A stretch of 64,000 nt of DNA from contig NZ_NASZ01000002.1 of NCBI RefSeq assembly GCF_014596575.1, positions 1 through 64,000 of the forward strand, read 5' to 3'. Position 1 is the stretch's first letter. Every line of letters starts with the position of its first letter. This document shows positions 1 to 64,000 of this stretch, piece after piece. The stretch is from Flavobacterium pokkalii. GTDB taxonomy: Bacteria; Bacteroidota; Bacteroidia; Flavobacteriales; Flavobacteriaceae. Below the pieces are notes generated by a model. It worked only from the letters and a program-made list of their open reading frames with translations. It had not been told where the DNA came from and made no database searches. Position numbers and translations under genes: made by a program.

Positions 1-60
1 AAGGACAATTTTAGTTTTTTTCAGCAGAAGTAAAAATCAAACCAAATAGACTGAAATGAA

Positions 61-100
61 AAAACCGCCTCAAATTATGTTTTGAGACGGCTTCTTTTTG
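61..100 (+). terminator. Hairpin terminator of a gene left of the window
   Basis: An inverted repeat (CCGCCTCAAA against TTTTGAGACGG) encloses a short loop and runs into CTTTTTG. The rest of the first 194 bases holds no gene. It probably ends a transcript that enters from the left. Confidence 0.55.
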
Positions 101-194
101 TTAATAACTTCCCTTTTCATTCGCCTCAAAAAAAACTAAATTTGAAATTCAATTTTTGTGATTTTTATAAATTGCAAACACTTCAAAAACAGCT

Positions 195-3100
195 ATGTAT
201 TTAATATTCGATACCGAAACTACCGGATTACCGAAACGTTGGGACGCTCCTATAACTGATACGGCCAACTGGCCACGATGTATTCAGATTGCCTGGCAGT
301 TGCATGACGACATGGGACAATTAGTCGAACATCAGGATTATTTGGTGAAACCGGAAGGTTTTAATATTCCCTATGATGCCGAGCGAATTCACGGAATTTC
401 AACCGAATTAGCAGAAGCTGAAGGAATCACTTTGGCTGAGGTTTTGGAGAAATTCAATATTGCTTTGGGCAAGGCCAAATTTATTGTGGGGCAAAACCTG
501 GGGTTTGATGTCAACATTATGGGCTGTGAATTTCACCGAATGGGTGTGGATTCACCGATGGCTTCCATGCCTGTTTTGGATACCTGTACCGAGGTGACGG
601 CTAATTTATTGAAATTACCCGGAGGTCGTGGTGGGAAATTCAAATTGCCTACATTGACCGAGTTGCACGAATATTTATTCAACGTTCCTTTTGCGGAAGC
701 GCACAACGCCACTGCCGACGTGGAAGCAACTACCCGTTGTTTTTTAGAATTAATCAAAAGGGAGGTTTTTACCAAGGAAGAATTAGATGTTCCGGTTTCT
801 TATTTTCAGGAATTCCAGGCCAGAAATCCGCAGGAAATTCAGCTTATAGGATTAAAACATATTAACCTGAAAGCGGCTTCGGATAAAATCAGAGAGCAAC
901 TTCAAAAGTCGGAAGTAAAAGCACCTGAAAGTACTATTTCTGAAGAAAGCAGAAAGGATTTTAAAGAAGCAAAATTTGCCCATTTACACAACCATACCCA
1001 GTTTTCGGTTTTGCAATCAACTATTGGAATTGGTCCTTTAGTTGCGGCTACTGTAAAAAATAAATTTCCGGCCGTGGCTATGACTGATACCGGAAATATG
1101 ATGGGGGCTTTCCATTTTGTGAGTGCCGTGATGAATCACAATAAAGGAGCTTCTGCTAAAAATAAAGCTTTGGTTGAAAGTGGAGAAGAACCTACAGAAA
1201 CAGAGGTAAAACCTATCGTAGGTTGTGAATTTAATATTTGTGAAAATCACAAAGATAAAACCAAAAAAGACAACGGATATCAGGTGGTGTTGATGGCTAA
1301 AAATAAAAATGGTTATCATAATCTGGCTAAAATGGCTTCGATTGCTTATGTTGACGGATTTTATTATGTGCCGCGTATCGACCGTTCGGTTGTCGAAAGA
1401 TACAAAGAAGATATCATGGTTTTGTCCGGAAATCTCTATGGGGAAATTCCGAGTAAAATTTTAAATATTGGTGAAAACCAGGCAGAAGAAGCTTTGCTTT
1501 GGTGGAAATCACAGTTTAATGATGATTTTTATCTCGAAATCATGCGTCACAATCAGGAAGATGAAAACAGGGTCAATAAAACCCTGATAGAGTTTTCTAA
1601 AAAACATAATGTAAAGTTAATTGCGACCAATAATACCTATTATGTAAACAAGGAAGATGCGAATGCGCACGATATTTTGTTGTGTGTGAAAGATGGTGAA
1701 AAGCAAGCAACTCCAATTGGTCGTGGTCGTGGCTACCGTTATGGATTACCTAATCAGGAATATTATTATAAGTCGGAGGAAGAGATGAAAAAACTCTTTG
1801 CTGATTTGCCTGAAGCTATTATCAATATTCAGGAAATTATTGATAAGGTCGAAATTTACTCTTTGTACCGAGATGTATTGCTTCCAAAATTTGAAATTCC
1901 AGACGAATTTAAAGTTGCAGAAGATTTGGCTGATGGCGGAGTGAGAGGAGAAAATGCCTATTTGCGTCATTTGACTTATACAGGAGCAGAACGTCGTTAC
2001 GAAGCAATTACGGATGAAGTTCGGGAACGTTTAGATTTCGAGTTGATGACTATTTCGAATTCAGGATATCCGGGTTACTTTTTGATTGTACAGGATTTCA
2101 TTGCCGAAGCTCGTAAAATGGGGGTTTCGGTAGGGCCTGGTCGTGGATCGGCTGCGGGTTCAGCGGTGGCTTATTGTTTAGGGATTACCAATATCGACCC
2201 AATTAAGTACGATTTGCTTTTTGAGCGTTTCCTGAATCCGGATCGTGTATCTATGCCCGATATTGATATCGACTTTGATGATGAGGGACGTTCCCGTGTT
2301 ATGGATTATGTAATTAATAAATACGGAGCCAATCAGGTGGCGCAGATTATTACTTATGGTAAAATGGCAACCAAGTCGGCTATTCGTGATACTGCCCGTG
2401 TATTGGATTTACCGCTTTTTGAAGCAGACCGAATTGCAAAGCTGATTCCGGCAATGATGCCCGGGAAATGGAATTTGGCTCGTTTTATTTCGGAAAGTGA
2501 GGATGATGTTAAAAAGGCGTTGAAGTCTTCCGAAGAATTTGATCGAGTTAAAGAATTAATTGCCATTGCTAATGAAGGAGATCTAGCTGGAGAAACCATT
2601 CAGCAGGCTAAAATTCTGGAGGGTTCGATGCGTAATACCGGAATTCACGCCTGTGGGGTGATTATTACGCCGGATGATATTACCAATTTCGTTCCGGTTA
2701 CTACCGCCAAAGATTCTGATTTATATGTGACTCAGTTTGATAACTCGGTTGCAGAAAGTGCTGGATTGCTGAAGATGGATTTCTTGGGTCTGAAGACTCT
2801 GACTTTGATTAAAGACACGGTAAAATTGGTGAAATACCGAACCGGAATTGAACTCAATCCGGATAATTTCCCAATTGATGATGTCAAAACCTATGAGTTG
2901 TTCCAAAGAGGAGAAACAGTAGGGGTTTTCCAATACGAGTCGCCCGGAATGCAGAAATACATGAAGGATTTAAAACCAACGGTTTTTGCCGATTTGATTG
3001 CGATGAATGCCTTGTATCGTCCGGGACCTTTGGAGTATATTCCTTCCTTCGTTCGTCGAAAAAATGGAGAAGAAGAAATTACCTATGACTTAGATGCCTG

Positions 3101-4733
3101 TGAAGAATATTTAGGAGAAACCTACGGAATTACAGTATATCAGGAGCAGGTAATGCTTTTGTCCCAAAAATTAGCCGGATTCTCTAAAGGTGATGCCGAC
3201 GTACTTCGTAAGGCAATGGGTAAAAAGCAGAAGGACGTACTGGATAAAATGAAAGGGAAGTTTATTGATCAGGCAGTGGCTAATGGTCATGACGAGAAAA
3301 AATTAGATAAAATTTGGACGGACTGGGAAGCTTTTGCGAGTTATGCCTTCAATAAATCACACTCTACTTGTTATGCTTGGGTAGCATATCAAACGGCTTA
3401 TTTAAAAGCGCATTATCCGGCAGAGTATATGGCTGCGGTACTTTCGAATAATATGAATGATATCAAGCAGGTTTCCTTTTTTATGGAAGAATGTAAGCGA
3501 ATGGGCTTGCAGGTTTTAGGACCTTCGGTAAATGAATCCTTTTATAAATTTACAGTAAATGATGATTATGCAGTTCGTTTTGGGATGGGAGCGATTAAAG
3601 GTGTAGGAGCCGGAGCGGTTGAAACTATTGTAGAAAACAGAAAAAACGGATTATACAAATCGATATTTGATTTGGCTAAACGTATTGATTTGCGTGCGGC
3701 TAATAAAAAAGCCTTTGAAAATTTGGCTTTAGCGGGTGGATTTGACTGTTTTACTGATACGCACAGAGCTCAGTATTTTCATGATGAAGGAGATGGAATA
3801 ACCTTTTACGAAAAAGCCATGCGTTATGGTTCGAAATTTCAGGAAAATGAAAATTCGTCTCAGGTAAGTTTGTTTGGAGAAAGCAGCGAAGTACAAATTG
3901 CCGAACCTGTTGTTCCGCCTTGTGAGGATTGGAGTACGATGGAAAAACTGGCTAAGGAAAAAGAAGTCGTGGGAATTTATATTTCCGGTCATCCGCTGGA
4001 TGATTTTAGATTTGAAATGAAATATTTCTGTAATGCCAAATTAGAAGCTTTAAAAAATATGGAAGCTTATGTAGGTAAGACGCTTACTTTGGGCGGAATT
4101 ATCAATAATGTGCAACATCGTGTGGCTAAGAACGGTAAAGGTTGGGCTTCTTTTGCTTTGGAGGGTTATGATGAGAGTTATGAGTTCCGAATTTTTGGAG
4201 AAGAGTATCTGAAGTTTCGTCATTTCTTTATTCAAAACAATTTTATGTTTATCAAGGTGACCATAAAAGAAGGTTGGATGAATCAGGAAACCGGAAAAAA
4301 AGGAGAGCCAAGATTGCAGTTTGTGGAAATGAAGCAGTTGCAGGATGTATTGGAATCTTTTGCAAAAAAACTGATTGTGTTGTTAAATATTAAAGATTTG
4401 TATCCGGAATTTATTCATAAACTAAATCATCTTTTTAATGAAAACAAAGGAGAGCATCAGGTGACTTTTGAAGTGATGGAATTAGAAAGAATTAAAAAAC
4501 TGATAGAGGTTGCGCCTGCTGTGGGAGAAAACGATGAGGTGGTTTTTGAAGAAGATAATGAAGATGCAGAAACTGCCGATATGCCGGAAAATAAAGCGGT
4601 TCAGGTTACCGAAGTCGAAGAAGTTAAGGTGGTGACTAAGTTGAGCATGGTAAGCAGAAGGTTGAAAATTAAAATTTCGACCGAATTGTTGCAGGAATTA
4701 GAAAAAATGCAGGTGAATTTTAAATTGAATTAG
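195..4733 (+). CDS. dnaE: DNA polymerase III subunit alpha with N-terminal proofreading exonuclease
   Basis: Replicative DNA polymerase, 1512 aa. Residues 1-200 form a DEDDh 3'-5' exonuclease domain: FDTETTGL at 5-12 and the HNATADVEAT segment near 168 carrying the late His and Asp. A PHP domain starts near 260 with HLHNHTQFSVL. The polymerase core follows, with GPGRGSAAGS near 645 and the catalytic aspartates in PDIDIDFDDEG near 687. QVSLFG near 1223 looks like a sliding-clamp-binding motif, followed by an OB-fold region near 1290-1370. Escherichia coli DnaE lacks the exonuclease domain; the fused form is familiar to me from Bacteroidota. It stands alone, 197 nt before trxA. Confidence 0.97.
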   Translation: MYLIFDTETTGLPKRWDAPITDTANWPRCIQIAWQLHDDMGQLVEHQDYLVKPEGFNIPYDAERIHGISTELAEAEGITLAEVLEKFNIALGKAKFIVGQNLGFDVNIMGCEFHRMGVDSPMASMPVLDTCTEVTANLLKLPGGRGGKFKLPTLTELHEYLFNVPFAEAHNATADVEATTRCFLELIKREVFTKEELDVPVSYFQEFQARNPQEIQLIGLKHINLKAASDKIREQLQKSEVKAPESTISEESRKDFKEAKFAHLHNHTQFSVLQSTIGIGPLVAATVKNKFPAVAMTDTGNMMGAFHFVSAVMNHNKGASAKNKALVESGEEPTETEVKPIVGCEFNICENHKDKTKKDNGYQVVLMAKNKNGYHNLAKMASIAYVDGFYYVPRIDRSVVERYKEDIMVLSGNLYGEIPSKILNIGENQAEEALLWWKSQFNDDFYLEIMRHNQEDENRVNKTLIEFSKKHNVKLIATNNTYYVNKEDANAHDILLCVKDGEKQATPIGRGRGYRYGLPNQEYYYKSEEEMKKLFADLPEAIINIQEIIDKVEIYSLYRDVLLPKFEIPDEFKVAEDLADGGVRGENAYLRHLTYTGAERRYEAITDEVRERLDFELMTISNSGYPGYFLIVQDFIAEARKMGVSVGPGRGSAAGSAVAYCLGITNIDPIKYDLLFERFLNPDRVSMPDIDIDFDDEGRSRVMDYVINKYGANQVAQIITYGKMATKSAIRDTARVLDLPLFEADRIAKLIPAMMPGKWNLARFISESEDDVKKALKSSEEFDRVKELIAIANEGDLAGETIQQAKILEGSMRNTGIHACGVIITPDDITNFVPVTTAKDSDLYVTQFDNSVAESAGLLKMDFLGLKTLTLIKDTVKLVKYRTGIELNPDNFPIDDVKTYELFQRGETVGVFQYESPGMQKYMKDLKPTVFADLIAMNALYRPGPLEYIPSFVRRKNGEEEITYDLDACEEYLGETYGITVYQEQVMLLSQKLAGFSKGDADVLRKAMGKKQKDVLDKMKGKFIDQAVANGHDEKKLDKIWTDWEAFASYAFNKSHSTCYAWVAYQTAYLKAHYPAEYMAAVLSNNMNDIKQVSFFMEECKRMGLQVLGPSVNESFYKFTVNDDYAVRFGMGAIKGVGAGAVETIVENRKNGLYKSIFDLAKRIDLRAANKKAFENLALAGGFDCFTDTHRAQYFHDEGDGITFYEKAMRYGSKFQENENSSQVSLFGESSEVQIAEPVVPPCEDWSTMEKLAKEKEVVGIYISGHPLDDFRFEMKYFCNAKLEALKNMEAYVGKTLTLGGIINNVQHRVAKNGKGWASFALEGYDESYEFRIFGEEYLKFRHFFIQNNFMFIKVTIKEGWMNQETGKKGEPRLQFVEMKQLQDVLESFAKKLIVLLNIKDLYPEFIHKLNHLFNENKGEHQVTFEVMELERIKKLIEVAPAVGENDEVVFEEDNEDAETADMPENKAVQVTEVEEVKVVTKLSMVSRRLKIKISTELLQELEKMQVNFKLN

Positions 4734-4867
4734 AATTTGACAGCAAATTAATGGGATAGCTGTTGAAAGTTTGGGTCTTTTTTGAGTTCATAGTGACTTA
4801 TAATAATTAACAATACATTAATAGCCAAAACTAATTTTAGAATAGTGTTTAGTAAGTTTTTAATTTC

Positions 4868-4875
4868 TAAATTTG
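4868..4875 (+). promoter_or_regulatory. Probable minus-7 element of the trxA promoter
   Basis: TAAATTTG fits the Bacteroidota minus-7 consensus TAnnTTTG and lies about 55 nt before the thioredoxin start. No clear minus-33 TTG is seen at the expected distance. Confidence 0.5.
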
Positions 4876-4930
4876 CAAGGTGTTTAAGGAATTAAAGACT
4901 TTAGATTTATAAACTTTTAAATAAAGAAAT

Positions 4931-5248
4931 ATGGCATTAGCAATTACAGATGCTACTTTTGAGGAAGTAGTTTTGAAATCAGATAAACCTGTAATGGTAG
5001 ATTTTTGGGCAGCTTGGTGTGGGCCTTGTAGAATGGTTGGGCCAATCATCGATGAACTAAGCAACGAATACGAAGGTAAAGTTGTGGTAGGTAAAGTTGA
5101 TGTAGATGCAAACCAGGAATTTGCTGCAAAATACGGTGTGAGAAACATTCCAACAGTGTTGGTTTTTCATAACGGAGAAGTTGTAGGTAAGCAAGTAGGA
5201 GTTGCTCCTAAACAAACCTACGCAGATAGCTTAGACGCTTTGTTGTAA
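4931..5248 (+). CDS. trxA: Thioredoxin
   Basis: Cytoplasmic thiol-disulfide oxidoreductase of 105 aa, the normal length of the family. The active site WCGPC lies at residues 29-33 inside the DFWAAWCGPC segment, and the cis-proline loop is NIPT near residue 74. There is no signal peptide, so it acts in the cytoplasm. It has its own promoter-like element upstream and a strong terminator downstream, so it is probably monocistronic. Confidence 0.97.
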   Translation: MALAITDATFEEVVLKSDKPVMVDFWAAWCGPCRMVGPIIDELSNEYEGKVVVGKVDVDANQEFAAKYGVRNIPTVLVFHNGEVVGKQVGVAPKQTYADSLDALL

Positions 5249-5269
5249 TCGTAAGATTATGATTTATAT

Positions 5270-5304
5270 GAAAAAAAGGTTTGGCACAAGTCAAACCTTT
5301 TTTT
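5270..5304 (+). terminator. Rho-independent terminator after trxA
   Basis: AAAAAGGTTTG and CAAACCTTTTT form a perfect stem around a short loop, followed by a T run. It starts about 22 nt after the thioredoxin stop. Confidence 0.85.
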
Positions 5305-5387
5305 GTTTATAACAGTTTAGAGGGTCTATCCTCTTTTCTCTTGCTTCTTTTCTCTATTATCTATTATCTTTTTAATACATTTGAGAT

Positions 5388-6314
5388 ATGAAGATAGAAA
5401 CCCAAATAGAAAAAATATCCAGTTTTCAGCATCTGGAATTGTTGGCTAATCAGGTTGTGGAAGGTTTTATTTCTGGAATGCATAAAAGCCCTTTTCATGG
5501 ATTTTCGGCTGAATTTGCGGAGCATAAAGTCTATAATACAGGTGAAAGTACAAAACATATTGATTGGAAGCTTTTTGCAAAGACCGATAGACTGTATACG
5601 AAACAATTTGAGGAAGAAACTAATTTGCGTTGTCATATTATTATCGATAATTCTTCGTCGATGCATTATCCCAAATTAAGTGGGAAGCAGCATTTTTATC
5701 AGAACAAAATTGGTTTTTCAGTTTTGGCTTCGGCTGTTTTGATGAATTTATTAAAGAAACAAAGAGATGCGGTGGGTTTGAGTGTTTTTTCGGATTCTTA
5801 CGGATATTATGCGCCGGAAAAAGGCAGTGACCGCCATCATCGGATGATTTTGAATACGCTGGAAAATCTTTTAAAAGAATCTGCGGTTAAAAAAAGTACA
5901 GATACGATTACTTTTTTGCATCAAATTGCCGAGAAAATGTATCGTCGTTCGATGATTATTTTGTTTACAGATATGTTTCAAACTGCAGATGAAGATAAGT
6001 TATTGAGTGCTTTGCAGCATTTAAAATACAATAAACACAAAGTGGTTTTGTTTCATGTGATTGATGACAAAACCGAGTTTTATTTTGATTTTGACAATGC
6101 ACCACGGAAATTCATTGATGTTGAAACCGGGGAAGAAATTTCGGTTTTTGCCGAAAATGTAAAAGAAGTATATGAAAAACAGTTGGATTTGTACTTTAAA
6201 AAATTGGCTTTGAGTTGTGCGCAAAACAAAATCAAGTATGTTCCGGTGAGTGTAAGAGATGATTTTGAAAAAATAATGCTGACTTATTTGACTGAGAAAC
6301 AAAGTTTTGGTTAA
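5388..6314 (+). CDS. DUF58 domain protein
   Basis: 308 aa, no membrane segment. It carries the DUF58 signature YNTGESTKHIDW (49-60) with KLFAKTDRLYTKQFEEE following, then a von Willebrand factor A-like fold with a MIDAS-type DNSSS at 87-91. DUF58 proteins usually sit beside a MoxR-type AAA ATPase and membrane VWA proteins. Here neither neighbour is present: trxA lies upstream and tRNA genes downstream, so a MoxR partner would have to be elsewhere in the genome. Molecular function is not established for the family. Confidence 0.88.
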   Translation: MKIETQIEKISSFQHLELLANQVVEGFISGMHKSPFHGFSAEFAEHKVYNTGESTKHIDWKLFAKTDRLYTKQFEEETNLRCHIIIDNSSSMHYPKLSGKQHFYQNKIGFSVLASAVLMNLLKKQRDAVGLSVFSDSYGYYAPEKGSDRHHRMILNTLENLLKESAVKKSTDTITFLHQIAEKMYRRSMIILFTDMFQTADEDKLLSALQHLKYNKHKVVLFHVIDDKTEFYFDFDNAPRKFIDVETGEEISVFAENVKEVYEKQLDLYFKKLALSCAQNKIKYVPVSVRDDFEKIMLTYLTEKQSFG

Positions 6315-6352
6315 TAGTCGGAAAAATATTTTTTTATTTTTTATAAAAACAC

Positions 6353-6382
6353 TTGTGTAAATAGAAATCTGTTGTATCTTTG
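6353..6382 (+). promoter_or_regulatory. Promoter of the first tRNA-Asp
   Basis: TTG (6353-6355) and TATCTTTG (6375-6382) are separated by 19 nt, matching the Bacteroidota minus-33/minus-7 pattern. The tRNA begins 19 nt further on. Confidence 0.8.
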
Positions 6383-6400
6383 CCACCGCAATAAAGCAGA

Positions 6401-6474
6401 GGTTTGGTAGTTCAGTTGGTTAGAATACATGCCTGTCACGCATGGGGTCGCGGGTTCGAGTCCCGTCCAGACCG
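6401..6474 (+). tRNA. tRNA-Asp(GTC), copy 1
   Basis: A full cloverleaf of 74 nt: acceptor GGTTTGG/CCAGACC, D arm GTTC/GAAT, anticodon stem CATGC/GCATG with loop CTGTCAC giving anticodon GTC, T arm GCGGG-TTCGAGT-CCCGT, discriminator G. CCA is not encoded. An identical copy lies 341 nt downstream. Confidence 0.97.
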
Positions 6475-6486
6475 CTAATATTGGAG

Positions 6487-6516
6487 AAGCCTTTCGTAAC
6501 AGAAAGGCTTTTTTTT
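6487..6516 (+). terminator. Terminator after tRNA-Asp copy 1
   Basis: A perfect 9-bp stem AAGCCTTTC/GAAAGGCTT with a six-base loop and a T run, 13 nt after the tRNA. Confidence 0.85.
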
Positions 6517-6597
6517 CCACTATACGGTATCGAAAGCTAGTTGTGTTGTTTGGTTAGCCTTTGTAAGCTAGCCATGGTTTATGTAGTTAGACCAATG

Positions 6598-6632
6598 AAA
6601 AGCTTTTCACTTAATTGTGAATGGCTTTTTTG
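6598..6632 (+). terminator. Second hairpin with T run between the tRNA genes
   Basis: AAAGCTTTTCAC pairs with GTGAATGGCTTT with two mismatches and is followed by TTT. No gene lies between it and the first tRNA terminator. It may be a leftover of a further duplicated tRNA unit. Confidence 0.4.
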
Positions 6633-6691
6633 ATTTTAAAACAGCTCTGAGATTTAAGAGAAAAAGATTTTAAAATATTTTCATTTTGCTC

Positions 6692-6723
6692 TTGTTTTTA
6701 AAGAAAATTAAATTGTATATTTG
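6692..6723 (+). promoter_or_regulatory. Promoter of the second tRNA-Asp
   Basis: TTG (6692-6694) and TATATTTG (6716-6723), spacer 21 nt, 19 nt ahead of the tRNA. The leader after the minus-7 element shares CGCAATAAAGCAGA with copy 1. Confidence 0.75.
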
Positions 6724-6727
6724 CACT

Positions 6728-6816
6728 CGCAATAAAGCAGAGGTTTGGTAGTTCAGTTGGTTAGAATACATGCCTGTCACGCATGGGGTCGCGGGTTCGA
6801 GTCCCGTCCAGACCGC
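6728..6816 (+). repeat. 89-bp tandem duplicate of the tRNA-Asp unit
   Basis: This stretch is identical to 6387-6475: 14 nt of leader, the whole tRNA and one base after it. Promoters and terminators outside the unit differ in sequence, so each copy carries its own signals. Confidence 0.9.
6742..6815 (+). tRNA. tRNA-Asp(GTC), copy 2
   Basis: Sequence identical to the copy at 6401-6474, with the same arms and the GTC anticodon. It has its own promoter and terminator. Confidence 0.97.
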
Positions 6817-6826
6817 AAAATTTGCA

Positions 6827-6857
6827 AAAGCTCTTCATGAAAATGAAGAGCTTTTTT
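6827..6857 (+). terminator. Terminator after tRNA-Asp copy 2
   Basis: A 12-bp perfect stem AAAGCTCTTCAT/ATGAAGAGCTTT around GAAA, followed by T residues, 12 nt after the tRNA. Confidence 0.85.
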
Positions 6858-6881
6858 TATTTTAGAAAAATCAAAAAATGA

Positions 6882-7400
6882 TTGTATTTTTATAAAATAT
6901 TAGTCGAATTCAAAAATAAGGCCTTGAAGCAGTATTACTTTTTTTTAATTTTAGGTTTTTTTACTTCTTGTCAATATTTTGAGAAGCAAGTGCCTTCTGA
7001 AAAAGAATTATTGCAAAAAGAACTTAAAGCTATTAATTGGAAAGAGGTAGATGAGTATCCTTCGTTTACAGGCTGTGACAAGCTGACTGAAAAAATACAA
7101 CGCCAACAATGTTTTTTTGAATATTTGACTCAGTTAATTCAAGATAAATTAGAGGTAGATACGCTTTCGGTTTTGTATCCTGAATTGGATACCATTGAAG
7201 TAAAAGTGACTGTTTTTCCGGATTCCCGAATGCAGTTTGAACCTCAGTTTTCTAAAGATTCCACAGCTTACAATATCATAAAAATTGACAGTATTCTGCA
7301 CGCAAGATTGGTTAATTTTCCAAAAGTGAATCCGGCAATCAAACAAGGAATTCCGGTAAAAACCCAATTTATTCTTCCGGTGATTATCAAAGTGGAGTAG
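6882..7400 (+). CDS. Lipoprotein resembling a TonB C-terminal domain protein
   Basis: Up to 172 aa. A hydrophobic stretch ends in GFFTSC near residues 24-30, a plausible lipobox. The segment YPSFTGCDKLTEKIQRQQCF resembles the proline-glycine-cysteine region typical of flavobacterial TonB energy-transducer C-termini, and the remaining beta-rich part fits that size. No ATG lies near the start in this frame; TTG at 6882 or at 6924 are the options, and the second places the signal sequence right at the N-terminus. Function is not known. It converges with the glycosyltransferase gene, leaving a 3-nt gap. Confidence 0.6.
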   Translation: MYFYKILVEFKNKALKQYYFFLILGFFTSCQYFEKQVPSEKELLQKELKAINWKEVDEYPSFTGCDKLTEKIQRQQCFFEYLTQLIQDKLEVDTLSVLYPELDTIEVKVTVFPDSRMQFEPQFSKDSTAYNIIKIDSILHARLVNFPKVNPAIKQGIPVKTQFILPVIIKVE

Positions 7401-7403
7401 TTT

Positions 7404-8525
7404 TTAAGTCTGAAATTTTCTTCCTTTCCATTCGTATTTTCCAACTAAAGCATACAAAGCCACGCTAATGCTGAAAAACGGATACAATATACTTGCTGTT
7501 AAATAGGATTGTGTTTTGCTTTTTAAAAATACATTCGTTTTGTAAATCAATAAAAAATCGACACTTAGTTTTGTCAGGAGTAAAAACGATAAAAGATACT
7601 GATTCCCGTTTCCAAAACAGAAATTCCAAAGCACAAACCATAAACTGATATTTCCGCCAAAAACAATTAATCCCAAAGCTTTTCCAAAATTACTTTGATA
7701 CGAAGTGGTTTTAGAAGCCCAGCGCACTCTTTGATAAAATAAATCTTTCCAGTTGTCTAGTGGTTTTGTGGTTACAATATGGTTTTCGGATTTTAAATAA
7801 TGTACTTTTTCAGTGCCAAAATTTGGGGAGTTTATTGCTTTTTGCAAAAGGAAAACATCGTCGCCACTGGCAATTTTATTGTTGCCTTCAAAACCGTTTA
7901 ATTTTTCGAAAAGTGACTTGGTGTAGGTCAAATTAGCACCGTTGCACATAAAACCTTTGCTTAAACCGAAACTGCCTATCGTGGCTCCCTGTAAACTGGC
8001 TAAATCCAATTGTTGGAAATAATGTAAAAAAGAATGATCTCCGGAATATTTTACGGCTCCGGCAATCATTTCTGGTTTTTGATTTTGAATATAATTATCC
8101 AAACTTAAAAGCCAGTTTTCAGGTACGACGCAATCCGCGTCGGTGGTGGTGATCCAGTCGTTTTTGATGTGTTTAATGGCGGTGGTTATCGCGTCTTTTT
8201 TTGGGGAATTTGATTTTCTGATGTTGTTTATAACCGAAATTTGAAATCTAATCCCGATAGCTACCGGGACTGGAATTTGGAATTCATCTGTTGATTGATC
8301 GTCGACCAAAATTACTTCGAATAAATTCGTTGGATAATTTAATTGCGAAAGACTTTCTAATAGTATAGGCAAATTTTCGGCTTCATTTCGAAAAGGAACA
8401 ATAATACTGAAAGCGTTTTTTGGTTTTAAGTCTAAGTTGTCAAAGGTTTTTATTTTTGAAAAACCATGAATTAAAAGCAGTATGGTTGCAAAATAAGTGA
8501 ATAATATGACGGTAACCGCAAGCAT
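7404..8525 (-). CDS. Family 2 glycosyltransferase, membrane-anchored
   Basis: 373 aa. An N-terminal membrane helix (3-20) precedes a GT-A domain with IIVPFRNEAEN (41-51), VDD (74-76), the DxD motif in TDADC, and QRVRW, the QxxRW motif of processive-type GT2 enzymes; two or three membrane helices close the protein. The start overlaps the stop of the upstream flippase-like gene by one base (TGATG), so the two are co-translated. Acceptor and sugar are unknown. Residues 82-96 hold an odd insertion (FQI repeated with a 12-residue period) encoded by a palindromic repeat. Confidence 0.88.
   Translation of the reverse strand: MLAVTVILFTYFATILLLIHGFSKIKTFDNLDLKPKNAFSIIVPFRNEAENLPILLESLSQLNYPTNLFEVILVDDQSTDEFQIPVPVAIGIRFQISVINNIRKSNSPKKDAITTAIKHIKNDWITTTDADCVVPENWLLSLDNYIQNQKPEMIAGAVKYSGDHSFLHYFQQLDLASLQGATIGSFGLSKGFMCNGANLTYTKSLFEKLNGFEGNNKIASGDDVFLLQKAINSPNFGTEKVHYLKSENHIVTTKPLDNWKDLFYQRVRWASKTTSYQSNFGKALGLIVFGGNISLWFVLWNFCFGNGNQYLLSFLLLTKLSVDFLLIYKTNVFLKSKTQSYLTASILYPFFSISVALYALVGKYEWKGRKFQT
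8236..8283 (-). repeat. Palindromic repeat inserted in frame inside the glycosyltransferase gene
   Basis: Plus-strand TCCCGATAGCTACCGGGA (an 18-bp palindrome with one mismatched pair) sits between two near-identical 12-mers, GAAATTTGAAAT at 8236 and GGAATTTGGAAT at 8272 (10 of 12 equal). The period is 36 nt, exactly 12 codons, so the reading frame is kept. Confidence 0.7.
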
Positions 8526-9472
8526 CAGGCTATAACGGTTTTAGTTTTGAAATTCAACACATAATAACTTCCGATGACAACGGGAAGTACTACGTTAAGA
8601 AACCACATTAGCGTAGAAATAAACACGACAATCCATTCGTTCACGCCAAGAATTCCAAAGAAATAAATAGCCACGCCGCCTTTTACCGCAAAATCTAAAA
8701 ACTGAAAAGTAGGTAAGGAAGAAGCTAAAAAATAAACGCTGGCAATAGTTGCAATTAATGTTAAATAAGGTAAATCGACATCAAAAGCTAAGAATAAAAA
8801 ATAATATTGATGCGAAAAAACCAAATATCGGCAAATGCCTAAAAGGATATTTTTTTGATGAATCGATTTTGGGATTTCGTTAATCTTATGAATCAGTTTT
8901 TCTATCGAATAGCCTTTGATAGCGAATTTTTTGATGGAAAAAAGAAAAAGAATAACAGCGATTAAAATTCCAAAAAGTATTAAAACCGTTTTGGGAGTAA
9001 TTACATTGAAAAGAGAATTGAAATACAGCAACCCAAAAATCCCGAAAATAACCGTTAAAACCATTTGGATTCCGTTGCAAATCAGGTTTAGGAAAACTAC
9101 TTTTTTAGCTTCCGATTTTTTGAAAAACAATGCTTTTCCGGCATATTCGCCCACGCCGTTTGGGGTGAATAATCCGGCTGTTAAGGCTGCTAAAACCTGT
9201 TTGGTCGATTCGCTCACACTGATTTTATGAATGTGTTGGGCTAAATTTTGCCATTTCAAAATTTCAAAATAACGATTTAAAACACTTAATAATAAGACAA
9301 AAGTGATTCCTCCAACGGATTGATTTTTCTGGAATAAAGTGATGAATTTTTGCCAGTCGAGTTTATCGTTATTTGCCAGTTGGTTATAAATAAACCAGAA
9401 TGCGCCGCCAACAATCAAAATTTTGATTAGAAGTACTAGGAATTGCTTAGTTTTGTGTGGTATTGAAATCAT
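8525..9472 (-). CDS. Flippase-like integral membrane protein (LPG synthetase N-terminal/UPF0104 family)
   Basis: 315 aa with seven to nine hydrophobic helices and few charged loops. FTPNGVGEYAGKALFF near 97-113 resembles the glycine-rich signature (P-x-G-x-G-E) of the lysylphosphatidylglycerol synthetase transmembrane family, without the C-terminal synthetase domain. Such stand-alone proteins are often paired with glycosyltransferases acting on lipid carriers, which fits the one-base overlap with the GT2 gene. Transport of a lipid-linked sugar is an inference. Confidence 0.8.
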   Translation of the reverse strand: MISIPHKTKQFLVLLIKILIVGGAFWFIYNQLANNDKLDWQKFITLFQKNQSVGGITFVLLLSVLNRYFEILKWQNLAQHIHKISVSESTKQVLAALTAGLFTPNGVGEYAGKALFFKKSEAKKVVFLNLICNGIQMVLTVIFGIFGLLYFNSLFNVITPKTVLILFGILIAVILFLFSIKKFAIKGYSIEKLIHKINEIPKSIHQKNILLGICRYLVFSHQYYFLFLAFDVDLPYLTLIATIASVYFLASSLPTFQFLDFAVKGGVAIYFFGILGVNEWIVVFISTLMWFLNVVLPVVIGSYYVLNFKTKTVIA

Positions 9473-9527
9473 TGGTGCAAAGAAACGAAAACTTTGAGCT
9501 TTGCACTTTAAACTTTAAATAAATCTT

Positions 9528-10082
9528 TTGGCTAACGAACGCATCATATTAGGAATTGATCCCGGAACCACGATTATGGGCTTTGGATTGATTCGTGTTA
9601 TCAATAAAAAAATGGAGTTTGTGCAACTGAACGAGCTGCAATTGTCTAAATATGATAATCATTATCAAAAGCTGAAAATCATTTTTGAACGCACCATCGA
9701 GTTGATTGAGACCCATTGTCCGGACGAAATTGCAATTGAAGCACCTTTCTTTGGGAAAAATGTGCAATCGATGTTGAAATTAGGTCGTGCTCAGGGAGTT
9801 GCTATGGCGGCTGGACTTTCGAGAGGAATTCCAATTACGGAATACGAACCTAAGAAAATCAAAATGGCGATTACCGGAAACGGAAATGCCAGTAAAGAAC
9901 AGGTGGCTAAAATGCTGCAACAGCTTTTAGGTTTGGCAGCATTGCCTAAAAATCTTGATTCGACGGATGGATTGGCGGCTGCTGTTTGTCATTTTTTCAA
10001 TTCAGGAAAAGTCGTGGCTGGTAAAAGTTATTCGGGTTGGGATGCTTTTGTGAAACAAAATGAAGAAAGAGTTAAGAAGTGA
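9528..10082 (+). CDS. ruvC: Crossover junction endodeoxyribonuclease RuvC
   Basis: Holliday junction resolvase of 184 aa. The catalytic acids are visible: D11 in LGIDPGT, E71 in IAIEAPF, and D144/D147 in LDSTDGLAAA. The basic YEPKKIKMAITGNGNA segment is the expected DNA-contacting stretch. TTG at 9528 is the start that gives the conserved N-terminus; no ATG is available in frame upstream of the first motif. It is divergent from the flippase-like gene and 54 nt upstream of hemW. Confidence 0.95.
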   Translation: MANERIILGIDPGTTIMGFGLIRVINKKMEFVQLNELQLSKYDNHYQKLKIIFERTIELIETHCPDEIAIEAPFFGKNVQSMLKLGRAQGVAMAAGLSRGIPITEYEPKKIKMAITGNGNASKEQVAKMLQQLLGLAALPKNLDSTDGLAAAVCHFFNSGKVVAGKSYSGWDAFVKQNEERVKK

Positions 10083-10136
10083 TCAGTGTTCAGTCTCAGT
10101 GCTGTAAACGGTGACTGCGATTGTAAACTAAAATAA

Positions 10137-11291
10137 ATGTCAGGGATTTACATACACATACCGTTTTGCAAGCAGGCTTGTCATTATTGCGATTTTCATT
10201 TTTCGACTTCGATGAAAAAGGCAGCCGAAATGGTTTTGGCTTTGGCCAAAGAAATTGTCATGCGTAAAAATGAGCTTCTCGACTGCGCTCGAAGTGACAA
10301 AGATGAGCTTGTTGAAACCATTTATTTTGGTGGAGGGACACCAAGTAGATTGTCTATTGCTGATTTGAAATTGCTGATTGATGCCGTTTTTGATAATTAT
10401 TCCATTTCTGAAAATCCCGAAATTACTCTGGAAGCCAATCCGGATGATTTGTCGGAAGAATATTTAATTGCGTTAAAACAAATTGGGATTAATCGTTTGT
10501 CTATTGGGATTCAGTCTTTTTTTGAAGAGGATTTACAAATGATGAATCGGGCGCATAATTCGGCTGAAGCCAAAAAATGTTTGGAACTAGCCAGTCAATA
10601 TTTCGATAATATTTCTCTGGATTTGATTTATGGTATTCCGGGAATGAGTAATGAAAAATGGAAGCAAAATATCGAAACGGCTTTGCGTTTTAATATTCCG
10701 CATATTTCCAGTTATGCTTTGACGGTAGAACCAAAAACGGCTTTGAATAAACTGATTCAAACTGGTAAAATTGCAGAACCGAAAGACGAAGTTGCTTCGG
10801 AACACTTTATGATTTTGGTTGAAATACTCGAAAAGAATGGCTTTGTGCATTATGAGTTGTCCAATTTTGGAAAACCGGATTTTTTTTCAAAAAATAATTC
10901 GGCTTATTGGTTGGGAAAAAAATACATCGGAATTGGGCCTTCGGCGCATAGTTATGATGGAATTTCAAGAAGTTGGAATGTGGCGAATAATGTACTTTAT
11001 ATTAAATCCATTGAGGAAAATAAGTTACCCAATGAAACCGAAAAATTGTCGGTTGAAGACCGTTACAACGAATATATTATGACGGGATTGCGAACGATTT
11101 GGGGTGTTTCATTAGACAGAATTCAGAATGAATTTGGACAAGATTATTTGGATTATTTACTAAAGCAATCCCAGAAATTCCTGAATGATGATTTGCTTTT
11201 TATTGAAAATAACATTTTGAAACCTACTTTAAAAGGAAAGTTCTTGACGGATGGGATTGCATCAGACTTATTTTATTTAAATTTGGAATGA
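10137..11291 (+). CDS. hemW: Radical SAM heme chaperone HemW (coproporphyrinogen oxidase-like)
   Basis: 384 aa. C11-x3-C15-x2-C18 in PFCKQACHYCDF binds the iron-sulfur cluster of a radical SAM enzyme, and GGGTPS at 65-70 is the usual SAM-contact motif; the C-terminus has the HemW domain. The first cluster is CxxxCxxC without the additional cysteine of true HemN, which favours the heme-delivery protein. Residues 46-58 (EL...DEL) contain an 11-residue insertion encoded by a short repeat, between the first helix and the GGGTPS strand. Confidence 0.92.
   Translation: MSGIYIHIPFCKQACHYCDFHFSTSMKKAAEMVLALAKEIVMRKNELLDCARSDKDELVETIYFGGGTPSRLSIADLKLLIDAVFDNYSISENPEITLEANPDDLSEEYLIALKQIGINRLSIGIQSFFEEDLQMMNRAHNSAEAKKCLELASQYFDNISLDLIYGIPGMSNEKWKQNIETALRFNIPHISSYALTVEPKTALNKLIQTGKIAEPKDEVASEHFMILVEILEKNGFVHYELSNFGKPDFFSKNNSAYWLGKKYIGIGPSAHSYDGISRSWNVANNVLYIKSIEENKLPNETEKLSVEDRYNEYIMTGLRTIWGVSLDRIQNEFGQDYLDYLLKQSQKFLNDDLLFIENNILKPTLKGKFLTDGIASDLFYLNLE
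10270..10310 (+). repeat. Short repeat inserted in frame inside hemW, with 8-bp flanking duplication
   Basis: ATGAGCTT occurs at 10270-10277 and again at 10303-10310. The 25 bases between contain CGACTGCGCTCGAAGTGACA, whose TCGA ends are inverted copies. The period is 33 nt (11 codons), so the gene stays open. The core CGACTGCGCTCGA recurs in the next gene. Confidence 0.75.
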
Positions 11292-11294
11292 TTG

Positions 11295-11379
11295 TTTAAC
11301 CGCAAAGAAAACAAAGAAGGCGCAATGAGCGCAAAGCTTTGTGAGCTTCGCGTAAACCTTTGTGCCCTTTGCGGTTAAA
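11295..11379. repeat. Intergenic inverted repeat of the CCGCAAAG type
   Basis: TTTAACCGCAAAG at the left and CTTTGCGGTTAAA at the right are perfect 13-bp inverted copies, enclosing further GCAAAG/CTTTGTG pieces. It fills nearly the whole gap between hemW and the cyclase gene and ends just before the start codon. Related pieces lie at 30064 and 34800. Confidence 0.75.
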
Positions 11380-11384
11380 AATAT

Positions 11385-12149
11385 ATGATAATAAAAATCA
11401 ACAACTTCGAAGTCGATTTATCAAAACCCATTGATATTTCCATTCCGTTAACGAATACGGATGCGAATCCGATTGCCTGGTATTTGAGTAAACCGGAAAT
11501 CAAACCGGTGGTTTTTGGTAATTGGACGGGAAGTGTTCAGTCAGGTGCTTCGACTAATTTTAATACCATTGTTTTTAATCCGCATGCTCATGGAACGCAC
11601 ACCGAGTGTTTGGGGCATATTACCAAAGATTTTTATAGTATCAATCAATGTTTGAAGCAATTTTTCTTTTTGGCCGAATTAATTTCAGTTCAGCCGGAAC
11701 AGCAGAGAGAAGATTTGGTGATTACTTTAGAAAATATAACGACTGCGCTCGATGTGACATTAGAATCAGGTTTGGTAAAAGAAGCTTTAATCATTCGCAC
11801 TTTACCTAATTTGGAAATGAAAAAGCATCAGAATTATTCGAATACGAATCCTCCTTTTTTGTCTGAAGAAGCAGCGATTTTTATTCGCGAAAGCGGAATT
11901 CAGCATCTTTTAATTGATTTGCCTAGTGTAGATAAAGAACAGGATGAGGGTAATTTATTAGCACATAAGGCATTTTGGAATGTGAAAAATGTGAGTAATT
12001 TGAATACGGATGCCCGACGGAATGCTACGATTACCGAAATGATTTATGTGCCGGATGAAGTTCCGGACGGCAATTATTTATTGAATTTGCAAATAGTTTC
12101 TTTTGAAAATGATGCGAGTCCGAGTAAACCTGTTTTGTATAAAATATGA
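11385..12149 (+). CDS. Cyclase family protein (kynurenine formamidase-like metal hydrolase)
   Basis: 254 aa, cytoplasmic. The metal-binding motif of the family is seen as HAHGTHTECLGH at 67-78 (H67, H69, H72, E74, H78), where many members have Asp instead of Glu. The family includes arylformamidases and other amide or lactone hydrolases, so the substrate is not assigned. Its 3' end overlaps the GNAT gene by four bases, which points to one transcript with the next two genes. Residues 114-127 carry TLE twice with an 11-residue period around the repeat core described separately. Confidence 0.82.
   Translation: MIIKINNFEVDLSKPIDISIPLTNTDANPIAWYLSKPEIKPVVFGNWTGSVQSGASTNFNTIVFNPHAHGTHTECLGHITKDFYSINQCLKQFFFLAELISVQPEQQREDLVITLENITTALDVTLESGLVKEALIIRTLPNLEMKKHQNYSNTNPPFLSEEAAIFIRESGIQHLLIDLPSVDKEQDEGNLLAHKAFWNVKNVSNLNTDARRNATITEMIYVPDEVPDGNYLLNLQIVSFENDASPSKPVLYKI
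11727..11765 (+). repeat. Repeat core inside the cyclase gene, 33-nt period
   Basis: CGACTGCGCTCGATGTGACA (11740-11759) differs from the hemW copy by one base. TTAGAA lies on both sides, at 11727 and 11760, again 33 nt apart and in frame. The flanking duplication is only six bases, so the case is weaker than in hemW. Confidence 0.5.
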
Positions 12150-12544
12150 TTAGTGTTTCAATTGATAAAAGTAAGTTGGATATTGCTTTTATCCATAATT
12201 TTACCAAAGATATTTACTGGGCTGCGCCCAGAACTATGGAGGAGGTTCAGCTTTGTGTAGATTCTTCTTTTTGTTTCGGGATTTATCTGAATGAGGAGCA
12301 AATTGGTTTTGCGCGAGTGATAACTGATTATGTGGTTTTTGCTTATGTGATGGATGTTTTTATTGATGAAAAGCACCGAGGGAAAGGTTATGCTTCGATT
12401 TTAATTGGTGCTATGATGAAGGAACCTGCTTTACAGCAAATTAAAATTTGGCGATTAGCCACGACAGATGCGCATTTTTTATATGAAAAATTTGGATTCA
12501 AATTGTTAGCTCATCCGGAAAAATTAATGGAAAAAGTGTTGTGA
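12146..12544 (+). CDS. GNAT family N-acetyltransferase
   Basis: 132 aa, a single acetyltransferase domain. The acetyl-CoA loop is DEKHRGKGYASILIGAMM (about 73-90), matching the R-x-x-G-x-G/A pattern, preceded by the usual beta strand AYVMDVFID. It overlaps the cyclase gene by four bases and the YjbR gene by one base. The acceptor is unknown. Confidence 0.88.
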   Translation: MISVSIDKSKLDIAFIHNFTKDIYWAAPRTMEEVQLCVDSSFCFGIYLNEEQIGFARVITDYVVFAYVMDVFIDEKHRGKGYASILIGAMMKEPALQQIKIWRLATTDAHFLYEKFGFKLLAHPEKLMEKVL

Positions 12545-12906
12545 TGAATTTAGAAGAATATTACGAATATTGTCTTTCCAAAAAGGGAGTGACGGAACAT
12601 TTTCCTTTTGATCAGGATACTTTGGTTTTTAAAGTAGGCGGAAAGATGTTTGCGCTTTCGTCTTTAAAACAATGGGAGTTGGGGCAGCCGTCAGTAAATT
12701 TAAAATGCGATCCTGATCAGGCTAAAGAGTGGCGGTTACAGTTTGAAGCGGTGCAGCCGGGTTTTCACATGAATAAAAAACATTGGAATACGGTTGCGAT
12801 TAACAAGGATGTTTCGGATGTTTTATTGAAAGAAATGATTGATTGTTCTTACGAATTAGTCTTTGCTAGTTTGTCTAAAAAACTCCAGTCAGAATTGAAA
12901 GATTGA
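12544..12906 (+). CDS. MmcQ/YjbR family protein
   Basis: About 120 aa, the usual length. The N-terminus EEYYEYCLSKKGVTEHFPF and the following VFKVGGKMFALSSL are the family hallmarks, and the C-terminal half has the conserved W-NTVAI segment. I use ATG at 12544, which overlaps the preceding TGA by one base; GTG at 12541 is possible. The fold resembles DNA-binding CyaY-like proteins, but a role has not been settled. It is last in a three-gene overlapping set. Confidence 0.85.
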   Translation: MNLEEYYEYCLSKKGVTEHFPFDQDTLVFKVGGKMFALSSLKQWELGQPSVNLKCDPDQAKEWRLQFEAVQPGFHMNKKHWNTVAINKDVSDVLLKEMIDCSYELVFASLSKKLQSELKD

Positions 12907-12990
12907 GAGTGTGTTCAAAATTTATTTATCTTAATAAAAACAAAAGTGAGTAAAATTTGTTTTTCTAAAATTTTTTTTCCACATTTGTCA

Positions 12991-13004
12991 TGTAAACGTT
13001 TACA
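12991..13004. promoter_or_regulatory. LacI-type operator upstream of the regulator gene
   Basis: TGTAAACGTTTACA is a perfect 14-bp palindrome with the central CG typical of LacI-family sites. It ends 9 nt before the regulator start, which suggests autorepression. An identical copy precedes the downstream operon. Confidence 0.85.
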
Positions 13005-13013
13005 TTTATCAAA

Positions 13014-14021
13014 TTGTCAAATCTAAAAGCAGTAGCGGAACATTCTAAGGTTTCTATAGCCACGGTATCTAGGGTTATCAATAATGATCCTAAGGTAAGT
13101 CGTGAAACTGTGCTTAAAGTTCAGGCTTCGATTGCTGCTTTAGAATACAAACCTAACCGTGTTGCACAGCGTTTGAGAAGTTCTAACAGTAAAACAAAAT
13201 TGTTAGGACTAATTATTCCCGATATTCAAAATCCCTTTTTTGTTGATGTGGTAAGAGGTGTTGAAGATTATGCTTATCAGAACAATTTTGCCGTTATGAT
13301 TGGGAATTTTGGTCAGGATGAGAAAAAGGAAAAATTGTACTTGGATATTTTCCAATCGGAGAATATTGATGGATTAATCGTGGCGCCAATTCATGGGAAA
13401 GATAAAGGAATTGAGAATTTGGTTAAAAAGAATATTCCGGTGGTTTGTATTGACAGAGGTTTGACAGAGATTGATGTAGATGTGGTAAAAGTAGATAATG
13501 AGTTAGGGGCTTTCAATGCTATTGACCATTTATTGAATATGGGTCATAAAAGAATTGCTTTTATTTCGGGGAATTTTAAGATTCCAACCTATATCGAACG
13601 TATGTCGGGTTATAAAAAAGCTTTGGAAAAACATGGGGTTCCATTTGATGAAAGTTTGGTTTTTGCCCGAAATACCGATTATAAAAGTGGATTTGAAATA
13701 GCTCAGAAAATTTTAGAATTGGAACAAAGACCAACCGCTATTTTTTCTGGGAATAACTTGTTGACTTTAGGTGCGCTGGAAGCGATACATGCTGAAAATA
13801 TTAAAATTCCTGAAGAAATTTCTATCATTGGTTTTGATGATATGCCTTGGTCTATTTCGTTGAATCCGCCATTGACAGCAGTGCGTCAGCCCGGATTTGA
13901 TATGGGGAGAAAAGCAGCAGAGATGCTTTATGAAAGGATTGCAAATCCAGGGAAAAAGAAAGAAAATGTTATTTTGAAAACGGAGTTAATGCTGAGGAAA
14001 TCGACTACTCGAATTGAGTAG
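13014..14021 (+). CDS. LacI family transcriptional regulator of the acid-sugar operon
   Basis: 335 aa. Residues 1-50 form the LacI helix-turn-helix (LKAVAEHSKVSIATVSRVINN) plus hinge helix (YKPNRVAQRLRS); residues 60-335 form a periplasmic-binding-protein-like sensor (LGLIIPDIQNPFF, IDGLIVAP, GFDDMPWS). TTG at 13014 is taken as start because it opens the conserved helix-turn-helix; no ATG is available. Two identical palindromes, one before this gene and one before the next, make it the likely local repressor. The ligand is probably a sugar acid or an intermediate of the pathway encoded downstream. Confidence 0.92.
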   Translation: MSNLKAVAEHSKVSIATVSRVINNDPKVSRETVLKVQASIAALEYKPNRVAQRLRSSNSKTKLLGLIIPDIQNPFFVDVVRGVEDYAYQNNFAVMIGNFGQDEKKEKLYLDIFQSENIDGLIVAPIHGKDKGIENLVKKNIPVVCIDRGLTEIDVDVVKVDNELGAFNAIDHLLNMGHKRIAFISGNFKIPTYIERMSGYKKALEKHGVPFDESLVFARNTDYKSGFEIAQKILELEQRPTAIFSGNNLLTLGALEAIHAENIKIPEEISIIGFDDMPWSISLNPPLTAVRQPGFDMGRKAAEMLYERIANPGKKKENVILKTELMLRKSTTRIE

Positions 14022-14039
14022 TTTTTTTTGGTTTAAAAA

Positions 14040-14053
14040 TGTAAACGTTTACA
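14040..14053. promoter_or_regulatory. LacI-type operator upstream of the acid-sugar operon
   Basis: A second perfect TGTAAACGTTTACA, identical to the copy at 12991. It lies 70 nt before the start of the alcohol dehydrogenase gene, suited to controlling that transcript. Confidence 0.85.
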
Positions 14054-14122
14054 TTTTTGAATTTAAAAGGTTTTTTAGTGTTAAAAAGTTGTTGTATAGA
14101 GCTTTATGTTAAAAGAGAAAGA

Positions 14123-15265
14123 ATGAAAGAAATTGTAATTTTAAATCCTAATCGTGTTGTTTTCGGGGAGGGAAGTATGCAGCGATTTGTGGATGATTTT
14201 GTAGAAAAAGGTTTTAAACGTTTGTTTTTGTTGAGTATTACTGAACTTAGTCATACGTTGGCTTCTTTTTTAAATACATTAACATCACAAGGAGTTGAAA
14301 TTGTTATTGATGAATCAATTGTAGGAGAGCCAACATTTGATGATTTTAATAAAACATTAGAAAAAGCCATTGCCTTTAACGCCGACAGTGTTGTGGGAAT
14401 TGGGGGTGGAAGTGTTTTGGATGTGGCTAAATTAGTGGCTGCTCAGTTAAAAAACACGCAAACTTTAGACGAAATAAAAGGAATCGGAAATCTTAAGGAA
14501 AGACAAATTTATGTGGCTTGTATCCCAACGACTTCCGGAACGGGAAGTGAGGTTTCGCCAAATGCTATTTTTGTGAATGAATTAGGAGAAAAAGTAGGGA
14601 TTATTAGTCCGTTTTTAGTGCCCGATGCGGCTTATATTGATCCGGTTTTGACGGTTTCTTTACCAAAAAGTATCACTGCTGCTACCGGAATTGATGCCTT
14701 AACGCATTGTTTAGAAGCGTATACTAATAAATTTGCACATCCTTTTGTGGATTTGTATGCTTTAGAAGGGGTACGACTGATTGCTAAATATTTAAAAAGA
14801 GCCTGTGATAATGGTTCGGATTTAGAAGCCAGAGCGCAGGTTGCCTTAGGGAGTATGTATGGAGGAATGTGTTTAGGACCTGTAAACACGGCTGCTGTTC
14901 ATGCTTTGTCTTATCCGTTGGGAGTAGAATATCATATTCCACACGGATTATCAAATGCTTTGTTGTTACCTTATGTGATGGAATATAACATTGAAGCCGA
15001 TGTGAGTAAATACGAACGTATCGCTGAGGTTTTAGGCGCAGAAAAGAAAGCGACTTCTAAAGAAACGGCTTTGGAAGGTGTGAAAATCATGAAGCAATTA
15101 ATTGCTGATTGTGGTTTACCACTTACGTTGAGTGAGGCAGGGGTAAAAGAAGAATCGATTCCTCAATTGGCTGAAGGAGCCATAAAAGTACAACGTTTGT
15201 TGAAAAATAATATTAGAGAAATTGCCGTAGAAGATGCTGTAGCGATTTATCAATCGGCTTTTTAG
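14123..15265 (+). CDS. Iron-containing alcohol dehydrogenase
   Basis: 380 aa when started at ATG 14123, which has AAAAGAGAAAG upstream and gives the family N-terminus; an earlier in-frame TTG at 14057 would add 22 residues that do not look like the family. NAD(P) is bound by GIGGGSVLDVAKL. Metal ligands are expected in the DAAYIDP, ALTHCLEAY and HALSYPLG...HIPHG segments, all present. Such enzymes interconvert small hydroxy-aldehydes or hydroxyacids with their oxo forms. First gene of a five-gene operon; the substrate is not identifiable from sequence. Confidence 0.9.
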   Translation: MKEIVILNPNRVVFGEGSMQRFVDDFVEKGFKRLFLLSITELSHTLASFLNTLTSQGVEIVIDESIVGEPTFDDFNKTLEKAIAFNADSVVGIGGGSVLDVAKLVAAQLKNTQTLDEIKGIGNLKERQIYVACIPTTSGTGSEVSPNAIFVNELGEKVGIISPFLVPDAAYIDPVLTVSLPKSITAATGIDALTHCLEAYTNKFAHPFVDLYALEGVRLIAKYLKRACDNGSDLEARAQVALGSMYGGMCLGPVNTAAVHALSYPLGVEYHIPHGLSNALLLPYVMEYNIEADVSKYERIAEVLGAEKKATSKETALEGVKIMKQLIADCGLPLTLSEAGVKEESIPQLAEGAIKVQRLLKNNIREIAVEDAVAIYQSAF

Positions 15266-15274
15266 ATACATAAA

Positions 15275-16204
15275 ATGAAGAAAATTAAAAAATATAATGG
15301 AGTTGTGGTACCAATGGTTACGCCATTGCGTGCCGATTTGAGTATCGATTTGGATGCGGCTGGTGTTTTGGTTAATCATTTAATCGAAGGCGGATGCCAT
15401 CCTTTTGTGTTAGGAACTACGGGCGAATCCAGCTCGATTTCTTTGGAAAGCAAAATTGCTTTGGTCAAAAAAACTGTTGAGGTTGCCAAAGGGAAAGCGG
15501 TGGTTTATGCCGGAATTTCAGGAAACTGTTTCCAGGAATCGGTGGATCAGGCTAAAATGTACACCGATTTAGGAGTGGATGTTTTAGTGGCTCATGTACC
15601 GTTTTATTATCCGTTGAGTCAAAATCATATTTTAAATTATTTTAATCAATTGGCTTCGGCAGTCGCATTGCCATTGATTATTTATAATATGCCAATGACT
15701 ACTAACATGTCAATTGATTTAGAAACGGCTGATGCATTGAGTAAACACCCAAACATTGTTGGCTATAAAGAATCCGAAAGAGGCGAAGAACGTATGGCAA
15801 AAGCCATCGGACTGTGGAAAGACCGTGAGGATTTCGCTTATTTGTTAGGTTGGGCGGCAAAATCCTATGAAGGAATGTTGCTGGGTGCAGACGGATTAGT
15901 ACCGAGTACCGGAAATTTAACACCGCAATTGTACAGTACAATTTATGAAAGCGTTTTAGCAGGAAATAATGCAGCGGCTCAAAAAGCTCAGGAAAAAAGC
16001 GATGCGATTTCTAAAATTTATCAGGAAAACCAAATATTATGCAACGCTATTCCTATTCTGAAATCTTTATTGGCAAATTATAAGCTTTGTACTAAAGCCG
16101 TTTTATTGCCAATGATTGCTGTGAATGAAGCGGATGAAAAAACAGCATTGGAAAAAATTAAAAATTACGGAAACGATTTAAAAAGCATAAACAGTATTGA
16201 ATAA
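15275..16204 (+). CDS. Dihydrodipicolinate synthase/N-acetylneuraminate lyase family aldolase
   Basis: 309 aa, a TIM-barrel class I aldolase. GTTGESSS near 48-55 is the carboxylate-binding motif, IIYNMP near 137-142 holds the Tyr, and GYKES near 165 holds the Schiff-base Lys. The family adds or removes pyruvate from many 2-oxo acids. Beside an acid-sugar kinase and a PdxA-like dehydrogenase, a catabolic 2-oxo-3-deoxy-acid cleavage is more likely than lysine synthesis, but this is inference. The stop overlaps the next start by one base (TAATG). Confidence 0.88.
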   Translation: MKKIKKYNGVVVPMVTPLRADLSIDLDAAGVLVNHLIEGGCHPFVLGTTGESSSISLESKIALVKKTVEVAKGKAVVYAGISGNCFQESVDQAKMYTDLGVDVLVAHVPFYYPLSQNHILNYFNQLASAVALPLIIYNMPMTTNMSIDLETADALSKHPNIVGYKESERGEERMAKAIGLWKDREDFAYLLGWAAKSYEGMLLGADGLVPSTGNLTPQLYSTIYESVLAGNNAAAQKAQEKSDAISKIYQENQILCNAIPILKSLLANYKLCTKAVLLPMIAVNEADEKTALEKIKNYGNDLKSINSIE

Positions 16205-17247
16205 TGGAGAATAGAAAGCCAATATTAGGGATAACTATGGGAGATCCCGCCAGTATAGGACCTGAAGTAGCTGTAAAAGCTTTGTTAGATCCAAAAGTGT
16301 ATGAAGCCTGTAATCCTGTTTTGGTGGGAGAAGCAGATGTTTTTGAGCAGGCAATTGCTTTTTGTGGTTTGGATTTAAAAGTAAATCGTATTTCAAAAAT
16401 TGCGGATGCCAAATTTGAAAAAGGAACCGCCGATGTTTTTGATTTGAATTATATGAATATTGCCGATTTAAAAATGGGCGAAATCACTGCCGAAGCTGGA
16501 GATGTGGCTTTTAGAACAGTGGTTAAAAATATCGAATTGGCCTTAGCCGGAGAAATTGACGGAACGGTAACAGGTCCAATCAACAAAGAGTCTATTCAAA
16601 AAGCGGGACATATTTTTGCCGGGCACACCGAAATTTATGCGCATTATACCAATACCAAAAAATACGGAATGTTATTGGTGGAGGAAAATTTAAGAGTAAT
16701 TCACGTTTCTACGCACGTTTCCTTAAGACAGGCGTGTGATTTGGTTAAAAAAGACCGAATATTAGATACTATTTACCTTATCGATGATGCCTGTAAAAAA
16801 CTGGGTGTTCAAAATCCTAAAATCGGCGTAGCCGGATTGAATCCGCATGCCAGTGACGGAGGACTTTTTGGTTGGGAAGAAGAGCAGGAAATTATTCCGG
16901 CAGTCAATGAAGCTTTAGCAAAAGGCTATAATGTGGAAGGTCCAATTCCTGCCGATACTTTGTTTCCAAAAGCTATTGGAGGTGTTTATGATGGTTGTGT
17001 GGCTATGTACCACGATCAGGGACATATTCCGTTTAAAGCGGTTGGGTTTAATTGGGATCAGTCCAAAGGACAAATGAAAAGCGTTAGAGGTGTAAATATT
17101 ACTTTAGGGCTTCCTATTATTCGAACTTCGGTAGATCATGGTACGGCTATGGAAATTGCAGGAAGAGGTATTGCCAGTCCGGATGCTATGGTGCTTGCTG
17201 TTGAATACGCGGCAAGATTACACAAAAATAAACAAGACAAGCAGTAG
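16204..17247 (+). CDS. PdxA-family 4-phospho-hydroxyacid dehydrogenase (PdxA2-like)
   Basis: 347 aa. The family motifs are GDPASIGPEV near 12, GHTEIYAHYT near 139, GLNPHASDGGLFG near 208 and MYHDQGHIPFK near 267, giving the three metal-binding histidines. True PdxA acts in vitamin B6 synthesis; paralogues paired with DUF1537 kinases oxidise and decarboxylate 4-phospho-threonate or 4-phospho-erythronate to dihydroxyacetone phosphate. The immediately following DUF1537 gene makes the catabolic role the better reading. It is translationally coupled to the upstream aldolase. Confidence 0.9.
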   Translation: MENRKPILGITMGDPASIGPEVAVKALLDPKVYEACNPVLVGEADVFEQAIAFCGLDLKVNRISKIADAKFEKGTADVFDLNYMNIADLKMGEITAEAGDVAFRTVVKNIELALAGEIDGTVTGPINKESIQKAGHIFAGHTEIYAHYTNTKKYGMLLVEENLRVIHVSTHVSLRQACDLVKKDRILDTIYLIDDACKKLGVQNPKIGVAGLNPHASDGGLFGWEEEQEIIPAVNEALAKGYNVEGPIPADTLFPKAIGGVYDGCVAMYHDQGHIPFKAVGFNWDQSKGQMKSVRGVNITLGLPIIRTSVDHGTAMEIAGRGIASPDAMVLAVEYAARLHKNKQDKQ

Positions 17248-17251
17248 GAAG

Positions 17252-18403
17252 ATGATAGCGGTTATTTCAGATGATTTTACAGGGGCTGCCGAAGTAGGCG
17301 GAATTGCCTTGCGCAATGGTTACAGCGTTACCATAGATACTAGTGTAAACGCAAATTACGACTGTGATATTTTGGTAATTGCAACAAATACGAGGTCTTT
17401 GTGTACAGTTGAGGCTCAAAAACAAATCAGGGAAGTAACGGAAGAATTGCTTAAATTGAAGCCCGATTTTATTTATAAAAAAACCGATTCTTTGTTGAGA
17501 GGCAAAATCGGGGAGGAACTTGAGGTGCAGTTAACGGTTTCCGGAAAGAAAAAAGTGCTGTTAGTTCCGGCTAATCCGGCAATGAACCGCACGATTGTGG
17601 ACGGAATTTATTATTTGAATAAAATTCCTCTGATGGAATCTGATTTTTCCGGAGATGAGTTTGAAAGAAGAGCCACTTCCAGTGTTTTGGATATGATTGG
17701 AGACGAATACAGAGACCAGGCTTTTTCTGTTTCTTTGGGACAAAAAATACCGAAAGAAGGATTCATTATTGGAAATACGCCAACAAATGAAGATTTGATG
17801 GGCTGGGCCAAAATTATTGATGATACGATGCTGCCTGCCGGTGGAGCGAGTTTTTTTAATGCTATTTTAAGAACTATTAAAAAAGAAGAATCTGCCTTGA
17901 AAAAGGAATTCTCTTTTGGTAAAAAAGCATTGTACGTTTGCGGAAGTAATCATTTGCCAAGCAGAGAAGTGGTTCGTGAAGTAAAAGAAACCGGAGGAAG
18001 TGTATTGTATATGCCGAAATCTATTTTGTGTGCGGATAATTTTGAAGAAAATATTACGCAGTGGATTGATGCTATCACAGCTGCAATTGAACAAAAAGAC
18101 AAGGTAATTATTGCTGTTGATACTTTGGAATGCAAGAAAACGGAAGAACTTTCCTGCAGCATAAAGGAAATATTTGCCACAGTGGTGAAAAAAGTGCTTG
18201 AAAAAGTAAATTTGGATGAATTATTGATAGAAGGTGGTGCAACAGCTTATGCTATTATTGAACATTTGGAATACAAAAAGTTTTACCCGGAGCAGGAATT
18301 TGCTCAGGGGGTAATCAGAATGAAAATAGAAGAAAAAAAAGAAATGCATTTAACCCTAAAACCAGGAAGTTATCAGTGGAATGAATCTGTCTGGAAATTT
18401 TAA
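17252..18403 (+). CDS. Four-carbon acid sugar kinase (DUF1537 family)
   Basis: 383 aa from ATG 17252, which follows the GGAAG sequence and begins MIAVISDDFTGAAE, the known N-terminal signature; an upstream in-frame extension lies inside pdxA and is not credible. The N-terminal domain binds the sugar acid (DDFTGAAE, KKTDSLLRG), and the C-terminal nucleotide domain has LLIEGGATAYAI. Characterised members phosphorylate threonate or erythronate at O4 and feed a PdxA2-type dehydrogenase, the gene just upstream. The stereochemistry of the substrate cannot be read from the sequence. Confidence 0.9.
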   Translation: MIAVISDDFTGAAEVGGIALRNGYSVTIDTSVNANYDCDILVIATNTRSLCTVEAQKQIREVTEELLKLKPDFIYKKTDSLLRGKIGEELEVQLTVSGKKKVLLVPANPAMNRTIVDGIYYLNKIPLMESDFSGDEFERRATSSVLDMIGDEYRDQAFSVSLGQKIPKEGFIIGNTPTNEDLMGWAKIIDDTMLPAGGASFFNAILRTIKKEESALKKEFSFGKKALYVCGSNHLPSREVVREVKETGGSVLYMPKSILCADNFEENITQWIDAITAAIEQKDKVIIAVDTLECKKTEELSCSIKEIFATVVKKVLEKVNLDELLIEGGATAYAIIEHLEYKKFYPEQEFAQGVIRMKIEEKKEMHLTLKPGSYQWNESVWKF

Positions 18404-18416
18404 TTTTATCTAAATT

Positions 18417-19988
18417 ATGAGTGGAGCCTCGTTACATTTTATCGATTATTTAATTATTGTTTTGTCTTTGGTACTGACCTTTTGGGTGGGAGTCAAGTTC
18501 TCTAAAAAGAATACCAATACGGAGCAATACTTTGCAGCCGGAGGCAGTATTCCGGCCTGGGCAGTAGGAATGTCTATTTTTGCCACTTTAATCAGTAGTG
18601 TGACTTTTTTGGCTTATCCGGGTGAAGGTTATAAATCCAACTGGATTTTACTGGTTCAGGGATTTATGGTTCCTGTTGTCTTGCTTTTTTCCATCCGTTT
18701 TATTGTGCCCTTGTATCGCAATGTCATTGGTTTGAGTGCCTATGAATATTTCGAAAAACGATTTGGCTATCTGGCGCGGGTTTATGGTTCTTTAGGCTTT
18801 ATTTTTGCTCATTTTTCTAAAATGGGTTCGGTGTTATTTCTTTTGGCTTTGGCTTTGTCATCTATGACCGGAGTTGATGCTTTAACCGTTATTTGGATTA
18901 TTGGTATTGCCATTATTTTTATCACTCTTTTTGGTGGAATGGAAGCCGTAATCTGGCTGGATGTGATTCAGGGATTTTTACTAATTTTAGGAGGAATCGT
19001 AGCTATCGCAGTTATTCTCTTTAAAACCGATGGAGGTCTTGGAGCAATAGTAAATTATGCTGTTGATAACGACAAAATAGGTTTCGGACCTTATGATTTT
19101 GACTTTGTCAACCTTACTTTTTGGGTGATGGTAATCAATGGTATTTTTTATGCCATTCAAAAATATGGAGCCGATCAAACGATTGTACAACGTTATCTAA
19201 CCGCTAAAACCGATAAAGATGCGATTAAAGCTTCGGTTTTAGGAATTGCCATTACGGTTCCGGTTTGGACCGTTTTTATGTTTATTGGTACGGCTTTGTT
19301 CTCTTTTTATGCGTTGAATCCACAATTGCATTTACCGGAAGGGATCGCTTCTGATGCCGTTTTCCCTTATTTCATTACCACTCAATTGCCTCCGGGACTG
19401 ATTGGTTTAATTTTGTCGGCATTGATTGCAGCGGCAATTTCGAGTCTGGATGCCGATTTGAATTGTTTGGCCGCAGTAGGTGTTGATGATTATTACAAAA
19501 GATTAAAACCGGGAGCTTCCGGTTTACAACATCTTAGAATGGGTAAAATCTTAGTAGTTGCAGCCGGTTTAGCCGCAATTTTAGTCGCCAGCGTTTATGT
19601 GTATTATGGAGAAGATGAAGGAATTTTGTCAACCGTGTTTATGTTGTACGCTATTTTTTCAGGTGGAATTGCCGGAATGCTATTGTTAGGACTTTTTGTC
19701 AACAGAGCCAACAGAAAAGGGTTGAATGTGGGGATTGTTGCCTGTATTTTGTTTACCGGTTTTGCGTTGCTGACTTCTACTAAAATAGGAACCGGAGAGG
19801 CCAAACACCTTATTCTGGATATGGGAGATTTCAATTATACCCATCATAAATACATGTTAGGTGTTTACAGTCATATTGTATTGTTTTGTGTGGGTTGGAT
19901 TGCTAGTTACTTTTTTCCGAAAGAAGAAGTGCCAAATCATCTGACGTATTATGGTTATTTGGAGAAAAAAAGAAAAGGACTTATTTAA
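18417..19988 (+). CDS. Sodium:solute symporter family transporter
   Basis: 523 aa with about 13 predicted membrane helices. The N-terminus (FWVGVKFSKKNTNTEQYFAAGGSIPAWAVGMSIFATLISSVTFLAYPG region) is typical of the SSS family, and LSALIAAAISSLDADLNCLAA near 335 is the conserved sodium-site helix. It closes the acid-sugar operon 13 nt after the kinase and is followed by a terminator, so it is most likely the inner-membrane importer of the operon's substrate. Confidence 0.9.
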   Translation: MSGASLHFIDYLIIVLSLVLTFWVGVKFSKKNTNTEQYFAAGGSIPAWAVGMSIFATLISSVTFLAYPGEGYKSNWILLVQGFMVPVVLLFSIRFIVPLYRNVIGLSAYEYFEKRFGYLARVYGSLGFIFAHFSKMGSVLFLLALALSSMTGVDALTVIWIIGIAIIFITLFGGMEAVIWLDVIQGFLLILGGIVAIAVILFKTDGGLGAIVNYAVDNDKIGFGPYDFDFVNLTFWVMVINGIFYAIQKYGADQTIVQRYLTAKTDKDAIKASVLGIAITVPVWTVFMFIGTALFSFYALNPQLHLPEGIASDAVFPYFITTQLPPGLIGLILSALIAAAISSLDADLNCLAAVGVDDYYKRLKPGASGLQHLRMGKILVVAAGLAAILVASVYVYYGEDEGILSTVFMLYAIFSGGIAGMLLLGLFVNRANRKGLNVGIVACILFTGFALLTSTKIGTGEAKHLILDMGDFNYTHHKYMLGVYSHIVLFCVGWIASYFFPKEEVPNHLTYYGYLEKKRKGLI

Positions 19989-20010
19989 TTTATTTCATAA
20001 TTCATTTTGT

Positions 20011-20053
20011 AAAAAGCCTTGGTTGTATCGCAGGAACAACTAAGGCTTTTTTG
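20011..20053 (+). terminator. Terminator of the acid-sugar operon
   Basis: AAAAAGCCTTGGTTGT pairs with ACAACTAAGGCTTTTT around a short loop and ends in a T run, 22 nt after the symporter stop. Confidence 0.85.
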
Positions 20054-20179
20054 TGTACTTTTGTTCCAAAGCAAAAGTTATAAAAGTAGCAATAATTAAC
20101 TTCTATTTAGGAAATTAGCGCTTACTTTTGTAACAGAAAAAAAGACTATTTAATCCGTGTCCAAATAAATGAGGAACTC

Positions 20180-20869
20180 ATGAAAGATCAAATTAAAAAA
20201 TTTTTAAACGAGGAACAAGATCCGAAAGCCATTGAAAAAATCACTTCCAAACTGGATGATTTATTGATGAAGAATGAAGAAATAGGTTATATAGGGGTGC
20301 AAAAAAAACCAGCAATTACTGTTTTTCCCGACAGTATTGTTTTGACTAATAAACGAATTATTATTTGTCAGCCTAAAAATTTAGGACTTTCGATGGATTT
20401 TACCGATTATACCTGGGATCAAATTGAAGGAACTTTTGTTAAAGAAAATATTTTGGGTTCGGAGTTTTCTTTTTCAACCAAAACTGATTTGACCGTTTCC
20501 ATTGATTATATTCCAAAAATTCAGGCCAGAAAGATTTATACGTTTGCCAAAGAACAATTGGATATTTTAAAGAATAACAGTAGTTCCAATGTGGCTGCAC
20601 CGGAAGTGCTTCCCGAAGAAATAGAAGATATGGAAGCGGAAGAAGTAAGCCATTTTGCCGAAATCATTCCAACTTCTATTCCTGAGATTATAACTGAAAA
20701 AGAATCGTTTGCCGAATCGGTTTCTAATGCAAAAGAAAGCAGTTTTGCCGGATTGTCTCAGGACGAATTATTTGAAAAATTACAGAATTACAAAAAGCTG
20801 TTAGATAACGGATTGATTCTTCAGGGTGAATATGATGCCTTGAAGAAAGAAATTTTGAGTTTGATGTAG
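20180..20869 (+). CDS. PH-domain and SHOCT-domain protein
   Basis: 229 aa, no signal or membrane segment. Residues 30-130 form a bacterial pleckstrin-homology-like domain (FPDSIVLTNKRIIICQP, WDQIEGTFVKENILGSEFSF). A Glu-rich linker (140-190) leads to a C-terminal SHOCT motif (LFEKLQNYKKLLDNGLILQGEYDALKKEIL). SHOCT domains occur in many proteins as short oligomerisation segments. The gene has its own terminator, and no functional partner is evident nearby. Confidence 0.8.
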   Translation: MKDQIKKFLNEEQDPKAIEKITSKLDDLLMKNEEIGYIGVQKKPAITVFPDSIVLTNKRIIICQPKNLGLSMDFTDYTWDQIEGTFVKENILGSEFSFSTKTDLTVSIDYIPKIQARKIYTFAKEQLDILKNNSSSNVAAPEVLPEEIEDMEAEEVSHFAEIIPTSIPEIITEKESFAESVSNAKESSFAGLSQDELFEKLQNYKKLLDNGLILQGEYDALKKEILSLM

Positions 20870-20897
20870 TTTAAATGTTTTTTAGATATAAATTTTA

Positions 20898-20930
20898 AAA
20901 CCCCAACAAGTTTTGAATTTGTTGGGGTTT
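20898..20930. terminator. Hairpin between convergent genes
   Basis: AAACCCCAACAA and TTGTTGGGGTTT form a perfect 12-bp stem with a nine-base loop. A/T flanks on both sides allow use in both directions. Confidence 0.7.
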
Positions 20931-21060
20931 AGTGTTATGGTAAATGAATAGGGAGAAATTAGAAATAGATTGTATCTAAAAAATAATTTCGATTTGTTTA
21001 CTAATTAAGCACCTGTTTCCCCAATCCGGCTACTGTTTTTTTTAAAATAGGCGTATCGTT

Positions 21061-22446
21061 TTAGTAAGCACCAAGATAGAAACTCCCGGAAGCAGCCTTT
21101 AATTTAGCTCCTTTTTTGATTCCCTTAGTTTTTGTGTTTACAATATAAATGTTACCATCTTTTCCGGCAGGAGTTAATGGAACGTAGATATTGTCATCTA
21201 CAAGACCTATGTTTTGGAATTGACCTAAAGTGGTTGATAATGCGGCATCAGTTTCAATGTCTGTTGCTAATTTAACAGCAGTTTTATCATTTAGATTAAT
21301 CAAAGCAATATATCCACCTGCTGCGCTTGTAGTTGTGTATAGCACTACAGCTACACCATCTTTAACATATCTCCAGGCTTTAATACTTGCGCCGGTAATT
21401 CCTAAGGCTGTGTTAAGATTAAAGTGGTAGCTTTGATCATAATCATTAGTTGTTTTACTGATACGTAAGATATCCGGACCAGAAGTTGCTGTTGCTTGGT
21501 ATATATGGCCATCAGTGCCTACATATTGTGTCATAGTACGGTAGCCAAGATTATCTGTCATGGTGTTTTCAGAAGTGATAATTTTAGGATTTCTTAAAGA
21601 AGGATAATCTACCACATAAGTTACTGTTCCTAAATTTCTTTCGTCAGTCCTTGCCCAGCCATTAATAGCACCGGATGTTGCATTTGTAGTAACTGTACCA
21701 TTGATGTCATGTCTTCTGATTCCTAAACCAATGTAAAGTTTGTCTTTAGCTTGATTTAAAACCGGAACGTCAGCTCTCCACACATGGTATCCTTCTGATT
21801 CTAATTCTGTTCCTAAATCCACATTAATTGATCCTGTATTTGTGATAGCGGTGTTATTTAGGTCAATATTGGCAATTTTTATGATTCCTTTTGGATGACG
21901 GTAAACATAATTAGGCGCAGTTCCAGTATAAGGATCTAAGGCATCTCCAAAAGATACACCTACACCAATACCTTCAGCTGCTTTAACCCAGCGTGGGGAA
22001 GTACCTAAAATTACGGCAGTATTCAATTCATAACCTACTTCTTTAAATTTTCCGGCACCCGAAACACTATATTTATTGAACACGCCGCCTTCTGTTCCGG
22101 TGTATTGAATGTTGTATAAAAATTTACCATCAGCAGAGGCTTGTACACGCGCAGTACGACTTGATTTTAAGGCAAAACCTTCTACATATTCGGCTCCGTT
22201 CATTTTAAATAAATCAACTTCATAGTTTGGATTGGCGGCATTTTCCGGAGTAATGGCATAGGCACGAGTACCGCCATTACCAGCAGTACCGTTGGCATCA
22301 GGGAAAGAGCCTGTTAATGTAATCCAGCGTGTGCCGTCATTTCCGGAATTATCTCCGGAATCTTTATTGTCATCATTACTACAGCTTCCTAATGTAAATG
22401 CTGTAATGGTACTAAATAATACTATTCTAAATAGATTTTTTTTCAT
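21061..22446 (-). CDS. DUF4374 surface lipoprotein of a TonB uptake module
   Basis: 461 aa. A signal peptide ends at the lipobox TLGSC (near 18-22), followed by an Asp/Asn-rich linker and a beta-propeller-like body with repeated aromatic/glycine strands (GNDGTRWITLTGSFP, GAYVEGFAL-type segments), the DUF4374 architecture. Such lipoproteins are encoded next to TonB receptors; the Bacteroides XusB siderophore-binding lipoprotein is, to my recollection, the closest described case, and I cannot verify the match. It follows the receptor gene by 16 nt on the same strand. Ligand capture at the outer surface is the likely role. Confidence 0.8.
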   Translation of the reverse strand: MKKNLFRIVLFSTITAFTLGSCSNDDNKDSGDNSGNDGTRWITLTGSFPDANGTAGNGGTRAYAITPENAANPNYEVDLFKMNGAEYVEGFALKSSRTARVQASADGKFLYNIQYTGTEGGVFNKYSVSGAGKFKEVGYELNTAVILGTSPRWVKAAEGIGVGVSFGDALDPYTGTAPNYVYRHPKGIIKIANIDLNNTAITNTGSINVDLGTELESEGYHVWRADVPVLNQAKDKLYIGLGIRRHDINGTVTTNATSGAINGWARTDERNLGTVTYVVDYPSLRNPKIITSENTMTDNLGYRTMTQYVGTDGHIYQATATSGPDILRISKTTNDYDQSYHFNLNTALGITGASIKAWRYVKDGVAVVLYTTTSAAGGYIALINLNDKTAVKLATDIETDAALSTTLGQFQNIGLVDDNIYVPLTPAGKDGNIYIVNTKTKGIKKGAKLKAASGSFYLGAY

Positions 22447-22462
22447 GTTACTTATGATTTGA

Positions 22463-24742
22463 TTATAAAAAATTATTAAAAGTGTAATTCAATTTGAAGT
22501 AGATGCCTCTGCCGGGTTTTTGTATTCTGAAATTGTCGTAAACTTCTGCGTTTGTCAGGTTTTTTACATCTATACTTGCGACTAGTTTTTTGGAAGGGAA
22601 ACGGTAACTAAATCCCAAATCATGGGTAAATTGGCTTGGAGTCTTTGACCATTCAGGTTGTCCCCAAACGGTATAATATTCTTTGACATATCCGGTATTG
22701 TAATAGGCGTTTAGGATAGATTTTTTTTGGAAAATGTTATTAAATCGGTACTGAAAATTAGCATTAAAGGTAAAATAAGGTTCGTTCACTACCTGTTGTC
22801 CGTAAAAGGTGTGAGGATTGCCATTATTGTCAAATTTTTGTTTGAAAACATTATTGAATTGGGAAAAATTTAAAGCTGCATTAAATCGGCTGTTGTAGAT
22901 GTAAATAATTTCGGCTTCCATGCCTCGGGCTTGAGTTCTTCCTAAATTGACGTATCGGGTTGTTTGAATATCCGCATCCGATTCTTCCTCAATTTCAGTT
23001 ACATCTACCGCTTGTTGCGTGATTTTTTTATAACCATTTCTCCAAAAAGCGTTGGCATAAAAAGAGACTCTGTGCTTGCCAAAGTCTAATGCACCGTAGC
23101 GGAAACCCAGATTGTAGTTAATGTTTTTCTCAGGTTCTAATCCAAGATTGGGCAGAATATTATTTTCAGGAGCTCCATACAATTGCATTTCTGTAGGCAT
23201 AATATAAGAGTTCTCTGTGGAGGCAATAATGAATAGAGCTGGAATTATATTGTAAGAAGCAGTAGCACCATATCCAAAATTATGGTTAGAAGTTATCGTG
23301 TCTTTTTTTACAATCGAGTTGACACCATCCACGGTTACAATTTCTGATTTTGTTTGATTGTTACGATTGGTTGTGTACTTCCCTAAAATATTTGTTCGTA
23401 GTTTTCGGTTAAAACTTTCAGCCTCATAATTCATCGATAAGATATGTTTAGTGACTAAACTTTTAGTGGCTAAATCTTGCGATGCCGGATTGAGTAAATC
23501 TTCATCCTTTCTATTTGTTGCTTCGTATTTATGATTTAGCGATAAACGATGCCCAGGAGTAATAATATATCCCAAATTAGAACGGGAATTGGTAATTTTT
23601 CTATCTGTATTGGTCATGGTTTTTGGACCTTGTTGTCCTCCTCCTGTTCGTAGTGGAACTTTTTCTCCAAATTCAATGATTTCTCTGATAGTACCATCCC
23701 AGTTGTAGGCATAACTAACGGTGTCCTGTAAGTAGGTACTGCGTTCGCTTCGCACAGCATTAATATTTAATGCTAAATTTTTTATCAGGAAATTTTTCTT
23801 GCTATAATTTAATAATAATGCATGGGCTTCTGTTTCATTAAATCGGCCTACATATGGAACTGCCATAGTAATTCCATGAGGTATTTCAGTATAGTTACTT
23901 GATCCATTGTAACCAATGAAAAACTGATCTGCCCATTTGGTATCGGTAAAGCCAACTTCAACACGACCTCCCACAGATTTATAAGTGTTATTAAATCGTT
24001 TGGCCTTATACGGTTTGGTTATTTGTCCCAATTCATTAACATAAGTAGTTGAATTTCCCCAAGTTGTATAACTATTGTCGGTATAGGTATAAAAGCTTGA
24101 TCCTCTGAAGGAAAGTCCTGTTTTTTTATCGCGGTAGCTTGCCCCTAAATCGGCTTGAAAAGTGTTGAAAGAACCGTAAGAGACAGCTGCCGTAGCAGTA
24201 TTTTTGGATACATTTTTTTTCAATACTACATTAATTGCACCACCAACATAATCACCAGTTAAATGTGAAGGTAAAATTCCTTTATAAACTTCGATTCGCT
24301 CAATCATAGACGGAGGGATGTTGTTGAGGTTGAAAGACTGACCGAAAGTAGAAGCTTCAATTCCATCTATAAAAATTCCAATAGTGCTTCCAGACATACC
24401 GTTAAGATTGTACTCTACATTAGAACCGATTCCTCCATTTTGTCTTACACGTACACCAACAGATCTGTCCAGTAATTCATTGGTGGTTAAGTTTCTTAAA
24501 GATGCTTCTTTCGTTTCTATAATAGCCACTGCAAAACCCGAAGTTTCTGCTTTTTGTTTTTTTGATTTCCCTTTGATGCTTACGGTTTTTAAGTCTTCAA
24601 TTTTCTTTTTTGGTTTCCCTTTATTTTCTGCAGGCTGAATTTTAGCGGGGTCGCTTACTTTTTCAGCTGTTTCATCCTGTTGTGAAAAGGCTGAAAGCGA
24701 TAGTAAAAGAAACAACAGAGTATAAAGTGGGTGAGGAGTCAT
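22463..24742 (-). CDS. TonB-dependent receptor, probable iron-chelate uptake
   Basis: 759 aa. A signal peptide (1-20) is followed by a Lys-rich linker, then a plug domain from about 50 (LRNLTTNELLDRSVGVRVRQNGG, IDGIEASTFG, IERIEVYKGILP, GGAINVVLKK) and a 22-strand-type barrel ending in an aromatic residue-rich strand. It lacks the carboxypeptidase-like N-terminal domain of SusC proteins, so it belongs to the metal-chelate type rather than the glycan type. The divergent AraC gene and the DUF4374 partner support siderophore or heme-like uptake, as an inference. Confidence 0.88.
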   Translation of the reverse strand: MTPHPLYTLLFLLLSLSAFSQQDETAEKVSDPAKIQPAENKGKPKKKIEDLKTVSIKGKSKKQKAETSGFAVAIIETKEASLRNLTTNELLDRSVGVRVRQNGGIGSNVEYNLNGMSGSTIGIFIDGIEASTFGQSFNLNNIPPSMIERIEVYKGILPSHLTGDYVGGAINVVLKKNVSKNTATAAVSYGSFNTFQADLGASYRDKKTGLSFRGSSFYTYTDNSYTTWGNSTTYVNELGQITKPYKAKRFNNTYKSVGGRVEVGFTDTKWADQFFIGYNGSSNYTEIPHGITMAVPYVGRFNETEAHALLLNYSKKNFLIKNLALNINAVRSERSTYLQDTVSYAYNWDGTIREIIEFGEKVPLRTGGGQQGPKTMTNTDRKITNSRSNLGYIITPGHRLSLNHKYEATNRKDEDLLNPASQDLATKSLVTKHILSMNYEAESFNRKLRTNILGKYTTNRNNQTKSEIVTVDGVNSIVKKDTITSNHNFGYGATASYNIIPALFIIASTENSYIMPTEMQLYGAPENNILPNLGLEPEKNINYNLGFRYGALDFGKHRVSFYANAFWRNGYKKITQQAVDVTEIEEESDADIQTTRYVNLGRTQARGMEAEIIYIYNSRFNAALNFSQFNNVFKQKFDNNGNPHTFYGQQVVNEPYFTFNANFQYRFNNIFQKKSILNAYYNTGYVKEYYTVWGQPEWSKTPSQFTHDLGFSYRFPSKKLVASIDVKNLTNAEVYDNFRIQKPGRGIYFKLNYTFNNFL

Positions 24743-24809
24743 TTTAAAAATTTTGTGTTTTTTCTTAAATAATTATTCTTAATTAGATTTATTATAAATA
24801 AATTTGTCG

Positions 24810-24817
24810 CAAAAATA
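24810..24817 (-). promoter_or_regulatory. Probable minus-7 element of the receptor promoter
   Basis: Read on the minus strand this is TATTTTTG (TAnnTTTG), about 68 nt before the receptor start. The AraC-type direct repeats lie just upstream, as expected for activation. Confidence 0.6.
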
Positions 24818-24844
24818 CTATTGGAACACAAGAATAGAATAGGC

Positions 24845-24878
24845 TAAAACGGATTATTACTTTGTAAAAGCGGATTAT
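24845..24878. promoter_or_regulatory. Direct repeats between the receptor and AraC genes, candidate AraC site
   Basis: TAAAACGGATTAT (24845-24857) and TAAAAGCGGATTAT (24865-24878) are near-identical and start 20 nt apart, two helical turns. AraC-type activators bind such tandem half-sites. The position fits activation of the receptor promoter and feedback on the AraC gene. Confidence 0.65.
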
Positions 24879-24881
24879 ATT

Positions 24882-25955
24882 TTGAAACTAACATCTACAA
24901 TTTTAGGGCAGCAGCAAGCATTTATTTCTATAGAAACGGAGGATTATTATAATTCGAATAGTTCTCTTGCGGAAGAAAAAATTGTTGTAAATAGTGAGGA
25001 ACATGATGAAATTAGGATCAGCAATCAGCGTGCGGATGGAATTTTAATTTTGGATAGTCAAATGTATTTTTCAAAGCCGAAAATTATTTTAACTCAAATT
25101 ACCGGGGAATCCATAGTGATGAATTTTGTTTGTTCGAGTAATTTAGAAACTCATGTTGAACCATTGGAAAGGGAGCCTCTTTCTATAGAAAACACTCATA
25201 ATATTCTGTATGCTGAAAATTTTAACGGCACATTTAAAATTCCTGCTTTGGAAGAAATTAATTGTTTTGCTGTTGTTTTGTCGCCACATTTTTATTTTAA
25301 ATTAATTAATGAAGACAGGATGCTTCATAAAAAATTTTCTGAAAATATTACTCAAAAGAAAACAGGGTATTTAACACCTGAATATCTTCCTTTTAATTCG
25401 GGGATTCAGTGGGTTATTCACGAAATAAGAAATTGCAAATTTGAAGGTTCAATTAAAAAAATGTATTTGGAAACCAAAATTAAAGAGCTTCTTCTTTTTC
25501 AATTGGATTCATTACTGCAAAAGCCACAAAGAAATAAGGAAATAGATGAGGAAGATGTAAACAAACTTTTGAAAGCCAAATTAATTTTAGAAGAAAATTT
25601 TACTAATGCGCCTTCACTTCCGGAGCTTTCCAGACTGATATCTCTCAATGAGTTTAAATTAAAAAAAGGTTTCAAAGCTTGTTTTAAAACAACTGTAAAA
25701 AGTTATGTAACCCAACTCCGGATGGAATATGCCAAAGTTTTATTTAAAAATGAAAGGGCTAATGTTGGTGAAATAGCGTACAAATGTGGCTATAAGGATG
25801 TGTCGCATTTTTCGGCAGCTTTTAAATCGTTCTATGGTTTTACTCCAGCCAGTTTCAGAAAAATTAATCTTGGAACAAAAATTTACCTTTTGTGTTTTGA
25901 TTTTTTTGATCTCCTTTATTTAGATCTTCTTTCATTAGACTGTTGCATGATTTAA
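24882..25955 (+). CDS. AraC family transcriptional regulator, divergent from the uptake genes
   Basis: Up to 357 aa. The C-terminal ~100 residues contain two helix-turn-helix units (PSLPELSRLISLNEFKLKKGF and GEIAYKCGYKDVSHFSAAFKSFYGFTPASFRK), as in PchR-like regulators of siderophore uptake. The N-terminal 240 residues are an uncharacterised sensor region. No ATG lies near the beginning; TTG at 24882 is the first possible start, only 3 nt after the direct repeats, so a later start cannot be excluded. It most likely activates the divergent receptor operon. Confidence 0.85.
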   Translation: MKLTSTILGQQQAFISIETEDYYNSNSSLAEEKIVVNSEEHDEIRISNQRADGILILDSQMYFSKPKIILTQITGESIVMNFVCSSNLETHVEPLEREPLSIENTHNILYAENFNGTFKIPALEEINCFAVVLSPHFYFKLINEDRMLHKKFSENITQKKTGYLTPEYLPFNSGIQWVIHEIRNCKFEGSIKKMYLETKIKELLLFQLDSLLQKPQRNKEIDEEDVNKLLKAKLILEENFTNAPSLPELSRLISLNEFKLKKGFKACFKTTVKSYVTQLRMEYAKVLFKNERANVGEIAYKCGYKDVSHFSAAFKSFYGFTPASFRKINLGTKIYLLCFDFFDLLYLDLLSLDCCMI

Positions 25956-26111
25956 TTTTTACTTCAAAATCAATTTTTGGTTGGTGACGAAATGTTATTT
26001 TATTGTAAACAATAAAAATCTTACAGTTGAGAATCGTAACAATAGCTTAATTTTTTTCAGAATTTAAGTTAACGATTGATATATAGTTTTGCCTCATTAA
26101 AAAATTAAACG

Positions 26112-28922
26112 ATGAGAAAAAATTATTTAGTTGTATTTCTTTTTTTGCTGACTTTAACAACGTTTGCACAAAAAGGGGTTGTTTCAGGAAAAATTTTAGA
26201 TGCTGCGGATAAATTTCCTTTACCCGGAGCGATGGTTCAGATTGCAGGACAAAATAAATATACCATTTCGGACGGAAACGGACGGTACGAATTTTTAAAC
26301 GTAGCTGCGGGTTCTTACGAAATTGAAATCCGATACATTGGGTATTCGCCGGCAAAAAATAATGTGACGGTGGTAGCCGGAAAAAACACTGTGGTGAATT
26401 TTAATCTACATACTTCGGGAACCGAATTAAACGAAGTAGTGGTTGGGGATGTTTTAAAAGGTCAGGCTAAAGCTTTAAGTCAGCAAAAATATAATAAAAA
26501 TATCAGTAACGTAATTTCATCTGATCAGGTAGGACGTTTTCCGGATGCGAATATCGGAGATGCTTTAAAACGCGTTCCGGGTGTTACGATGCAAAATGAC
26601 CAGGGTGAAGCTCGAAATATTATTATCCGAGGTTTGGCACCTTCTCTAAACTCAGTGACTCTAAACGGAGACCGAATTCCATCGGCTGAAGGGGATAATC
26701 GTAATGTACAAATGGACTTGATTCCGTCGGATATGATTTCGACAATTGAAGTTAATAAAACGCTAACTTCTGATATGGATGCCGATGCGATTGGAGGTTC
26801 AGTAAATTTAATTACCAGAGCTACTCCAAACGGAGAGAGAATCTCGGCTACAGTGGCGGGAGGGTATTTACCTATTCGTGAAAAAGCTTCTTATACTGCC
26901 GGATTTGTGTATGGAAATCGTTTTTTCAATGATAAATTCGGAGCTGTGGTAAGTGGTTCTTACAATAATGTAGATTATGGTTCGGACAACGTAGAAAATG
27001 AATGGACAAAAGATGAATTTGGAAACGAGTTTTTACAGGCTGCCGAAATCAGAAAGTATGATGTACAACGTATTCGTCGTAGTGCTTCAGTTGCTTTGGA
27101 CTATAAATTTGATGCAAATAATACCATTTTTGCCAATGCGATTTACAACTGGAGAGATGATAGAGAAAATCGTTTCAGAACTACTTATGATGATATCGAA
27201 GCTATTTATGATGGGGAAGATATTATTGGCTTTGAAGGTCGTGTAAAACGTCAGACTAAAGGTGGAGTAGATAATAACCGAAACAAAGGAAGAAGATTAG
27301 AAGATCAAAGAGTTCAAAATTATTCCCTTCGTGGAGAACATTTAATTAATTCCAAATTAGATTTAGATTGGTCAGCTAATTATTCAAAAGCCAGAGAATA
27401 CCGTCCGGGAGAGCGTTATATCGAGTACCGTCAAAAAGGATTAGATATTTTTCAGGATTTTTCAGAAAATAAATTTCCTTTGGTAACTTCAGATGGTGAG
27501 TCATTAGATAAATTAAAATTTGATTCGGTTACTGAAAATACCGATGATACTTCAGAAAGTGAATTTGGTGCTAAAGTAAATATTCGTATTCCTTTTACTA
27601 TTATTCCAACGGAAAAAGGAAGGTTAAGAACAGGTCTTAGATTGCGTATGAAAGAGAAAATGAGAAACAATAATTTCTTTACTTACGAATCAATCAATGA
27701 TGATATGGCTTTATTATCGGATGTTCCAACGAGTTTTTTTGATGGAAAAGGATTTAATCCGGGAGACAAATATGTGCCGGGAACTTTTGCTTCGGCTAAC
27801 TTCTTAGGGAATTTGGATTTGAACAATCCAACCTTATTTGACAAAGAAGCTGATCCAGCCGAATATTTAGCGGTAAATTATAAAGCCAAAGAAAAAATTT
27901 ATGCCGCTTATGTAAGATGGGATCAGGAATTTAATGATAAATTATCTATGGTTTTGGGTTTCCGTTCAGAAACTACACGCATCGATTACACCGGAAATCG
28001 CGTATTAGACGAAGAAGAATTAGAAGGAGAAATCAATACAAAAAATACCTATACGAATGTTTTGCCAAGTATCTCATTGCAGTACAATGCTACTGACAAT
28101 TTGGTTTTAAGAGCGGCAGCAACAACCGCTTTGGCAAGACCTAATTATTATGCCTTAGCACCTTATGTAAACAATATTGCTTCGGATAAAGAAATTACTG
28201 CCGGAAATCCGGATTTGGATGTTACTTATTCGTATAATTATGATTTTATGGCTGAGAATTATTTCAAATCTGTTGGTTTGATTTCAGGAGGTGTTTTCTA
28301 TAAAAGATTAAATGATTTTATTTATAATTATAGTGATAACCAATATACAACCGCTAAGTTTGCTGCTGATTTTCCAAATCAGGTTAACCCAATTCCAACA
28401 GGTGAAAACTGGTCATTTGTACAATCCAGAAACGGAAAAAGTGTAGATGTTTACGGATTTGAAGTAGCTTTACAACGTCGATTGGATTTTTTACCTGGTA
28501 AATTCTTAAAAGGTTTCGGAATCTATTTAAATTATACTTATACCAAATCGAAAGCGAAGGGAATAGCTGATGAAGATGGAAACGAAAGAGATAATGTAAG
28601 TCTTCCGGGAACAGCACCTCACATGTTTAACGGTTCCTTGTCTTGGGAAAATAAACGTTTTTCTGCCAGAGTTTCTACGAATTTTGCTGCTGATTACTTA
28701 GATGAATTAGGAGCAGACAGCTACCAGGATAGTTATTATGACAAGCAATTTTTCTTAGATGCAAATGCAGCTTACAAAATCACGCCAAACATTCGTCTTT
28801 TTGCGGAAGCAAATAACTTAACCAATCAGCCGTTGCGTTATTATCAGGGAGTTGCTTCAAATACGAAACAAGTAGAATACTATCAGGCTCGTTTTAACTT
28901 TGGTTTAAAATTTGACTTTTAA
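26112..28922 (+). CDS. TonB-dependent receptor paired with a phytase
   Basis: 936 aa. Signal peptide 1-20 ending TFAQ, then a carboxypeptidase-regulatory-like domain (24-110: VSGKILDAADKFPLPGA, GRYEFLNVAAGSYEIEIRYIGY), a plug (NIGDALKRVPGVTMQND, IIIRGLAPSLNSVTLNGDRIP, TIEVNKTLTSDMDADAIGGSVNL) and a large barrel. The plug signatures match the Xanthomonas/Caulobacter-type receptor class rather than SusC, and no SusD follows. The phytase lipoprotein gene begins 73 nt downstream, so the receptor probably imports inositol phosphates or a released product; this is inferred from context only. Confidence 0.88.
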   Translation: MRKNYLVVFLFLLTLTTFAQKGVVSGKILDAADKFPLPGAMVQIAGQNKYTISDGNGRYEFLNVAAGSYEIEIRYIGYSPAKNNVTVVAGKNTVVNFNLHTSGTELNEVVVGDVLKGQAKALSQQKYNKNISNVISSDQVGRFPDANIGDALKRVPGVTMQNDQGEARNIIIRGLAPSLNSVTLNGDRIPSAEGDNRNVQMDLIPSDMISTIEVNKTLTSDMDADAIGGSVNLITRATPNGERISATVAGGYLPIREKASYTAGFVYGNRFFNDKFGAVVSGSYNNVDYGSDNVENEWTKDEFGNEFLQAAEIRKYDVQRIRRSASVALDYKFDANNTIFANAIYNWRDDRENRFRTTYDDIEAIYDGEDIIGFEGRVKRQTKGGVDNNRNKGRRLEDQRVQNYSLRGEHLINSKLDLDWSANYSKAREYRPGERYIEYRQKGLDIFQDFSENKFPLVTSDGESLDKLKFDSVTENTDDTSESEFGAKVNIRIPFTIIPTEKGRLRTGLRLRMKEKMRNNNFFTYESINDDMALLSDVPTSFFDGKGFNPGDKYVPGTFASANFLGNLDLNNPTLFDKEADPAEYLAVNYKAKEKIYAAYVRWDQEFNDKLSMVLGFRSETTRIDYTGNRVLDEEELEGEINTKNTYTNVLPSISLQYNATDNLVLRAAATTALARPNYYALAPYVNNIASDKEITAGNPDLDVTYSYNYDFMAENYFKSVGLISGGVFYKRLNDFIYNYSDNQYTTAKFAADFPNQVNPIPTGENWSFVQSRNGKSVDVYGFEVALQRRLDFLPGKFLKGFGIYLNYTYTKSKAKGIADEDGNERDNVSLPGTAPHMFNGSLSWENKRFSARVSTNFAADYLDELGADSYQDSYYDKQFFLDANAAYKITPNIRLFAEANNLTNQPLRYYQGVASNTKQVEYYQARFNFGLKFDF

Positions 28923-28995
28923 TAATAAATAATAATTAATGATAAAGTTGGCAGGGTAATTTTATCCTGTCACTTTTTCGTTTAAAAGAAATAAA

Positions 28996-30054
28996 ATGAA
29001 AACTATACATACTATTGTAGCTGTAACAGCAGCATTGACATTAAATTCCTGTGGAAGTTCTTTAGCACCTGTTAGAAAAGATGCTCTAAAACCCACAATT
29101 GTTACCCAAAAATTACCTCATGATACTGATGATCCTTCCATTTGGATTCATCCTGCAGATGTTTCCAAAAGCATTATTGTGGGTACCGATAAAGATTCTG
29201 ATGGCGGATTGTATGCCTTTGATTTGCAGGGAAAAATTTTAAAAAAATCCATTCCTTTACAAAGACCCAACAATGTAGATATTGCTTACGGATTAGTAAT
29301 AAACGGCAAAAAAGTGGATGTGGCCGTAACTACCGAAAGAGAAAACAACAAAATCAGAGTGTTTCGTCTGCCGGATTTAGAGTCGATTGATAATGGCGGA
29401 ATTGCTGTTTTTGAAGGAGAAACAATGCGCGACCCAATGGGAATTGCTTTATATACGCGTCCGTCCGACCATAAAATTTTTGCTATAGTGGGAAGAAAAG
29501 AAGGTCCTTCCGGAAGTTACTTATGGCAGTACGAATTGAGCGATTCCGGAAACGGAACGGTAATAGGAAATGTAGTGCGTAAATTTGGAAATTACAGCGG
29601 TAAAAAAGAAATTGAAGCCATTGCCGTAGATAATGAATCAGGAACGGTTTATTATTGTGATGAGCAATTTGGAATCCGAAAATATAAGGCTAATCCGGAT
29701 GAAAATGATAATAATGAGATGGCTCTTTTTGGTCAAAATGATTTTAAATCGGATCATGAAGGGATTGCCATTTATAAAAAATCAGCGACTGAAGGTTATA
29801 TTTTGGTGTCCAATCAGCAAGCCAATACTTTTATGGTGTATCCAAGAGAAGGAGCTAATGGAAATCCGAATGAATATCCATTATTGGCCGAAATTCCAAC
29901 TTCGACCATTGAATGTGATGGAGCTGATGTAACGAATGTAAATTTAGGCGGCAGTTTCCAAAACGGACTTTTTGTAGCGATGAGCAATGGCAGAACTTTT
30001 CATTATTACAGTTGGGATAGTATTCAGCAATTGATTGATGCAGCTAAAAAGTAA
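28996..30054 (+). CDS. Beta-propeller phytase (3-phytase) lipoprotein
   Basis: 352 aa. The signal peptide ends in a lipobox TLNSC (residues 15-19), so the enzyme is lipid-anchored. The body matches beta-propeller phytases: HDTDDPSIWIHPAD near 43-56, GTDKDSDGGLYAFDLQGK, LQRPNNVDIAYG, EGPSGSYLWQYEL, KEIEAIAVDNESGTVYYCDEQFGIRKY, DFKSDHEGIAIY. The many Asp/Glu residues serve calcium and phosphate sites. It would release phosphate from phytate at the cell surface and is probably co-transcribed with the TonB receptor upstream. Confidence 0.92.
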   Translation: MKTIHTIVAVTAALTLNSCGSSLAPVRKDALKPTIVTQKLPHDTDDPSIWIHPADVSKSIIVGTDKDSDGGLYAFDLQGKILKKSIPLQRPNNVDIAYGLVINGKKVDVAVTTERENNKIRVFRLPDLESIDNGGIAVFEGETMRDPMGIALYTRPSDHKIFAIVGRKEGPSGSYLWQYELSDSGNGTVIGNVVRKFGNYSGKKEIEAIAVDNESGTVYYCDEQFGIRKYKANPDENDNNEMALFGQNDFKSDHEGIAIYKKSATEGYILVSNQQANTFMVYPREGANGNPNEYPLLAEIPTSTIECDGADVTNVNLGGSFQNGLFVAMSNGRTFHYYSWDSIQQLIDAAKK

Positions 30055-30425
30055 ATTAGTTTTTTAACCGCAGATTACACAGATTAGCACAGATTGATTT
30101 CTGTGAGCTTAATTTTTTAATTCGTTAAATCTGTGGCTTCTATAAAAATCAATAGAAATGGCTTTTAAGCCATTTTAAAATTACAATTGACAAAAGGCTT
30201 TAGCCAAAATCTTAATAAGGATTTCGACTAGAGCCTTTTTGTTTTGTATAATTTAATCATCTGGCTAAAGCCAGACGCAATTGATACAAGAGTAAAGATT
30301 CTAAAATTAAAAAGCAAGCTTTGAATTTTGCAGGATCTGTTTATGTATGAAATTTTGTAATGATGCTTTTAAATTTGAAATACAATCAAAAAATATTATA
30401 ATTAACTTAGGGTAGATATATTAGT
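30055..30425. repeat. Gene-free cluster of palindromic repeats downstream of the phytase gene
   Basis: No gene is visible. From left to right: an AACCGCAGATT-type repeat with a matching AAATCTGTGG part (30064-30140); a near-palindrome AAATGGCTTTTAAGCCATTT (30156-30175); a long imperfect hairpin from AAAAGGCTTTAGCC to GAGCCTTTTT (30190-30240) that can serve as the phytase terminator; and the palindrome CTGGCTAAAGCCAG (30263-30276). The remainder to 30425 is AT-rich without evident structure. Confidence 0.65.
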
Positions 30426-30827
30426 TTATATCGTTTTAATATTTAATATCACTAATTGATTTTTAAACATTAGTAAATTGTATTGTTGTTTTTCAAGCAT
30501 ATTTTGAAAAATTTTTAAATTGCTTTTGGTATATGTTTTATTGTTCTTTAGGTCTTGAAAAACCTTGTCTGAGAGTTCTTTTTCAAAGGATTTTTTATAT
30601 AAAGTTAGTAATTGCCCAAATGATACATTGGTATATATTTGATGGTTTTCACCATCATACAAGTCTATATAATCTTGGAGTATTTCTTGAACTTCTAGGT
30701 GTAATTTTTGTGTGGCTAGAAAAACACCTAATAAATTATTTTTTTCTTCAGTTAAGTCTGAATTAAACGTTTTATGGTATGTCAACCAAGCAATAACTAA
30801 TCCTGCTATCCCTATAAATATATCCAT
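30426..30827 (-). CDS. Small hypothetical protein with one N-terminal membrane helix
   Basis: 133 aa, not recognised. Residues 2-17 are a hydrophobic helix (DIFIGIAGLVIAWLTY), followed by a mostly alpha-helical cytoplasmic or periplasmic part rich in Lys, Leu, Gln and Asn. It is isolated, has no partner gene, and sits between two repeat-containing gaps, which suggests a variable island. Coding status rests on an open frame of this length with a plausible membrane start. Confidence 0.5.
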   Translation of the reverse strand: MDIFIGIAGLVIAWLTYHKTFNSDLTEEKNNLLGVFLATQKLHLEVQEILQDYIDLYDGENHQIYTNVSFGQLLTLYKKSFEKELSDKVFQDLKNNKTYTKSNLKIFQNMLEKQQYNLLMFKNQLVILNIKTI

Positions 30828-30913
30828 ACTTTTTTTTCAAATATAAGAAAATAAAAATGGTATCTGTTTTTACAAATGTCTTAATTTTTTATAAGTTAGT
30901 ATTTCACCGGCTA

Positions 30914-30934
30914 GCGCAAGCGTTCCGCTTGTGC
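30914..30934. repeat. GCGCAAGCG hairpin repeat
   Basis: GCGCAAGCG and CGCTTGTGC flank a three-base loop (one G-T pair). Its GC-rich composition stands out from the AT-rich surroundings, suggesting a dispersed repeat unit. Confidence 0.5.
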
Positions 30935-30971
30935 CCGTAAAGCAAAACGATTAAAAACAAGTATTCAGCCC

Positions 30972-31018
30972 AAAAACACAAAACCCGATAACTGAAAAGT
31001 TTCGGGTTTTGTGTTTTT
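30972..31018 (-). terminator. Terminator of pckA
   Basis: A 17-bp perfect stem, AAAAACACAAAACCCGA against TCGGGTTTTGTGTTTTT, with a 13-base loop, 22 nt after the pckA stop. Symmetry allows use in both directions. Confidence 0.85.
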
Positions 31019-31039
31019 ATAATAAAATAGTTAGTCGGC

Positions 31040-32629
31040 TTATACTGTTGGTCCTCCGGCTAAAATTTCATCATTAGCGTAGGATTCAAATTTTATAAAA
31101 TTAGATTTGAATTTTTGAGCCAGTTCGCGCGCTTTTATATCGTATAAGTTTTTGTCTTCCCAGGTGTTTCTCGGATTCAAAATTTCGCTTGGTACTTCCG
31201 GGCAGGTTTCCGGAATAGCCATTTTAAAAACCGTATGATTGTGATAGTTTACGTTGTCCAGTTCGCCGTTTAAAGCAGCCGTAATCATAGCGCGGGTGTA
31301 TTTTAATTTCATTCGGCTGCCCGTCCCGTAAGCTCCTCCGGTCCAGCCGGTATTAATTAGCCAGACTTTTACATCGGTGTCTTTCATTTTTTGGCTCAGC
31401 ATTTCGGCATATTTTGTGGGATGCAGCGGCATAAAAGGCGCTCCAAAACAAGCCGAAAAATTAGGTTGTGGTTCGTTAATTCCGGCTTCGGTTCCTGCAA
31501 TTTTAGCCGTATAACCGGAAATAAAATGATAGGCAGCCTGACCCGGAGTTAGTCGGGCAATAGGAGGCAGGATTCCAAAAGAATCTGCCGTCAGGAAAAA
31601 GATATTTTTAGGATTACTGCCAATAGAACCCGGCTGAATGTTATGAATGTGTTCAATCGGATAACTTACCCGTGTATTGGGAGTAACCGAAATATCGGTA
31701 TAATCGACTTCGTTAGTGCCTTTTTTGAAAACGATATTTTCTAACAATGCGCCTCTTTTTATCGCATTAAAAATATCAGGTTCATTTTCTTCGCTTAAGT
31801 TAACTACTTTAGCATAACAGCCGCCTTCAAAATTAAAAACGGTATTTTCACTAGTCCATCCGTGTTCGTCATCACCAATTAATTTTCGGTTGGGGTCAGC
31901 CGAAAGAGTCGTTTTTCCGGTCCCGGAAAGTCCAAAGAAAATAGCGGTTTCTCCATTTTTACCCACATTGGCACTGCAATGCATCGATAAGGTATTTTTA
32001 AAAACAGGCAGTATAAAATTCAAAGCCGAGAAAACGCCTTTTTTCATTTCGCCCGTATAGGCCGTTCCTCCGATGATGATGGTTTTTCGGCTAAAGTTTA
32101 AGATGGCGAAATTTCCCTGACGGGTTCCGTCTGTTTCCGGATCAGCCTGGAAACTGGGTGCGCAAATTAAAGTCCAGTCGGGTGAAAAATTAGCGAATTC
32201 TTCTGTCGTTGGTCTCAGAAACATATTGTAAGCAAAGAGATTTTCCCAGGGCGTTTCGGTAATTACACGAACATTTAACCGGTAATTCGGGTCGGCACAC
32301 ACATAAGCATCTCTGGCAAAGAGTTCTTTATTGGATAGATAGTCGGTTAGTTTGGTATATAGTGCATCAAATTTTGCAGCTTCAAAAGGAATATTGATAT
32401 CACTCCACCACACTTCATTTTCAGTAATGCTGTCTTTGACAATAAAGCGATCCTGAGGCGAACGACCTGAAAATTTTCCCGTATTGATGGCTAAAGCTCC
32501 GGTGGAAGTTGCAATTCCTTCCCGGCGTTGCAGCGTCAAATCGTGCAGTTGTCCGGGAGTTAACTGGTAATGTATGTTGGCGTTTTTAATTCCGATATTT
32601 TCTAAAGAAAAAAGGCGTGTATCATTCAT
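31040..32629 (-). CDS. pckA: Phosphoenolpyruvate carboxykinase (ATP)
   Basis: 529 aa, normal for the ATP-dependent enzyme. GLSGTGKTTLSAD near 233-245 is the kinase-1a P-loop, GDDEHGW is the kinase-2 motif with metal-binding Asp, and LTPGQAAYHFISGYTAKIAGTE is the conserved active-site segment. SGRSPQDRFIV near the N-terminus binds the oxaloacetate carboxylate. It catalyses oxaloacetate to phosphoenolpyruvate, the entry to gluconeogenesis, useful when sugar acids and amino acids are the carbon source. Confidence 0.97.
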   Translation of the reverse strand: MNDTRLFSLENIGIKNANIHYQLTPGQLHDLTLQRREGIATSTGALAINTGKFSGRSPQDRFIVKDSITENEVWWSDINIPFEAAKFDALYTKLTDYLSNKELFARDAYVCADPNYRLNVRVITETPWENLFAYNMFLRPTTEEFANFSPDWTLICAPSFQADPETDGTRQGNFAILNFSRKTIIIGGTAYTGEMKKGVFSALNFILPVFKNTLSMHCSANVGKNGETAIFFGLSGTGKTTLSADPNRKLIGDDEHGWTSENTVFNFEGGCYAKVVNLSEENEPDIFNAIKRGALLENIVFKKGTNEVDYTDISVTPNTRVSYPIEHIHNIQPGSIGSNPKNIFFLTADSFGILPPIARLTPGQAAYHFISGYTAKIAGTEAGINEPQPNFSACFGAPFMPLHPTKYAEMLSQKMKDTDVKVWLINTGWTGGAYGTGSRMKLKYTRAMITAALNGELDNVNYHNHTVFKMAIPETCPEVPSEILNPRNTWEDKNLYDIKARELAQKFKSNFIKFESYANDEILAGGPTV

Positions 32630-32704
32630 AAGAAAGCTTGTTAAGTGTTTGTTCCGGTTTCTATATAAAGATAAAACATAAATTTGAGTTCCTCTTTTGA
32701 AATG

Positions 32705-33100
32705 CTAATTTTTAGCGGACTTTTTTGTGATATTATAGAACAAAACCGCCCAGGCACTAATTAATAGCAGTCCGCCAATAGGTGTTACAAATCCAATGAT
32801 CCTGAAGTCAAAAAACGGTGTAAGTTCATTGGTTGCCAATAAATAAATGGAGCCTGAAAACAACAGCACGCCCAAAAGCACCAGATTATAAATGATTGTT
32901 TTTGCTTTTGAAGTTAAGACTGGTACAAGTCCGATGAATAATAAAAAAAGAGCATGATACATCTGGTAGCGCACTCCCGTTTCAAAGGTTACTAATTGTT
33001 CTGCGTTCAATACTTTTTTTAGGGCATGAGCGCCAAAAGCGCCTAAGATGATAGCTATCATTCCGAGTATAGCGGCTGTAGAAATTGTTTTTTTATCCAT
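32705..33100 (-). CDS. DUF423 small membrane protein
   Basis: 131 aa from ATG at 33100; an in-frame extension to 33163 adds 21 residues that do not fit the family. The protein has four hydrophobic helices and the family segments AILGMIAIILGAFGAHALKK near the start and FETGVRYQMYHALFLLFIG near 40. The family is widespread and uncharacterised. It lies 75 nt upstream of pckA on the same strand; a functional link is not evident. Confidence 0.85.
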   Translation of the reverse strand: MDKKTISTAAILGMIAIILGAFGAHALKKVLNAEQLVTFETGVRYQMYHALFLLFIGLVPVLTSKAKTIIYNLVLLGVLLFSGSIYLLATNELTPFFDFRIIGFVTPIGGLLLISAWAVLFYNITKKSAKN

Positions 33101-33279
33101 TTTTGTTCTGTTTAGGTTCTCTACAAAAGTATTTGAAAACAAAGGAATCCGAAAGTTTTCCATAGGATAGTTTAGCTGGTATTATGCTAAAGTTTTGTGA
33201 ATTTTTATTTGAGATGCTGTTCTGAGAATAAATTAAGACTCAGGTTGTTTTTAACTTCTATTTATTTAGTGATTATCAC

Positions 33280-33310
33280 TTGTGACAGCACAAACATTTA
33301 CCTATTTTTG
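33280..33310 (+). promoter_or_regulatory. Promoter of the saccharopine-dehydrogenase-like gene
   Basis: TTG (33280-33282) and TATTTTTG (33303-33310) with a 20-nt spacer, 17 nt before the start codon; the match to the Bacteroidota consensus is good. Confidence 0.7.
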
Positions 33311-33327
33311 AGTTCTATTTCCCCGCT

Positions 33328-34686
33328 ATGAGACAGATTTTAATTATTGGTGCCGGTCGGTCGGCTTCTTCGTTGATACAATATCTTTTGGATAAATCGC
33401 AGGAAGAACAATTGCATTTGGTAATTGCCGATTTGTCTTTGGAATTGGCTCAGAAGAAAACCAATCATCATCCTAATGCGACTCCTATTGCTTTAGATAT
33501 TTTTGACGAAAGTCAAAGAAAAGCCGCTATTCAAAAGTCGGATATTGTGATTTCGATGTTGCCGGCGCATTTGCATATCGAAATTGCCAAAGACTGCGTG
33601 CATTTTCGAAAAAATTTGGTAACGGCTTCTTATATCAGTGATGCGATGCAGGAATTGGATGCTGAGGTGAAAAAAAACGGACTCATTTTTATGAACGAAA
33701 TGGGGCTTGATCCCGGAATTGACCACATGAGTGCCATGAAAGTCATTGATGAAATCAGGGAAAATGGCGGGAAAATGTTATTGTTTGAATCCTTTTGTGG
33801 CGGACTCGTAGCGCCAGAATCCGATACGAATCTTTGGAATTACAAATTTACCTGGGCGCCGCGTAATGTGGTTTTAGCAGGGCAGGGCGGTGTGGCCAAA
33901 TTTATTCAGGAGGGAACCTATAAATACATTCCGTACACCAGTTTGTTTCGTCGAACGGAGTTTTTAGAAGTTGATGGTTATGGGAAATTTGAAGCTTATT
34001 CGAACCGCGATTCTTTAAAATATCGCAGCATTTACGGTTTGGACGATATTCTTACTTTGTATCGGGGTACGATTCGAAAGGTGGGTTTTTCCAAAGCTTG
34101 GAACATGTTTGTGCAGCTTGGAATGACGGATGATTCCTATGTGATGGAAGATTCCGAGAATATGAGTTACCGTCAGTTTATGAATTCTTTTTTACCTTAT
34201 CATCCCACGGATTCGGTGGAAATAAAAACCCGTTTGTTGCTCAAGATTGATCAGGATGATATTATGTGGGATAAGTTGCTGGAATTGGATTTGTTCAATG
34301 ATAATAAAATCGTCGGACTCAAAAATGCGACTCCGGCTCATATTCTCGAAAAAATTCTCAGTGACAGTTGGACGCTTCAACCCGAGGACAAAGACATGAT
34401 TGTGATGTATCATAAATTTGGCTACGAAATTAACGGCAAAAAGGTACAAATGGATTCCCAAATGGTTTGCATTGGTCAGGATCAAACTTATACTGCTATG
34501 GCCAAAACGGTGGGATTGCCAGTAGCTATGGCAACCTTATTAATCCTAAACGGAAAAATAAAAACTCCGGGAGTTCAAATCCCCATTCGTAAAGAAGTCT
34601 ATGTACCCGTATTGAAGGAATTGGAACAATACGGTATTCACTTCAAAGAAAAGCCAATGCCTTATTTGGGGTATAAGTATAGTTGA
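33328..34686 (+). CDS. Saccharopine dehydrogenase family protein
   Basis: 452 aa. The N-terminal Rossmann fold shows ILIIGAGRSASSLIQYL with the GxGxxxS pattern, and SDIVISMLPAHLH and LVTASYIS follow; the C-terminal domain (NEMGLDPGIDHMSAM, GLVAPESDTNLWNYKFTWAPRN) matches the Lys9-like catalytic fold. In lysine metabolism this family links saccharopine to aminoadipate semialdehyde; bacterial members vary in substrate. The gene has its own promoter and terminator and no lysine genes beside it. Confidence 0.85.
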   Translation: MRQILIIGAGRSASSLIQYLLDKSQEEQLHLVIADLSLELAQKKTNHHPNATPIALDIFDESQRKAAIQKSDIVISMLPAHLHIEIAKDCVHFRKNLVTASYISDAMQELDAEVKKNGLIFMNEMGLDPGIDHMSAMKVIDEIRENGGKMLLFESFCGGLVAPESDTNLWNYKFTWAPRNVVLAGQGGVAKFIQEGTYKYIPYTSLFRRTEFLEVDGYGKFEAYSNRDSLKYRSIYGLDDILTLYRGTIRKVGFSKAWNMFVQLGMTDDSYVMEDSENMSYRQFMNSFLPYHPTDSVEIKTRLLLKIDQDDIMWDKLLELDLFNDNKIVGLKNATPAHILEKILSDSWTLQPEDKDMIVMYHKFGYEINGKKVQMDSQMVCIGQDQTYTAMAKTVGLPVAMATLLILNGKIKTPGVQIPIRKEVYVPVLKELEQYGIHFKEKPMPYLGYKYS

Positions 34687-34737
34687 TATTCGGGTAGTTT
34701 TTTTGTTGTACAGCATACATTGCTGTTGTAAAGGATG

Positions 34738-34782
34738 AAAAAATCCGCTTACTCTAAAATGAATGAACGGATTTTATTTTTT
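34738..34782 (+). terminator. Terminator after the saccharopine-dehydrogenase-like gene
   Basis: AAAATCCG and CGGATTTT pair across a loop of about 20 nt and are followed by ATTTTTT. A CTCTGCGGTTAAA repeat fragment lies between it and the next gene's stop. Confidence 0.65.
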
Positions 34783-34827
34783 ACTTAAGAGAACTTAGCG
34801 AAAATCTTAGCGTACTCTGCGGTTAAA

Positions 34828-36216
34828 CTATTTCGATAATTCCACAAAATACTTATAAAACAACGGAATGGTTTCTATTCCTTTAAGGTAATTAAAAATT
34901 CCAAAATGTTCGTTGGGCGAATGAATGGCATCGCTATCGAGTCCAAATCCCATCAGGATAGTTTTGCTTTTGAGTTCTTTTTCGAATAAAGCAACAATAG
35001 GGATACTTCCACCTGAACGTACCGGAATGGCAGGAATGCCAAAGGTTTCGTTATAAGCCATATTGGCGGCTTTGTACCCTATGCTGTCAATAGGGGTTAC
35101 ATAGCCTTGTCCGCCGTGGTGGGGAGTCACTTTTACTTTTACTGCTTTTGGTGCAATGGCTGTAAAATGCTTGGTAAATAATTCAGTGATTTCCTCCCAA
35201 TCTTGGTTGGGAACCAAACGCATCGATATTTTGGCGAAAGCCTTGGAAGGAATAACGGTTTTAGCTCCTTCGCCGGTGTAACCGCCCCAAATTCCGTTGA
35301 CGTCTAAAGTCGGGCGAATGGCATTTCTTTCATTGGTTACATAACCTTCTTCGCCATATACATCATTTAAGTCTAATGCTTTTTTGTAGTCTTCGATATC
35401 AAAAGGAGCTTTGGCCATTTCGGTTCTTTCTTCGAGTGACAATTCTTCTACTTTGTCATAAAATCCCGGAATGGTAATACGATTGTTTTCATCGTGTAGG
35501 GAAGCGATCATTTTACTCAGGATATTAATCGGATTGGCTACAGCACCACCATATAAGCCGGAATGTAAATCTCGATTTGGTCCTGTGACTTCTACTTCTA
35601 CATAACTTAAACCGCGCAAACCGGTGGTGATAGAAGGTTGTTGATTAGAAATCATTCCGGTATCGGAAATCAGGATGACGTCATTTTTAAGTTTTGCTGT
35701 GTTGTTTTCTACAAAAGTCTTAAGGTTCACGCTGCCAACTTCTTCCTCGCCTTCAATCATAAATTTTACATTACAAGGCAGACAATTATTAGAAATCATA
35801 TATTCCACAGCTTTTACGTGCATATACATTTGGCCTTTATCGTCACAAGCACCACGGGCAAAAATAGCACCTTCGGGATGGATTTCGGTTTTTTTAATGA
35901 GCGGTTCAAATGGGGGAGAGGTCCAAAGTTCCATAGGATCAGGTGGTTGCACATCGTAATGGCCATAAACTAAGACTGTTGGTAAATTAGGGTCGATGAT
36001 TTTTTCACCATAAACAATAGGGTAGCCGTCTGTTTCGCAAATTTCAACTTTATCACAACCCGCTTGTTCTAAACTTGACTTGACAGCTTCAGAAGTATCT
36101 ATGACATCTTGCGAATAAGCAGAGTCAGCGCTTACCGAGGGGATTTTTAATAATTCAATTAATTCGTTTATAAATCGATTCTTGTTTTCTTGAATATAGG
36201 TTTTAATGTTTTCCAT
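34828..36216 (-). CDS. M20 family dipeptidase
   Basis: 462 aa zinc peptidase of the M20/M25/M40 clan. The metal ligands are seen in YGHYDVQP near 84-91 (His, Asp), ARGACDDKGQ (Asp), and EGEEEVGS (Glu pair), with HSGLYGG marking the dimerisation domain and a late His in IHSPNEHFGI. No signal peptide, so cytoplasmic dipeptide or acyl-amino-acid hydrolysis is likely. It is followed by a small repeat fragment and is not in an operon. Confidence 0.93.
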   Translation of the reverse strand: MENIKTYIQENKNRFINELIELLKIPSVSADSAYSQDVIDTSEAVKSSLEQAGCDKVEICETDGYPIVYGEKIIDPNLPTVLVYGHYDVQPPDPMELWTSPPFEPLIKKTEIHPEGAIFARGACDDKGQMYMHVKAVEYMISNNCLPCNVKFMIEGEEEVGSVNLKTFVENNTAKLKNDVILISDTGMISNQQPSITTGLRGLSYVEVEVTGPNRDLHSGLYGGAVANPINILSKMIASLHDENNRITIPGFYDKVEELSLEERTEMAKAPFDIEDYKKALDLNDVYGEEGYVTNERNAIRPTLDVNGIWGGYTGEGAKTVIPSKAFAKISMRLVPNQDWEEITELFTKHFTAIAPKAVKVKVTPHHGGQGYVTPIDSIGYKAANMAYNETFGIPAIPVRSGGSIPIVALFEKELKSKTILMGFGLDSDAIHSPNEHFGIFNYLKGIETIPLFYKYFVELSK

Positions 36217-36286
36217 TTATTATGGGTTGTTTTTGATACTTTCAAAAATACAAAAAACAGAGTGAAAATTTTTTTAATTTTTTACT

Positions 36287-36315
36287 TTGAATATTGGAAC
36301 TTATCCTTATATTTG
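36287..36315 (+). promoter_or_regulatory. Promoter of tRNA-Leu
   Basis: TTG (36287-36289) and TATATTTG (36308-36315) with an 18-nt spacer, 15 nt before the tRNA. Confidence 0.8.
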
Positions 36316-36330
36316 CACCCACAATAGCGC

Positions 36331-36412
36331 GCGGATATGGCGAAATTGGTAGACGTGCCAGACTTAGGATCTGGTGCCGCAAGGCGTGTAGGTTCGAGTC
36401 CTATTATCCGCA
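36331..36412 (+). tRNA. tRNA-Leu(TAG)
   Basis: 82 nt with acceptor GCGGATA/TATCCGC, discriminator A, anticodon stem CCAGA/TCTGG with loop CTTAGGA giving anticodon TAG, a class II variable arm (TGCCGCAAGGCGT), and T arm GTAGG-TTCGAGT-CCTAT. CCA is not encoded. Confidence 0.96.
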
Positions 36413-36415
36413 CAG

Positions 36416-36443
36416 AAAGCTTCTCAATTGAGAAGCTTTTTTT
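36416..36443 (+). terminator. Terminator after tRNA-Leu
   Basis: AAAGCTTCTCAATTGAGAAGCTTT is a perfect 24-nt palindrome-stem followed by TTTT, 3 nt after the tRNA. Confidence 0.85.
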
Positions 36444-36470
36444 GTTTTATATGCTTTTTTAGAGGGATAA

Positions 36471-36503
36471 AAAAAGCACCATGAATTTAATCATGGCGCT
36501 TTC
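36471..36503 (-). terminator. Terminator of the first SusCD operon
   Basis: AAAGC-ACCATGA pairs with TCATGG-CGCTTT with one mismatch; on the minus strand it ends in a T run. It begins 24 nt after the SusD stop. Confidence 0.75.
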
Positions 36504-36526
36504 GATATTAGATAGATGTTTTTTAT

Positions 36527-38065
36527 TTAGTTGTCGTATCCCGGATTTTGTGTGTATAACCCTGGAGCTGCTAAAAATTCTGAAAGTGGTAATGGATATA
36601 GTAATGAATTTTTATCAATTGTTCCAAGTTTGTCAGAGGTGTCTTCTGAGGTTTTCCAATTGTTCATAATAGTCACTGCATTCCCTGATCTGATTAAATC
36701 AAACCATCTGGTTCCTTCTCCAAAAAATTCCATTCTTCTTTCGTTAAATAATCGGTCTAAGTTTACATTTACTGCATCTCTGGCTAGTCCGCCTCTTTCT
36801 CTAATGTCGTTAACAATATCATCAACATCAGCTTGTGTTCCGCCACCGCCATGAAGCGTGCATTCGGCCATTAACAGTAAAACATCGGTGTATCTGATTA
36901 CGATAAAGTCAACACCCCAATCGGTTCTTCCGTTACCATATCTTGAGGCATCGATATATTTTTTTACTAAAGGATTAGAGGTGTAAGTCCCTTTGTAAGT
37001 TCCTGATGCTACGGTATAGCTTTCAGCAAGTGTAACTGCTCTTCGGCTGTCATTTGTGTCAAACATTGCTAAGAATGATGTGGAGATAGGTTTGTATTCT
37101 AAAGAACCTTGATCGGATAAATTCAACGAAGCAAAGTATGGTTGGTATCCTAATTCTATTTGGAAATTGCCCCCAACTCCGTTTCCGGTATTTTGAGTAT
37201 AAGGAATTACTAATACATTTTCTTTGTTTGCATTTCCTTCGGTTTTAAAGATGTTAGCGTAATTAGTATCAAAAACAAAAAGATTGCTTGTTTTGATGTC
37301 ATTCAGTTGTTGATAAGCTTTGTCCCATTCGTTCAGTCCTAACATAGCGCCATCAATGCCATAATCAGGAGAAGATCGAGTCATATATACCTGAGCTAAT
37401 AATCCTTTTGCTCCGTATTTTGTAACTCTTCCAAAATTAGCATTGTCATAAGAAGGAGGAAGGTTGTTCACTGCAAATAGTAAATCAGATAAGATTAAGT
37501 CGTAAATTTCAGTAATTGGAGTTCGTCCTATTTTAGCCACTTCTCCGGCAGTTAAAGTATTTTTAATTAAAGGAACTTTACCAAACCAACGAATTAAATC
37601 AAAGTAGCAAAATGCTCTTAAAAAACTAGCTTCGGCTTTCATGGTTGTGCGGTCTGTTTCAGAAGTGATTACGCTACCATTACTTTCCAGTTTTTCTAAT
37701 AATTGATTGGCTTTGTAAATAGCGTTGTAATTACTTAAGTAAGCTTCTTTTATTAATGGATTAGTACTTAAAGCAGTGGTGAAGTTATTGATTCCTTCCC
37801 AGTTTCTGGATGCTTGGGTGGTGGCATAGAAGTTATCGGATCTAACTTCGCTTAAATTCAATATTCTGTTTGCATAACCGTACTCGTTTGCACCATGAAA
37901 AGCATATGAGTAAGTAGCGTTTCTGGCCTGAATAAAGTCGTTTGCAGTTGAATAAAAATTTTCTGTAGTCCCTTGCGACAATGGAATTTGATTGAGTTCA
38001 CTTTCGCATGATGTCAAAGCAAAAATGGCAAGGAAATTTGCTATTATATAAATGTGTTTTTTCAT
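36527..38065 (-). CDS. SusD-like surface glycan-binding lipoprotein, pair 1
   Basis: 512 aa. The lipobox ALTSC lies at 16-20, followed by the RagB/SusD N-terminal helices (YNAIYKANQLLEKLE, RTTMKAEASFLRAFCYFDLIRWFG) and the C-terminal SusD domain (DVLLLMAECTLHGGG, FNERRMEFFGEGTRWFDLIRSG) to the QNPGYDN end. It caps the SusC channel and captures oligosaccharide at the cell surface. It follows its SusC partner by 7 nt. Neighbouring enzymes point to rhamnogalacturonan or pectin oligomers as ligand. Confidence 0.95.
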   Translation of the reverse strand: MKKHIYIIANFLAIFALTSCESELNQIPLSQGTTENFYSTANDFIQARNATYSYAFHGANEYGYANRILNLSEVRSDNFYATTQASRNWEGINNFTTALSTNPLIKEAYLSNYNAIYKANQLLEKLESNGSVITSETDRTTMKAEASFLRAFCYFDLIRWFGKVPLIKNTLTAGEVAKIGRTPITEIYDLILSDLLFAVNNLPPSYDNANFGRVTKYGAKGLLAQVYMTRSSPDYGIDGAMLGLNEWDKAYQQLNDIKTSNLFVFDTNYANIFKTEGNANKENVLVIPYTQNTGNGVGGNFQIELGYQPYFASLNLSDQGSLEYKPISTSFLAMFDTNDSRRAVTLAESYTVASGTYKGTYTSNPLVKKYIDASRYGNGRTDWGVDFIVIRYTDVLLLMAECTLHGGGGTQADVDDIVNDIRERGGLARDAVNVNLDRLFNERRMEFFGEGTRWFDLIRSGNAVTIMNNWKTSEDTSDKLGTIDKNSLLYPLPLSEFLAAPGLYTQNPGYDN

Positions 38066-38072
38066 TTTTGGT

Positions 38073-41000
38073 TTAGTTAAAATTAATATTAAGTCCTAAA
38101 ACAAGTGATTTGGCCATTGGAGCTCCACCGTAATCTGCCGGAACAGGGAAGCTGCTGTTGCTGCTACCTGAGGTATTTGTGGCTTCAGGGTTGAATCCTC
38201 CTTTGTATTTGTCTTTGTAGAACCAGTTTTCGGCACTTAGATAAATTCGGGCATTGTCAATTCTGCTTAGAGATTTTAAAGCATTTGAAAGATTATATCC
38301 TAAAGTGATGTTTCTAATGCTGATGTAATCTGATTTGTATAGCCAATCGGTATTTGGAACAAAACCAAAAGTAGTTTTCCAGTTTCCTCTGGTTGCCGGA
38401 TTAACATCAAGTGTATTCTCGACAGCTCCTTGGCCTGTACGGTTGATTCCGCGGCTTAATAAGCTGTAAATATAACCGCCATTTTGACCTTGTACTAAGA
38501 TGTTTAAATCAAAATCTTTGTATTTAAAGGTATTGGTGATACCCCAAATGTATTTTGGATTTGGATTTCCAACATCAACCCTGTCTTCTGTGGTGATTTT
38601 TTTATCTCCGTTTTGATCTACATATTTTGGGTCTCCCAATACAAGAGGATTCCCTCCCCAGGTAGTGCCACCTGCGTCAATATCTGCTTGGGTAATTACT
38701 CCGTCTTGTTTAATAGCAAAGATGGTGTACATTGGTTTTCCAACTTCTAATTTGTAAAAAGGAACACCAGCACCGTACTCTGAATCGATTTCAATTTTGT
38801 CCTGATCTGGTCCTAATGCTAATACTTTGTTAGTGTTGTAGCTAATATTAGCTGATGTTCTCCATTGGAAATCTTTGGTGGTAATATTTGTTGTGTTTAG
38901 TTCGAATTCCCATCCATTGTTTCGTACTTTTCCAACATTGGTTAAGAAGCTGGTAAAACCTGATGCGGCTAAAATAGGTACGTTTAATAATAAATCACTA
39001 TTTGTTTTAGTGTAATAATCAAAGGTTCCTGATATTTTGCCTTTTAATAAGCCGAAGTCAAAACCAAAATCATTGGATCTTGATTTTTCCCAGTGCAAAT
39101 AAGGGTTTGGGATACTTGAAACTCCTTGTCCTAAGCCTGTTCCTCCGCCTAAGGCATAATTGTAAGAGCCTAATGTGGAAAATGCGGCATAGTTACCAAT
39201 ATTGTTATTTCCGTTTAATCCGGAACTGGCTCTTAATTTTAAGGAGCTAAGCCAGTCTATGTTTTTCATAAAATTCTCTTCTGTAACAATCCAACCTAAA
39301 GAGATGGAAGGAAAGGTTCCCCATCTTTGAGCAAAACCAAATTTTGATGAACCGTCTCTTCTGATACTGGCAGAAAGAATGTATTTCTCTTTGAAGTCAT
39401 ATTGTAGTCTTCCGAAATATGAGATTTGAACATTTTTTTCTGAATTAGTACTTCCAGTTGAGCCTGAAGGTAATGTTTCAATGGTGAAACTATTGTATAG
39501 ATTTCCTGAAGAAAGATTAGATCTTGTGATTTGATATGAATTGTATGACTGTCCGGCAAGTAAAGTGAAATTATGATTGTCTTTAATTGTACCGCTATAA
39601 GTTAAGGTGTTTTCGTTTACAATATTTTGTCTTCTGTAGGTGTTATAACTTCCTCTGATACTTGCTAAAACATCATTTGGAGTGTATCCTTCAAAAGTAT
39701 TGTCGGCATTGTCAAAGTTAATAGTACTTTTAGCATGTAAGTTGCTTATGATTTCATAGTCAATGTAACCTGATAACATGTTTCTGAACATCGAATTTCT
39801 TCCTGTTCTTTGTAAAAGGGGTAACATACTTGTGGTACTACTTCCCCAGGCATAACGTGTAGTGTATTTTTCACCTTCAGCATTTGGAGCGCTTTCAAAA
39901 ACCGGAGTTGCGCCTAATGCTTTGTGTATTGTGCTGTCTTTTCCTTCAACTCCCGGATCGTTTTTTATAGAGTAGGAAGGAGCTATGTTTATTCCCATTT
40001 TTAAATGGTCTGAAAATTTTACATCTACATTTGCTCTTGCAGAATATAAGCTGTAGTCAGTTCCTATTATGTATCCTTTGTTTTTTTGGTAATTACCTGA
40101 CACATAGTAATTAACCATTTCTGTTGCGCCAGAAGCAGAAAGTTGGTAATTGCTAAACATTCCGGTACGGAAAATAACATCCTGCCAATTGATGTAGTCT
40201 AATCCCGGATGTCCTGGTTCGTCCCATCTTGGATCGTACATGTAACTCGTATTGAATTCAGTAGGTCCAAGATCCGTAGCACTGGCTGCATTGCCGGCAT
40301 TATAGGTTGCTCTTCTTTCGTCAACTGTTTGATCAGCTGATGCACCAGCGATTCCAGAGTTAACCCATTGGTAGTCAATCATCGTTTTAGCTCTGGCTAT
40401 CCATTGTTCGGCATTTAGCATATCAACTCTTTTAGCTTCTTTGTTTACACCGGTATAAGTGTTAAAAGTAAATTTAGGTTTGCCTGCTTTTCCTTTTTTA
40501 GTGGTAATTAAAACAACTCCATTGGATGCTCTGGAACCATAAATAGCAGCCGCAGCTGCATCTTTCAATACTTCAATCGAAGCAATATCGTTAGGGTTCA
40601 TGTTGTCTAATGGACTTCCGTTTGAAAAGCCTCCACTGCTGCTGGTGCCTTCAGTATGTATTGGGAAACCGTCAATAACATATAAGGGTTCGTTACCGGC
40701 AGAAATAGAACCTGTACCGCGGATGTTAATACTAAATGGTTGTCCTGGTAGTCCGGATGTTTGTTTAACTCTTACACCTGCAATTTGACCTACGAGTCCT
40801 TGGTCTACTCTTGAGATAGGTCTTTCTGTAAAGTTGTCTGTTTTAATTGAAGACATAGAGCCAGTGGCAAGTTTTTTCTTTTGCGTTCCGTATCCTACTA
40901 CGACAACTTCTTCAAGTTCTGATTTGCTTGGTTGCAAAGAAATGTTGTAAGTACTGGCAGAGCCTACTTTTTGTTCGATTGAAGTGTAGCCTAAATAGGA

Positions 41001-41222
41001 AAAAATGATAATGTCTCCCGATTTGGCGGAAATCGAATAATTTCCTTCCATGTCGGTGGTGTTCCCTTTGGTGGTGCCTTTAATAAGTAAAGAAGCTCCG
41101 GGGATTGGTAGTCCTGATTCGTCACTTACTTTTCCTTTAATAACTTTTTCTTGAGCATAAGATAAGACGCTTATAGATAAGGTCAGAACTAAGCACAAAA
41201 AGTGGTTAACTTTTTTTTTCAT
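38073..41222 (-). CDS. SusC-like TonB-dependent oligosaccharide transporter, pair 1
   Basis: 1049 aa. Signal peptide (1-23), carboxypeptidase-like domain (GKVSDESGLPIPGASLLIKGT, DMEGNYSISA), TonB box region (SELEEVVVVGYGTQKKK), plug (GVRVKQTSGLPGQP, NIRGTGSISAGNEPLYVIDG, ASIEVLKDAAAAAIYGSRASNGVVLITTKKG) and a 22-strand barrel. It imports oligosaccharides across the outer membrane with the SusD lipoprotein encoded directly downstream. Transcription starts toward the left from the gap shared with the oligogalacturonate lyase gene. Confidence 0.96.
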   Translation of the reverse strand: MKKKVNHFLCLVLTLSISVLSYAQEKVIKGKVSDESGLPIPGASLLIKGTTKGNTTDMEGNYSISAKSGDIIIFSYLGYTSIEQKVGSASTYNISLQPSKSELEEVVVVGYGTQKKKLATGSMSSIKTDNFTERPISRVDQGLVGQIAGVRVKQTSGLPGQPFSINIRGTGSISAGNEPLYVIDGFPIHTEGTSSSGGFSNGSPLDNMNPNDIASIEVLKDAAAAAIYGSRASNGVVLITTKKGKAGKPKFTFNTYTGVNKEAKRVDMLNAEQWIARAKTMIDYQWVNSGIAGASADQTVDERRATYNAGNAASATDLGPTEFNTSYMYDPRWDEPGHPGLDYINWQDVIFRTGMFSNYQLSASGATEMVNYYVSGNYQKNKGYIIGTDYSLYSARANVDVKFSDHLKMGINIAPSYSIKNDPGVEGKDSTIHKALGATPVFESAPNAEGEKYTTRYAWGSSTTSMLPLLQRTGRNSMFRNMLSGYIDYEIISNLHAKSTINFDNADNTFEGYTPNDVLASIRGSYNTYRRQNIVNENTLTYSGTIKDNHNFTLLAGQSYNSYQITRSNLSSGNLYNSFTIETLPSGSTGSTNSEKNVQISYFGRLQYDFKEKYILSASIRRDGSSKFGFAQRWGTFPSISLGWIVTEENFMKNIDWLSSLKLRASSGLNGNNNIGNYAAFSTLGSYNYALGGGTGLGQGVSSIPNPYLHWEKSRSNDFGFDFGLLKGKISGTFDYYTKTNSDLLLNVPILAASGFTSFLTNVGKVRNNGWEFELNTTNITTKDFQWRTSANISYNTNKVLALGPDQDKIEIDSEYGAGVPFYKLEVGKPMYTIFAIKQDGVITQADIDAGGTTWGGNPLVLGDPKYVDQNGDKKITTEDRVDVGNPNPKYIWGITNTFKYKDFDLNILVQGQNGGYIYSLLSRGINRTGQGAVENTLDVNPATRGNWKTTFGFVPNTDWLYKSDYISIRNITLGYNLSNALKSLSRIDNARIYLSAENWFYKDKYKGGFNPEATNTSGSSNSSFPVPADYGGAPMAKSLVLGLNINFN

Positions 41223-41253
41223 AATTAGTTGTGATTAAGGTTAAAAAATTTAC

Positions 41254-41301
41254 TCCAATTTAATGATTATGACAGGCTAACTGTCCTTTACTGTGCTGTA
41301 G
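41254..41301 (-). promoter_or_regulatory. Weaker copy of the pectin-locus promoter element, SusC pair 1
   Basis: On the minus strand ACAGTAAAGGACAG matches the copy before the CE12 gene (ACAGTACAGGATAC) at 11 of 14 positions. A TAAATTG sequence lies 26 nt further toward the gene. The match is weaker than at the other genes. Confidence 0.45.
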
Positions 41302-41495
41302 TTAATTTTTTGTTTTTTATAAGTTGTTGTTTTTCAGATATTTGAGTTGTTTTTGTTTTGGGTTTGATTTGAGTAATTATAATGTTAAATAGACTGTTTG
41401 TGTATTTGATTTTAATGAATTATTGTTTTTTTGTTGTTTTTGTTAAAAAAAATGAATTATTTTTATTCTTATTAAAAAAAATAAATAAAAATATT

Positions 41496-42743
41496 ATGAA
41501 TAAATCAATTTATTTGCTTTTTGGGTTTCTTGTGGTGTTTTTTTCTTCTAAAGCCCAGTCAAATTTGAGTGTTGAAATTCCAAAAAAGACGATTCCTGTG
41601 ATGAAAACCTCTAAAGAAAGTTCGCTTTTAGGACTTTGGGTTGATGACGAAACCGGACATAAGGTGGAAAAATTAGTCCAAAGAGAAGGAACTAATTCCA
41701 GTTTTTATTTTCATAATAATCCTTTTGTGAAATCGGCGGATGGCAAAAGCTGGCTGATGTTATTTTACGGAAGTACTAAAAATGGGATTCAGCTTTTTTC
41801 GATTGATTTAGCTTCAAAGAAAATCATTCAAATAACCGATAAATCTGGAAGTAAAGGAGGGGAAATTCTTGGGCGAAAAACCCGAAAAGTGTTTTACAGA
41901 ATGAAGGATAGTATTTTTTCGACTCATATTGATACGCATAAAACCGAGTTTGTGTTTAAATTCCCTGAAGGAGTTCCAGGTTCGGTAGCGACATTAAATG
42001 CGGATGAAACACTTTTGGGAGGTGTTTTGTCTTCTAATGAGGAGCGGGAGATTTTTAGAAATAATCCGCAAAAAAGTGATTATTTCAATAAAATTTATGA
42101 AGCAAAGTTGAAACGAACATTAATCACAGTTGATGTTGCAACGGGAAAATTGACGCAATTATACTCTGAAAACGCCTGGTTGAATCACGAACAATTTTCG
42201 CCTGTTGATTCAAATTTATTTATGTATTGTCATGAAGGGCCCTGGCATAAAGTAGATCGCATTTGGAATATTGATATTCGAAATCCAAAACCAACTTTGA
42301 TTCATAAAAGAACCGTAGAAAGAGAAATTGCTGGTCATGAATTTTTTAGTCCCGATGGAAAAACGATTTGGTTTGATTTGCAAATTCCTCGTAGTGAAAC
42401 GTTTTATTTAGCGGGGAAAAATCTGGAAACGGGCATCGAAACCAGATATGCCTTAAAAAGAAACGAATGGTCGATACATTATAATATTGCACCAGATATG
42501 AAATCCTTTGCAGGTGATGGAGGTGATGCTGGTCAGGTAGCTCATGCCAAGGATGGGATGTGGTTGTATCATTTTGTGCCTAAAGGAGATAGTTTGGTTT
42601 CAGAAAAATTGGTAAATATGAAAAATCACGATTACCATTTAGAACCAAATGTTCATTTTTCGCCGGACGGGAAGTACATCATTTTTAGAGCCAATTTTGA
42701 AGGAACTACTCAAATTTATGCTGTTGAAATTCATAAAAATTAA
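41496..42743 (+). CDS. Oligogalacturonate lyase-like protein (PL22 type)
   Basis: 415 aa from ATG 41496, which opens a clean signal peptide (MNKSIYLLFGFLVVFFSSKAQ); an earlier in-frame ATG at 41382 adds a long AT-rich extension that is unlikely. The body is a seven-bladed propeller with TolB/WD40-like repeats (LNHEQFSPVDSN near 228, AGHEFFSPDGKTIWF near 281, HLEPNVHFSPDGKYIIFRA near 380) whose histidines suit the manganese site of PL22. Such enzymes cleave unsaturated galacturonate dimers. It is the first plus-strand gene of the pectin locus, divergent from SusC. Confidence 0.75.
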   Translation: MNKSIYLLFGFLVVFFSSKAQSNLSVEIPKKTIPVMKTSKESSLLGLWVDDETGHKVEKLVQREGTNSSFYFHNNPFVKSADGKSWLMLFYGSTKNGIQLFSIDLASKKIIQITDKSGSKGGEILGRKTRKVFYRMKDSIFSTHIDTHKTEFVFKFPEGVPGSVATLNADETLLGGVLSSNEEREIFRNNPQKSDYFNKIYEAKLKRTLITVDVATGKLTQLYSENAWLNHEQFSPVDSNLFMYCHEGPWHKVDRIWNIDIRNPKPTLIHKRTVEREIAGHEFFSPDGKTIWFDLQIPRSETFYLAGKNLETGIETRYALKRNEWSIHYNIAPDMKSFAGDGGDAGQVAHAKDGMWLYHFVPKGDSLVSEKLVNMKNHDYHLEPNVHFSPDGKYIIFRANFEGTTQIYAVEIHKN

Positions 42744-42783
42744 TGTAAGCAGCTAAATACTGAATTTGGTATTGTTGTTGTGG

Positions 42784-42829
42784 GCAGGACGGAGCAGGAT
42801 GCAATAAAAATTAGAGTTCACTAATTTTA
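42784..42829 (+). promoter_or_regulatory. Pectin-locus promoter element before GH106
   Basis: GCAGGACGGAGCAGGATGCA (42784-42803) contains a direct CAGGA repeat 10 nt apart; TAATTTTA at 42822-42829 lies exactly 27 nt after the second CAGGAT. It is 56 nt before the rhamnosidase start. Confidence 0.6.
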
Positions 42830-42884
42830 GGGGCTTTATTTAAAAAAGAAGAATTTCAACTTAGCTAATTTTAATCAACAATAC

Positions 42885-45608
42885 ATGAAAATAAAATACC
42901 ATTGCTTTCCGGTTTTTCTTGGAATGCTATTCTCTTTAAATGTTTCAGGGCAAAGTTCCTGGCCAGAAATTAAAAATGTCAATAAGCCCTGGGCGCGCTG
43001 GTGGTGGATGGGAAATGCCGTTGACAAACCTAATTTAAAATCCAGTTTAATCGATTTTCAAAAAGTAGGAATTGGCGGGGTAGAAATTACTCCGATTTAT
43101 GGGGTAAAAGGTGAGGAGAAAAACTTTATCGATTATTTGTCTCCAAAATACATGGAGATGTTGGCTTATACCGTAAAAACTGCCGACAGCTTAGGAATGC
43201 AGGTCGATATGGTACTGGGAACGGGCTGGCCTTACGGAGGATCGCAGGTCTCAGTAGAAAATGCGGCAACAAAGTTGATTGTTGAAAAATATGAAGTTCA
43301 AAAAAACGAACAATTCAACAAAGAGATCAAAACCGATGCGGCAAAAGAAAAAATTCCGGGGAAATTATTGGCCGTTGTGGCTTATGGCGCCGATGGTTCT
43401 TATCAGGATTTGACCAGCCAGTTAAAAGGCAATCGCTTAGATTGGAAAGCTAAGAAAACTAATTTTACGCTGTATGCCGTTTTTGAAGGGAAAACAGGGC
43501 AACAGGTAAAACGAGCAGCACCGGGAGGAAAAGGTTATACTTTGGATCATTATTCTCAGGAAGCGCTAAATGCCTATGTGGTTCCTTTTGATAAGGCTTT
43601 GACAGGTTTAGAAGGGAAATTAAGAGCAATTTTTAATGATAGTTACGAAGTTTACGGAACCGATTTTACGCCTAAATTTTTACAGGAATTTGAAAAACGT
43701 CGCGGTTATGATTTGAAAAAATACCTGCCGCAATTGTTGAGTAAGGAAGATACTGAAATTGGCAATCGTGTAAAAAGCGATTATCGCGAAACCATTTCGG
43801 ATTTATTATTAAACAAATTTGATATTCCGTGGACGCAGTGGGCCAACGCTAAACAGTTTAAAACCAAGTTGCAGGCGCATGGTTCGCCGGGAAATCTGAT
43901 TGATTTATATGCTTCGGCAGATATTCCGGAATGTGAAACCTTTGGTTCGATGCCTTATGATATTCCGGGTTTCCGACGTGAAAAAGAAGATATCCGCGAA
44001 GGAGATGCCGATCCGGTAATGTTGAAATTTTCTTCTTCGGCTGCACATATTGCCGGAAAACCGTTGACTTCATCAGAAACATTTACCTGGTTAAGAGATC
44101 ATTTCAAAACGGCGTTGTCGCAATGCAAACCGGAAGTAGAAGATTTAATGCTTAACGGAATCAATCATGTGTTTTTACATGGTTCGACTTATTCGCCTAA
44201 AAGAGCCGAATGGCCGGGTTGGAAATTTTATGCTTCGGTAAATTTTAATGCTAATAATTCGATTTGGGAAGATGCACCGGGATTATTCGATTATATTGCT
44301 AATTGTCAATCGCTGTTGCAGGCAGGAAAACCGGACAATGAAACGCTGTTGTATTACCCAATTTACGACACTTGGGGAAAAACTTTAGAAGGAAATTTGT
44401 TTTTTCAGTTTAAAATTCACTCTTTGAAAGAATGGTTACACGGAACTCCTTTTTATGAAACGACTAAAAAACTGATGGAAAACGGTTACGGAGTCGATTT
44501 TGTGTCGGATCATTTTATTGCTCAGGCAAAGGTTGAAAACGGATTAGTGGTTTTGCCGGGCGGTAGTTATAAATCATTGGTGGTACCAAATTGTGATAAA
44601 ATGCCATTGGCTACTTTAGAAAAATTGATTGAGCTGAAAAAAGAAGGAGCTGCTATAATTTTTGAAGGTTTGCCAAAATCTGTTCCGGGATTGAAAGATT
44701 ATGAAAGTCAAAATCAAAAAATGGAAGCTTTGATTGCTTCCAATAAAACTTTGGTAAATCCGGTAAATGATTTATTTGTGGCTTTATCAGAGGCTAAGGA
44801 ACAGCCGGAAAATTTAGTAAAAACAGGTCTGAAATTTATTCGTAGAGACATCAACGGAGATAAGATTTATTATTTGGTTAATCATACTTCTAAAGCAATT
44901 GAAGGTTATATTCCTTTGGCTGTTGCCAATAAAGAAGTACTGATTTTAGATCCGTTGAATCGAAATGTGGGTAATGCGATGGTTCAAAAAAATGGACAAA
45001 CTACTTTGGTAAAACTTCGTATTGAATCCGGAAAATCAATATTGTTGAAAACTGAAAATACGGCTTCAGAAAAACCTTGGCAATATTATGATAGTTCGGC
45101 AGAACCAATCGCTTTAAAAGGAGACTGGCAAATTACTTTTGAAAAAGGCGGGCCAAAATTACCTGCACCGGCTAAAGTAAATTCTTTAGAATCCTGGACT
45201 AAAATTGGTCCGGATGCAGAAGCTTTTTCCGGAACGGCAGCTTATACCTTGCAATTTGATGCTCCAAAAATCGCTGCCGATAACTGGCAATTGAATTTGG
45301 GCGATGTGAGAGAAAGTGCTAAAGTTTGGTTGAATGGGAAATATATCGGGGCAACTTGGTCAGTTCCTTTTCAAATCAATTTGGGACAACTAAAGAAAGG
45401 GAAAAACGAATTGAAAATTGAAGTGACGAATCTTTCAGCTAACCGTGTTCGCGATTTAGAAATGAAAGGAAAAGAATGGAAAATTTTCTATGAAATTAAT
45501 ATGGTGGATAAGGATTATAATAAATTTGATGCGACTAAATGGGCACCAATGCCTTCTGGTTTGTTAGGACCGGTTACTATCACTCCTTTGAAAAACCAAA
45601 TGAAATAA
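42885..45608 (+). CDS. GH106 alpha-L-rhamnosidase
   Basis: 907 aa. A signal peptide (1-22) is followed by the family hallmark KPWARWWWMGNAVDKP near 34-49 and IDFQKVGIGGVEITPIYGVKG; later HGSPGNLIDLYASADIPECETFG and SSSAAHIAGKPLTSSETFTW match the catalytic TIM-barrel of GH106. The C-terminal 150 residues form a jelly-roll, galactose-binding-like module (GTAAYTLQFDAP, LNLGDVRESAKVWLNGKYIG). It removes terminal rhamnose from rhamnogalacturonan oligomers, probably in the periplasm. It converges with the GH28 gene across a shared terminator. Confidence 0.9.
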   Translation: MKIKYHCFPVFLGMLFSLNVSGQSSWPEIKNVNKPWARWWWMGNAVDKPNLKSSLIDFQKVGIGGVEITPIYGVKGEEKNFIDYLSPKYMEMLAYTVKTADSLGMQVDMVLGTGWPYGGSQVSVENAATKLIVEKYEVQKNEQFNKEIKTDAAKEKIPGKLLAVVAYGADGSYQDLTSQLKGNRLDWKAKKTNFTLYAVFEGKTGQQVKRAAPGGKGYTLDHYSQEALNAYVVPFDKALTGLEGKLRAIFNDSYEVYGTDFTPKFLQEFEKRRGYDLKKYLPQLLSKEDTEIGNRVKSDYRETISDLLLNKFDIPWTQWANAKQFKTKLQAHGSPGNLIDLYASADIPECETFGSMPYDIPGFRREKEDIREGDADPVMLKFSSSAAHIAGKPLTSSETFTWLRDHFKTALSQCKPEVEDLMLNGINHVFLHGSTYSPKRAEWPGWKFYASVNFNANNSIWEDAPGLFDYIANCQSLLQAGKPDNETLLYYPIYDTWGKTLEGNLFFQFKIHSLKEWLHGTPFYETTKKLMENGYGVDFVSDHFIAQAKVENGLVVLPGGSYKSLVVPNCDKMPLATLEKLIELKKEGAAIIFEGLPKSVPGLKDYESQNQKMEALIASNKTLVNPVNDLFVALSEAKEQPENLVKTGLKFIRRDINGDKIYYLVNHTSKAIEGYIPLAVANKEVLILDPLNRNVGNAMVQKNGQTTLVKLRIESGKSILLKTENTASEKPWQYYDSSAEPIALKGDWQITFEKGGPKLPAPAKVNSLESWTKIGPDAEAFSGTAAYTLQFDAPKIAADNWQLNLGDVRESAKVWLNGKYIGATWSVPFQINLGQLKKGKNELKIEVTNLSANRVRDLEMKGKEWKIFYEINMVDKDYNKFDATKWAPMPSGLLGPVTITPLKNQMK

Positions 45609-45626
45609 TGGTCGTTTAATTTGATA

Positions 45627-45663
45627 AAAAAATCCCGGGAATTTTGAACTCCCGGGATTTTTT
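45627..45663. terminator. Bidirectional terminator between GH106 and GH28
   Basis: AAAAAATCCCGGGA and TCCCGGGATTTTTT form a perfect 14-bp stem between convergent genes, with A and T runs suited to both directions. Confidence 0.9.
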
Positions 45664-47246
45664 TATTGTTTTTGGGCAAACCATTTGGCGTTTTTGATGT
45701 TCTTTCCGGAACGAACAATAATCGAATCGGAGAGCGAACCTTTGATGTCTAATTGTACCGGATTTTTGGTTTGGAAATCAATTTGGTCAAACAATATATT
45801 TTTTGAATCCAATAAAAACAAGGTTGAATCTTTGGCAGTAATTGTACTATTTCTGAAAACAGCGTTGCGAAGATCATGTGCATTAAATAATTCGCCACAA
45901 TTGACGGTTGCATTTTCAATAGTTAAATGATTAACCGGCGATTCCGGAATTCCGAAAACCTTGATGAAATTGCTGCAATTTTCGATGATAATATCTTTGA
46001 TGGTAATTTTTTCAAATTTAGGAGTCAAAGGAGTGATGGCTCGGGCAGGTAAACGGTCGGCTAAATCGCCAACACTTCCCGAGGAACCGAGCATGTCCCA
46101 TTTGATAGCTGTTTGGTCTAAATTCATTCGGATGCGTTCGTAAGTCAGGTTTTCGCCTCCACCACCACGATTTCTGCGGGTTTTAAAGCGGATTCCCACC
46201 CCCGAATCAATAAATACACAGTCGTGAACATAAAGGTTGCGAATCATTCCGGCGGTTTCACTTCCGCAGGTAATTCCGCCGTGACCTTTGAGTGCGAGAC
46301 AATAGCGAACCACAATATTTTCGGTTGCTTTGTTAACTCTGATTCCATCTTCTGCACGACCCGCTTTCATCGTAAAACAATCGTCGCCGGTACTTAAGTT
46401 GCAATATTCAATCAATACATTTTTGCTGGAATCAATATCAATTCCATCGCCACGAGGCGTTCCAACCGAGTTTACTGTTACTCCACGAATAATCACATTG
46501 TCACAATAAATGGGAACGATGTTCCAAAAAGCAGTATTGGATAAAGAAACACCTTCGATGTAGACTTTTTTACAGTTGATAGGCGAAATAAACATCGGAG
46601 GAAAAATCCAGTCTTGTTTACTTCCGTCCACAATGCGTTCGGCTACGGGTGTTTTGGCATCAATCACATTCTCAATCACATCTTTGGTTAAAATGTTATT
46701 TCGGATAGAACCTTTTTGCGGACCTACAAGTTTTCCGTTTCCGGTTATGGCAATATTAGTTGCGTCATTGGCATAAATGCAAGCACCCAACGACATTACT
46801 TCGACGCCTTCAATTCGGGTGAAAACCACCGGAAGAAAATCTTTGATTTCACCGCTAAAAACTAATTGAGCATTATCTTCTAAATGCAGATTAATGTTGT
46901 CTTTAAGTTGAATTCTGCCGGTTTTCCAAATTCCGTTGGGTACAATGATTGTTCCGCCGCCTTTAGCGCTGAGTTCATCGATGGCTTTTTGAATACGATT
47001 TGTGTTTAATGCTGTTGTGGTTAAATCTAAAATGATTTTGGCATCTGGGAAAACCGGTTTTGCAAAACGGATGGTAGCAAAAGGTGCTTTTACCGGTGCA
47101 ATTTCATCAGTTAAGTTTTTAACACCCACTTGTTCCTGAGTAGGGATTTGGCTTTTTTTAGTTGCGTTGCTGAGTTTTTTGTTGGAATTACAGGCTAATA
47201 AAAGGATGCTTATACTAGCCAGTAAGGTTGTTGTTTTTAATTTCAT
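45663..47246 (-). CDS. GH28 polygalacturonase-type hydrolase, lipoprotein
   Basis: 527 aa. The signal ends in a lipobox LLLAC near residue 19. A right-handed beta-helix follows an N-terminal GGGTIIVPNGIW segment. GH28 catalytic motifs are visible: GIDIDS near 267 in place of the usual NTD motif, GDDC near 282, GHGG with GSETAG near 318, and RFKT near 350 for the R-x-K motif. It hydrolyses alpha-1,4 galacturonic linkages, probably in exo mode as in related Bacteroidota enzymes. Divergent from the GH105 gene. Confidence 0.92.
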   Translation of the reverse strand: MKLKTTTLLASISILLLACNSNKKLSNATKKSQIPTQEQVGVKNLTDEIAPVKAPFATIRFAKPVFPDAKIILDLTTTALNTNRIQKAIDELSAKGGGTIIVPNGIWKTGRIQLKDNINLHLEDNAQLVFSGEIKDFLPVVFTRIEGVEVMSLGACIYANDATNIAITGNGKLVGPQKGSIRNNILTKDVIENVIDAKTPVAERIVDGSKQDWIFPPMFISPINCKKVYIEGVSLSNTAFWNIVPIYCDNVIIRGVTVNSVGTPRGDGIDIDSSKNVLIEYCNLSTGDDCFTMKAGRAEDGIRVNKATENIVVRYCLALKGHGGITCGSETAGMIRNLYVHDCVFIDSGVGIRFKTRRNRGGGGENLTYERIRMNLDQTAIKWDMLGSSGSVGDLADRLPARAITPLTPKFEKITIKDIIIENCSNFIKVFGIPESPVNHLTIENATVNCGELFNAHDLRNAVFRNSTITAKDSTLFLLDSKNILFDQIDFQTKNPVQLDIKGSLSDSIIVRSGKNIKNAKWFAQKQ

Positions 47247-47330
47247 ATAAAAGTATTGACTGAAAGAATGCTTTAAATTCTTCGTTAGGGAGTATTTTTC
47301 TAAACAAAATTAAATATTAATTTTAATTTA

Positions 47331-47376
47331 GCAGGATGCTACAGGATAGAAAGTATTGTAATTCATCCTAATTTTA
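47331..47376 (+). promoter_or_regulatory. Pectin-locus promoter element before GH105
   Basis: GCAGGATGCTACAGGATAGA (47331-47350) is a direct CAGGAT repeat 10 nt apart; TAATTTTA at 47369-47376 begins 27 nt after the second CAGGATA. The gene starts 62 nt later. Confidence 0.65.
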
Positions 47377-47438
47377 CCCGACTGCTTTTGAAATTCAAAA
47401 CCAATTTAAAAGAAATAGTAATCCCAAAAGTTTATATA

Positions 47439-48563
47439 ATGAAGAAACTGTGTTTGATTTTTATCTCATTTTTAGCTGTTCATTCGGTTTCGAGAGCTCA
47501 AAATCCTTTCAATAAAAAAGAAGTTTTGGCTCAAATGGAATTGGCTAATAAATATTTTATGGATAAATGGCCGGATACCGGAAAAACAATTGTGACCAAC
47601 AGAGAACGTCCGAGTAATATTTGGACACGCGGCGTGTATTATGAAGGATTAATGGCTTTGCATGAAATATATCCAAAACAGGCGTATTATGATTATGCGT
47701 ATTCCTGGTCAGAGTTTCACGGTTGGGGATTTAGAAACGGAAATGCCAACAGAAATGCCGATGATTATTGTGCAGCGCAAACGTATATTGATTTGTACAA
47801 TATTGAGCCGGATGCTAAAAAGTTAAAAAATACCAGACAATGTATTAATATGTTGTTGAATACACCTCAATTAGATGATTGGTCGTGGATTGATGCGATT
47901 CAAATGGGAATGCCGGTATTTGCCAAATTGGGAGTTTTGGACAAGGATAATCGCTATTTCGAAAAAATGTATGAGATGTATATGTATTCCAGAAATCAGC
48001 ATGGGGATCACGGATTGTTTAATCCTAAAGATGGTTTGTGGTGGCGTGATGCCGATTTTGATCCGCCGTATAAAGAACCAAACGGAGAAGATTGTTACTG
48101 GAGTCGCGGAAACGGTTGGGTAATTGCTGCTTTGGCAAAAGTATTAACTATTATCCCTGAAAATGCGCCTCACAGAGCACAATATGTAAGCGATTTGAAA
48201 GCGATGGCTAAGGCTTTGGTGCCTATCCAGCGTCCCGATGGTTTTTGGAATGTGAGTTTGCATGATCCAACGAATTTTGGAGGAAAAGAAGCTTCAGGAA
48301 CGGCTTTGTTCGTTTATGGAATTACTTACGGAATTAACAGCGGAATTTTAGATAAGAAAACCTATTTACCAGTAGTGGAAAAAGCCTGGAAAGCGTTGAC
48401 TACTGAAAGTTTGCAAAAAAATGGTTTCTTAGGATTTTTACAATCAACAGGAAAAGAACCTAAGGATGGACAACCTTTGTCAGTTGATAAAATCCCTGAT
48501 TTTGAAGATTATGGATTGGGTTGTTTTTTGTTAGCCGGATCTGAAATTTACAAGATGAAATAA
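47439..48563 (+). CDS. GH105 unsaturated rhamnogalacturonyl hydrolase
   Basis: 374 aa from ATG 47439, which gives a signal peptide (MKKLCLIFISFLAVHSVSRAQ); an in-frame TTG at 47388 is unlikely. An alpha/alpha barrel shows DDYCAAQTYIDLYN near 108, GLWWRDADFDPPYKEPNGEDCYWSRGNGW around 200-225 and SGTALFVYGITYG near 290, typical of GH105. It removes the unsaturated uronic residue from the ends of oligomers made by PL4, PL9 or PL11 lyases. It leads the GH105-PL9-esterase/GH43 gene run, with a hairpin before PL9. Confidence 0.9.
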   Translation: MKKLCLIFISFLAVHSVSRAQNPFNKKEVLAQMELANKYFMDKWPDTGKTIVTNRERPSNIWTRGVYYEGLMALHEIYPKQAYYDYAYSWSEFHGWGFRNGNANRNADDYCAAQTYIDLYNIEPDAKKLKNTRQCINMLLNTPQLDDWSWIDAIQMGMPVFAKLGVLDKDNRYFEKMYEMYMYSRNQHGDHGLFNPKDGLWWRDADFDPPYKEPNGEDCYWSRGNGWVIAALAKVLTIIPENAPHRAQYVSDLKAMAKALVPIQRPDGFWNVSLHDPTNFGGKEASGTALFVYGITYGINSGILDKKTYLPVVEKAWKALTTESLQKNGFLGFLQSTGKEPKDGQPLSVDKIPDFEDYGLGCFLLAGSEIYKMK

Positions 48564-48590
48564 AAACTATTTTTTGAATTGAAAATAAAA

Positions 48591-48622
48591 AAAAGGGGAA
48601 GTTTGAGAAGCTTCCCTTTTTA
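48591..48622 (+). terminator. Hairpin between GH105 and PL9 genes
   Basis: AAAAGGGGAAG pairs with GCTTCCCTTTT (about ten pairs) with a T run, 28 nt after the GH105 stop and 44 nt before PL9. No promoter is evident after it, so it may act as a partial terminator within an operon. Confidence 0.65.
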
Positions 48623-48665
48623 GTGAATGAAAATTTCTAAGAGAAACCAAAAAAATAAAACATTT

Positions 48666-49997
48666 ATGAGACACAGCATTTTAGTTGTTCTGATTTTTTT
48701 GAACAGTGTTTTTTCTTTTGCAAAAGAATTTTATGTGGCTCCTTCGGGAAAAGACAGTAATGATGGAAGTTTTGAAAAACCGGTAGAAACTATTAAACGA
48801 GCTCAGGAATTAGCTAATTCGGGTGATACCGTTTTTATTAGAGGTGGTAAATATGTGATGCGTGAAGACCAAATTTCCCAACAAAAACGCATTTGGGCTT
48901 ATGTGACTTTGTTAGATAAAGATGGAATTTCGTATTTGGCGTATAAAAATGAGAAACCACTTTTTGATTATACTAATGTGAAACCCGAAGGGAAAAGAGT
49001 AATTGCTTTTTTGGTGAGTGGCAATCATATTCATGTCAAAGGATTGGAAATTATCGGAGTTCAGGTAACATTAAAAAACCACACCCAATCAGAATGTTTT
49101 GAAGTACGTGGTAGTAATAACACATTGGAACAAATTGACATGCATGATAATATGGCTATTGGAGTTTATATGTTAAGCGGCTCCAATAATTTGATTTTAA
49201 ATTGTGATGCTCATGACAATTGGGATTCAGTTTCTGAAGGAGGAAAAGGAGGGAATACCGATGGTTTTGGCTGTCATTTGCAAAAAGGAAGTGTCAATAA
49301 TGTTTTTAGAGGTTGTCGTGCCTGGTTGAATAGTGACGACGGTTTTGATTTGATTAGTAATGCCGAGCCGGTTTTGATAGAAAATTGCTGGGCGTTTTAT
49401 AATGGTTATTCCAAAGGATTTGTAGGTCGAGCTGATGGTAATGGTTTTAAAGCCGGTGGTTATGGAAAAGGAAAAAGACCTTATCAGGATATTGTTGAAA
49501 ATTATACTCCAATACCAAGAAATACAATCCGTTTTTGTTTGGCAGTAAGAAACAAGCAAAGTGGTTTTTATGCCAATCATCATTTAGAAGGGAATTTTTG
49601 GTATAACAATACAGCCTACAAAAATAGACGCAACTATAATATGGTGAATTGTCTGGCTTTGAACCCAACAGATTTTGGCACCGATGGGCCGGGTTGGAAT
49701 CATGAATTGATAAATAATATTGGGTTCAATGCTCTTTCAGAGGAGTTGACTGATATTGATACTTCACGTTGCGTATTGAAAAATAATTCTTTTAATTTGA
49801 ATTTTAAGGTTAATGCTTCCGACTTTGAGAGTATTGATGAAGATTTTTTAATTTCTCCGCGTCAGGCTGATGGTAGTTTGCCAGAAACCAAATTTTTAAA
49901 ATTAAAACCAACAAGTAAACTAATCGATGCCGGAATTGATATAGGATTTCCGTTTCTGGGAAAAGCGCCTGATTTAGGATGTTTTGAAAGAAAATAA
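48666..49997 (+). CDS. PL9 family pectate/rhamnogalacturonan lyase
   Basis: 443 aa from ATG 48666, giving a signal peptide (RHSILVVLIFLNSVFSFA). The mature start KEFYVAPSGKDSNDGS is typical of PL9. The parallel beta-helix shows LNSDDGFDLIS near 221-231, with the calcium-binding aspartates, and GNGFKAGGYG near 257-266, with the catalytic Lys. Family members cleave polygalacturonate or rhamnogalacturonan-I backbone by beta-elimination. It is 30 nt upstream of the esterase-GH43 gene, probably co-transcribed. Confidence 0.88.
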   Translation: MRHSILVVLIFLNSVFSFAKEFYVAPSGKDSNDGSFEKPVETIKRAQELANSGDTVFIRGGKYVMREDQISQQKRIWAYVTLLDKDGISYLAYKNEKPLFDYTNVKPEGKRVIAFLVSGNHIHVKGLEIIGVQVTLKNHTQSECFEVRGSNNTLEQIDMHDNMAIGVYMLSGSNNLILNCDAHDNWDSVSEGGKGGNTDGFGCHLQKGSVNNVFRGCRAWLNSDDGFDLISNAEPVLIENCWAFYNGYSKGFVGRADGNGFKAGGYGKGKRPYQDIVENYTPIPRNTIRFCLAVRNKQSGFYANHHLEGNFWYNNTAYKNRRNYNMVNCLALNPTDFGTDGPGWNHELINNIGFNALSEELTDIDTSRCVLKNNSFNLNFKVNASDFESIDEDFLISPRQADGSLPETKFLKLKPTSKLIDAGIDIGFPFLGKAPDLGCFERK

Positions 49998-50027
49998 AAA
50001 GATAATAATGAATAAATTAAGATAAAA

Positions 50028-51830
50028 ATGATTAGAAAGAACAAAAGACTATTTTTTGGAATTGCTTTTTTGATGACTTTGTCCTTTAATTGCTTTTCAC
50101 AGGAAAATGCAGCATTTGCCTTATGGGATAAAATTCCCGGAGCGGTAAAAAATGAAACTTACAAAGAAGAACCCCGTTTGGATTCAAATGGAAATCGGAC
50201 TGGAATTAGAAAAGTTACAGAACCTACTTTGATGCCTTTTTTAGTTCAAAATAATGGAGTCAATAATCCGGCTGTTATTGTTTGTCCTGGCGGAGGTTAT
50301 TCGGTTTTGTCCATTGACAAAGAAGGAATCAAAGTAGCAGAATGGTTCAATTCTATTGGGGTTTCAGCTTTTGTATTGAAATACCGATTACCTTCGGATG
50401 AAATTATGAAGGATAAAACCGTAGGTCCGTTGCAGGATGCACAGGAAGCTATCAGAACCTTGCGTAGAAATGCCGATAAATGGCATATTGACCCTTCGAA
50501 AATTGGAATCATGGGGTTCTCTGCCGGGGGACATTTGGCATCAACTGCCTCTACTCATTATTTAGACAAAGTGTATGACCACAAAGGAGATATCAGCGCA
50601 CGACCTGATTTTTCGATGTTGATTTATCCGGTAATTTCTATGGAAAAAGGAATTACACATAATGGTTCTAAAGAAAGTCTTTTGGGCAAAACAGCTTCTG
50701 ATGAATTGATTGCCAAATATTCGAATGAAAAACAAATTAACGAAAATACACCGCCGGCATTTTTAGTGCATGCTACCGATGATAGAGCGGTTCCTGTAGA
50801 AAATAGTATCAATTATTATTTGGCTTTGGAAAAAAATAAAGTGGCTGCTGAGATGCATTTGTATCAGAATGGCGGACATGGTTTTGGATTAGGTACAAAA
50901 GGAACGCATACCGATTGGCCTACTGCATTAGAACATTGGTTGGTAGCCAATAAAATTATTACTGAAAAATCGGTTTATTTATTTTCTTATTTTAAAGGAA
51001 ATGGTGAAGACGGTTTGCATTTGGCGTATAGCGAAGATGGTTATAAATGGCAGTCATTAAAAAACGACCATTCATTTTTAACTCCTGAAGTAGGTAAAGA
51101 TAAATTGATGCGCGATCCTTGTATCATCAAAGGTGGTGATGGTTTGTATCACATGGTTTGGACGGTAAGTTGGACAGACAAAGGAATTGGTTATGCTTCT
51201 TCCAAAGATTTAATTCATTGGTCTAAACAGGAGTTTATTCCTGTGATGGCGCACGAAAATGAGACACGAAATACCTGGGCGCCTGAAATTACTTATGATG
51301 AGGTGAGCAAAGAATACATGATTTATTGGGCAAGCACCATTCCGGGAAAATTCCCTGAAACTCAAACTACTGAAGATAGTGGGTATAATCACCGAATCTA
51401 TTACACGACAACCAAAGATTTTAAAAGCTTTTCGTCTACCAAATTATTGTATGAACCCGGTTTTAATGTGATTGATGCTACTATTTTGAAAGATGCCAAA
51501 GGCTATATTATGTTTTTGAAAGACGAAACGAAATTGCCGGTTCAAAAGAATTTAAAAGTAGCTTATAGCGAAAATTTAACCGGACCTTATACAAAAGCGA
51601 GTGCGCCAATAACCGGAAATTATTGGGCTGAAGGTCCAACGGCTATCAAAATTGATGGCAAATGGACGGTGTATTTTGATAAATACCGCGATCATAAATA
51701 TGGAGCCATTCAACAAAGTGGAAATGGATGGGAAGATATTTCTAATAAGATGACTTTTCCTTCCGGAATTCGTCACGGAAGTGTTTTTGAAGTACCAAAA
51801 TCGGTGCTTTTACAGCTTATGAAAGAATAG
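50028..51830 (+). CDS. Two-domain esterase and GH43-like glycosidase
   Basis: 600 aa with signal peptide (1-25). Residues 60-310 are an alpha/beta hydrolase: VCPGGGYSVL oxyanion region, GFSAGG with nucleophile Ser near 164, Asp in HATDDRAV near 248 and His in GGHGFG near 284, resembling acetyl-xylan or feruloyl esterases. Residues 320-600 form a five-bladed propeller with the three acids in MRDPCII near 361, NVIDATIL near 481 and AEGPTAI near 534, as in GH43. It would remove an ester and an arabinosyl- or xylosyl-type side group from one chain; specificity cannot be read here. Confidence 0.82.
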   Translation: MIRKNKRLFFGIAFLMTLSFNCFSQENAAFALWDKIPGAVKNETYKEEPRLDSNGNRTGIRKVTEPTLMPFLVQNNGVNNPAVIVCPGGGYSVLSIDKEGIKVAEWFNSIGVSAFVLKYRLPSDEIMKDKTVGPLQDAQEAIRTLRRNADKWHIDPSKIGIMGFSAGGHLASTASTHYLDKVYDHKGDISARPDFSMLIYPVISMEKGITHNGSKESLLGKTASDELIAKYSNEKQINENTPPAFLVHATDDRAVPVENSINYYLALEKNKVAAEMHLYQNGGHGFGLGTKGTHTDWPTALEHWLVANKIITEKSVYLFSYFKGNGEDGLHLAYSEDGYKWQSLKNDHSFLTPEVGKDKLMRDPCIIKGGDGLYHMVWTVSWTDKGIGYASSKDLIHWSKQEFIPVMAHENETRNTWAPEITYDEVSKEYMIYWASTIPGKFPETQTTEDSGYNHRIYYTTTKDFKSFSSTKLLYEPGFNVIDATILKDAKGYIMFLKDETKLPVQKNLKVAYSENLTGPYTKASAPITGNYWAEGPTAIKIDGKWTVYFDKYRDHKYGAIQQSGNGWEDISNKMTFPSGIRHGSVFEVPKSVLLQLMKE

Positions 51831-51873
51831 GTTGTAGCTATATTTGCTAAATTGATATAGCTTGTATCTTGCT

Positions 51874-51917
51874 CGGCCTCAGTAAAATCAATGGTTTTGC
51901 TGAGGTCGTTTTTTTAT
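51874..51917 (+). terminator. Terminator of the GH105-PL9-esterase/GH43 run
   Basis: CGGCCTCAGTAAAA pairs with TTTTGCTGAGGTCG allowing G-T pairs, followed by seven T residues, 43 nt after the stop. Confidence 0.8.
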
Positions 51918-51928
51918 TTTGAAGTTTT

Positions 51929-51975
51929 GCAGGTTACTGCAGGATAGAGGAGTTGGTTTTTTGTTATTAATTGCG
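51929..51975 (+). promoter_or_regulatory. Pectin-locus promoter element before PL4
   Basis: GCAGGTTACTGCAGGATAGA (51929-51948) matches the GH105 copy at 17 of 20 positions. A weaker minus-7-like TTAATTG begins about 27 nt after CAGGATA. The PL4 gene starts at 52089. Confidence 0.55.
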
Positions 51976-52088
51976 ATAAGATTTACAAGTGTTGTTTGTA
52001 CATTAAACATATTGACTTAAAATAGAATATGTTAAAAGCGATAAATGGCATAAGTAAAATCGAAATAATTAACCAAAAACCATAAACA

Positions 52089-55000
52089 ATGAAGAACAAC
52101 TTTACTTTTGTAAAAATGAGACTTGCTTTTTTTGCTGTCTCATTTTTTTTAGTTACCCATTTCTCGAATGCCCAAACTTACAATTGGGTGGGGGGAGTAA
52201 GTACCAATTTTTACGACGTGAATAACTGGGACAATCCTGCTATTGATTTTACTAATTTAGCTTATGCTAATTTAACTATTGGAGTAGGAAATCCATACAA
52301 TCCGATAAATGTTGGACATTCGGGAAATGATGTTATAGCAAAACGTCCGGGAATTTTTACCACAAATGTTGGTGCGAATATTATTGTAACAGGTACACTT
52401 TACCCGAATAATGAAACGAATTTGAATGGAATAGTTACCTTAAATGGATCAGCAAATTTAAATAGTAGAAAATTCACTTATTTGGGTAAAGCAGCTACAG
52501 GAATTTTAAATATGAATTCCGGGATTTTTAATAGCAATTATAACTTTTATATAGGTAATGGTACTGGGGGTAATGGTACTGCAAATGTTTCGGGGGGAAC
52601 TCTTTATGCAAATGCTAATTTGGAAGTAGGAAACGGAACAGGAAATCCAATTGGAAATTTGAATATTACCGGAGGAACAGTAGATGTTAAGACTGCCATA
52701 AATATTGGAACGAATGGTCATGTTTTTATCAGTGGAATTGGCCAACTGATCGTAACAGGTGACAAAAAAACAGTACTTGAAAATTATGTCCTTAATGGAA
52801 AGATTAGTTGTCCTAATGGGCAATCATTAGCAGTGGTTTATAACGGAACCCGAACGACTGTAAATATATCACAGGATCCAAATAGAATGATTCAGGAATT
52901 TACCAACTATATTATTTTGAAAAATGGCAAAATTGAGGCTAAAATTCAAAAAGGAACCAGTAATATTCAATCTTTAAAAATTAACGGAGTAGAAACGCTG
53001 TTGCAAACTAATACGGCTAATCCAACACGTGTAGGGACTTACTACGATTTAACCACTTCAGCCGGATTTGAAACGGTGGGTGGTGCTGCTTTTTCAATCA
53101 AAGAAGAAACGACGGATTATATTGATGTTGCTTTTAGTCGTCCATATGCTTCGGGAGTCAATGCTACTCCGGTGGATGTTGAGATTCATTATGTGCTAAA
53201 AAAAGACGATGTAGGTTTATATACCTATTCGATTTTAAGACATAAAGCTGAATATCCTAGTTTTGATTTGGGATCCTGGAGACAGGTGATGTGGATTAAT
53301 AATGCGGTTACCGACAAAATTTGTGTGACGGACTTAAAAACCTGGAATATGCCTCAGCCGGGAGATAGCTGGGAAGCGACTGCTATTGCTGAGATTATTA
53401 AAATCACTTCAGGCGCTCGTGCCGGAAAGTATGATGGAAAATATGAGTTTTCGGAGAATTTAATTGATTTAAAAGCCTATGGGCATTCTTCTGATAAAAA
53501 TAATTTAGGAATTTGGGCGGTGACGGCGAATCATGAATATTTTAACGGAGGGCCAATGCACCATGATTTGAATGCGGCTGCGGGAATTATCCATGTTTGT
53601 ATGAATGGGGTACATTATAATGATAAAGGTTTTGTGATTCCTCAAGGTGAAGAATGGTCAAAAATTTACGGCCCTTATTTAATGTATGCCAATCAAAAAT
53701 CCACAGCAGTGGCTAACTGGGATGAAGCTAAAGCCAGAGCTGATCAGGATGCAAACGAATGGCCTTTTGCCTGGTTAACTAATACGCCGGAATATCCATT
53801 GGCTGCGGGACGAGGTAATATTACCGGAAATTTTTCGATTTCTGATCCGTTAAAATCGGAAGTAAACGGAGGTAATGCATGGATTGGAGTTACCCAATTG
53901 AGTACGGATTCAGGAGGGAACTGGCAATTTGAAGAAAAAAATTATCAATATTGGGTAAAAACCGATGCTTCAGGAAATTTTAATATCAAGAATGTACGTC
54001 CGGGAACCTATACGTTATTTGCTTATAAAGATGGAACAACGGGAGAATACCGTCAGGAAACGGTGGTTGTAACTGCAACGACTACTACCAATTTAGGTAA
54101 TGTAAACTGGGAAATTCCTCGTGTAAACGGCAAAATCGTTTTTGAAGTGGGTGTGCCAAACAGAACTGCTGCCGAATATAAGTTTGGTGATTTTGATTAT
54201 TGCGAAGGTTTTGTACAGGATAAATTTGCCAGTACATTTACTAATCCAATCGAATATAATGTAGAAGACAGAAACTGGAGTACGGTACTTCCTTATGTTC
54301 AATCGGGGTATTTTAAAACCGATGGAACAACTGAAAGATGGGATTGGAACATTAATTTTACTTTAACAGGGACTATTCCAGCAACCGGAAATGCAAAATT
54401 AACTATTGCTTACGCAAGTTCAGATCATGCGCAAAACTGGATTTATGTTAATGGAAGCCGTATAACTCCAAGTCTTAATTATCCGCCCAATGGAGGTGGA
54501 AATGCTTTCTTGAGACAATCCAATCATGCCAAATATGGATTAGCCACTTTTGATGTTCCTTACAGTAAATTAAAAGCAGGGAAAAATACCATTACGTTAA
54601 TTATGCCTTCTACTTCTTATTGGGGGAATCATGTGATGTATGATTATATTAGCTTAGAAGGGGATTTGTCTTCTACTTTTAATGTAATAGATACCGATAA
54701 AGATGGAGTGTCTGATGATTTGGATTTATGTCCGAATACGCCAACAGGAGAAACTGTTAATGCTTCTGGTTGTTCAGATAGTCAGATAGACGATGATAAT
54801 GATGGTTATTCCAAAATCAATGATTGTAATGATAATGATGATGCTGTTCACGAGCCAATTTTGTATTATGTTGATGCTGATCATGATGGATTTGGGTCAA
54901 CCGAAATAGTAATGTTGTGTTCATCAGTAGCACCGGAAGGATATGCGACAAATAATACGGATTGTGACGACAATAAATTATTATATGCAGATAATGATGG

Positions 55001-55709
55001 TGATGGTCTTGGTGCGGGTTCGGCTGTAGCCTGTGGTGTAGAAAACAATGATGATTGTGATGATACTAATGCTATTCAGTTGACAGCTTCAATTCCTGAT
55101 GTGTATGCTGTTAACAATACACAGCAGAAAAACACCATTTATGTAGGTTATGGAGTTGGGTTTTTAAATATAAAAGTGGTACCGGCAGGCGGAACAGCAC
55201 CTTATTCATATGTATGGAGTACTAATCAAAGGGATCAAACCATAACAGTATCCCATGCAGGAAGTTATACCGTAATAATAACTGATGCTAAGGGCTGTCA
55301 AACTTCAGCTTCTATTGATGTTAGTGCAATAAATGTACAATGCGGAAACTCAGGAGATAAAGTTATGGTTTGTCATAATGGTCAGGAAACTTGTATCAGT
55401 TCAAGTGCAGTTCAGGCTCATTTGAATCATGGTGACAAATTAGGAAGCTGCAATAATCCAGCTAATGGTATCACTGAAAATGTTGCGGTTTTCCCTAATC
55501 CGGTTGCTACGCTTCTAACTGTTAAAGTAGATAAGGTTTATGATGGAGCAGAACTTGCACTCTATGATGTTTTATCAAGAAAAGTGAAATCAGAACCTTT
55601 GATGGATACAATGCAATTGATATCGGTGAGTAATTTATACCGAGGGATCTATTTTTTACATGTTAAAAATGGACAATATTACACAATCAAAGCTATCATT
55701 AAAGAATAA
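52089..55709 (+). CDS. PL4 rhamnogalacturonan lyase, multidomain, type IX-secreted
   Basis: 1206 aa. Signal peptide (to about 28); 30-255 is a beta-helical region of short repeats (NMNSGIFNSNYNFYIGNGTGG, NVSGGTLYANANLEVGNGTG), as in autotransporter passengers; 270-570 is the PL4 catalytic fold (YYDLTTSAGFETVG, GSWRQVMWIN); 575-660 is a fibronectin-III-like domain and 670-860 a carbohydrate-binding module, both usual for PL4. From 866 come thrombospondin type-3-like calcium repeats (DTDKDGVSDDLDLCP, DADHDGFGS, DNDGDGLGAGS), a PKD/SprB-like segment, and a C-terminal domain (VAVFPNPVATLLTVKV near 1132 to the end) marking T9SS export. It cleaves the rhamnogalacturonan-I backbone. Confidence 0.9.
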   Translation: MKNNFTFVKMRLAFFAVSFFLVTHFSNAQTYNWVGGVSTNFYDVNNWDNPAIDFTNLAYANLTIGVGNPYNPINVGHSGNDVIAKRPGIFTTNVGANIIVTGTLYPNNETNLNGIVTLNGSANLNSRKFTYLGKAATGILNMNSGIFNSNYNFYIGNGTGGNGTANVSGGTLYANANLEVGNGTGNPIGNLNITGGTVDVKTAINIGTNGHVFISGIGQLIVTGDKKTVLENYVLNGKISCPNGQSLAVVYNGTRTTVNISQDPNRMIQEFTNYIILKNGKIEAKIQKGTSNIQSLKINGVETLLQTNTANPTRVGTYYDLTTSAGFETVGGAAFSIKEETTDYIDVAFSRPYASGVNATPVDVEIHYVLKKDDVGLYTYSILRHKAEYPSFDLGSWRQVMWINNAVTDKICVTDLKTWNMPQPGDSWEATAIAEIIKITSGARAGKYDGKYEFSENLIDLKAYGHSSDKNNLGIWAVTANHEYFNGGPMHHDLNAAAGIIHVCMNGVHYNDKGFVIPQGEEWSKIYGPYLMYANQKSTAVANWDEAKARADQDANEWPFAWLTNTPEYPLAAGRGNITGNFSISDPLKSEVNGGNAWIGVTQLSTDSGGNWQFEEKNYQYWVKTDASGNFNIKNVRPGTYTLFAYKDGTTGEYRQETVVVTATTTTNLGNVNWEIPRVNGKIVFEVGVPNRTAAEYKFGDFDYCEGFVQDKFASTFTNPIEYNVEDRNWSTVLPYVQSGYFKTDGTTERWDWNINFTLTGTIPATGNAKLTIAYASSDHAQNWIYVNGSRITPSLNYPPNGGGNAFLRQSNHAKYGLATFDVPYSKLKAGKNTITLIMPSTSYWGNHVMYDYISLEGDLSSTFNVIDTDKDGVSDDLDLCPNTPTGETVNASGCSDSQIDDDNDGYSKINDCNDNDDAVHEPILYYVDADHDGFGSTEIVMLCSSVAPEGYATNNTDCDDNKLLYADNDGDGLGAGSAVACGVENNDDCDDTNAIQLTASIPDVYAVNNTQQKNTIYVGYGVGFLNIKVVPAGGTAPYSYVWSTNQRDQTITVSHAGSYTVIITDAKGCQTSASIDVSAINVQCGNSGDKVMVCHNGQETCISSSAVQAHLNHGDKLGSCNNPANGITENVAVFPNPVATLLTVKVDKVYDGAELALYDVLSRKVKSEPLMDTMQLISVSNLYRGIYFLHVKNGQYYTIKAIIKE

Positions 55710-55845
55710 CGAATTCTTTTAAAATCAAAGTACATTACCCTCAAAAAGTTAAACACTATTGGGGGTGTTTTTATGGAAAGAAAAGTTAAGTACAATTATG
55801 AAATTAAAAGAAAATATTTTTTGAAATAATCCATTAATTATTTTA

Positions 55846-55887
55846 AAAACCAGATTGATGAGTTTGTATTAAATCAGTCTGGTTTTT
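55846..55887 (+). terminator. Terminator of the PL4 gene
   Basis: AAAACCAGATTGAT pairs with ATCAGTCTGGTTTT with one mismatch and a T run. The 365-nt gap after PL4 otherwise holds AT-rich DNA and the palindrome listed next. Confidence 0.75.
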
Positions 55888-55978
55888 GCATTTATAGTAT
55901 ATTTTCGGGTAAAAATTAACGGGTTTTGTTTTATTTTTTCTTTTTTGGTTTTTTATTATAAAAATATTTATACTTTTG

Positions 55979-55990
55979 GTAATCGATTAC
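55979..55990. promoter_or_regulatory. Palindrome upstream of the GntR-type regulator
   Basis: GTAATCGATTAC is a perfect 12-bp palindrome 85 nt before the regulator start and is a candidate autoregulatory operator. I did not see it elsewhere in the locus. Confidence 0.45.
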
Positions 55991-56074
55991 ATTGTTTTTG
56001 TTAGAGAATATTGTTTACTTTTATAGAGTAGCAGAAGGGTTTAAAGGAAGAGTAGCAACTAAATTTACACTGAG

Positions 56075-57151
56075 ATGGAAAAGTTTTTGACTAAAGAAAT
56101 GGTTGATGAAGGGGTTTCATTTACAATGAGTTTGAGTGAAAATTCCAGGATTCCAAAATACAAACAAATAGTAGATTCTATAATTGAGAGTATCGCTACA
56201 GGCAAATTACAAATAGATCAAAAACTACCGTCGATTAACATGCTCAGCGAAGAGTTTTATCTTTCGAGAGATACTGTTGAAAAAGCCTATAACATTTTAA
56301 AGAAGCGAAAAATAATTACGCCTATCAGAGGAAAGGGTTATTATGTTACGCGAACCAAATTGATTTCTAAAGTCAATGTACTTTTTTTAGTCAATAAGTT
56401 GAGTTCTTATAAAATGAGGATTTATAATTCCTTTATCAATACTATTGGAGGAAATTCTCAAACAGATTTACATATTTATCATTGCGACCAAACACTTTTT
56501 TTAAATCTGATTGATAAGTATTTAGGGGCTTATGATTATTATGTAATTATGCCTCATTTTAAGACGGATAATTTAACTCATTTTAGTTCAGGCGAAGGCG
56601 TTTTACAGGCTATCAAGAAGATTCCAAAAGATAAATTGGTAATCTTGGATAATAATAAAGGGATTGAAGATTCTGAAATTGAAGTTTGTCAGGATTATGA
56701 AAATGATATTTACGGTGCTTTAAAGCAGGGAATTGAAAAAATTTCAAGATATAATAAACTGATATTAATTTATCCTGAAAGTTCCGTTTATCCTTATCCA
56801 AGAAGGATTTTGAACGGTTTCAAGCGTTTTTGCGTGGATTCAGGGATGGAGTACGAGGTGTTAAGAGAGGTTTATGACGATATCGTTTTGAAAAAAGGCG
56901 ATTTGTTTATCACCATTGAAGAATCGGATTTGGTGAGTTTGGTGAAACAAATTCGTGATAAGGATTTTGAATTAGGAAGGGAAATTGGTGTGATTTCGTA
57001 TAATGATACCCCGTTGAAAGAATTACTTGGAATTACCGTAATCTCTACCGATTTTAAAATGATGGGAGTAACTGCCGCCAATATGATTTTGAATAAAGAA
57101 TCCGGAAAGATTAAAAATCCATTCAATTTTATTGATCGAAATTCAATTTAG
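56075..57151 (+). CDS. GntR family regulator with a sugar-binding-protein-like C-terminus
   Basis: 358 aa. Residues 20-95 are the winged helix of GntR proteins (IPKYKQIVDSIIESIATGKLQIDQKLPSINMLSEEFYLSRDTVEKAYNILKKRKIITP region), and residues 100-350 resemble the periplasmic-binding-like effector domain of the AraR/LacI type (YVIMPHF, KLVILDN, IGVISYNDTPLKELLGITVISTDFKMMG). This architecture senses a sugar directly. It sits between PL4 and the second SusCD operon, so it may govern rhamnose or uronate use. No hybrid two-component sensor is seen in the window. Confidence 0.88.
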   Translation: MEKFLTKEMVDEGVSFTMSLSENSRIPKYKQIVDSIIESIATGKLQIDQKLPSINMLSEEFYLSRDTVEKAYNILKKRKIITPIRGKGYYVTRTKLISKVNVLFLVNKLSSYKMRIYNSFINTIGGNSQTDLHIYHCDQTLFLNLIDKYLGAYDYYVIMPHFKTDNLTHFSSGEGVLQAIKKIPKDKLVILDNNKGIEDSEIEVCQDYENDIYGALKQGIEKISRYNKLILIYPESSVYPYPRRILNGFKRFCVDSGMEYEVLREVYDDIVLKKGDLFITIEESDLVSLVKQIRDKDFELGREIGVISYNDTPLKELLGITVISTDFKMMGVTAANMILNKESGKIKNPFNFIDRNSI

Positions 57152-57177
57152 ATTTTTTTTCAGAAGAATAAAAAAAG

Positions 57178-57215
57178 AAAAACCTTGTAAATCAAATCAC
57201 TTACAAGGTTTTTTG
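57178..57215 (+). terminator. Terminator of the GntR-type gene
   Basis: AAAAACCTTGTAA and TTACAAGGTTTTTT form a perfect 13-bp stem with a ten-base loop. Confidence 0.85.
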
Positions 57216-57232
57216 TTAAAATTTAAGTGTAT

Positions 57233-57267
57233 AAAGAGGAGGCTTTCACACAAGCCTCCTCTTTTTT
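57233..57267 (-). terminator. Terminator of the second SusCD operon
   Basis: AAAGAGGAGGCTT and AGCCTCCTCTTT form a 12-bp stem, a few bases past the SusD stop on the minus strand. Confidence 0.75.
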
Positions 57268-57272
57268 AGATA

Positions 57273-59222
57273 TTAAAAATAACCAGGATTTTGCATTTCT
57301 TCTTTTTCTGAGGCAGTTAGAGGTCTTCCGTTTTTGGTAATACCATCTAAGAATGTTTGAGGAATCGGACGAAGATTGTGGTATTCTTGGATATTAGGTT
57401 TGGCTTCTGGGTTGAATTCTCTTGCTCTTGCTATTAAAGTTTTTGTTCTGCTTAGGTCTTCCCATCTGTGGAATTCTCCGCAGAGTTCACGAGTACGTTC
57501 GTTTAGTACTAAACAAAGCATACGATCATAATCGGTTGTGTAGCCTAATTTAGTAATAACAGCTTCATCAGTAGGAGGTAAGCTGCTGATACTGGAGATA
57601 TTTAGATTGGTTGCATCGGTAGTAACTGTAATGTTATTGGATTCATAGTATGAGTTTTCAGGCATAAACGAAACTCCTCTACCTCCTTGTCGAGCTGTTG
57701 CCCATGCGGCACTACCATCAGTATAGGCTGCGCGATCTTCTCCGGATTTATACGTAGCGCGATTTCTAACAATATTGATATAGCTTAAGGCATCGCTGTA
57801 AGAACCTGTGCCTAATTTTGCCAGACGGATTTTAGCTTCTGCAGCCATTAAGTAAGTTTCGGCTGAACGGGCTAATATAATGTCTCTACTACCTTTTGTA
57901 GCATTAAAATCAAGTCTGGAGCCATCCATGTATTTGCTTAAAGAAGGGAATCGTACATCTTTCATTAAGCCAAAATTATCAGCGGCATAGGCTACAAATA
58001 CGCTCGGAATTGTTTTTCCGGTTTTAGGATCAATAATAGTTCCGTTGTTTCTGGTTAAAGCAAATCGAGTGTCAGTAGGACTATTCATAATATACATAAT
58101 TCCTAAATCGCCATTAACATAGCCACTTCCTGCTGCGGCATTATTAACCAGACTTTTAGTTTGAAAACTTTTCCAGAAACGGGAATCATTTACTTTATCA
58201 TAAATATCATAAGTAAAATAAGTTGGTGCTAAACGGCTAAACGGTCTTCCCCCTGAAGTATTACGAATCATTTGTGGTAATTGATCATAAGTAGAAATGA
58301 AATACAAATGTTGTTGGTTACCACCAGTAGTTAATGCATTGGAGTTAAAATCTGCAGACAATATCAATTCGGCTAATTTTTCGTTTGGTCCATCAGCTGC
58401 TTTGAAATCCCATAAATTAACATAGTTAGGCGCTAAAGTATGACGCGTGATTACATCGTCACATAAGGTAACTACTTGTTGTAAGTCAGCTGCTTTTGTA
58501 GTTGAATTCCATGCATCATTGATTTCGCTCGCACGTGTTAAATAGGCTTTTGCTAAATAATGAGCAGCAGCATCTTTGGTTATTTTATTTGGTCCACCTG
58601 TGTTGACTAAAAGATTGTAAGCTTGTGTGAAATCTTCGATAACTTGGTTTAGAACTTCTTCTGGTGTAGCTCTGGTGAATTCTGATTCCACGGTGTTGCC
58701 TATGGATAATTTTAAAGGTACTCCTCCATATTGTCTAACTAATTTTAAATAATTATAAGCTCTCATAAAGTAGCCTTCTCCTAAAGCAATTTTTTTGATA
58801 GCGTCATTGGTTGAATTAATAGCTGTGGCAGCTTGAATTAATTGATTGGCATTCCCAATTCCAATGTATAAATTATCCCAGTTGGTATGTGCTGCAACTG
58901 TATTGGAGTTGGAAACTGTTACAAAGGAACCAAATCCGGAAGCATACGAATTCCACAGTCCATTTGAAGGGTCTCCTCCTACGTGAAATTCATCTGTTCC
59001 TGATTGGTTGGCTGTCAGAGGGACTTCACGATTCATATCTAAAGCAAAAACCTGATAATAAGTTCCTACTGAAAAAGCTAAAATTCCTTCTTCACTATTT
59101 AAATAATCTTTACTGTAAGCGGTAGTTAGTTTTTCATCTAAAAAATCCTGACTACATGAAGTACTTAATCCTAGAGTTGCAACTAGTATTAAATTGATGT
59201 ATAATGTTTTGTAATTTTTCAT
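57273..59222 (-). CDS. SusD-like surface glycan-binding lipoprotein, pair 2
   Basis: 649 aa, larger than pair 1 and typical of long RagB/SusD proteins. Lipobox LSTSC near 19-23; SusD helices (DNLYIGIGNANQLIQAA, KIALGEGYFMRAYNYLKLVRQYGGVPL) and the C-terminal domain (ARSAETYLMAAEAKIRLAKLG, VLNERTRELCGEFHRWEDLSRTK) to the QNPGYF-like EMQNPGYF end. It pairs with the SusC gene 19 nt upstream on the same strand. Confidence 0.95.
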   Translation of the reverse strand: MKNYKTLYINLILVATLGLSTSCSQDFLDEKLTTAYSKDYLNSEEGILAFSVGTYYQVFALDMNREVPLTANQSGTDEFHVGGDPSNGLWNSYASGFGSFVTVSNSNTVAAHTNWDNLYIGIGNANQLIQAATAINSTNDAIKKIALGEGYFMRAYNYLKLVRQYGGVPLKLSIGNTVESEFTRATPEEVLNQVIEDFTQAYNLLVNTGGPNKITKDAAAHYLAKAYLTRASEINDAWNSTTKAADLQQVVTLCDDVITRHTLAPNYVNLWDFKAADGPNEKLAELILSADFNSNALTTGGNQQHLYFISTYDQLPQMIRNTSGGRPFSRLAPTYFTYDIYDKVNDSRFWKSFQTKSLVNNAAAGSGYVNGDLGIMYIMNSPTDTRFALTRNNGTIIDPKTGKTIPSVFVAYAADNFGLMKDVRFPSLSKYMDGSRLDFNATKGSRDIILARSAETYLMAAEAKIRLAKLGTGSYSDALSYINIVRNRATYKSGEDRAAYTDGSAAWATARQGGRGVSFMPENSYYESNNITVTTDATNLNISSISSLPPTDEAVITKLGYTTDYDRMLCLVLNERTRELCGEFHRWEDLSRTKTLIARAREFNPEAKPNIQEYHNLRPIPQTFLDGITKNGRPLTASEKEEMQNPGYF

Positions 59223-59241
59223 AATTTATTTTTTTAAATCT

Positions 59242-62200
59242 TTAGAATTGAACATTTAATCCTAATGTAAATCCTCTGTTAGAAAAAGTAGTTCTAGTGT
59301 CTAAGTCAACCCATTTTACTTTTGAGAAAATCATACCTGGATTGGCTGCCTGCATATACACTCTTAATCTGGATAGTCCTAGTGTTTTTACAAAATCTTC
59401 TTCGAAGTTATAACCAAGAGAAATGTTTCTAATTTTTAAGAAAGAACCGTTTTTGTAACCAAAAATAGAATTGTATATGTCACCTGTACCGGCTGAAAAG
59501 AAAGGTTTTTGGTATTCTCCATCCGTATTGTCGTCTGTGTAATAATCTAATTTTCTCTGGCTGGTTTTTCCGCTTAAGTTTTCTCCTCCCACATTGTATA
59601 AATAGCCAAAACGTCCAATAATGAAAATTGATAACTCAATATTTTTGTAATTGAAGGTGTTAGTTAAACCAGCTATGTATTTAGGTTCAGTACTTCCTAA
59701 GACTTTACGGTCATCATTTGGTGATATTTTGTAATCACCATTTTGGTCTACTGGTCTGGCATTTCCAAAAGTGAAAATAGGATTTCCTGCCGGATCTTTA
59801 AATTTTGCCATTTCTTCAGCATCCTCTGGTCTCCAAACCCCATTATATTCAAATCCATAGATTACTCCTTGAGTTTGTCCTATGAATAAGGTGTTGTTGA
59901 TGTCGTCAAATTTACCGTTTTGTAACTCAACTATTGTGCTTTTCTGGTAAGAGGCACTTAAGTTAGAACTCCATTCAAAGTCGGCTGTTTTTACATTTGT
60001 TGTGTTTAATGTTAATTCAATACCGTTTCCTTTTGTTTTACCCACATTTTGGAGTGTTGTGAGGTAACCTGTAACAGATGGGATGCTTCTTTCAAATAAT
60101 AAATCATTTGTTTTTGAAGTATAATATTCTAAACTTCCTGATACTCTATTATTGAATAATCCAAAATCAACACCATAGTTGTATTGAGTTGTTTTTTCCC
60201 ACCCTAAGCCAAAGTTTCCTAATTTTTGATTGTTTAAAACTCCAGATGATGTTGAATAAAGTACTTGTGTTAATGGAGGTTGAGTGTCGTATGGGTCAAC
60301 CGCTGCATTACCAGTAACACCATAACCGGCTCTTAATTTTAAGGCATTGAGCCATGAAATATCCTGAAGGAAATTTTCTTTGTCAATACGCCATGCCAGA
60401 GAGGCACTTGGAAAATAATCGCCTCTGTTAATTTTTGCTAATTGTGAAGCGGCATCATAACGTAGAGATGCAGTTACTAAATATTTATCATCAAATCCAT
60501 AGGTAAGCCTACCCATATAGGAGAATAATCCTTTTTCAGCGAAATCTGATGAATAATTATTTAGTGTAACATTTTGTGGAGTAAGTGCATTCCATTTATT
60601 TTCCGGATTTTTGATGTTTTCTGCTGACATAGTACTTACCTCATAAGTATATTGAGTTTGACTTTGTAATAAAGTGGCTCCAAAATCGTGTTTGCCAATT
60701 GTTTTGTTGTATAAAATCAAGTTATCCAATGTGTAAGAAATAACCTGGTTTTTTTCTAATGAAGCAAAACTGGTTCCTGATCGAGCAGAGGATTGACCAT
60801 TTAGGAATACTCCGTTTCGGTAAGAAGTGATGTCAGGACCAAAATTTACTCTGTATTTTAATCCGTCTAATTTTTTTGAAAATCCTCCAAAATCGAGTTG
60901 AGCATAGAAACTACCAAATATTTTAAGTGTTAATCTTTGATCCTGAGAGTATTTATATTCTTGATAGACATTTCTAATAGTAGAATCTCCTCCCGGGTTT
61001 TGAATTCTGTTTCCGTCGGCATCAAGAGGTACTGCGTAAGGTAAATTTTGTCTGGCTGTGATGTAAATTCCATCAGAACTCGCTACTGCTGATCTTCCGA
61101 CATTAGATAATCCATATTCATTTAAGCCATAACTAGTGTTAATATTAGCTCCCATTGAGAACCACTCGGTAGGAGTGATATCAACATTAGCAATACCGTT
61201 GTAACGTCGGTAGCTTTGACCTTTTAAGGTTCCGGTATTGTCCAGATATCCAAAAGAACCATAAGCTTTCATTTTTTCAGTACCACCGCTAACACTTAAA
61301 GTGTGTTGTTGTGTAACTCCGGTTTGAGTAACATATTTAGTCCAATCGGTAGTGCTTACTTTAGAACCATCCCAAGTTCCTCCTGCCCATCCTTTTTCTA
61401 TGTTAGCCCAGGCTGAAGGATCAGCTGTTGCTAAAAAGATATCTTTGTCATTAGCTATAGTTGGTGCATTTCCAGGAGCAAATGCTGATGGGTTTGAGTA
61501 ATATCTGGCCCAACGACGTAATTCTATATATTCACCGGCATTCATTAATGGGGCGAATTCATGAATTTTTTCAGTGCTTACAGCTGTGTCGTAGTTTAAG
61601 GTGAATTTTCCATTTTTCCCTTTTTTGGTAGAAACGATAATAACCCCATTAGCTCCGCGAGAACCATAAATAGCTGTAGCTGAGGCGTCTTTTAATACAT
61701 CGATAGATTCGATATCATTTGGGTTTATGAAATCAATTCCTCCTGAGTTCAATGGTATTCCGTCTACTACGTATAGAGGTGAGTTAGAAGCAGTAATAGA
61801 ACGTGATCCACGTATATTGATGTTTCCAACAGTTCCGGGACGTTCGTTAGAGCTAATGTCAACCCCGGCGGCTTTTCCCTGCATGGCCTGAACCGCATTT
61901 TGTACCGGTCTCGAGGCTATTTCTTCTGCTCCAACACTTACGACAGATCCTGTTAAGTCCTTTTTCTTTCTGGTTCCGTAACCTACTACTACAACTTCTT
62001 CCAGTTTTGCACCTTCTTCTTCTAATTTAATATTAATGGTTTTTTGGTTTCCTACTTTTATTTCGATTGATTTCATCCCGATAAATGAAGCTACGAGGAT
62101 GTCTTCAGGTTTTGCTTTGATGGCAAATTTTCCATCAAAATCAGTTTGGACACCGTTAGTGCTGTTTTTGATTAATACATTGGCTCCGGGAATTGGCATG

Positions 62201-62310
62201 CCAGTATTGTCTTTGATGGTTCCTGTAATGGTATTGGTTTGTGCAAAAGTGTACATCCCGCTGAGTAGGATGCTGCATAAAACCAGATACTTTAAAAATA
62301 AATGTTTCAT
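59242..62310 (-). CDS. SusC-like TonB-dependent oligosaccharide transporter, pair 2
   Basis: 1022 aa. Signal peptide (1-23), carboxypeptidase-like domain (GTIKDNTGMPIPGANVLIKNS, DFDGKFAIKA), TonB box segment (KLEEVVVVGYGTRKKKD), plug (VDISSNERPGTVG, NIRGSRSITASNSPLYVVDGIPL, ESIDVLKDASATAIYGSRGANGVIIVSTKKG) and barrel. It differs enough from the pair 1 transporter to suggest another oligomer class. Minus-strand transcription starts in the 499-nt gap shared with the CE12 gene, where a strong copy of the locus promoter element lies. Confidence 0.96.
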   Translation of the reverse strand: MKHLFLKYLVLCSILLSGMYTFAQTNTITGTIKDNTGMPIPGANVLIKNSTNGVQTDFDGKFAIKAKPEDILVASFIGMKSIEIKVGNQKTINIKLEEEGAKLEEVVVVGYGTRKKKDLTGSVVSVGAEEIASRPVQNAVQAMQGKAAGVDISSNERPGTVGNINIRGSRSITASNSPLYVVDGIPLNSGGIDFINPNDIESIDVLKDASATAIYGSRGANGVIIVSTKKGKNGKFTLNYDTAVSTEKIHEFAPLMNAGEYIELRRWARYYSNPSAFAPGNAPTIANDKDIFLATADPSAWANIEKGWAGGTWDGSKVSTTDWTKYVTQTGVTQQHTLSVSGGTEKMKAYGSFGYLDNTGTLKGQSYRRYNGIANVDITPTEWFSMGANINTSYGLNEYGLSNVGRSAVASSDGIYITARQNLPYAVPLDADGNRIQNPGGDSTIRNVYQEYKYSQDQRLTLKIFGSFYAQLDFGGFSKKLDGLKYRVNFGPDITSYRNGVFLNGQSSARSGTSFASLEKNQVISYTLDNLILYNKTIGKHDFGATLLQSQTQYTYEVSTMSAENIKNPENKWNALTPQNVTLNNYSSDFAEKGLFSYMGRLTYGFDDKYLVTASLRYDAASQLAKINRGDYFPSASLAWRIDKENFLQDISWLNALKLRAGYGVTGNAAVDPYDTQPPLTQVLYSTSSGVLNNQKLGNFGLGWEKTTQYNYGVDFGLFNNRVSGSLEYYTSKTNDLLFERSIPSVTGYLTTLQNVGKTKGNGIELTLNTTNVKTADFEWSSNLSASYQKSTIVELQNGKFDDINNTLFIGQTQGVIYGFEYNGVWRPEDAEEMAKFKDPAGNPIFTFGNARPVDQNGDYKISPNDDRKVLGSTEPKYIAGLTNTFNYKNIELSIFIIGRFGYLYNVGGENLSGKTSQRKLDYYTDDNTDGEYQKPFFSAGTGDIYNSIFGYKNGSFLKIRNISLGYNFEEDFVKTLGLSRLRVYMQAANPGMIFSKVKWVDLDTRTTFSNRGFTLGLNVQF

Positions 62311-62420
62311 AAAAAATGGTTTTGGTTAATTAATTGGTTTAGTTGTGAAATGTGTTTGTGTTAATTTTTTTGGTTGTTTTTTTTGAAGTGCATAAAAATT
62401 GATTCTTTTTTTTGTTGATA

Positions 62421-62466
62421 CTAAAATATAGTTAACTTTTTTTTAACGTATCCTGTATTCTGTAAT
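62421..62466 (-). promoter_or_regulatory. Pectin-locus promoter element before SusC pair 2
   Basis: On the minus strand ATTACAGAATACAGGATAC is followed by TATTTTAG starting exactly 27 nt after the C of CAGGATA. This is 111 nt from the SusC start. Confidence 0.6.
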
Positions 62467-62735
62467 TTTTCTTTTTTTTCTCGATATAAATTGTTTTTTC
62501 AATTATTTTTATTTAATTATTTGATTATTAGATTTTTGTGTTTTTGTTTGAAACTTTTTTACTTTTTATTTATATATGTTAGTAGGAAAAAACTAGTAGG
62601 TTTTCTGATGGATATTTAGGCTGGTTTGTTAAAAATATGTTATAGTTAATGTTGTGTGGTTCTTATTTTGAGACTTAATATAAGAACCAGTTTTATCTGG
62701 ATTTTTGTTAAAAAAGCCTAATTAATGATGGTAGT

Positions 62736-62781
62736 GCATAACAGTACAGGATACTAAATTTCAATAAAAATCATAGTTTAG
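62736..62781 (+). promoter_or_regulatory. Pectin-locus promoter element before the CE12 gene
   Basis: GCATAACAGTACAGGATAC (62736-62754) is followed by TAGTTTAG at 62774, 28 nt after the C of CAGGATA and 28 nt before the start codon. Confidence 0.55.
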
Positions 62782-62809
62782 TCCGCATTTTTAATTTTAG
62801 AGCTCATTT

Positions 62810-64000
62810 ATGACTACAAAAAACAAGTATCTGCTGTTTTTGAACTTTTTAATAGTTTTTTCTTTTACTGCGAGACTATCTGCTTCGGGGCATGAATCGG
62901 TGATTTATGAAGGAAATACAACTGATTCTAAAACAGTAATTTCCGAAAAAAAGAAAACTTTTTTCTTTGGTACTAAAACCAAAAAGAAGAAAAAAGGGAT
63001 TCGCGTTACACAGGCTTTGGTATTTAATTCTAAAACAACTTATGGTTTCGATTTTGATACAGAAAGTAATGTGAAATTGGATTCGAATTCTTTTGTAGTT
63101 AATAAACCTACTTATTTTTCGGTGCAACTTCCTGAGGGAAATTATCAGGTTTCGGTAACTTTTGGAAGTAAAGAAAAAAATACAAATACCACTATTAAAG
63201 CCGAATCCCGAAGACTGTTTGTCAATCAGCTTTTGCTAAAAAAAGGGGAAACACTTACCAAAACCTTTACTGTTAATGTCCGCACTCCTAAGATAGACGC
63301 TGATTCGGAAATCAAATTAAAAGAGCGTGATTTAGGTCAGCTCAATTGGGATGATAAATTGACTTTGGAATTTTTAGGTTCTACAGCTATTCAGAGTATT
63401 GAAATCACTCCAATTGATTTTAAAACAATTTATTTGGCGGGAGATTCAACAGTTACCGATCAGGATTTAGAGCCTTGGGCTTCCTGGGGGCAGTTTATAA
63501 CTAATTATTTGGATGAAAATGTAGCCGTAGCCAATTATGCGGTTTCGGGAGGGACATTGCGTTCGTTCAAAGCGGCTTTACGATTGAAAAAAGTCTTATC
63601 TGTAATTAAACCAGGAGATTATTTAATTGTAGAATATGCCCATAATGATGAGAAAGAAAAAGGAGAAGGAGTTGGTCCTTGGGAATCGTATTCGGCTTCA
63701 TTGCACGAATTTGTGCAGGCTGCCAGAGAAAAAGGGGCATTCCCAATTTTAATCACACCGGTGCAAAGGCGGGCTTTTAATGAAGACGGAACGTTGAAAC
63801 CTACCCATGGTGATTATCCTGATGCCATGCGAAAAGTAGCTCAGGAACTCAATGTCCCATTGGTAGACCTTACAAAACTAACCACTACTTTGTATGAAAG
63901 TTGGGGAGGTGAACCTTCGCGAAAAGCTTTTGTACAATATCCGGCGAATACTTTTCCGGGACAAAAAGAAAAATTAGAAGACAATACGCATTTTAATTCT
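62810..64000 (+). CDS. Rhamnogalacturonan acetylesterase, CE12 type (truncated by window end)
   Basis: 397 codons from ATG 62810, open to the right edge. A signal peptide (1-26) is followed by an unusual Lys-rich stretch near 46-63 (EKKKTFFFGTKTKKKKKG), a beta-sandwich module with jelly-roll character (65-200), and an SGNH esterase: IYLAGDSTVTDQD near 205-217 with nucleophile Ser, NYAVSGGT, EYAHNDEKEKG near 274-284 and DNTHF near 391 with the Asp-His pair. It removes acetyl groups from galacturonic acid of rhamnogalacturonan-I, exposing backbone for PL4 and PL9. The C-terminus is missing here. Confidence 0.9.
   Translation, partial: MTTKNKYLLFLNFLIVFSFTARLSASGHESVIYEGNTTDSKTVISEKKKTFFFGTKTKKKKKGIRVTQALVFNSKTTYGFDFDTESNVKLDSNSFVVNKPTYFSVQLPEGNYQVSVTFGSKEKNTNTTIKAESRRLFVNQLLLKKGETLTKTFTVNVRTPKIDADSEIKLKERDLGQLNWDDKLTLEFLGSTAIQSIEITPIDFKTIYLAGDSTVTDQDLEPWASWGQFITNYLDENVAVANYAVSGGTLRSFKAALRLKKVLSVIKPGDYLIVEYAHNDEKEKGEGVGPWESYSASLHEFVQAAREKGAFPILITPVQRRAFNEDGTLKPTHGDYPDAMRKVAQELNVPLVDLTKLTTTLYESWGGEPSRKAFVQYPANTFPGQKEKLEDNTHFNS

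Follow-up and report, generated by a model that had tools for sequence, protein, structure and literature searches.

A LacI-controlled operon of Flavobacterium pokkalii as the probable cytoplasmic end of Dha use from rhamnogalacturonan II

Introduction

Which substrate could bring a DUF1537 kinase and a PdxA2-type dehydrogenase together with a DapA-like lyase and an iron-containing alcohol dehydrogenase (Fe-ADH) in one operon? This question is raised by positions 13014-19988 of the 64,000-nucleotide stretch of Flavobacterium pokkalii DNA analysed here (the window). The pair of kinase and dehydrogenase resembles DtnK and PdxA2, through which D-threonate is reportedly catabolised according to Zhang and colleagues in 2016 (PNAS), a study cited in PMC9997740 and PMC12540250. 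The initial annotation suggested that the pyruvate-type aldolase may shorten a longer acid, or a deoxy acid, ahead of the four-carbon steps. It was made from the window alone, and mentioned neither the operators nor the rhamnogalacturonan II (RG-II) PUL elsewhere in the genome.

RG-II is the most complex plant pectin, and 3-deoxy-D-lyxo-2-heptulosaric acid (Dha) is a rare seven-carbon acid sugar therein. We hypothesize, with a probability of roughly 0.7 judged from sequence, that the operon carries out the cytoplasmic steps of Dha use from RG-II.

Results

Gene content of the operon

The interval is filled by six same-strand genes in the ORF list, and Pfam assigned all six proteins with scores above gathering, which confirms the LacI-controlled operon described initially, with its DUF1537 kinase, PdxA-like and DapA-like proteins, Fe-ADH and symporter. 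The features are as follows, the genes being assigned by Pfam/NCBIfam:

12990..13005, no strand: operator 1, exact palindrome ATGTAAACGTTTACAT, whose end lies 8 bp ahead of the TTG start of lacI
13014..14021, plus strand: LacI-family repressor, TTG start
14039..14054, no strand: operator 2, exact palindrome ATGTAAACGTTTACAT, before the Fe-ADH gene
14123..15265, plus strand: Fe-ADH
15275..16204, plus strand: DapA/NAL-family Schiff-base lyase
16204..17247, plus strand: PdxA2-type dehydrogenase
17252..18403, plus strand: DUF1537 (SBD_N/NBD_C) kinase, short form, 383 aa
18417..19988, plus strand: sodium:solute symporter (SSS)

For Fe-ADH an upstream TTG at 14057 is also listed, and the orthologs in loci L022, L024 and L025 start at the equivalent of ATG 14123; for the kinase a longer frame from 17138 is also listed, and the conserved domain opens at ATG 17252.

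Family assignment and active-site residues

Curated NCBIfam cut-offs were reached by generic models only, namely TIGR00557 pdxA (333 vs 290 bits) for the PdxA-like protein and TIGR00813 sss (223 vs 184 bits) for the symporter. The top NCBIfam model of the kinase is D-threonate kinase (98.7 bits, cut-off 450), while the PdxA protein scores 313.5 bits with the D-threonate-4-phosphate dehydrogenase model (cut-off 583). The kinase gene adjoins a gene for a PdxA2-type dehydrogenase as in the D-threonate pathway, and since both proteins stay below the equivalog cut-offs, we class them not as DtnK and PdxA2 orthologs, only as working like them. PLP biosynthesis was rejected as the role of this PdxA because a second PdxA, 32.7% identical to it, is encoded elsewhere in the genome (G000:C1:352935).

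The lyase has the PF00701 fold, and its Lys165, Tyr137 and Thr48-Thr49 motif are invariant in 15 sequences, therefore placing it in the DapA/NAL Schiff-base lyase superfamily. Thr142, likewise invariant in the 15 sequences, stands at the place of Arg138 of E. coli dihydrodipicolinate synthase (DHDPS), which we take to be the substrate-binding arginine. With this replacement and a TIGR00674 score of 169 bits (cut-off 206), the lyase falls outside DapA proper; the missed cut-off and a second DapA-like gene outside the operon (G000:C17:54402) led us to reject DHDPS as its role. In Fe-ADH, D191, H195, H260 and H274, presumably the metal ligands, are invariant in 15 sequences. Its top NCBIfam model is lactaldehyde reductase (FucO), a role that was rejected because neither curated cut-off was reached (TIGR02638, 259.9 vs 523 bits; PRK10624, 244.8 vs 537 bits).

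Conservation of the four-enzyme cassette

Lyase, Fe-ADH, kinase and PdxA2 genes are all present, in two gene orders, in 16/16 complete loci read, a count that includes the window and locus L021, which is 98% identical to it and practically of the same species, and leaves aside L023 and L026, which end at contig ends. Orthologous clusters therefore do not commonly lack both lyase and dehydrogenase, a point on which the initial annotation had made its proposal depend. The symporter gene adjoins the enzyme genes in 15 of these 16 loci. In the Flavobacteriaceae sample, the short DUF1537 form was defined by score and frame length, and all five of its neighbourhoods were read; the long form occurs in 39 genomes, of which three neighbourhoods (L070, L071, L072) were read. 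A lone DUF1537-PdxA pair, lacking lyase and dehydrogenase, was found in genome G203 (L017), where the kinase is 23-24% identical and lies beside a KdgT permease.

A shared operator links the operon to an RG-II PUL

The 14-base operator core occurs six times in the genome, against ~0.05 copies expected from base composition. Exact copies of operator 1 lie near the lacI start in L021, L022, L024, L025 and L026, and exact copies of operator 2 lie before the Fe-ADH gene in the same five loci and in Mangrovibacterium marinum (L027). Operator 1 probably serves autoregulation of the LacI protein, which is encoded by one of six LacI-type HTH genes in the genome and is the sole one with the helix VSIATVSR.

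Two further operator copies lie in the SusC promoter of a PUL of ~70 kb (C68), likewise in this genome. In the window genome (G000) and in G899, G900 and G901, the cassette has two copies of the exact 14-mer, and another two, spaced 66-69 bp, precede susC, lying 17.3-18.2 kb away from the gene of a BT_1020-like Dha-hydrolase homolog. Three Flavobacterium genomes besides the window genome, one of them nearly identical to it, thus show this pairing of hydrolase, cassette and shared operator. Six cassette-less Flavobacterium genomes hold one copy of the 14-mer in total, within a coding frame. No operator was found near the cassettes of G033, G577, G669, G646, G750, L013-L015, L068 and L069.

The hydrolase homolog carries the PF24067 propeller (E 4e-126), and was identified only after the Dha reading had been set down as a prediction. 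Its match to 5mqr spans residues 23-609 (759 bits), outside the GH142 site, and the protein, at 624 aa compared with 1108 aa for BT_1020, comes without the C-terminal GH142 half. In the available excerpts of the respective sources, the GH142 site of BT_1020 is at Glu694 (PMC7263609), and BT_1020 is a two-centre enzyme (PMC6811678), which leaves its non-GH142 half for the Dha-hydrolase site. By homology to that half, the protein is a putative GH143 Dha hydrolase. Another gene of the same PUL (L074:3255-6608) was considered for this role and rejected, being a LacZ-type beta-galactosidase. The PUL encodes GH141, apiosidase, BT_1020-like and GH127 proteins by Pfam beside SusC/SusD, as expected of an RG-II PUL; 11 of its 33 minus-strand frames were scanned, and GH78, GH106, GH95, SusC and SusD were named by eye.

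Elsewhere in the genome lies a cluster with a RuBisCO-like protein and a long DUF1537 kinase (L070), a combination associated with apionate. The cluster appears to serve apiose, another RG-II sugar, and because of its separate location apionate was put aside as the substrate of the operon.

Linkage and co-occurrence of hydrolase and cassette

The hydrolase gene lies downstream of the symporter gene on the same strand, at 7.2 kb in G031 and G496 and at 2.4 kb in M. marinum, where it follows genes for an apiosidase and a GH43-type protein; close linkage is thus found in three distant Bacteroidota. In G033, G577, G669, G646 and G750, hydrolase and cassette are unlinked.

Co-occurrence was evaluated with P values that ignore relatedness, taking the cassette and PF24067 scans as covering the same genome sets (397 family, 395 phylum genomes), which are equal in size and agree in the members shown. 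Among 397 Flavobacteriaceae there were 29 PF24067 rows, of which the 14 with E < 1e-70 were counted as strong carriers (the other 15 have E 7.6e-7 to 9.7e-4), and all five cassette genomes belong to these 14 (P 2.5e-8; 7.1e-7 with the window's own genome removed; 1.5e-6 with all 29 rows kept). The phylum sample shows a smaller overlap, 3/5 (P 0.0012), or 2/4 with the own genome removed (P 0.014). Strong carriers without the cassette make up 9/14 in the family sample and 18/21 in the phylum sample. Among hydrolase carriers without the cassette, G616, G806 and G816 have DapA-like genes, 31-35% identical, which adjoin another SSS gene and, by eye, isomerase, FAH or SDR-type genes, with neither kinase nor PdxA2 beside them. 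Conversely, PF24067 gave no match in 3/16 cassette genomes (G176, G074, G502). The cassette neighbours in G176 and G074 include GH127, GH43, GH28, GH2, lectin-type and FG-GAP/rhamnogalacturonan-lyase-like domains, and no Dha-hydrolase-like propeller was found among the neighbouring proteins scanned (six in G176, two in G074).

Discussion

A proposed route for Dha

The genomes directly show which genes are present, their conserved linkage, the operators, the make-up of the PUL and the co-occurrence; from these we infer the substrates, the reactions, the repressor-operator contact and the inducer of the following route. Outer enzymes of the RG-II PUL, including the BT_1020-like hydrolase, would release Dha, and the SSS symporter would import it across the inner membrane. 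The Schiff-base lyase would act as a Dha aldolase, cleaving C3-C4 to give pyruvate and 2,3-dihydroxy-4-oxobutanoate, a D-threuronate-type C4 aldehyde, which Fe-ADH might reduce with NADH to D-threonate. The DUF1537 kinase, as a D-threonate 4-kinase, would then produce 4-phospho-D-threonate, which PdxA2 would oxidise and decarboxylate to DHAP and CO2, regenerating NADH. The predicted net reaction, Dha + ATP to pyruvate + DHAP + CO2 + ADP, is redox neutral. The LacI repressor would bind ATGTAAACGTTTACAT before its own gene, the enzyme genes and susC of the PUL, and we propose from this shared operator that uptake machinery and catabolism are induced jointly.

Dha is favoured because a C7 2-keto-3-deoxy diacid suits a pyruvate aldolase and an aldehyde reductase that together yield pyruvate and a C4 sugar acid. 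Fischer bookkeeping indicates that cleavage of Dha and subsequent reduction give the D-threo tetronate, the isomer of the DtnK/PdxA2 route, and Dha is the sole C7 acid in the RG-II sugar lists contained in the excerpts of PMC6353982 and PMC12282258. Among the matches listed in our literature search, none dealt with Dha catabolism. The shortening of a longer or deoxy acid suggested initially fits the evidence and can be specified as that of Dha; the initial annotation, which named no substrate, is partly supported.

Alternative substrates

It is conceivable, although unlikely, that the same enzyme logic serves another acid released from the RG-II PUL or a similar polysaccharide, a different 2-keto-3-deoxy diacid, for example, or a sugar acid from a sulfated algal glycan. 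Next to the cassette, L014 and L069 do have sulfatase genes, L015 and L068 have genes called sulfatases from resemblance alone, and G176 and G074 have the cassette and lack a PF24067 match. However, the shared operator in Flavobacterium and the direct linkage in M. marinum point to the PUL with the Dha hydrolase, and the place of Dha as the only C7 acid in the excerpted RG-II lists also speaks against a different acid. Kdo (3-deoxy-D-manno-octulosonate), the other 2-keto-3-deoxy acid that accompanies Dha in RG-II according to the excerpt of PMC12282258, could be cleaved by a Schiff-base lyase of the DapA/NAL family acting as Kdo aldolase. The products would be pyruvate and D-arabinose, however, a C5 aldose that needs neither a C4-acid kinase nor PdxA2, and because of this carbon count Kdo was put aside as scarcely probable, the least so of the readings considered. 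A better Kdo candidate is found in M. marinum, where another DapA-like gene lies beside a sialidase-like gene and behind an operator copy of its own.

The operon might instead combine two routes, with kinase and PdxA2 acting on D-threonate or D-erythronate, and the lyase on a separate 2-keto-3-deoxy acid (e.g., from rhamnose or fucose) to give lactaldehyde for reduction by Fe-ADH. Such a division would agree with lactaldehyde reductase as the top Fe-ADH model (260 bits, cut-off 523) and with the kinase/PdxA2 pair standing alone in G203, but we consider it very improbable, since one route explains more easily why the four genes stay together in two orders in every complete locus, and Pfam revealed no dehydratase able to make a 2-keto-3-deoxy sugar acid in the window operon. 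Taken together, we still favour Dha. With slightly less assurance than for the substrate, we consider it probable that the operon encodes a complete, redox-neutral Dha route, which is an optional cassette of some RG-II degraders across Bacteroidota and is tied to the RG-II PUL via one LacI operator.

Relation to known systems

In common with the DtnK/PdxA2 route, a DUF1537 kinase would be followed by a PdxA2-type dehydrogenase, with DHAP and CO2 as end products. By contrast, the DapA-like lyase and Fe-ADH ahead of them, the SSS importer and a LacI operator common to an RG-II PUL set the operon apart, and the kinase is a short form distant from DtnK, as its low model score indicates. Carter and colleagues are said to have described, in 2018, routes for D-apionate in which a RuBisCO-like protein occurs with a long DUF1537 kinase. 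What these routes would have in common with the operon is a DUF1537 kinase whose substrate is an unusual acid sugar, and such a cluster is the one at L070, whereas the operon differs in kinase length, partners and locus.

In the aldolase/reductase system of PMC6353982, as far as its excerpt goes, an aldolase likewise yields pyruvate and an aldehyde that is removed by a reductase, but that aldehyde is a neutral C3 compound, whereas the one in the present route would be a C4 acid passed on to kinase and PdxA2. The RG-II PULs of Bacteroides thetaiotaomicron, judged from the excerpts of PMC12282258 and PMC6811678, share the BT_1020-like homolog, GH141, an apiosidase-type enzyme and GH127; in Flavobacterium the hydrolase homolog differs in lacking the GH142 half, and co-regulation with a cassette that would catabolise the freed acid is proposed.

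If the proposed route is true, the operon would supply the first assigned representatives of three functions, with the lyase as Dha aldolase, Fe-ADH as C4-uronate reductase and the symporter as Dha transporter. A five-step Dha route would assign functions to a conserved cassette and explain the occurrence of DUF1537/PdxA2 pairs alongside aldolase and Fe-ADH genes, and the cassette would mark which RG-II degraders consume Dha too.

A conserved but uncommon cassette

The initial annotation had proposed an operon at 13014-19988, and we confirmed it as six genes on a single strand:

13014-19988, one strand: LacI repressor, iron alcohol dehydrogenase (Fe-ADH), DapA-family lyase, PdxA2-type dehydrogenase, DUF1537 kinase, SSS symporter

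The DapA and PdxA2 genes overlap by one base, gaps of 4 and 13 bases precede the kinase and symporter genes, respectively, and lacI sits between two exact matches to the palindrome ATGTAAACGTTTACAT, the first immediately ahead of its start and the second before the Fe-ADH gene. The scores of the operon enzymes reach only generic family models and fall short of every narrower one. The kinase shares 98% identity with its counterpart in F. daejeonense DSM 17708. When used as a query against 395 Bacteroidota genomes (E <= 1e-10), it gave 6 matches, and in 5 of them Fe-ADH, DapA, PdxA2 and DUF1537 are contiguous; the sixth (genome G203) is a 24% identical kinase with only PdxA2 and a KdgT permease as neighbors. 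All four enzyme genes are present in each of the 16 complete loci read (the window, L013-L016, L021, L022, L024, L025, L027, and L064-L069), and the symporter adjoins them in 15; a 60% identical symporter lies 21 kb upstream of the cassette in genome G176. Twelve loci share the order Fe-ADH-DapA-PdxA2-DUF1537-SSS, one of these without SSS, and L064-L067 have DapA-SSS-Fe-ADH-PdxA2-DUF1537. The cassette is a conserved but uncommon unit, found in 5/395 genomes of the phylum sample and 5/397 of the family sample (counting short-type kinases alone).

Proposed route

We hypothesize, with a probability of about 0.7, that the cassette serves the catabolism of 3-deoxy-D-lyxo-2-heptulosaric acid (Dha), which is a constituent of rhamnogalacturonan II (RG-II) (PMC6353982, PMC12282258). 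The DapA-family lyase would cleave a 2-keto-3-deoxy acid to pyruvate and an aldehyde, the alcohol dehydrogenase would convert a C4 aldehyde still bearing its carboxylate to a tetronate, and the kinase and PdxA2 would convert the tetronate to DHAP and CO2. Since pyruvate plus a C4 acid implies a C7 diacid as substrate, and Dha is exactly such a diacid, Dha fits; by stereochemical bookkeeping, its C5/C6 configuration gives D-threonate. The earlier suggestion that a longer deoxy acid is shortened to C4 is partly supported, and can be narrowed to one substrate, Dha. We take this combination of known-family parts to form an undescribed route; literature searches, in which subscription journals are thinly covered, listed no paper on Dha catabolism among their matches.

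A shared operator and an RG-II locus

The 14-base operator core, TGTAAACGTTTACA, occurs six times in the F. pokkalii genome: twice at the cassette, twice before a susC gene on contig C68, once before a secreted-protein gene on C24, and once within a susC-like frame on C15. F. daejeonense (nearly identical to F. pokkalii), F. flevense and F. seoulense also have two copies at the cassette and two more in front of the orthologous susC; this second pair is spaced 66-69 bp and sits 17.3-18.2 kb from the gene for a BT_1020-like hydrolase. Additional sites number 2, 0, and 1, that of F. seoulense preceding another susC. Six cassette-less Flavobacterium genomes, two of them with the hydrolase, have one core site in total, within a coding frame, and a reversed control pattern gave one site among 11 genomes. 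Among the six LacI proteins of the F. pokkalii genome, only that of the window has the helix VSIATVSR. The operator is not universal among cassette loci: outside Flavobacterium, an exact copy precedes Fe-ADH in Mangrovibacterium marinum only, none was found near the cassette in L013-L016 or L064-L069, and genome G074 encodes, about 9 kb upstream, a LacI of 55% identity that has nothing better than a 2-mismatch site before it.

The C24 site (L018:7303) lies 98 bp before the gene (L018:7415-10201) for a 928-residue secreted protein, in which Pfam detects nothing beyond a secretion tail and one Ig-type domain, and which is a candidate member of the operator regulon. A second exact operator in M. 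marinum (L132, contig C26 ~31989) lies ahead of a sialidase-like gene (BNR_2) and, after that, a further gene of the DapA family, possibly a parallel Kdo branch.

The susC on C68 belongs to a polysaccharide utilization locus (PUL) of about 70 kb on the minus strand (C68:27000-95400, 33 frames). A Dha hydrolase was predicted for this operator-sharing PUL before families were assigned, although part of the PUL and the M. marinum gene start had already been viewed as unlabelled frames. Families among the 11 of 33 frames scanned include GH141, apiosidase, BT_3657/GH43-like, GH127, sialidase-like, and LacZ-type GH2; one scanned frame had no family match. The first hydrolase candidate was rejected as a LacZ-type GH2. 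The predicted BT_1020-like propeller was found (PF24067, E 4e-126), aligning with residues 23-609 of structure 5mqr (1108 residues). The founding GH143 enzyme of Bacteroides thetaiotaomicron is presumably BT_1020. The founder is described as having two modules, which carry an arabinofuranosidase site and a Dha-hydrolase site (PMC6811678), and the arabinofuranosidase site of BT_1020 is at Glu694 (PMC7263609). Because the match stops at 609, before Glu694, and the founder has two sites, the C68 protein is predicted to correspond to the Dha-hydrolase half.

Other gene clusters

On F. pokkalii contig C66, genes for a RuBisCO-like protein, a long DUF1537 kinase and an Asp/Glu-racemase-type protein are consecutive (L070:8653-11959), with GH28 nearby, in what looks like an apionate-type cluster. 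About 4 kb past the kinase end of the cassette in L065 (959-5420; G750:C12) are a xylose-isomerase-type protein, a transketolase C-terminal subunit (partner recognized by eye), and an FGGY kinase, resembling a transketolase sugar route, perhaps for apiose. Genes for an FGGY kinase and a ribose-type ABC transporter lie immediately upstream of the cassette in L016 (14128-18227; G033:C1). Right after it, L064 (10419-13851) and L067 (10992-14429) have a solute-binding-protein-like gene (by Pfam, L064 only) and two CoA-transferase-like genes (by eye). Near the cassette, L117 (1647-2621; G074, by Pfam) and L119 (6702-7679; G031, by resemblance) encode an aldolase-like protein of the HpcH/HpaI type that appears to carry a signal sequence.

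Linkage to the hydrolase

In M. marinum (L027), the symporter is followed by an apiosidase, a GH43/BT_3657-like gene, and a BT_1020-like hydrolase 2.4 kb away, with GH78 and GH127 genes upstream; in genomes G031 and G496, the hydrolase is 7.2 kb downstream of the cassette on the same strand. Overall, 13 of 16 cassette genomes have a hydrolase match, while searches were negative in G176, G074, and G502 (fragmented), as well as in cassette-less G203. All five cassette genomes of the family sample are among its 14/397 strong hydrolase carriers (P 2.5e-8; 1.5e-6 with all 29 hydrolase rows); in the phylum sample, three of five cassette genomes are among 21/395 carriers (P 0.0012), all three values ignoring shared ancestry. 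The long-form DUF1537 kinase represents another route and likewise co-occurs with the hydrolase (7/39 genomes, P 1e-4), which means that these numbers partly reflect a general effect of pectin degraders.

Sulfatases adjoining some cassettes count against the Dha reading, as do the enzyme scores, which reach generic models only, and the fact that most hydrolase carriers lack the cassette (9/14 in the family sample and 18/21 in the phylum sample). If the cassette does serve Dha catabolism, it would therefore be an optional add-on in these bacteria, or another Dha route would exist.
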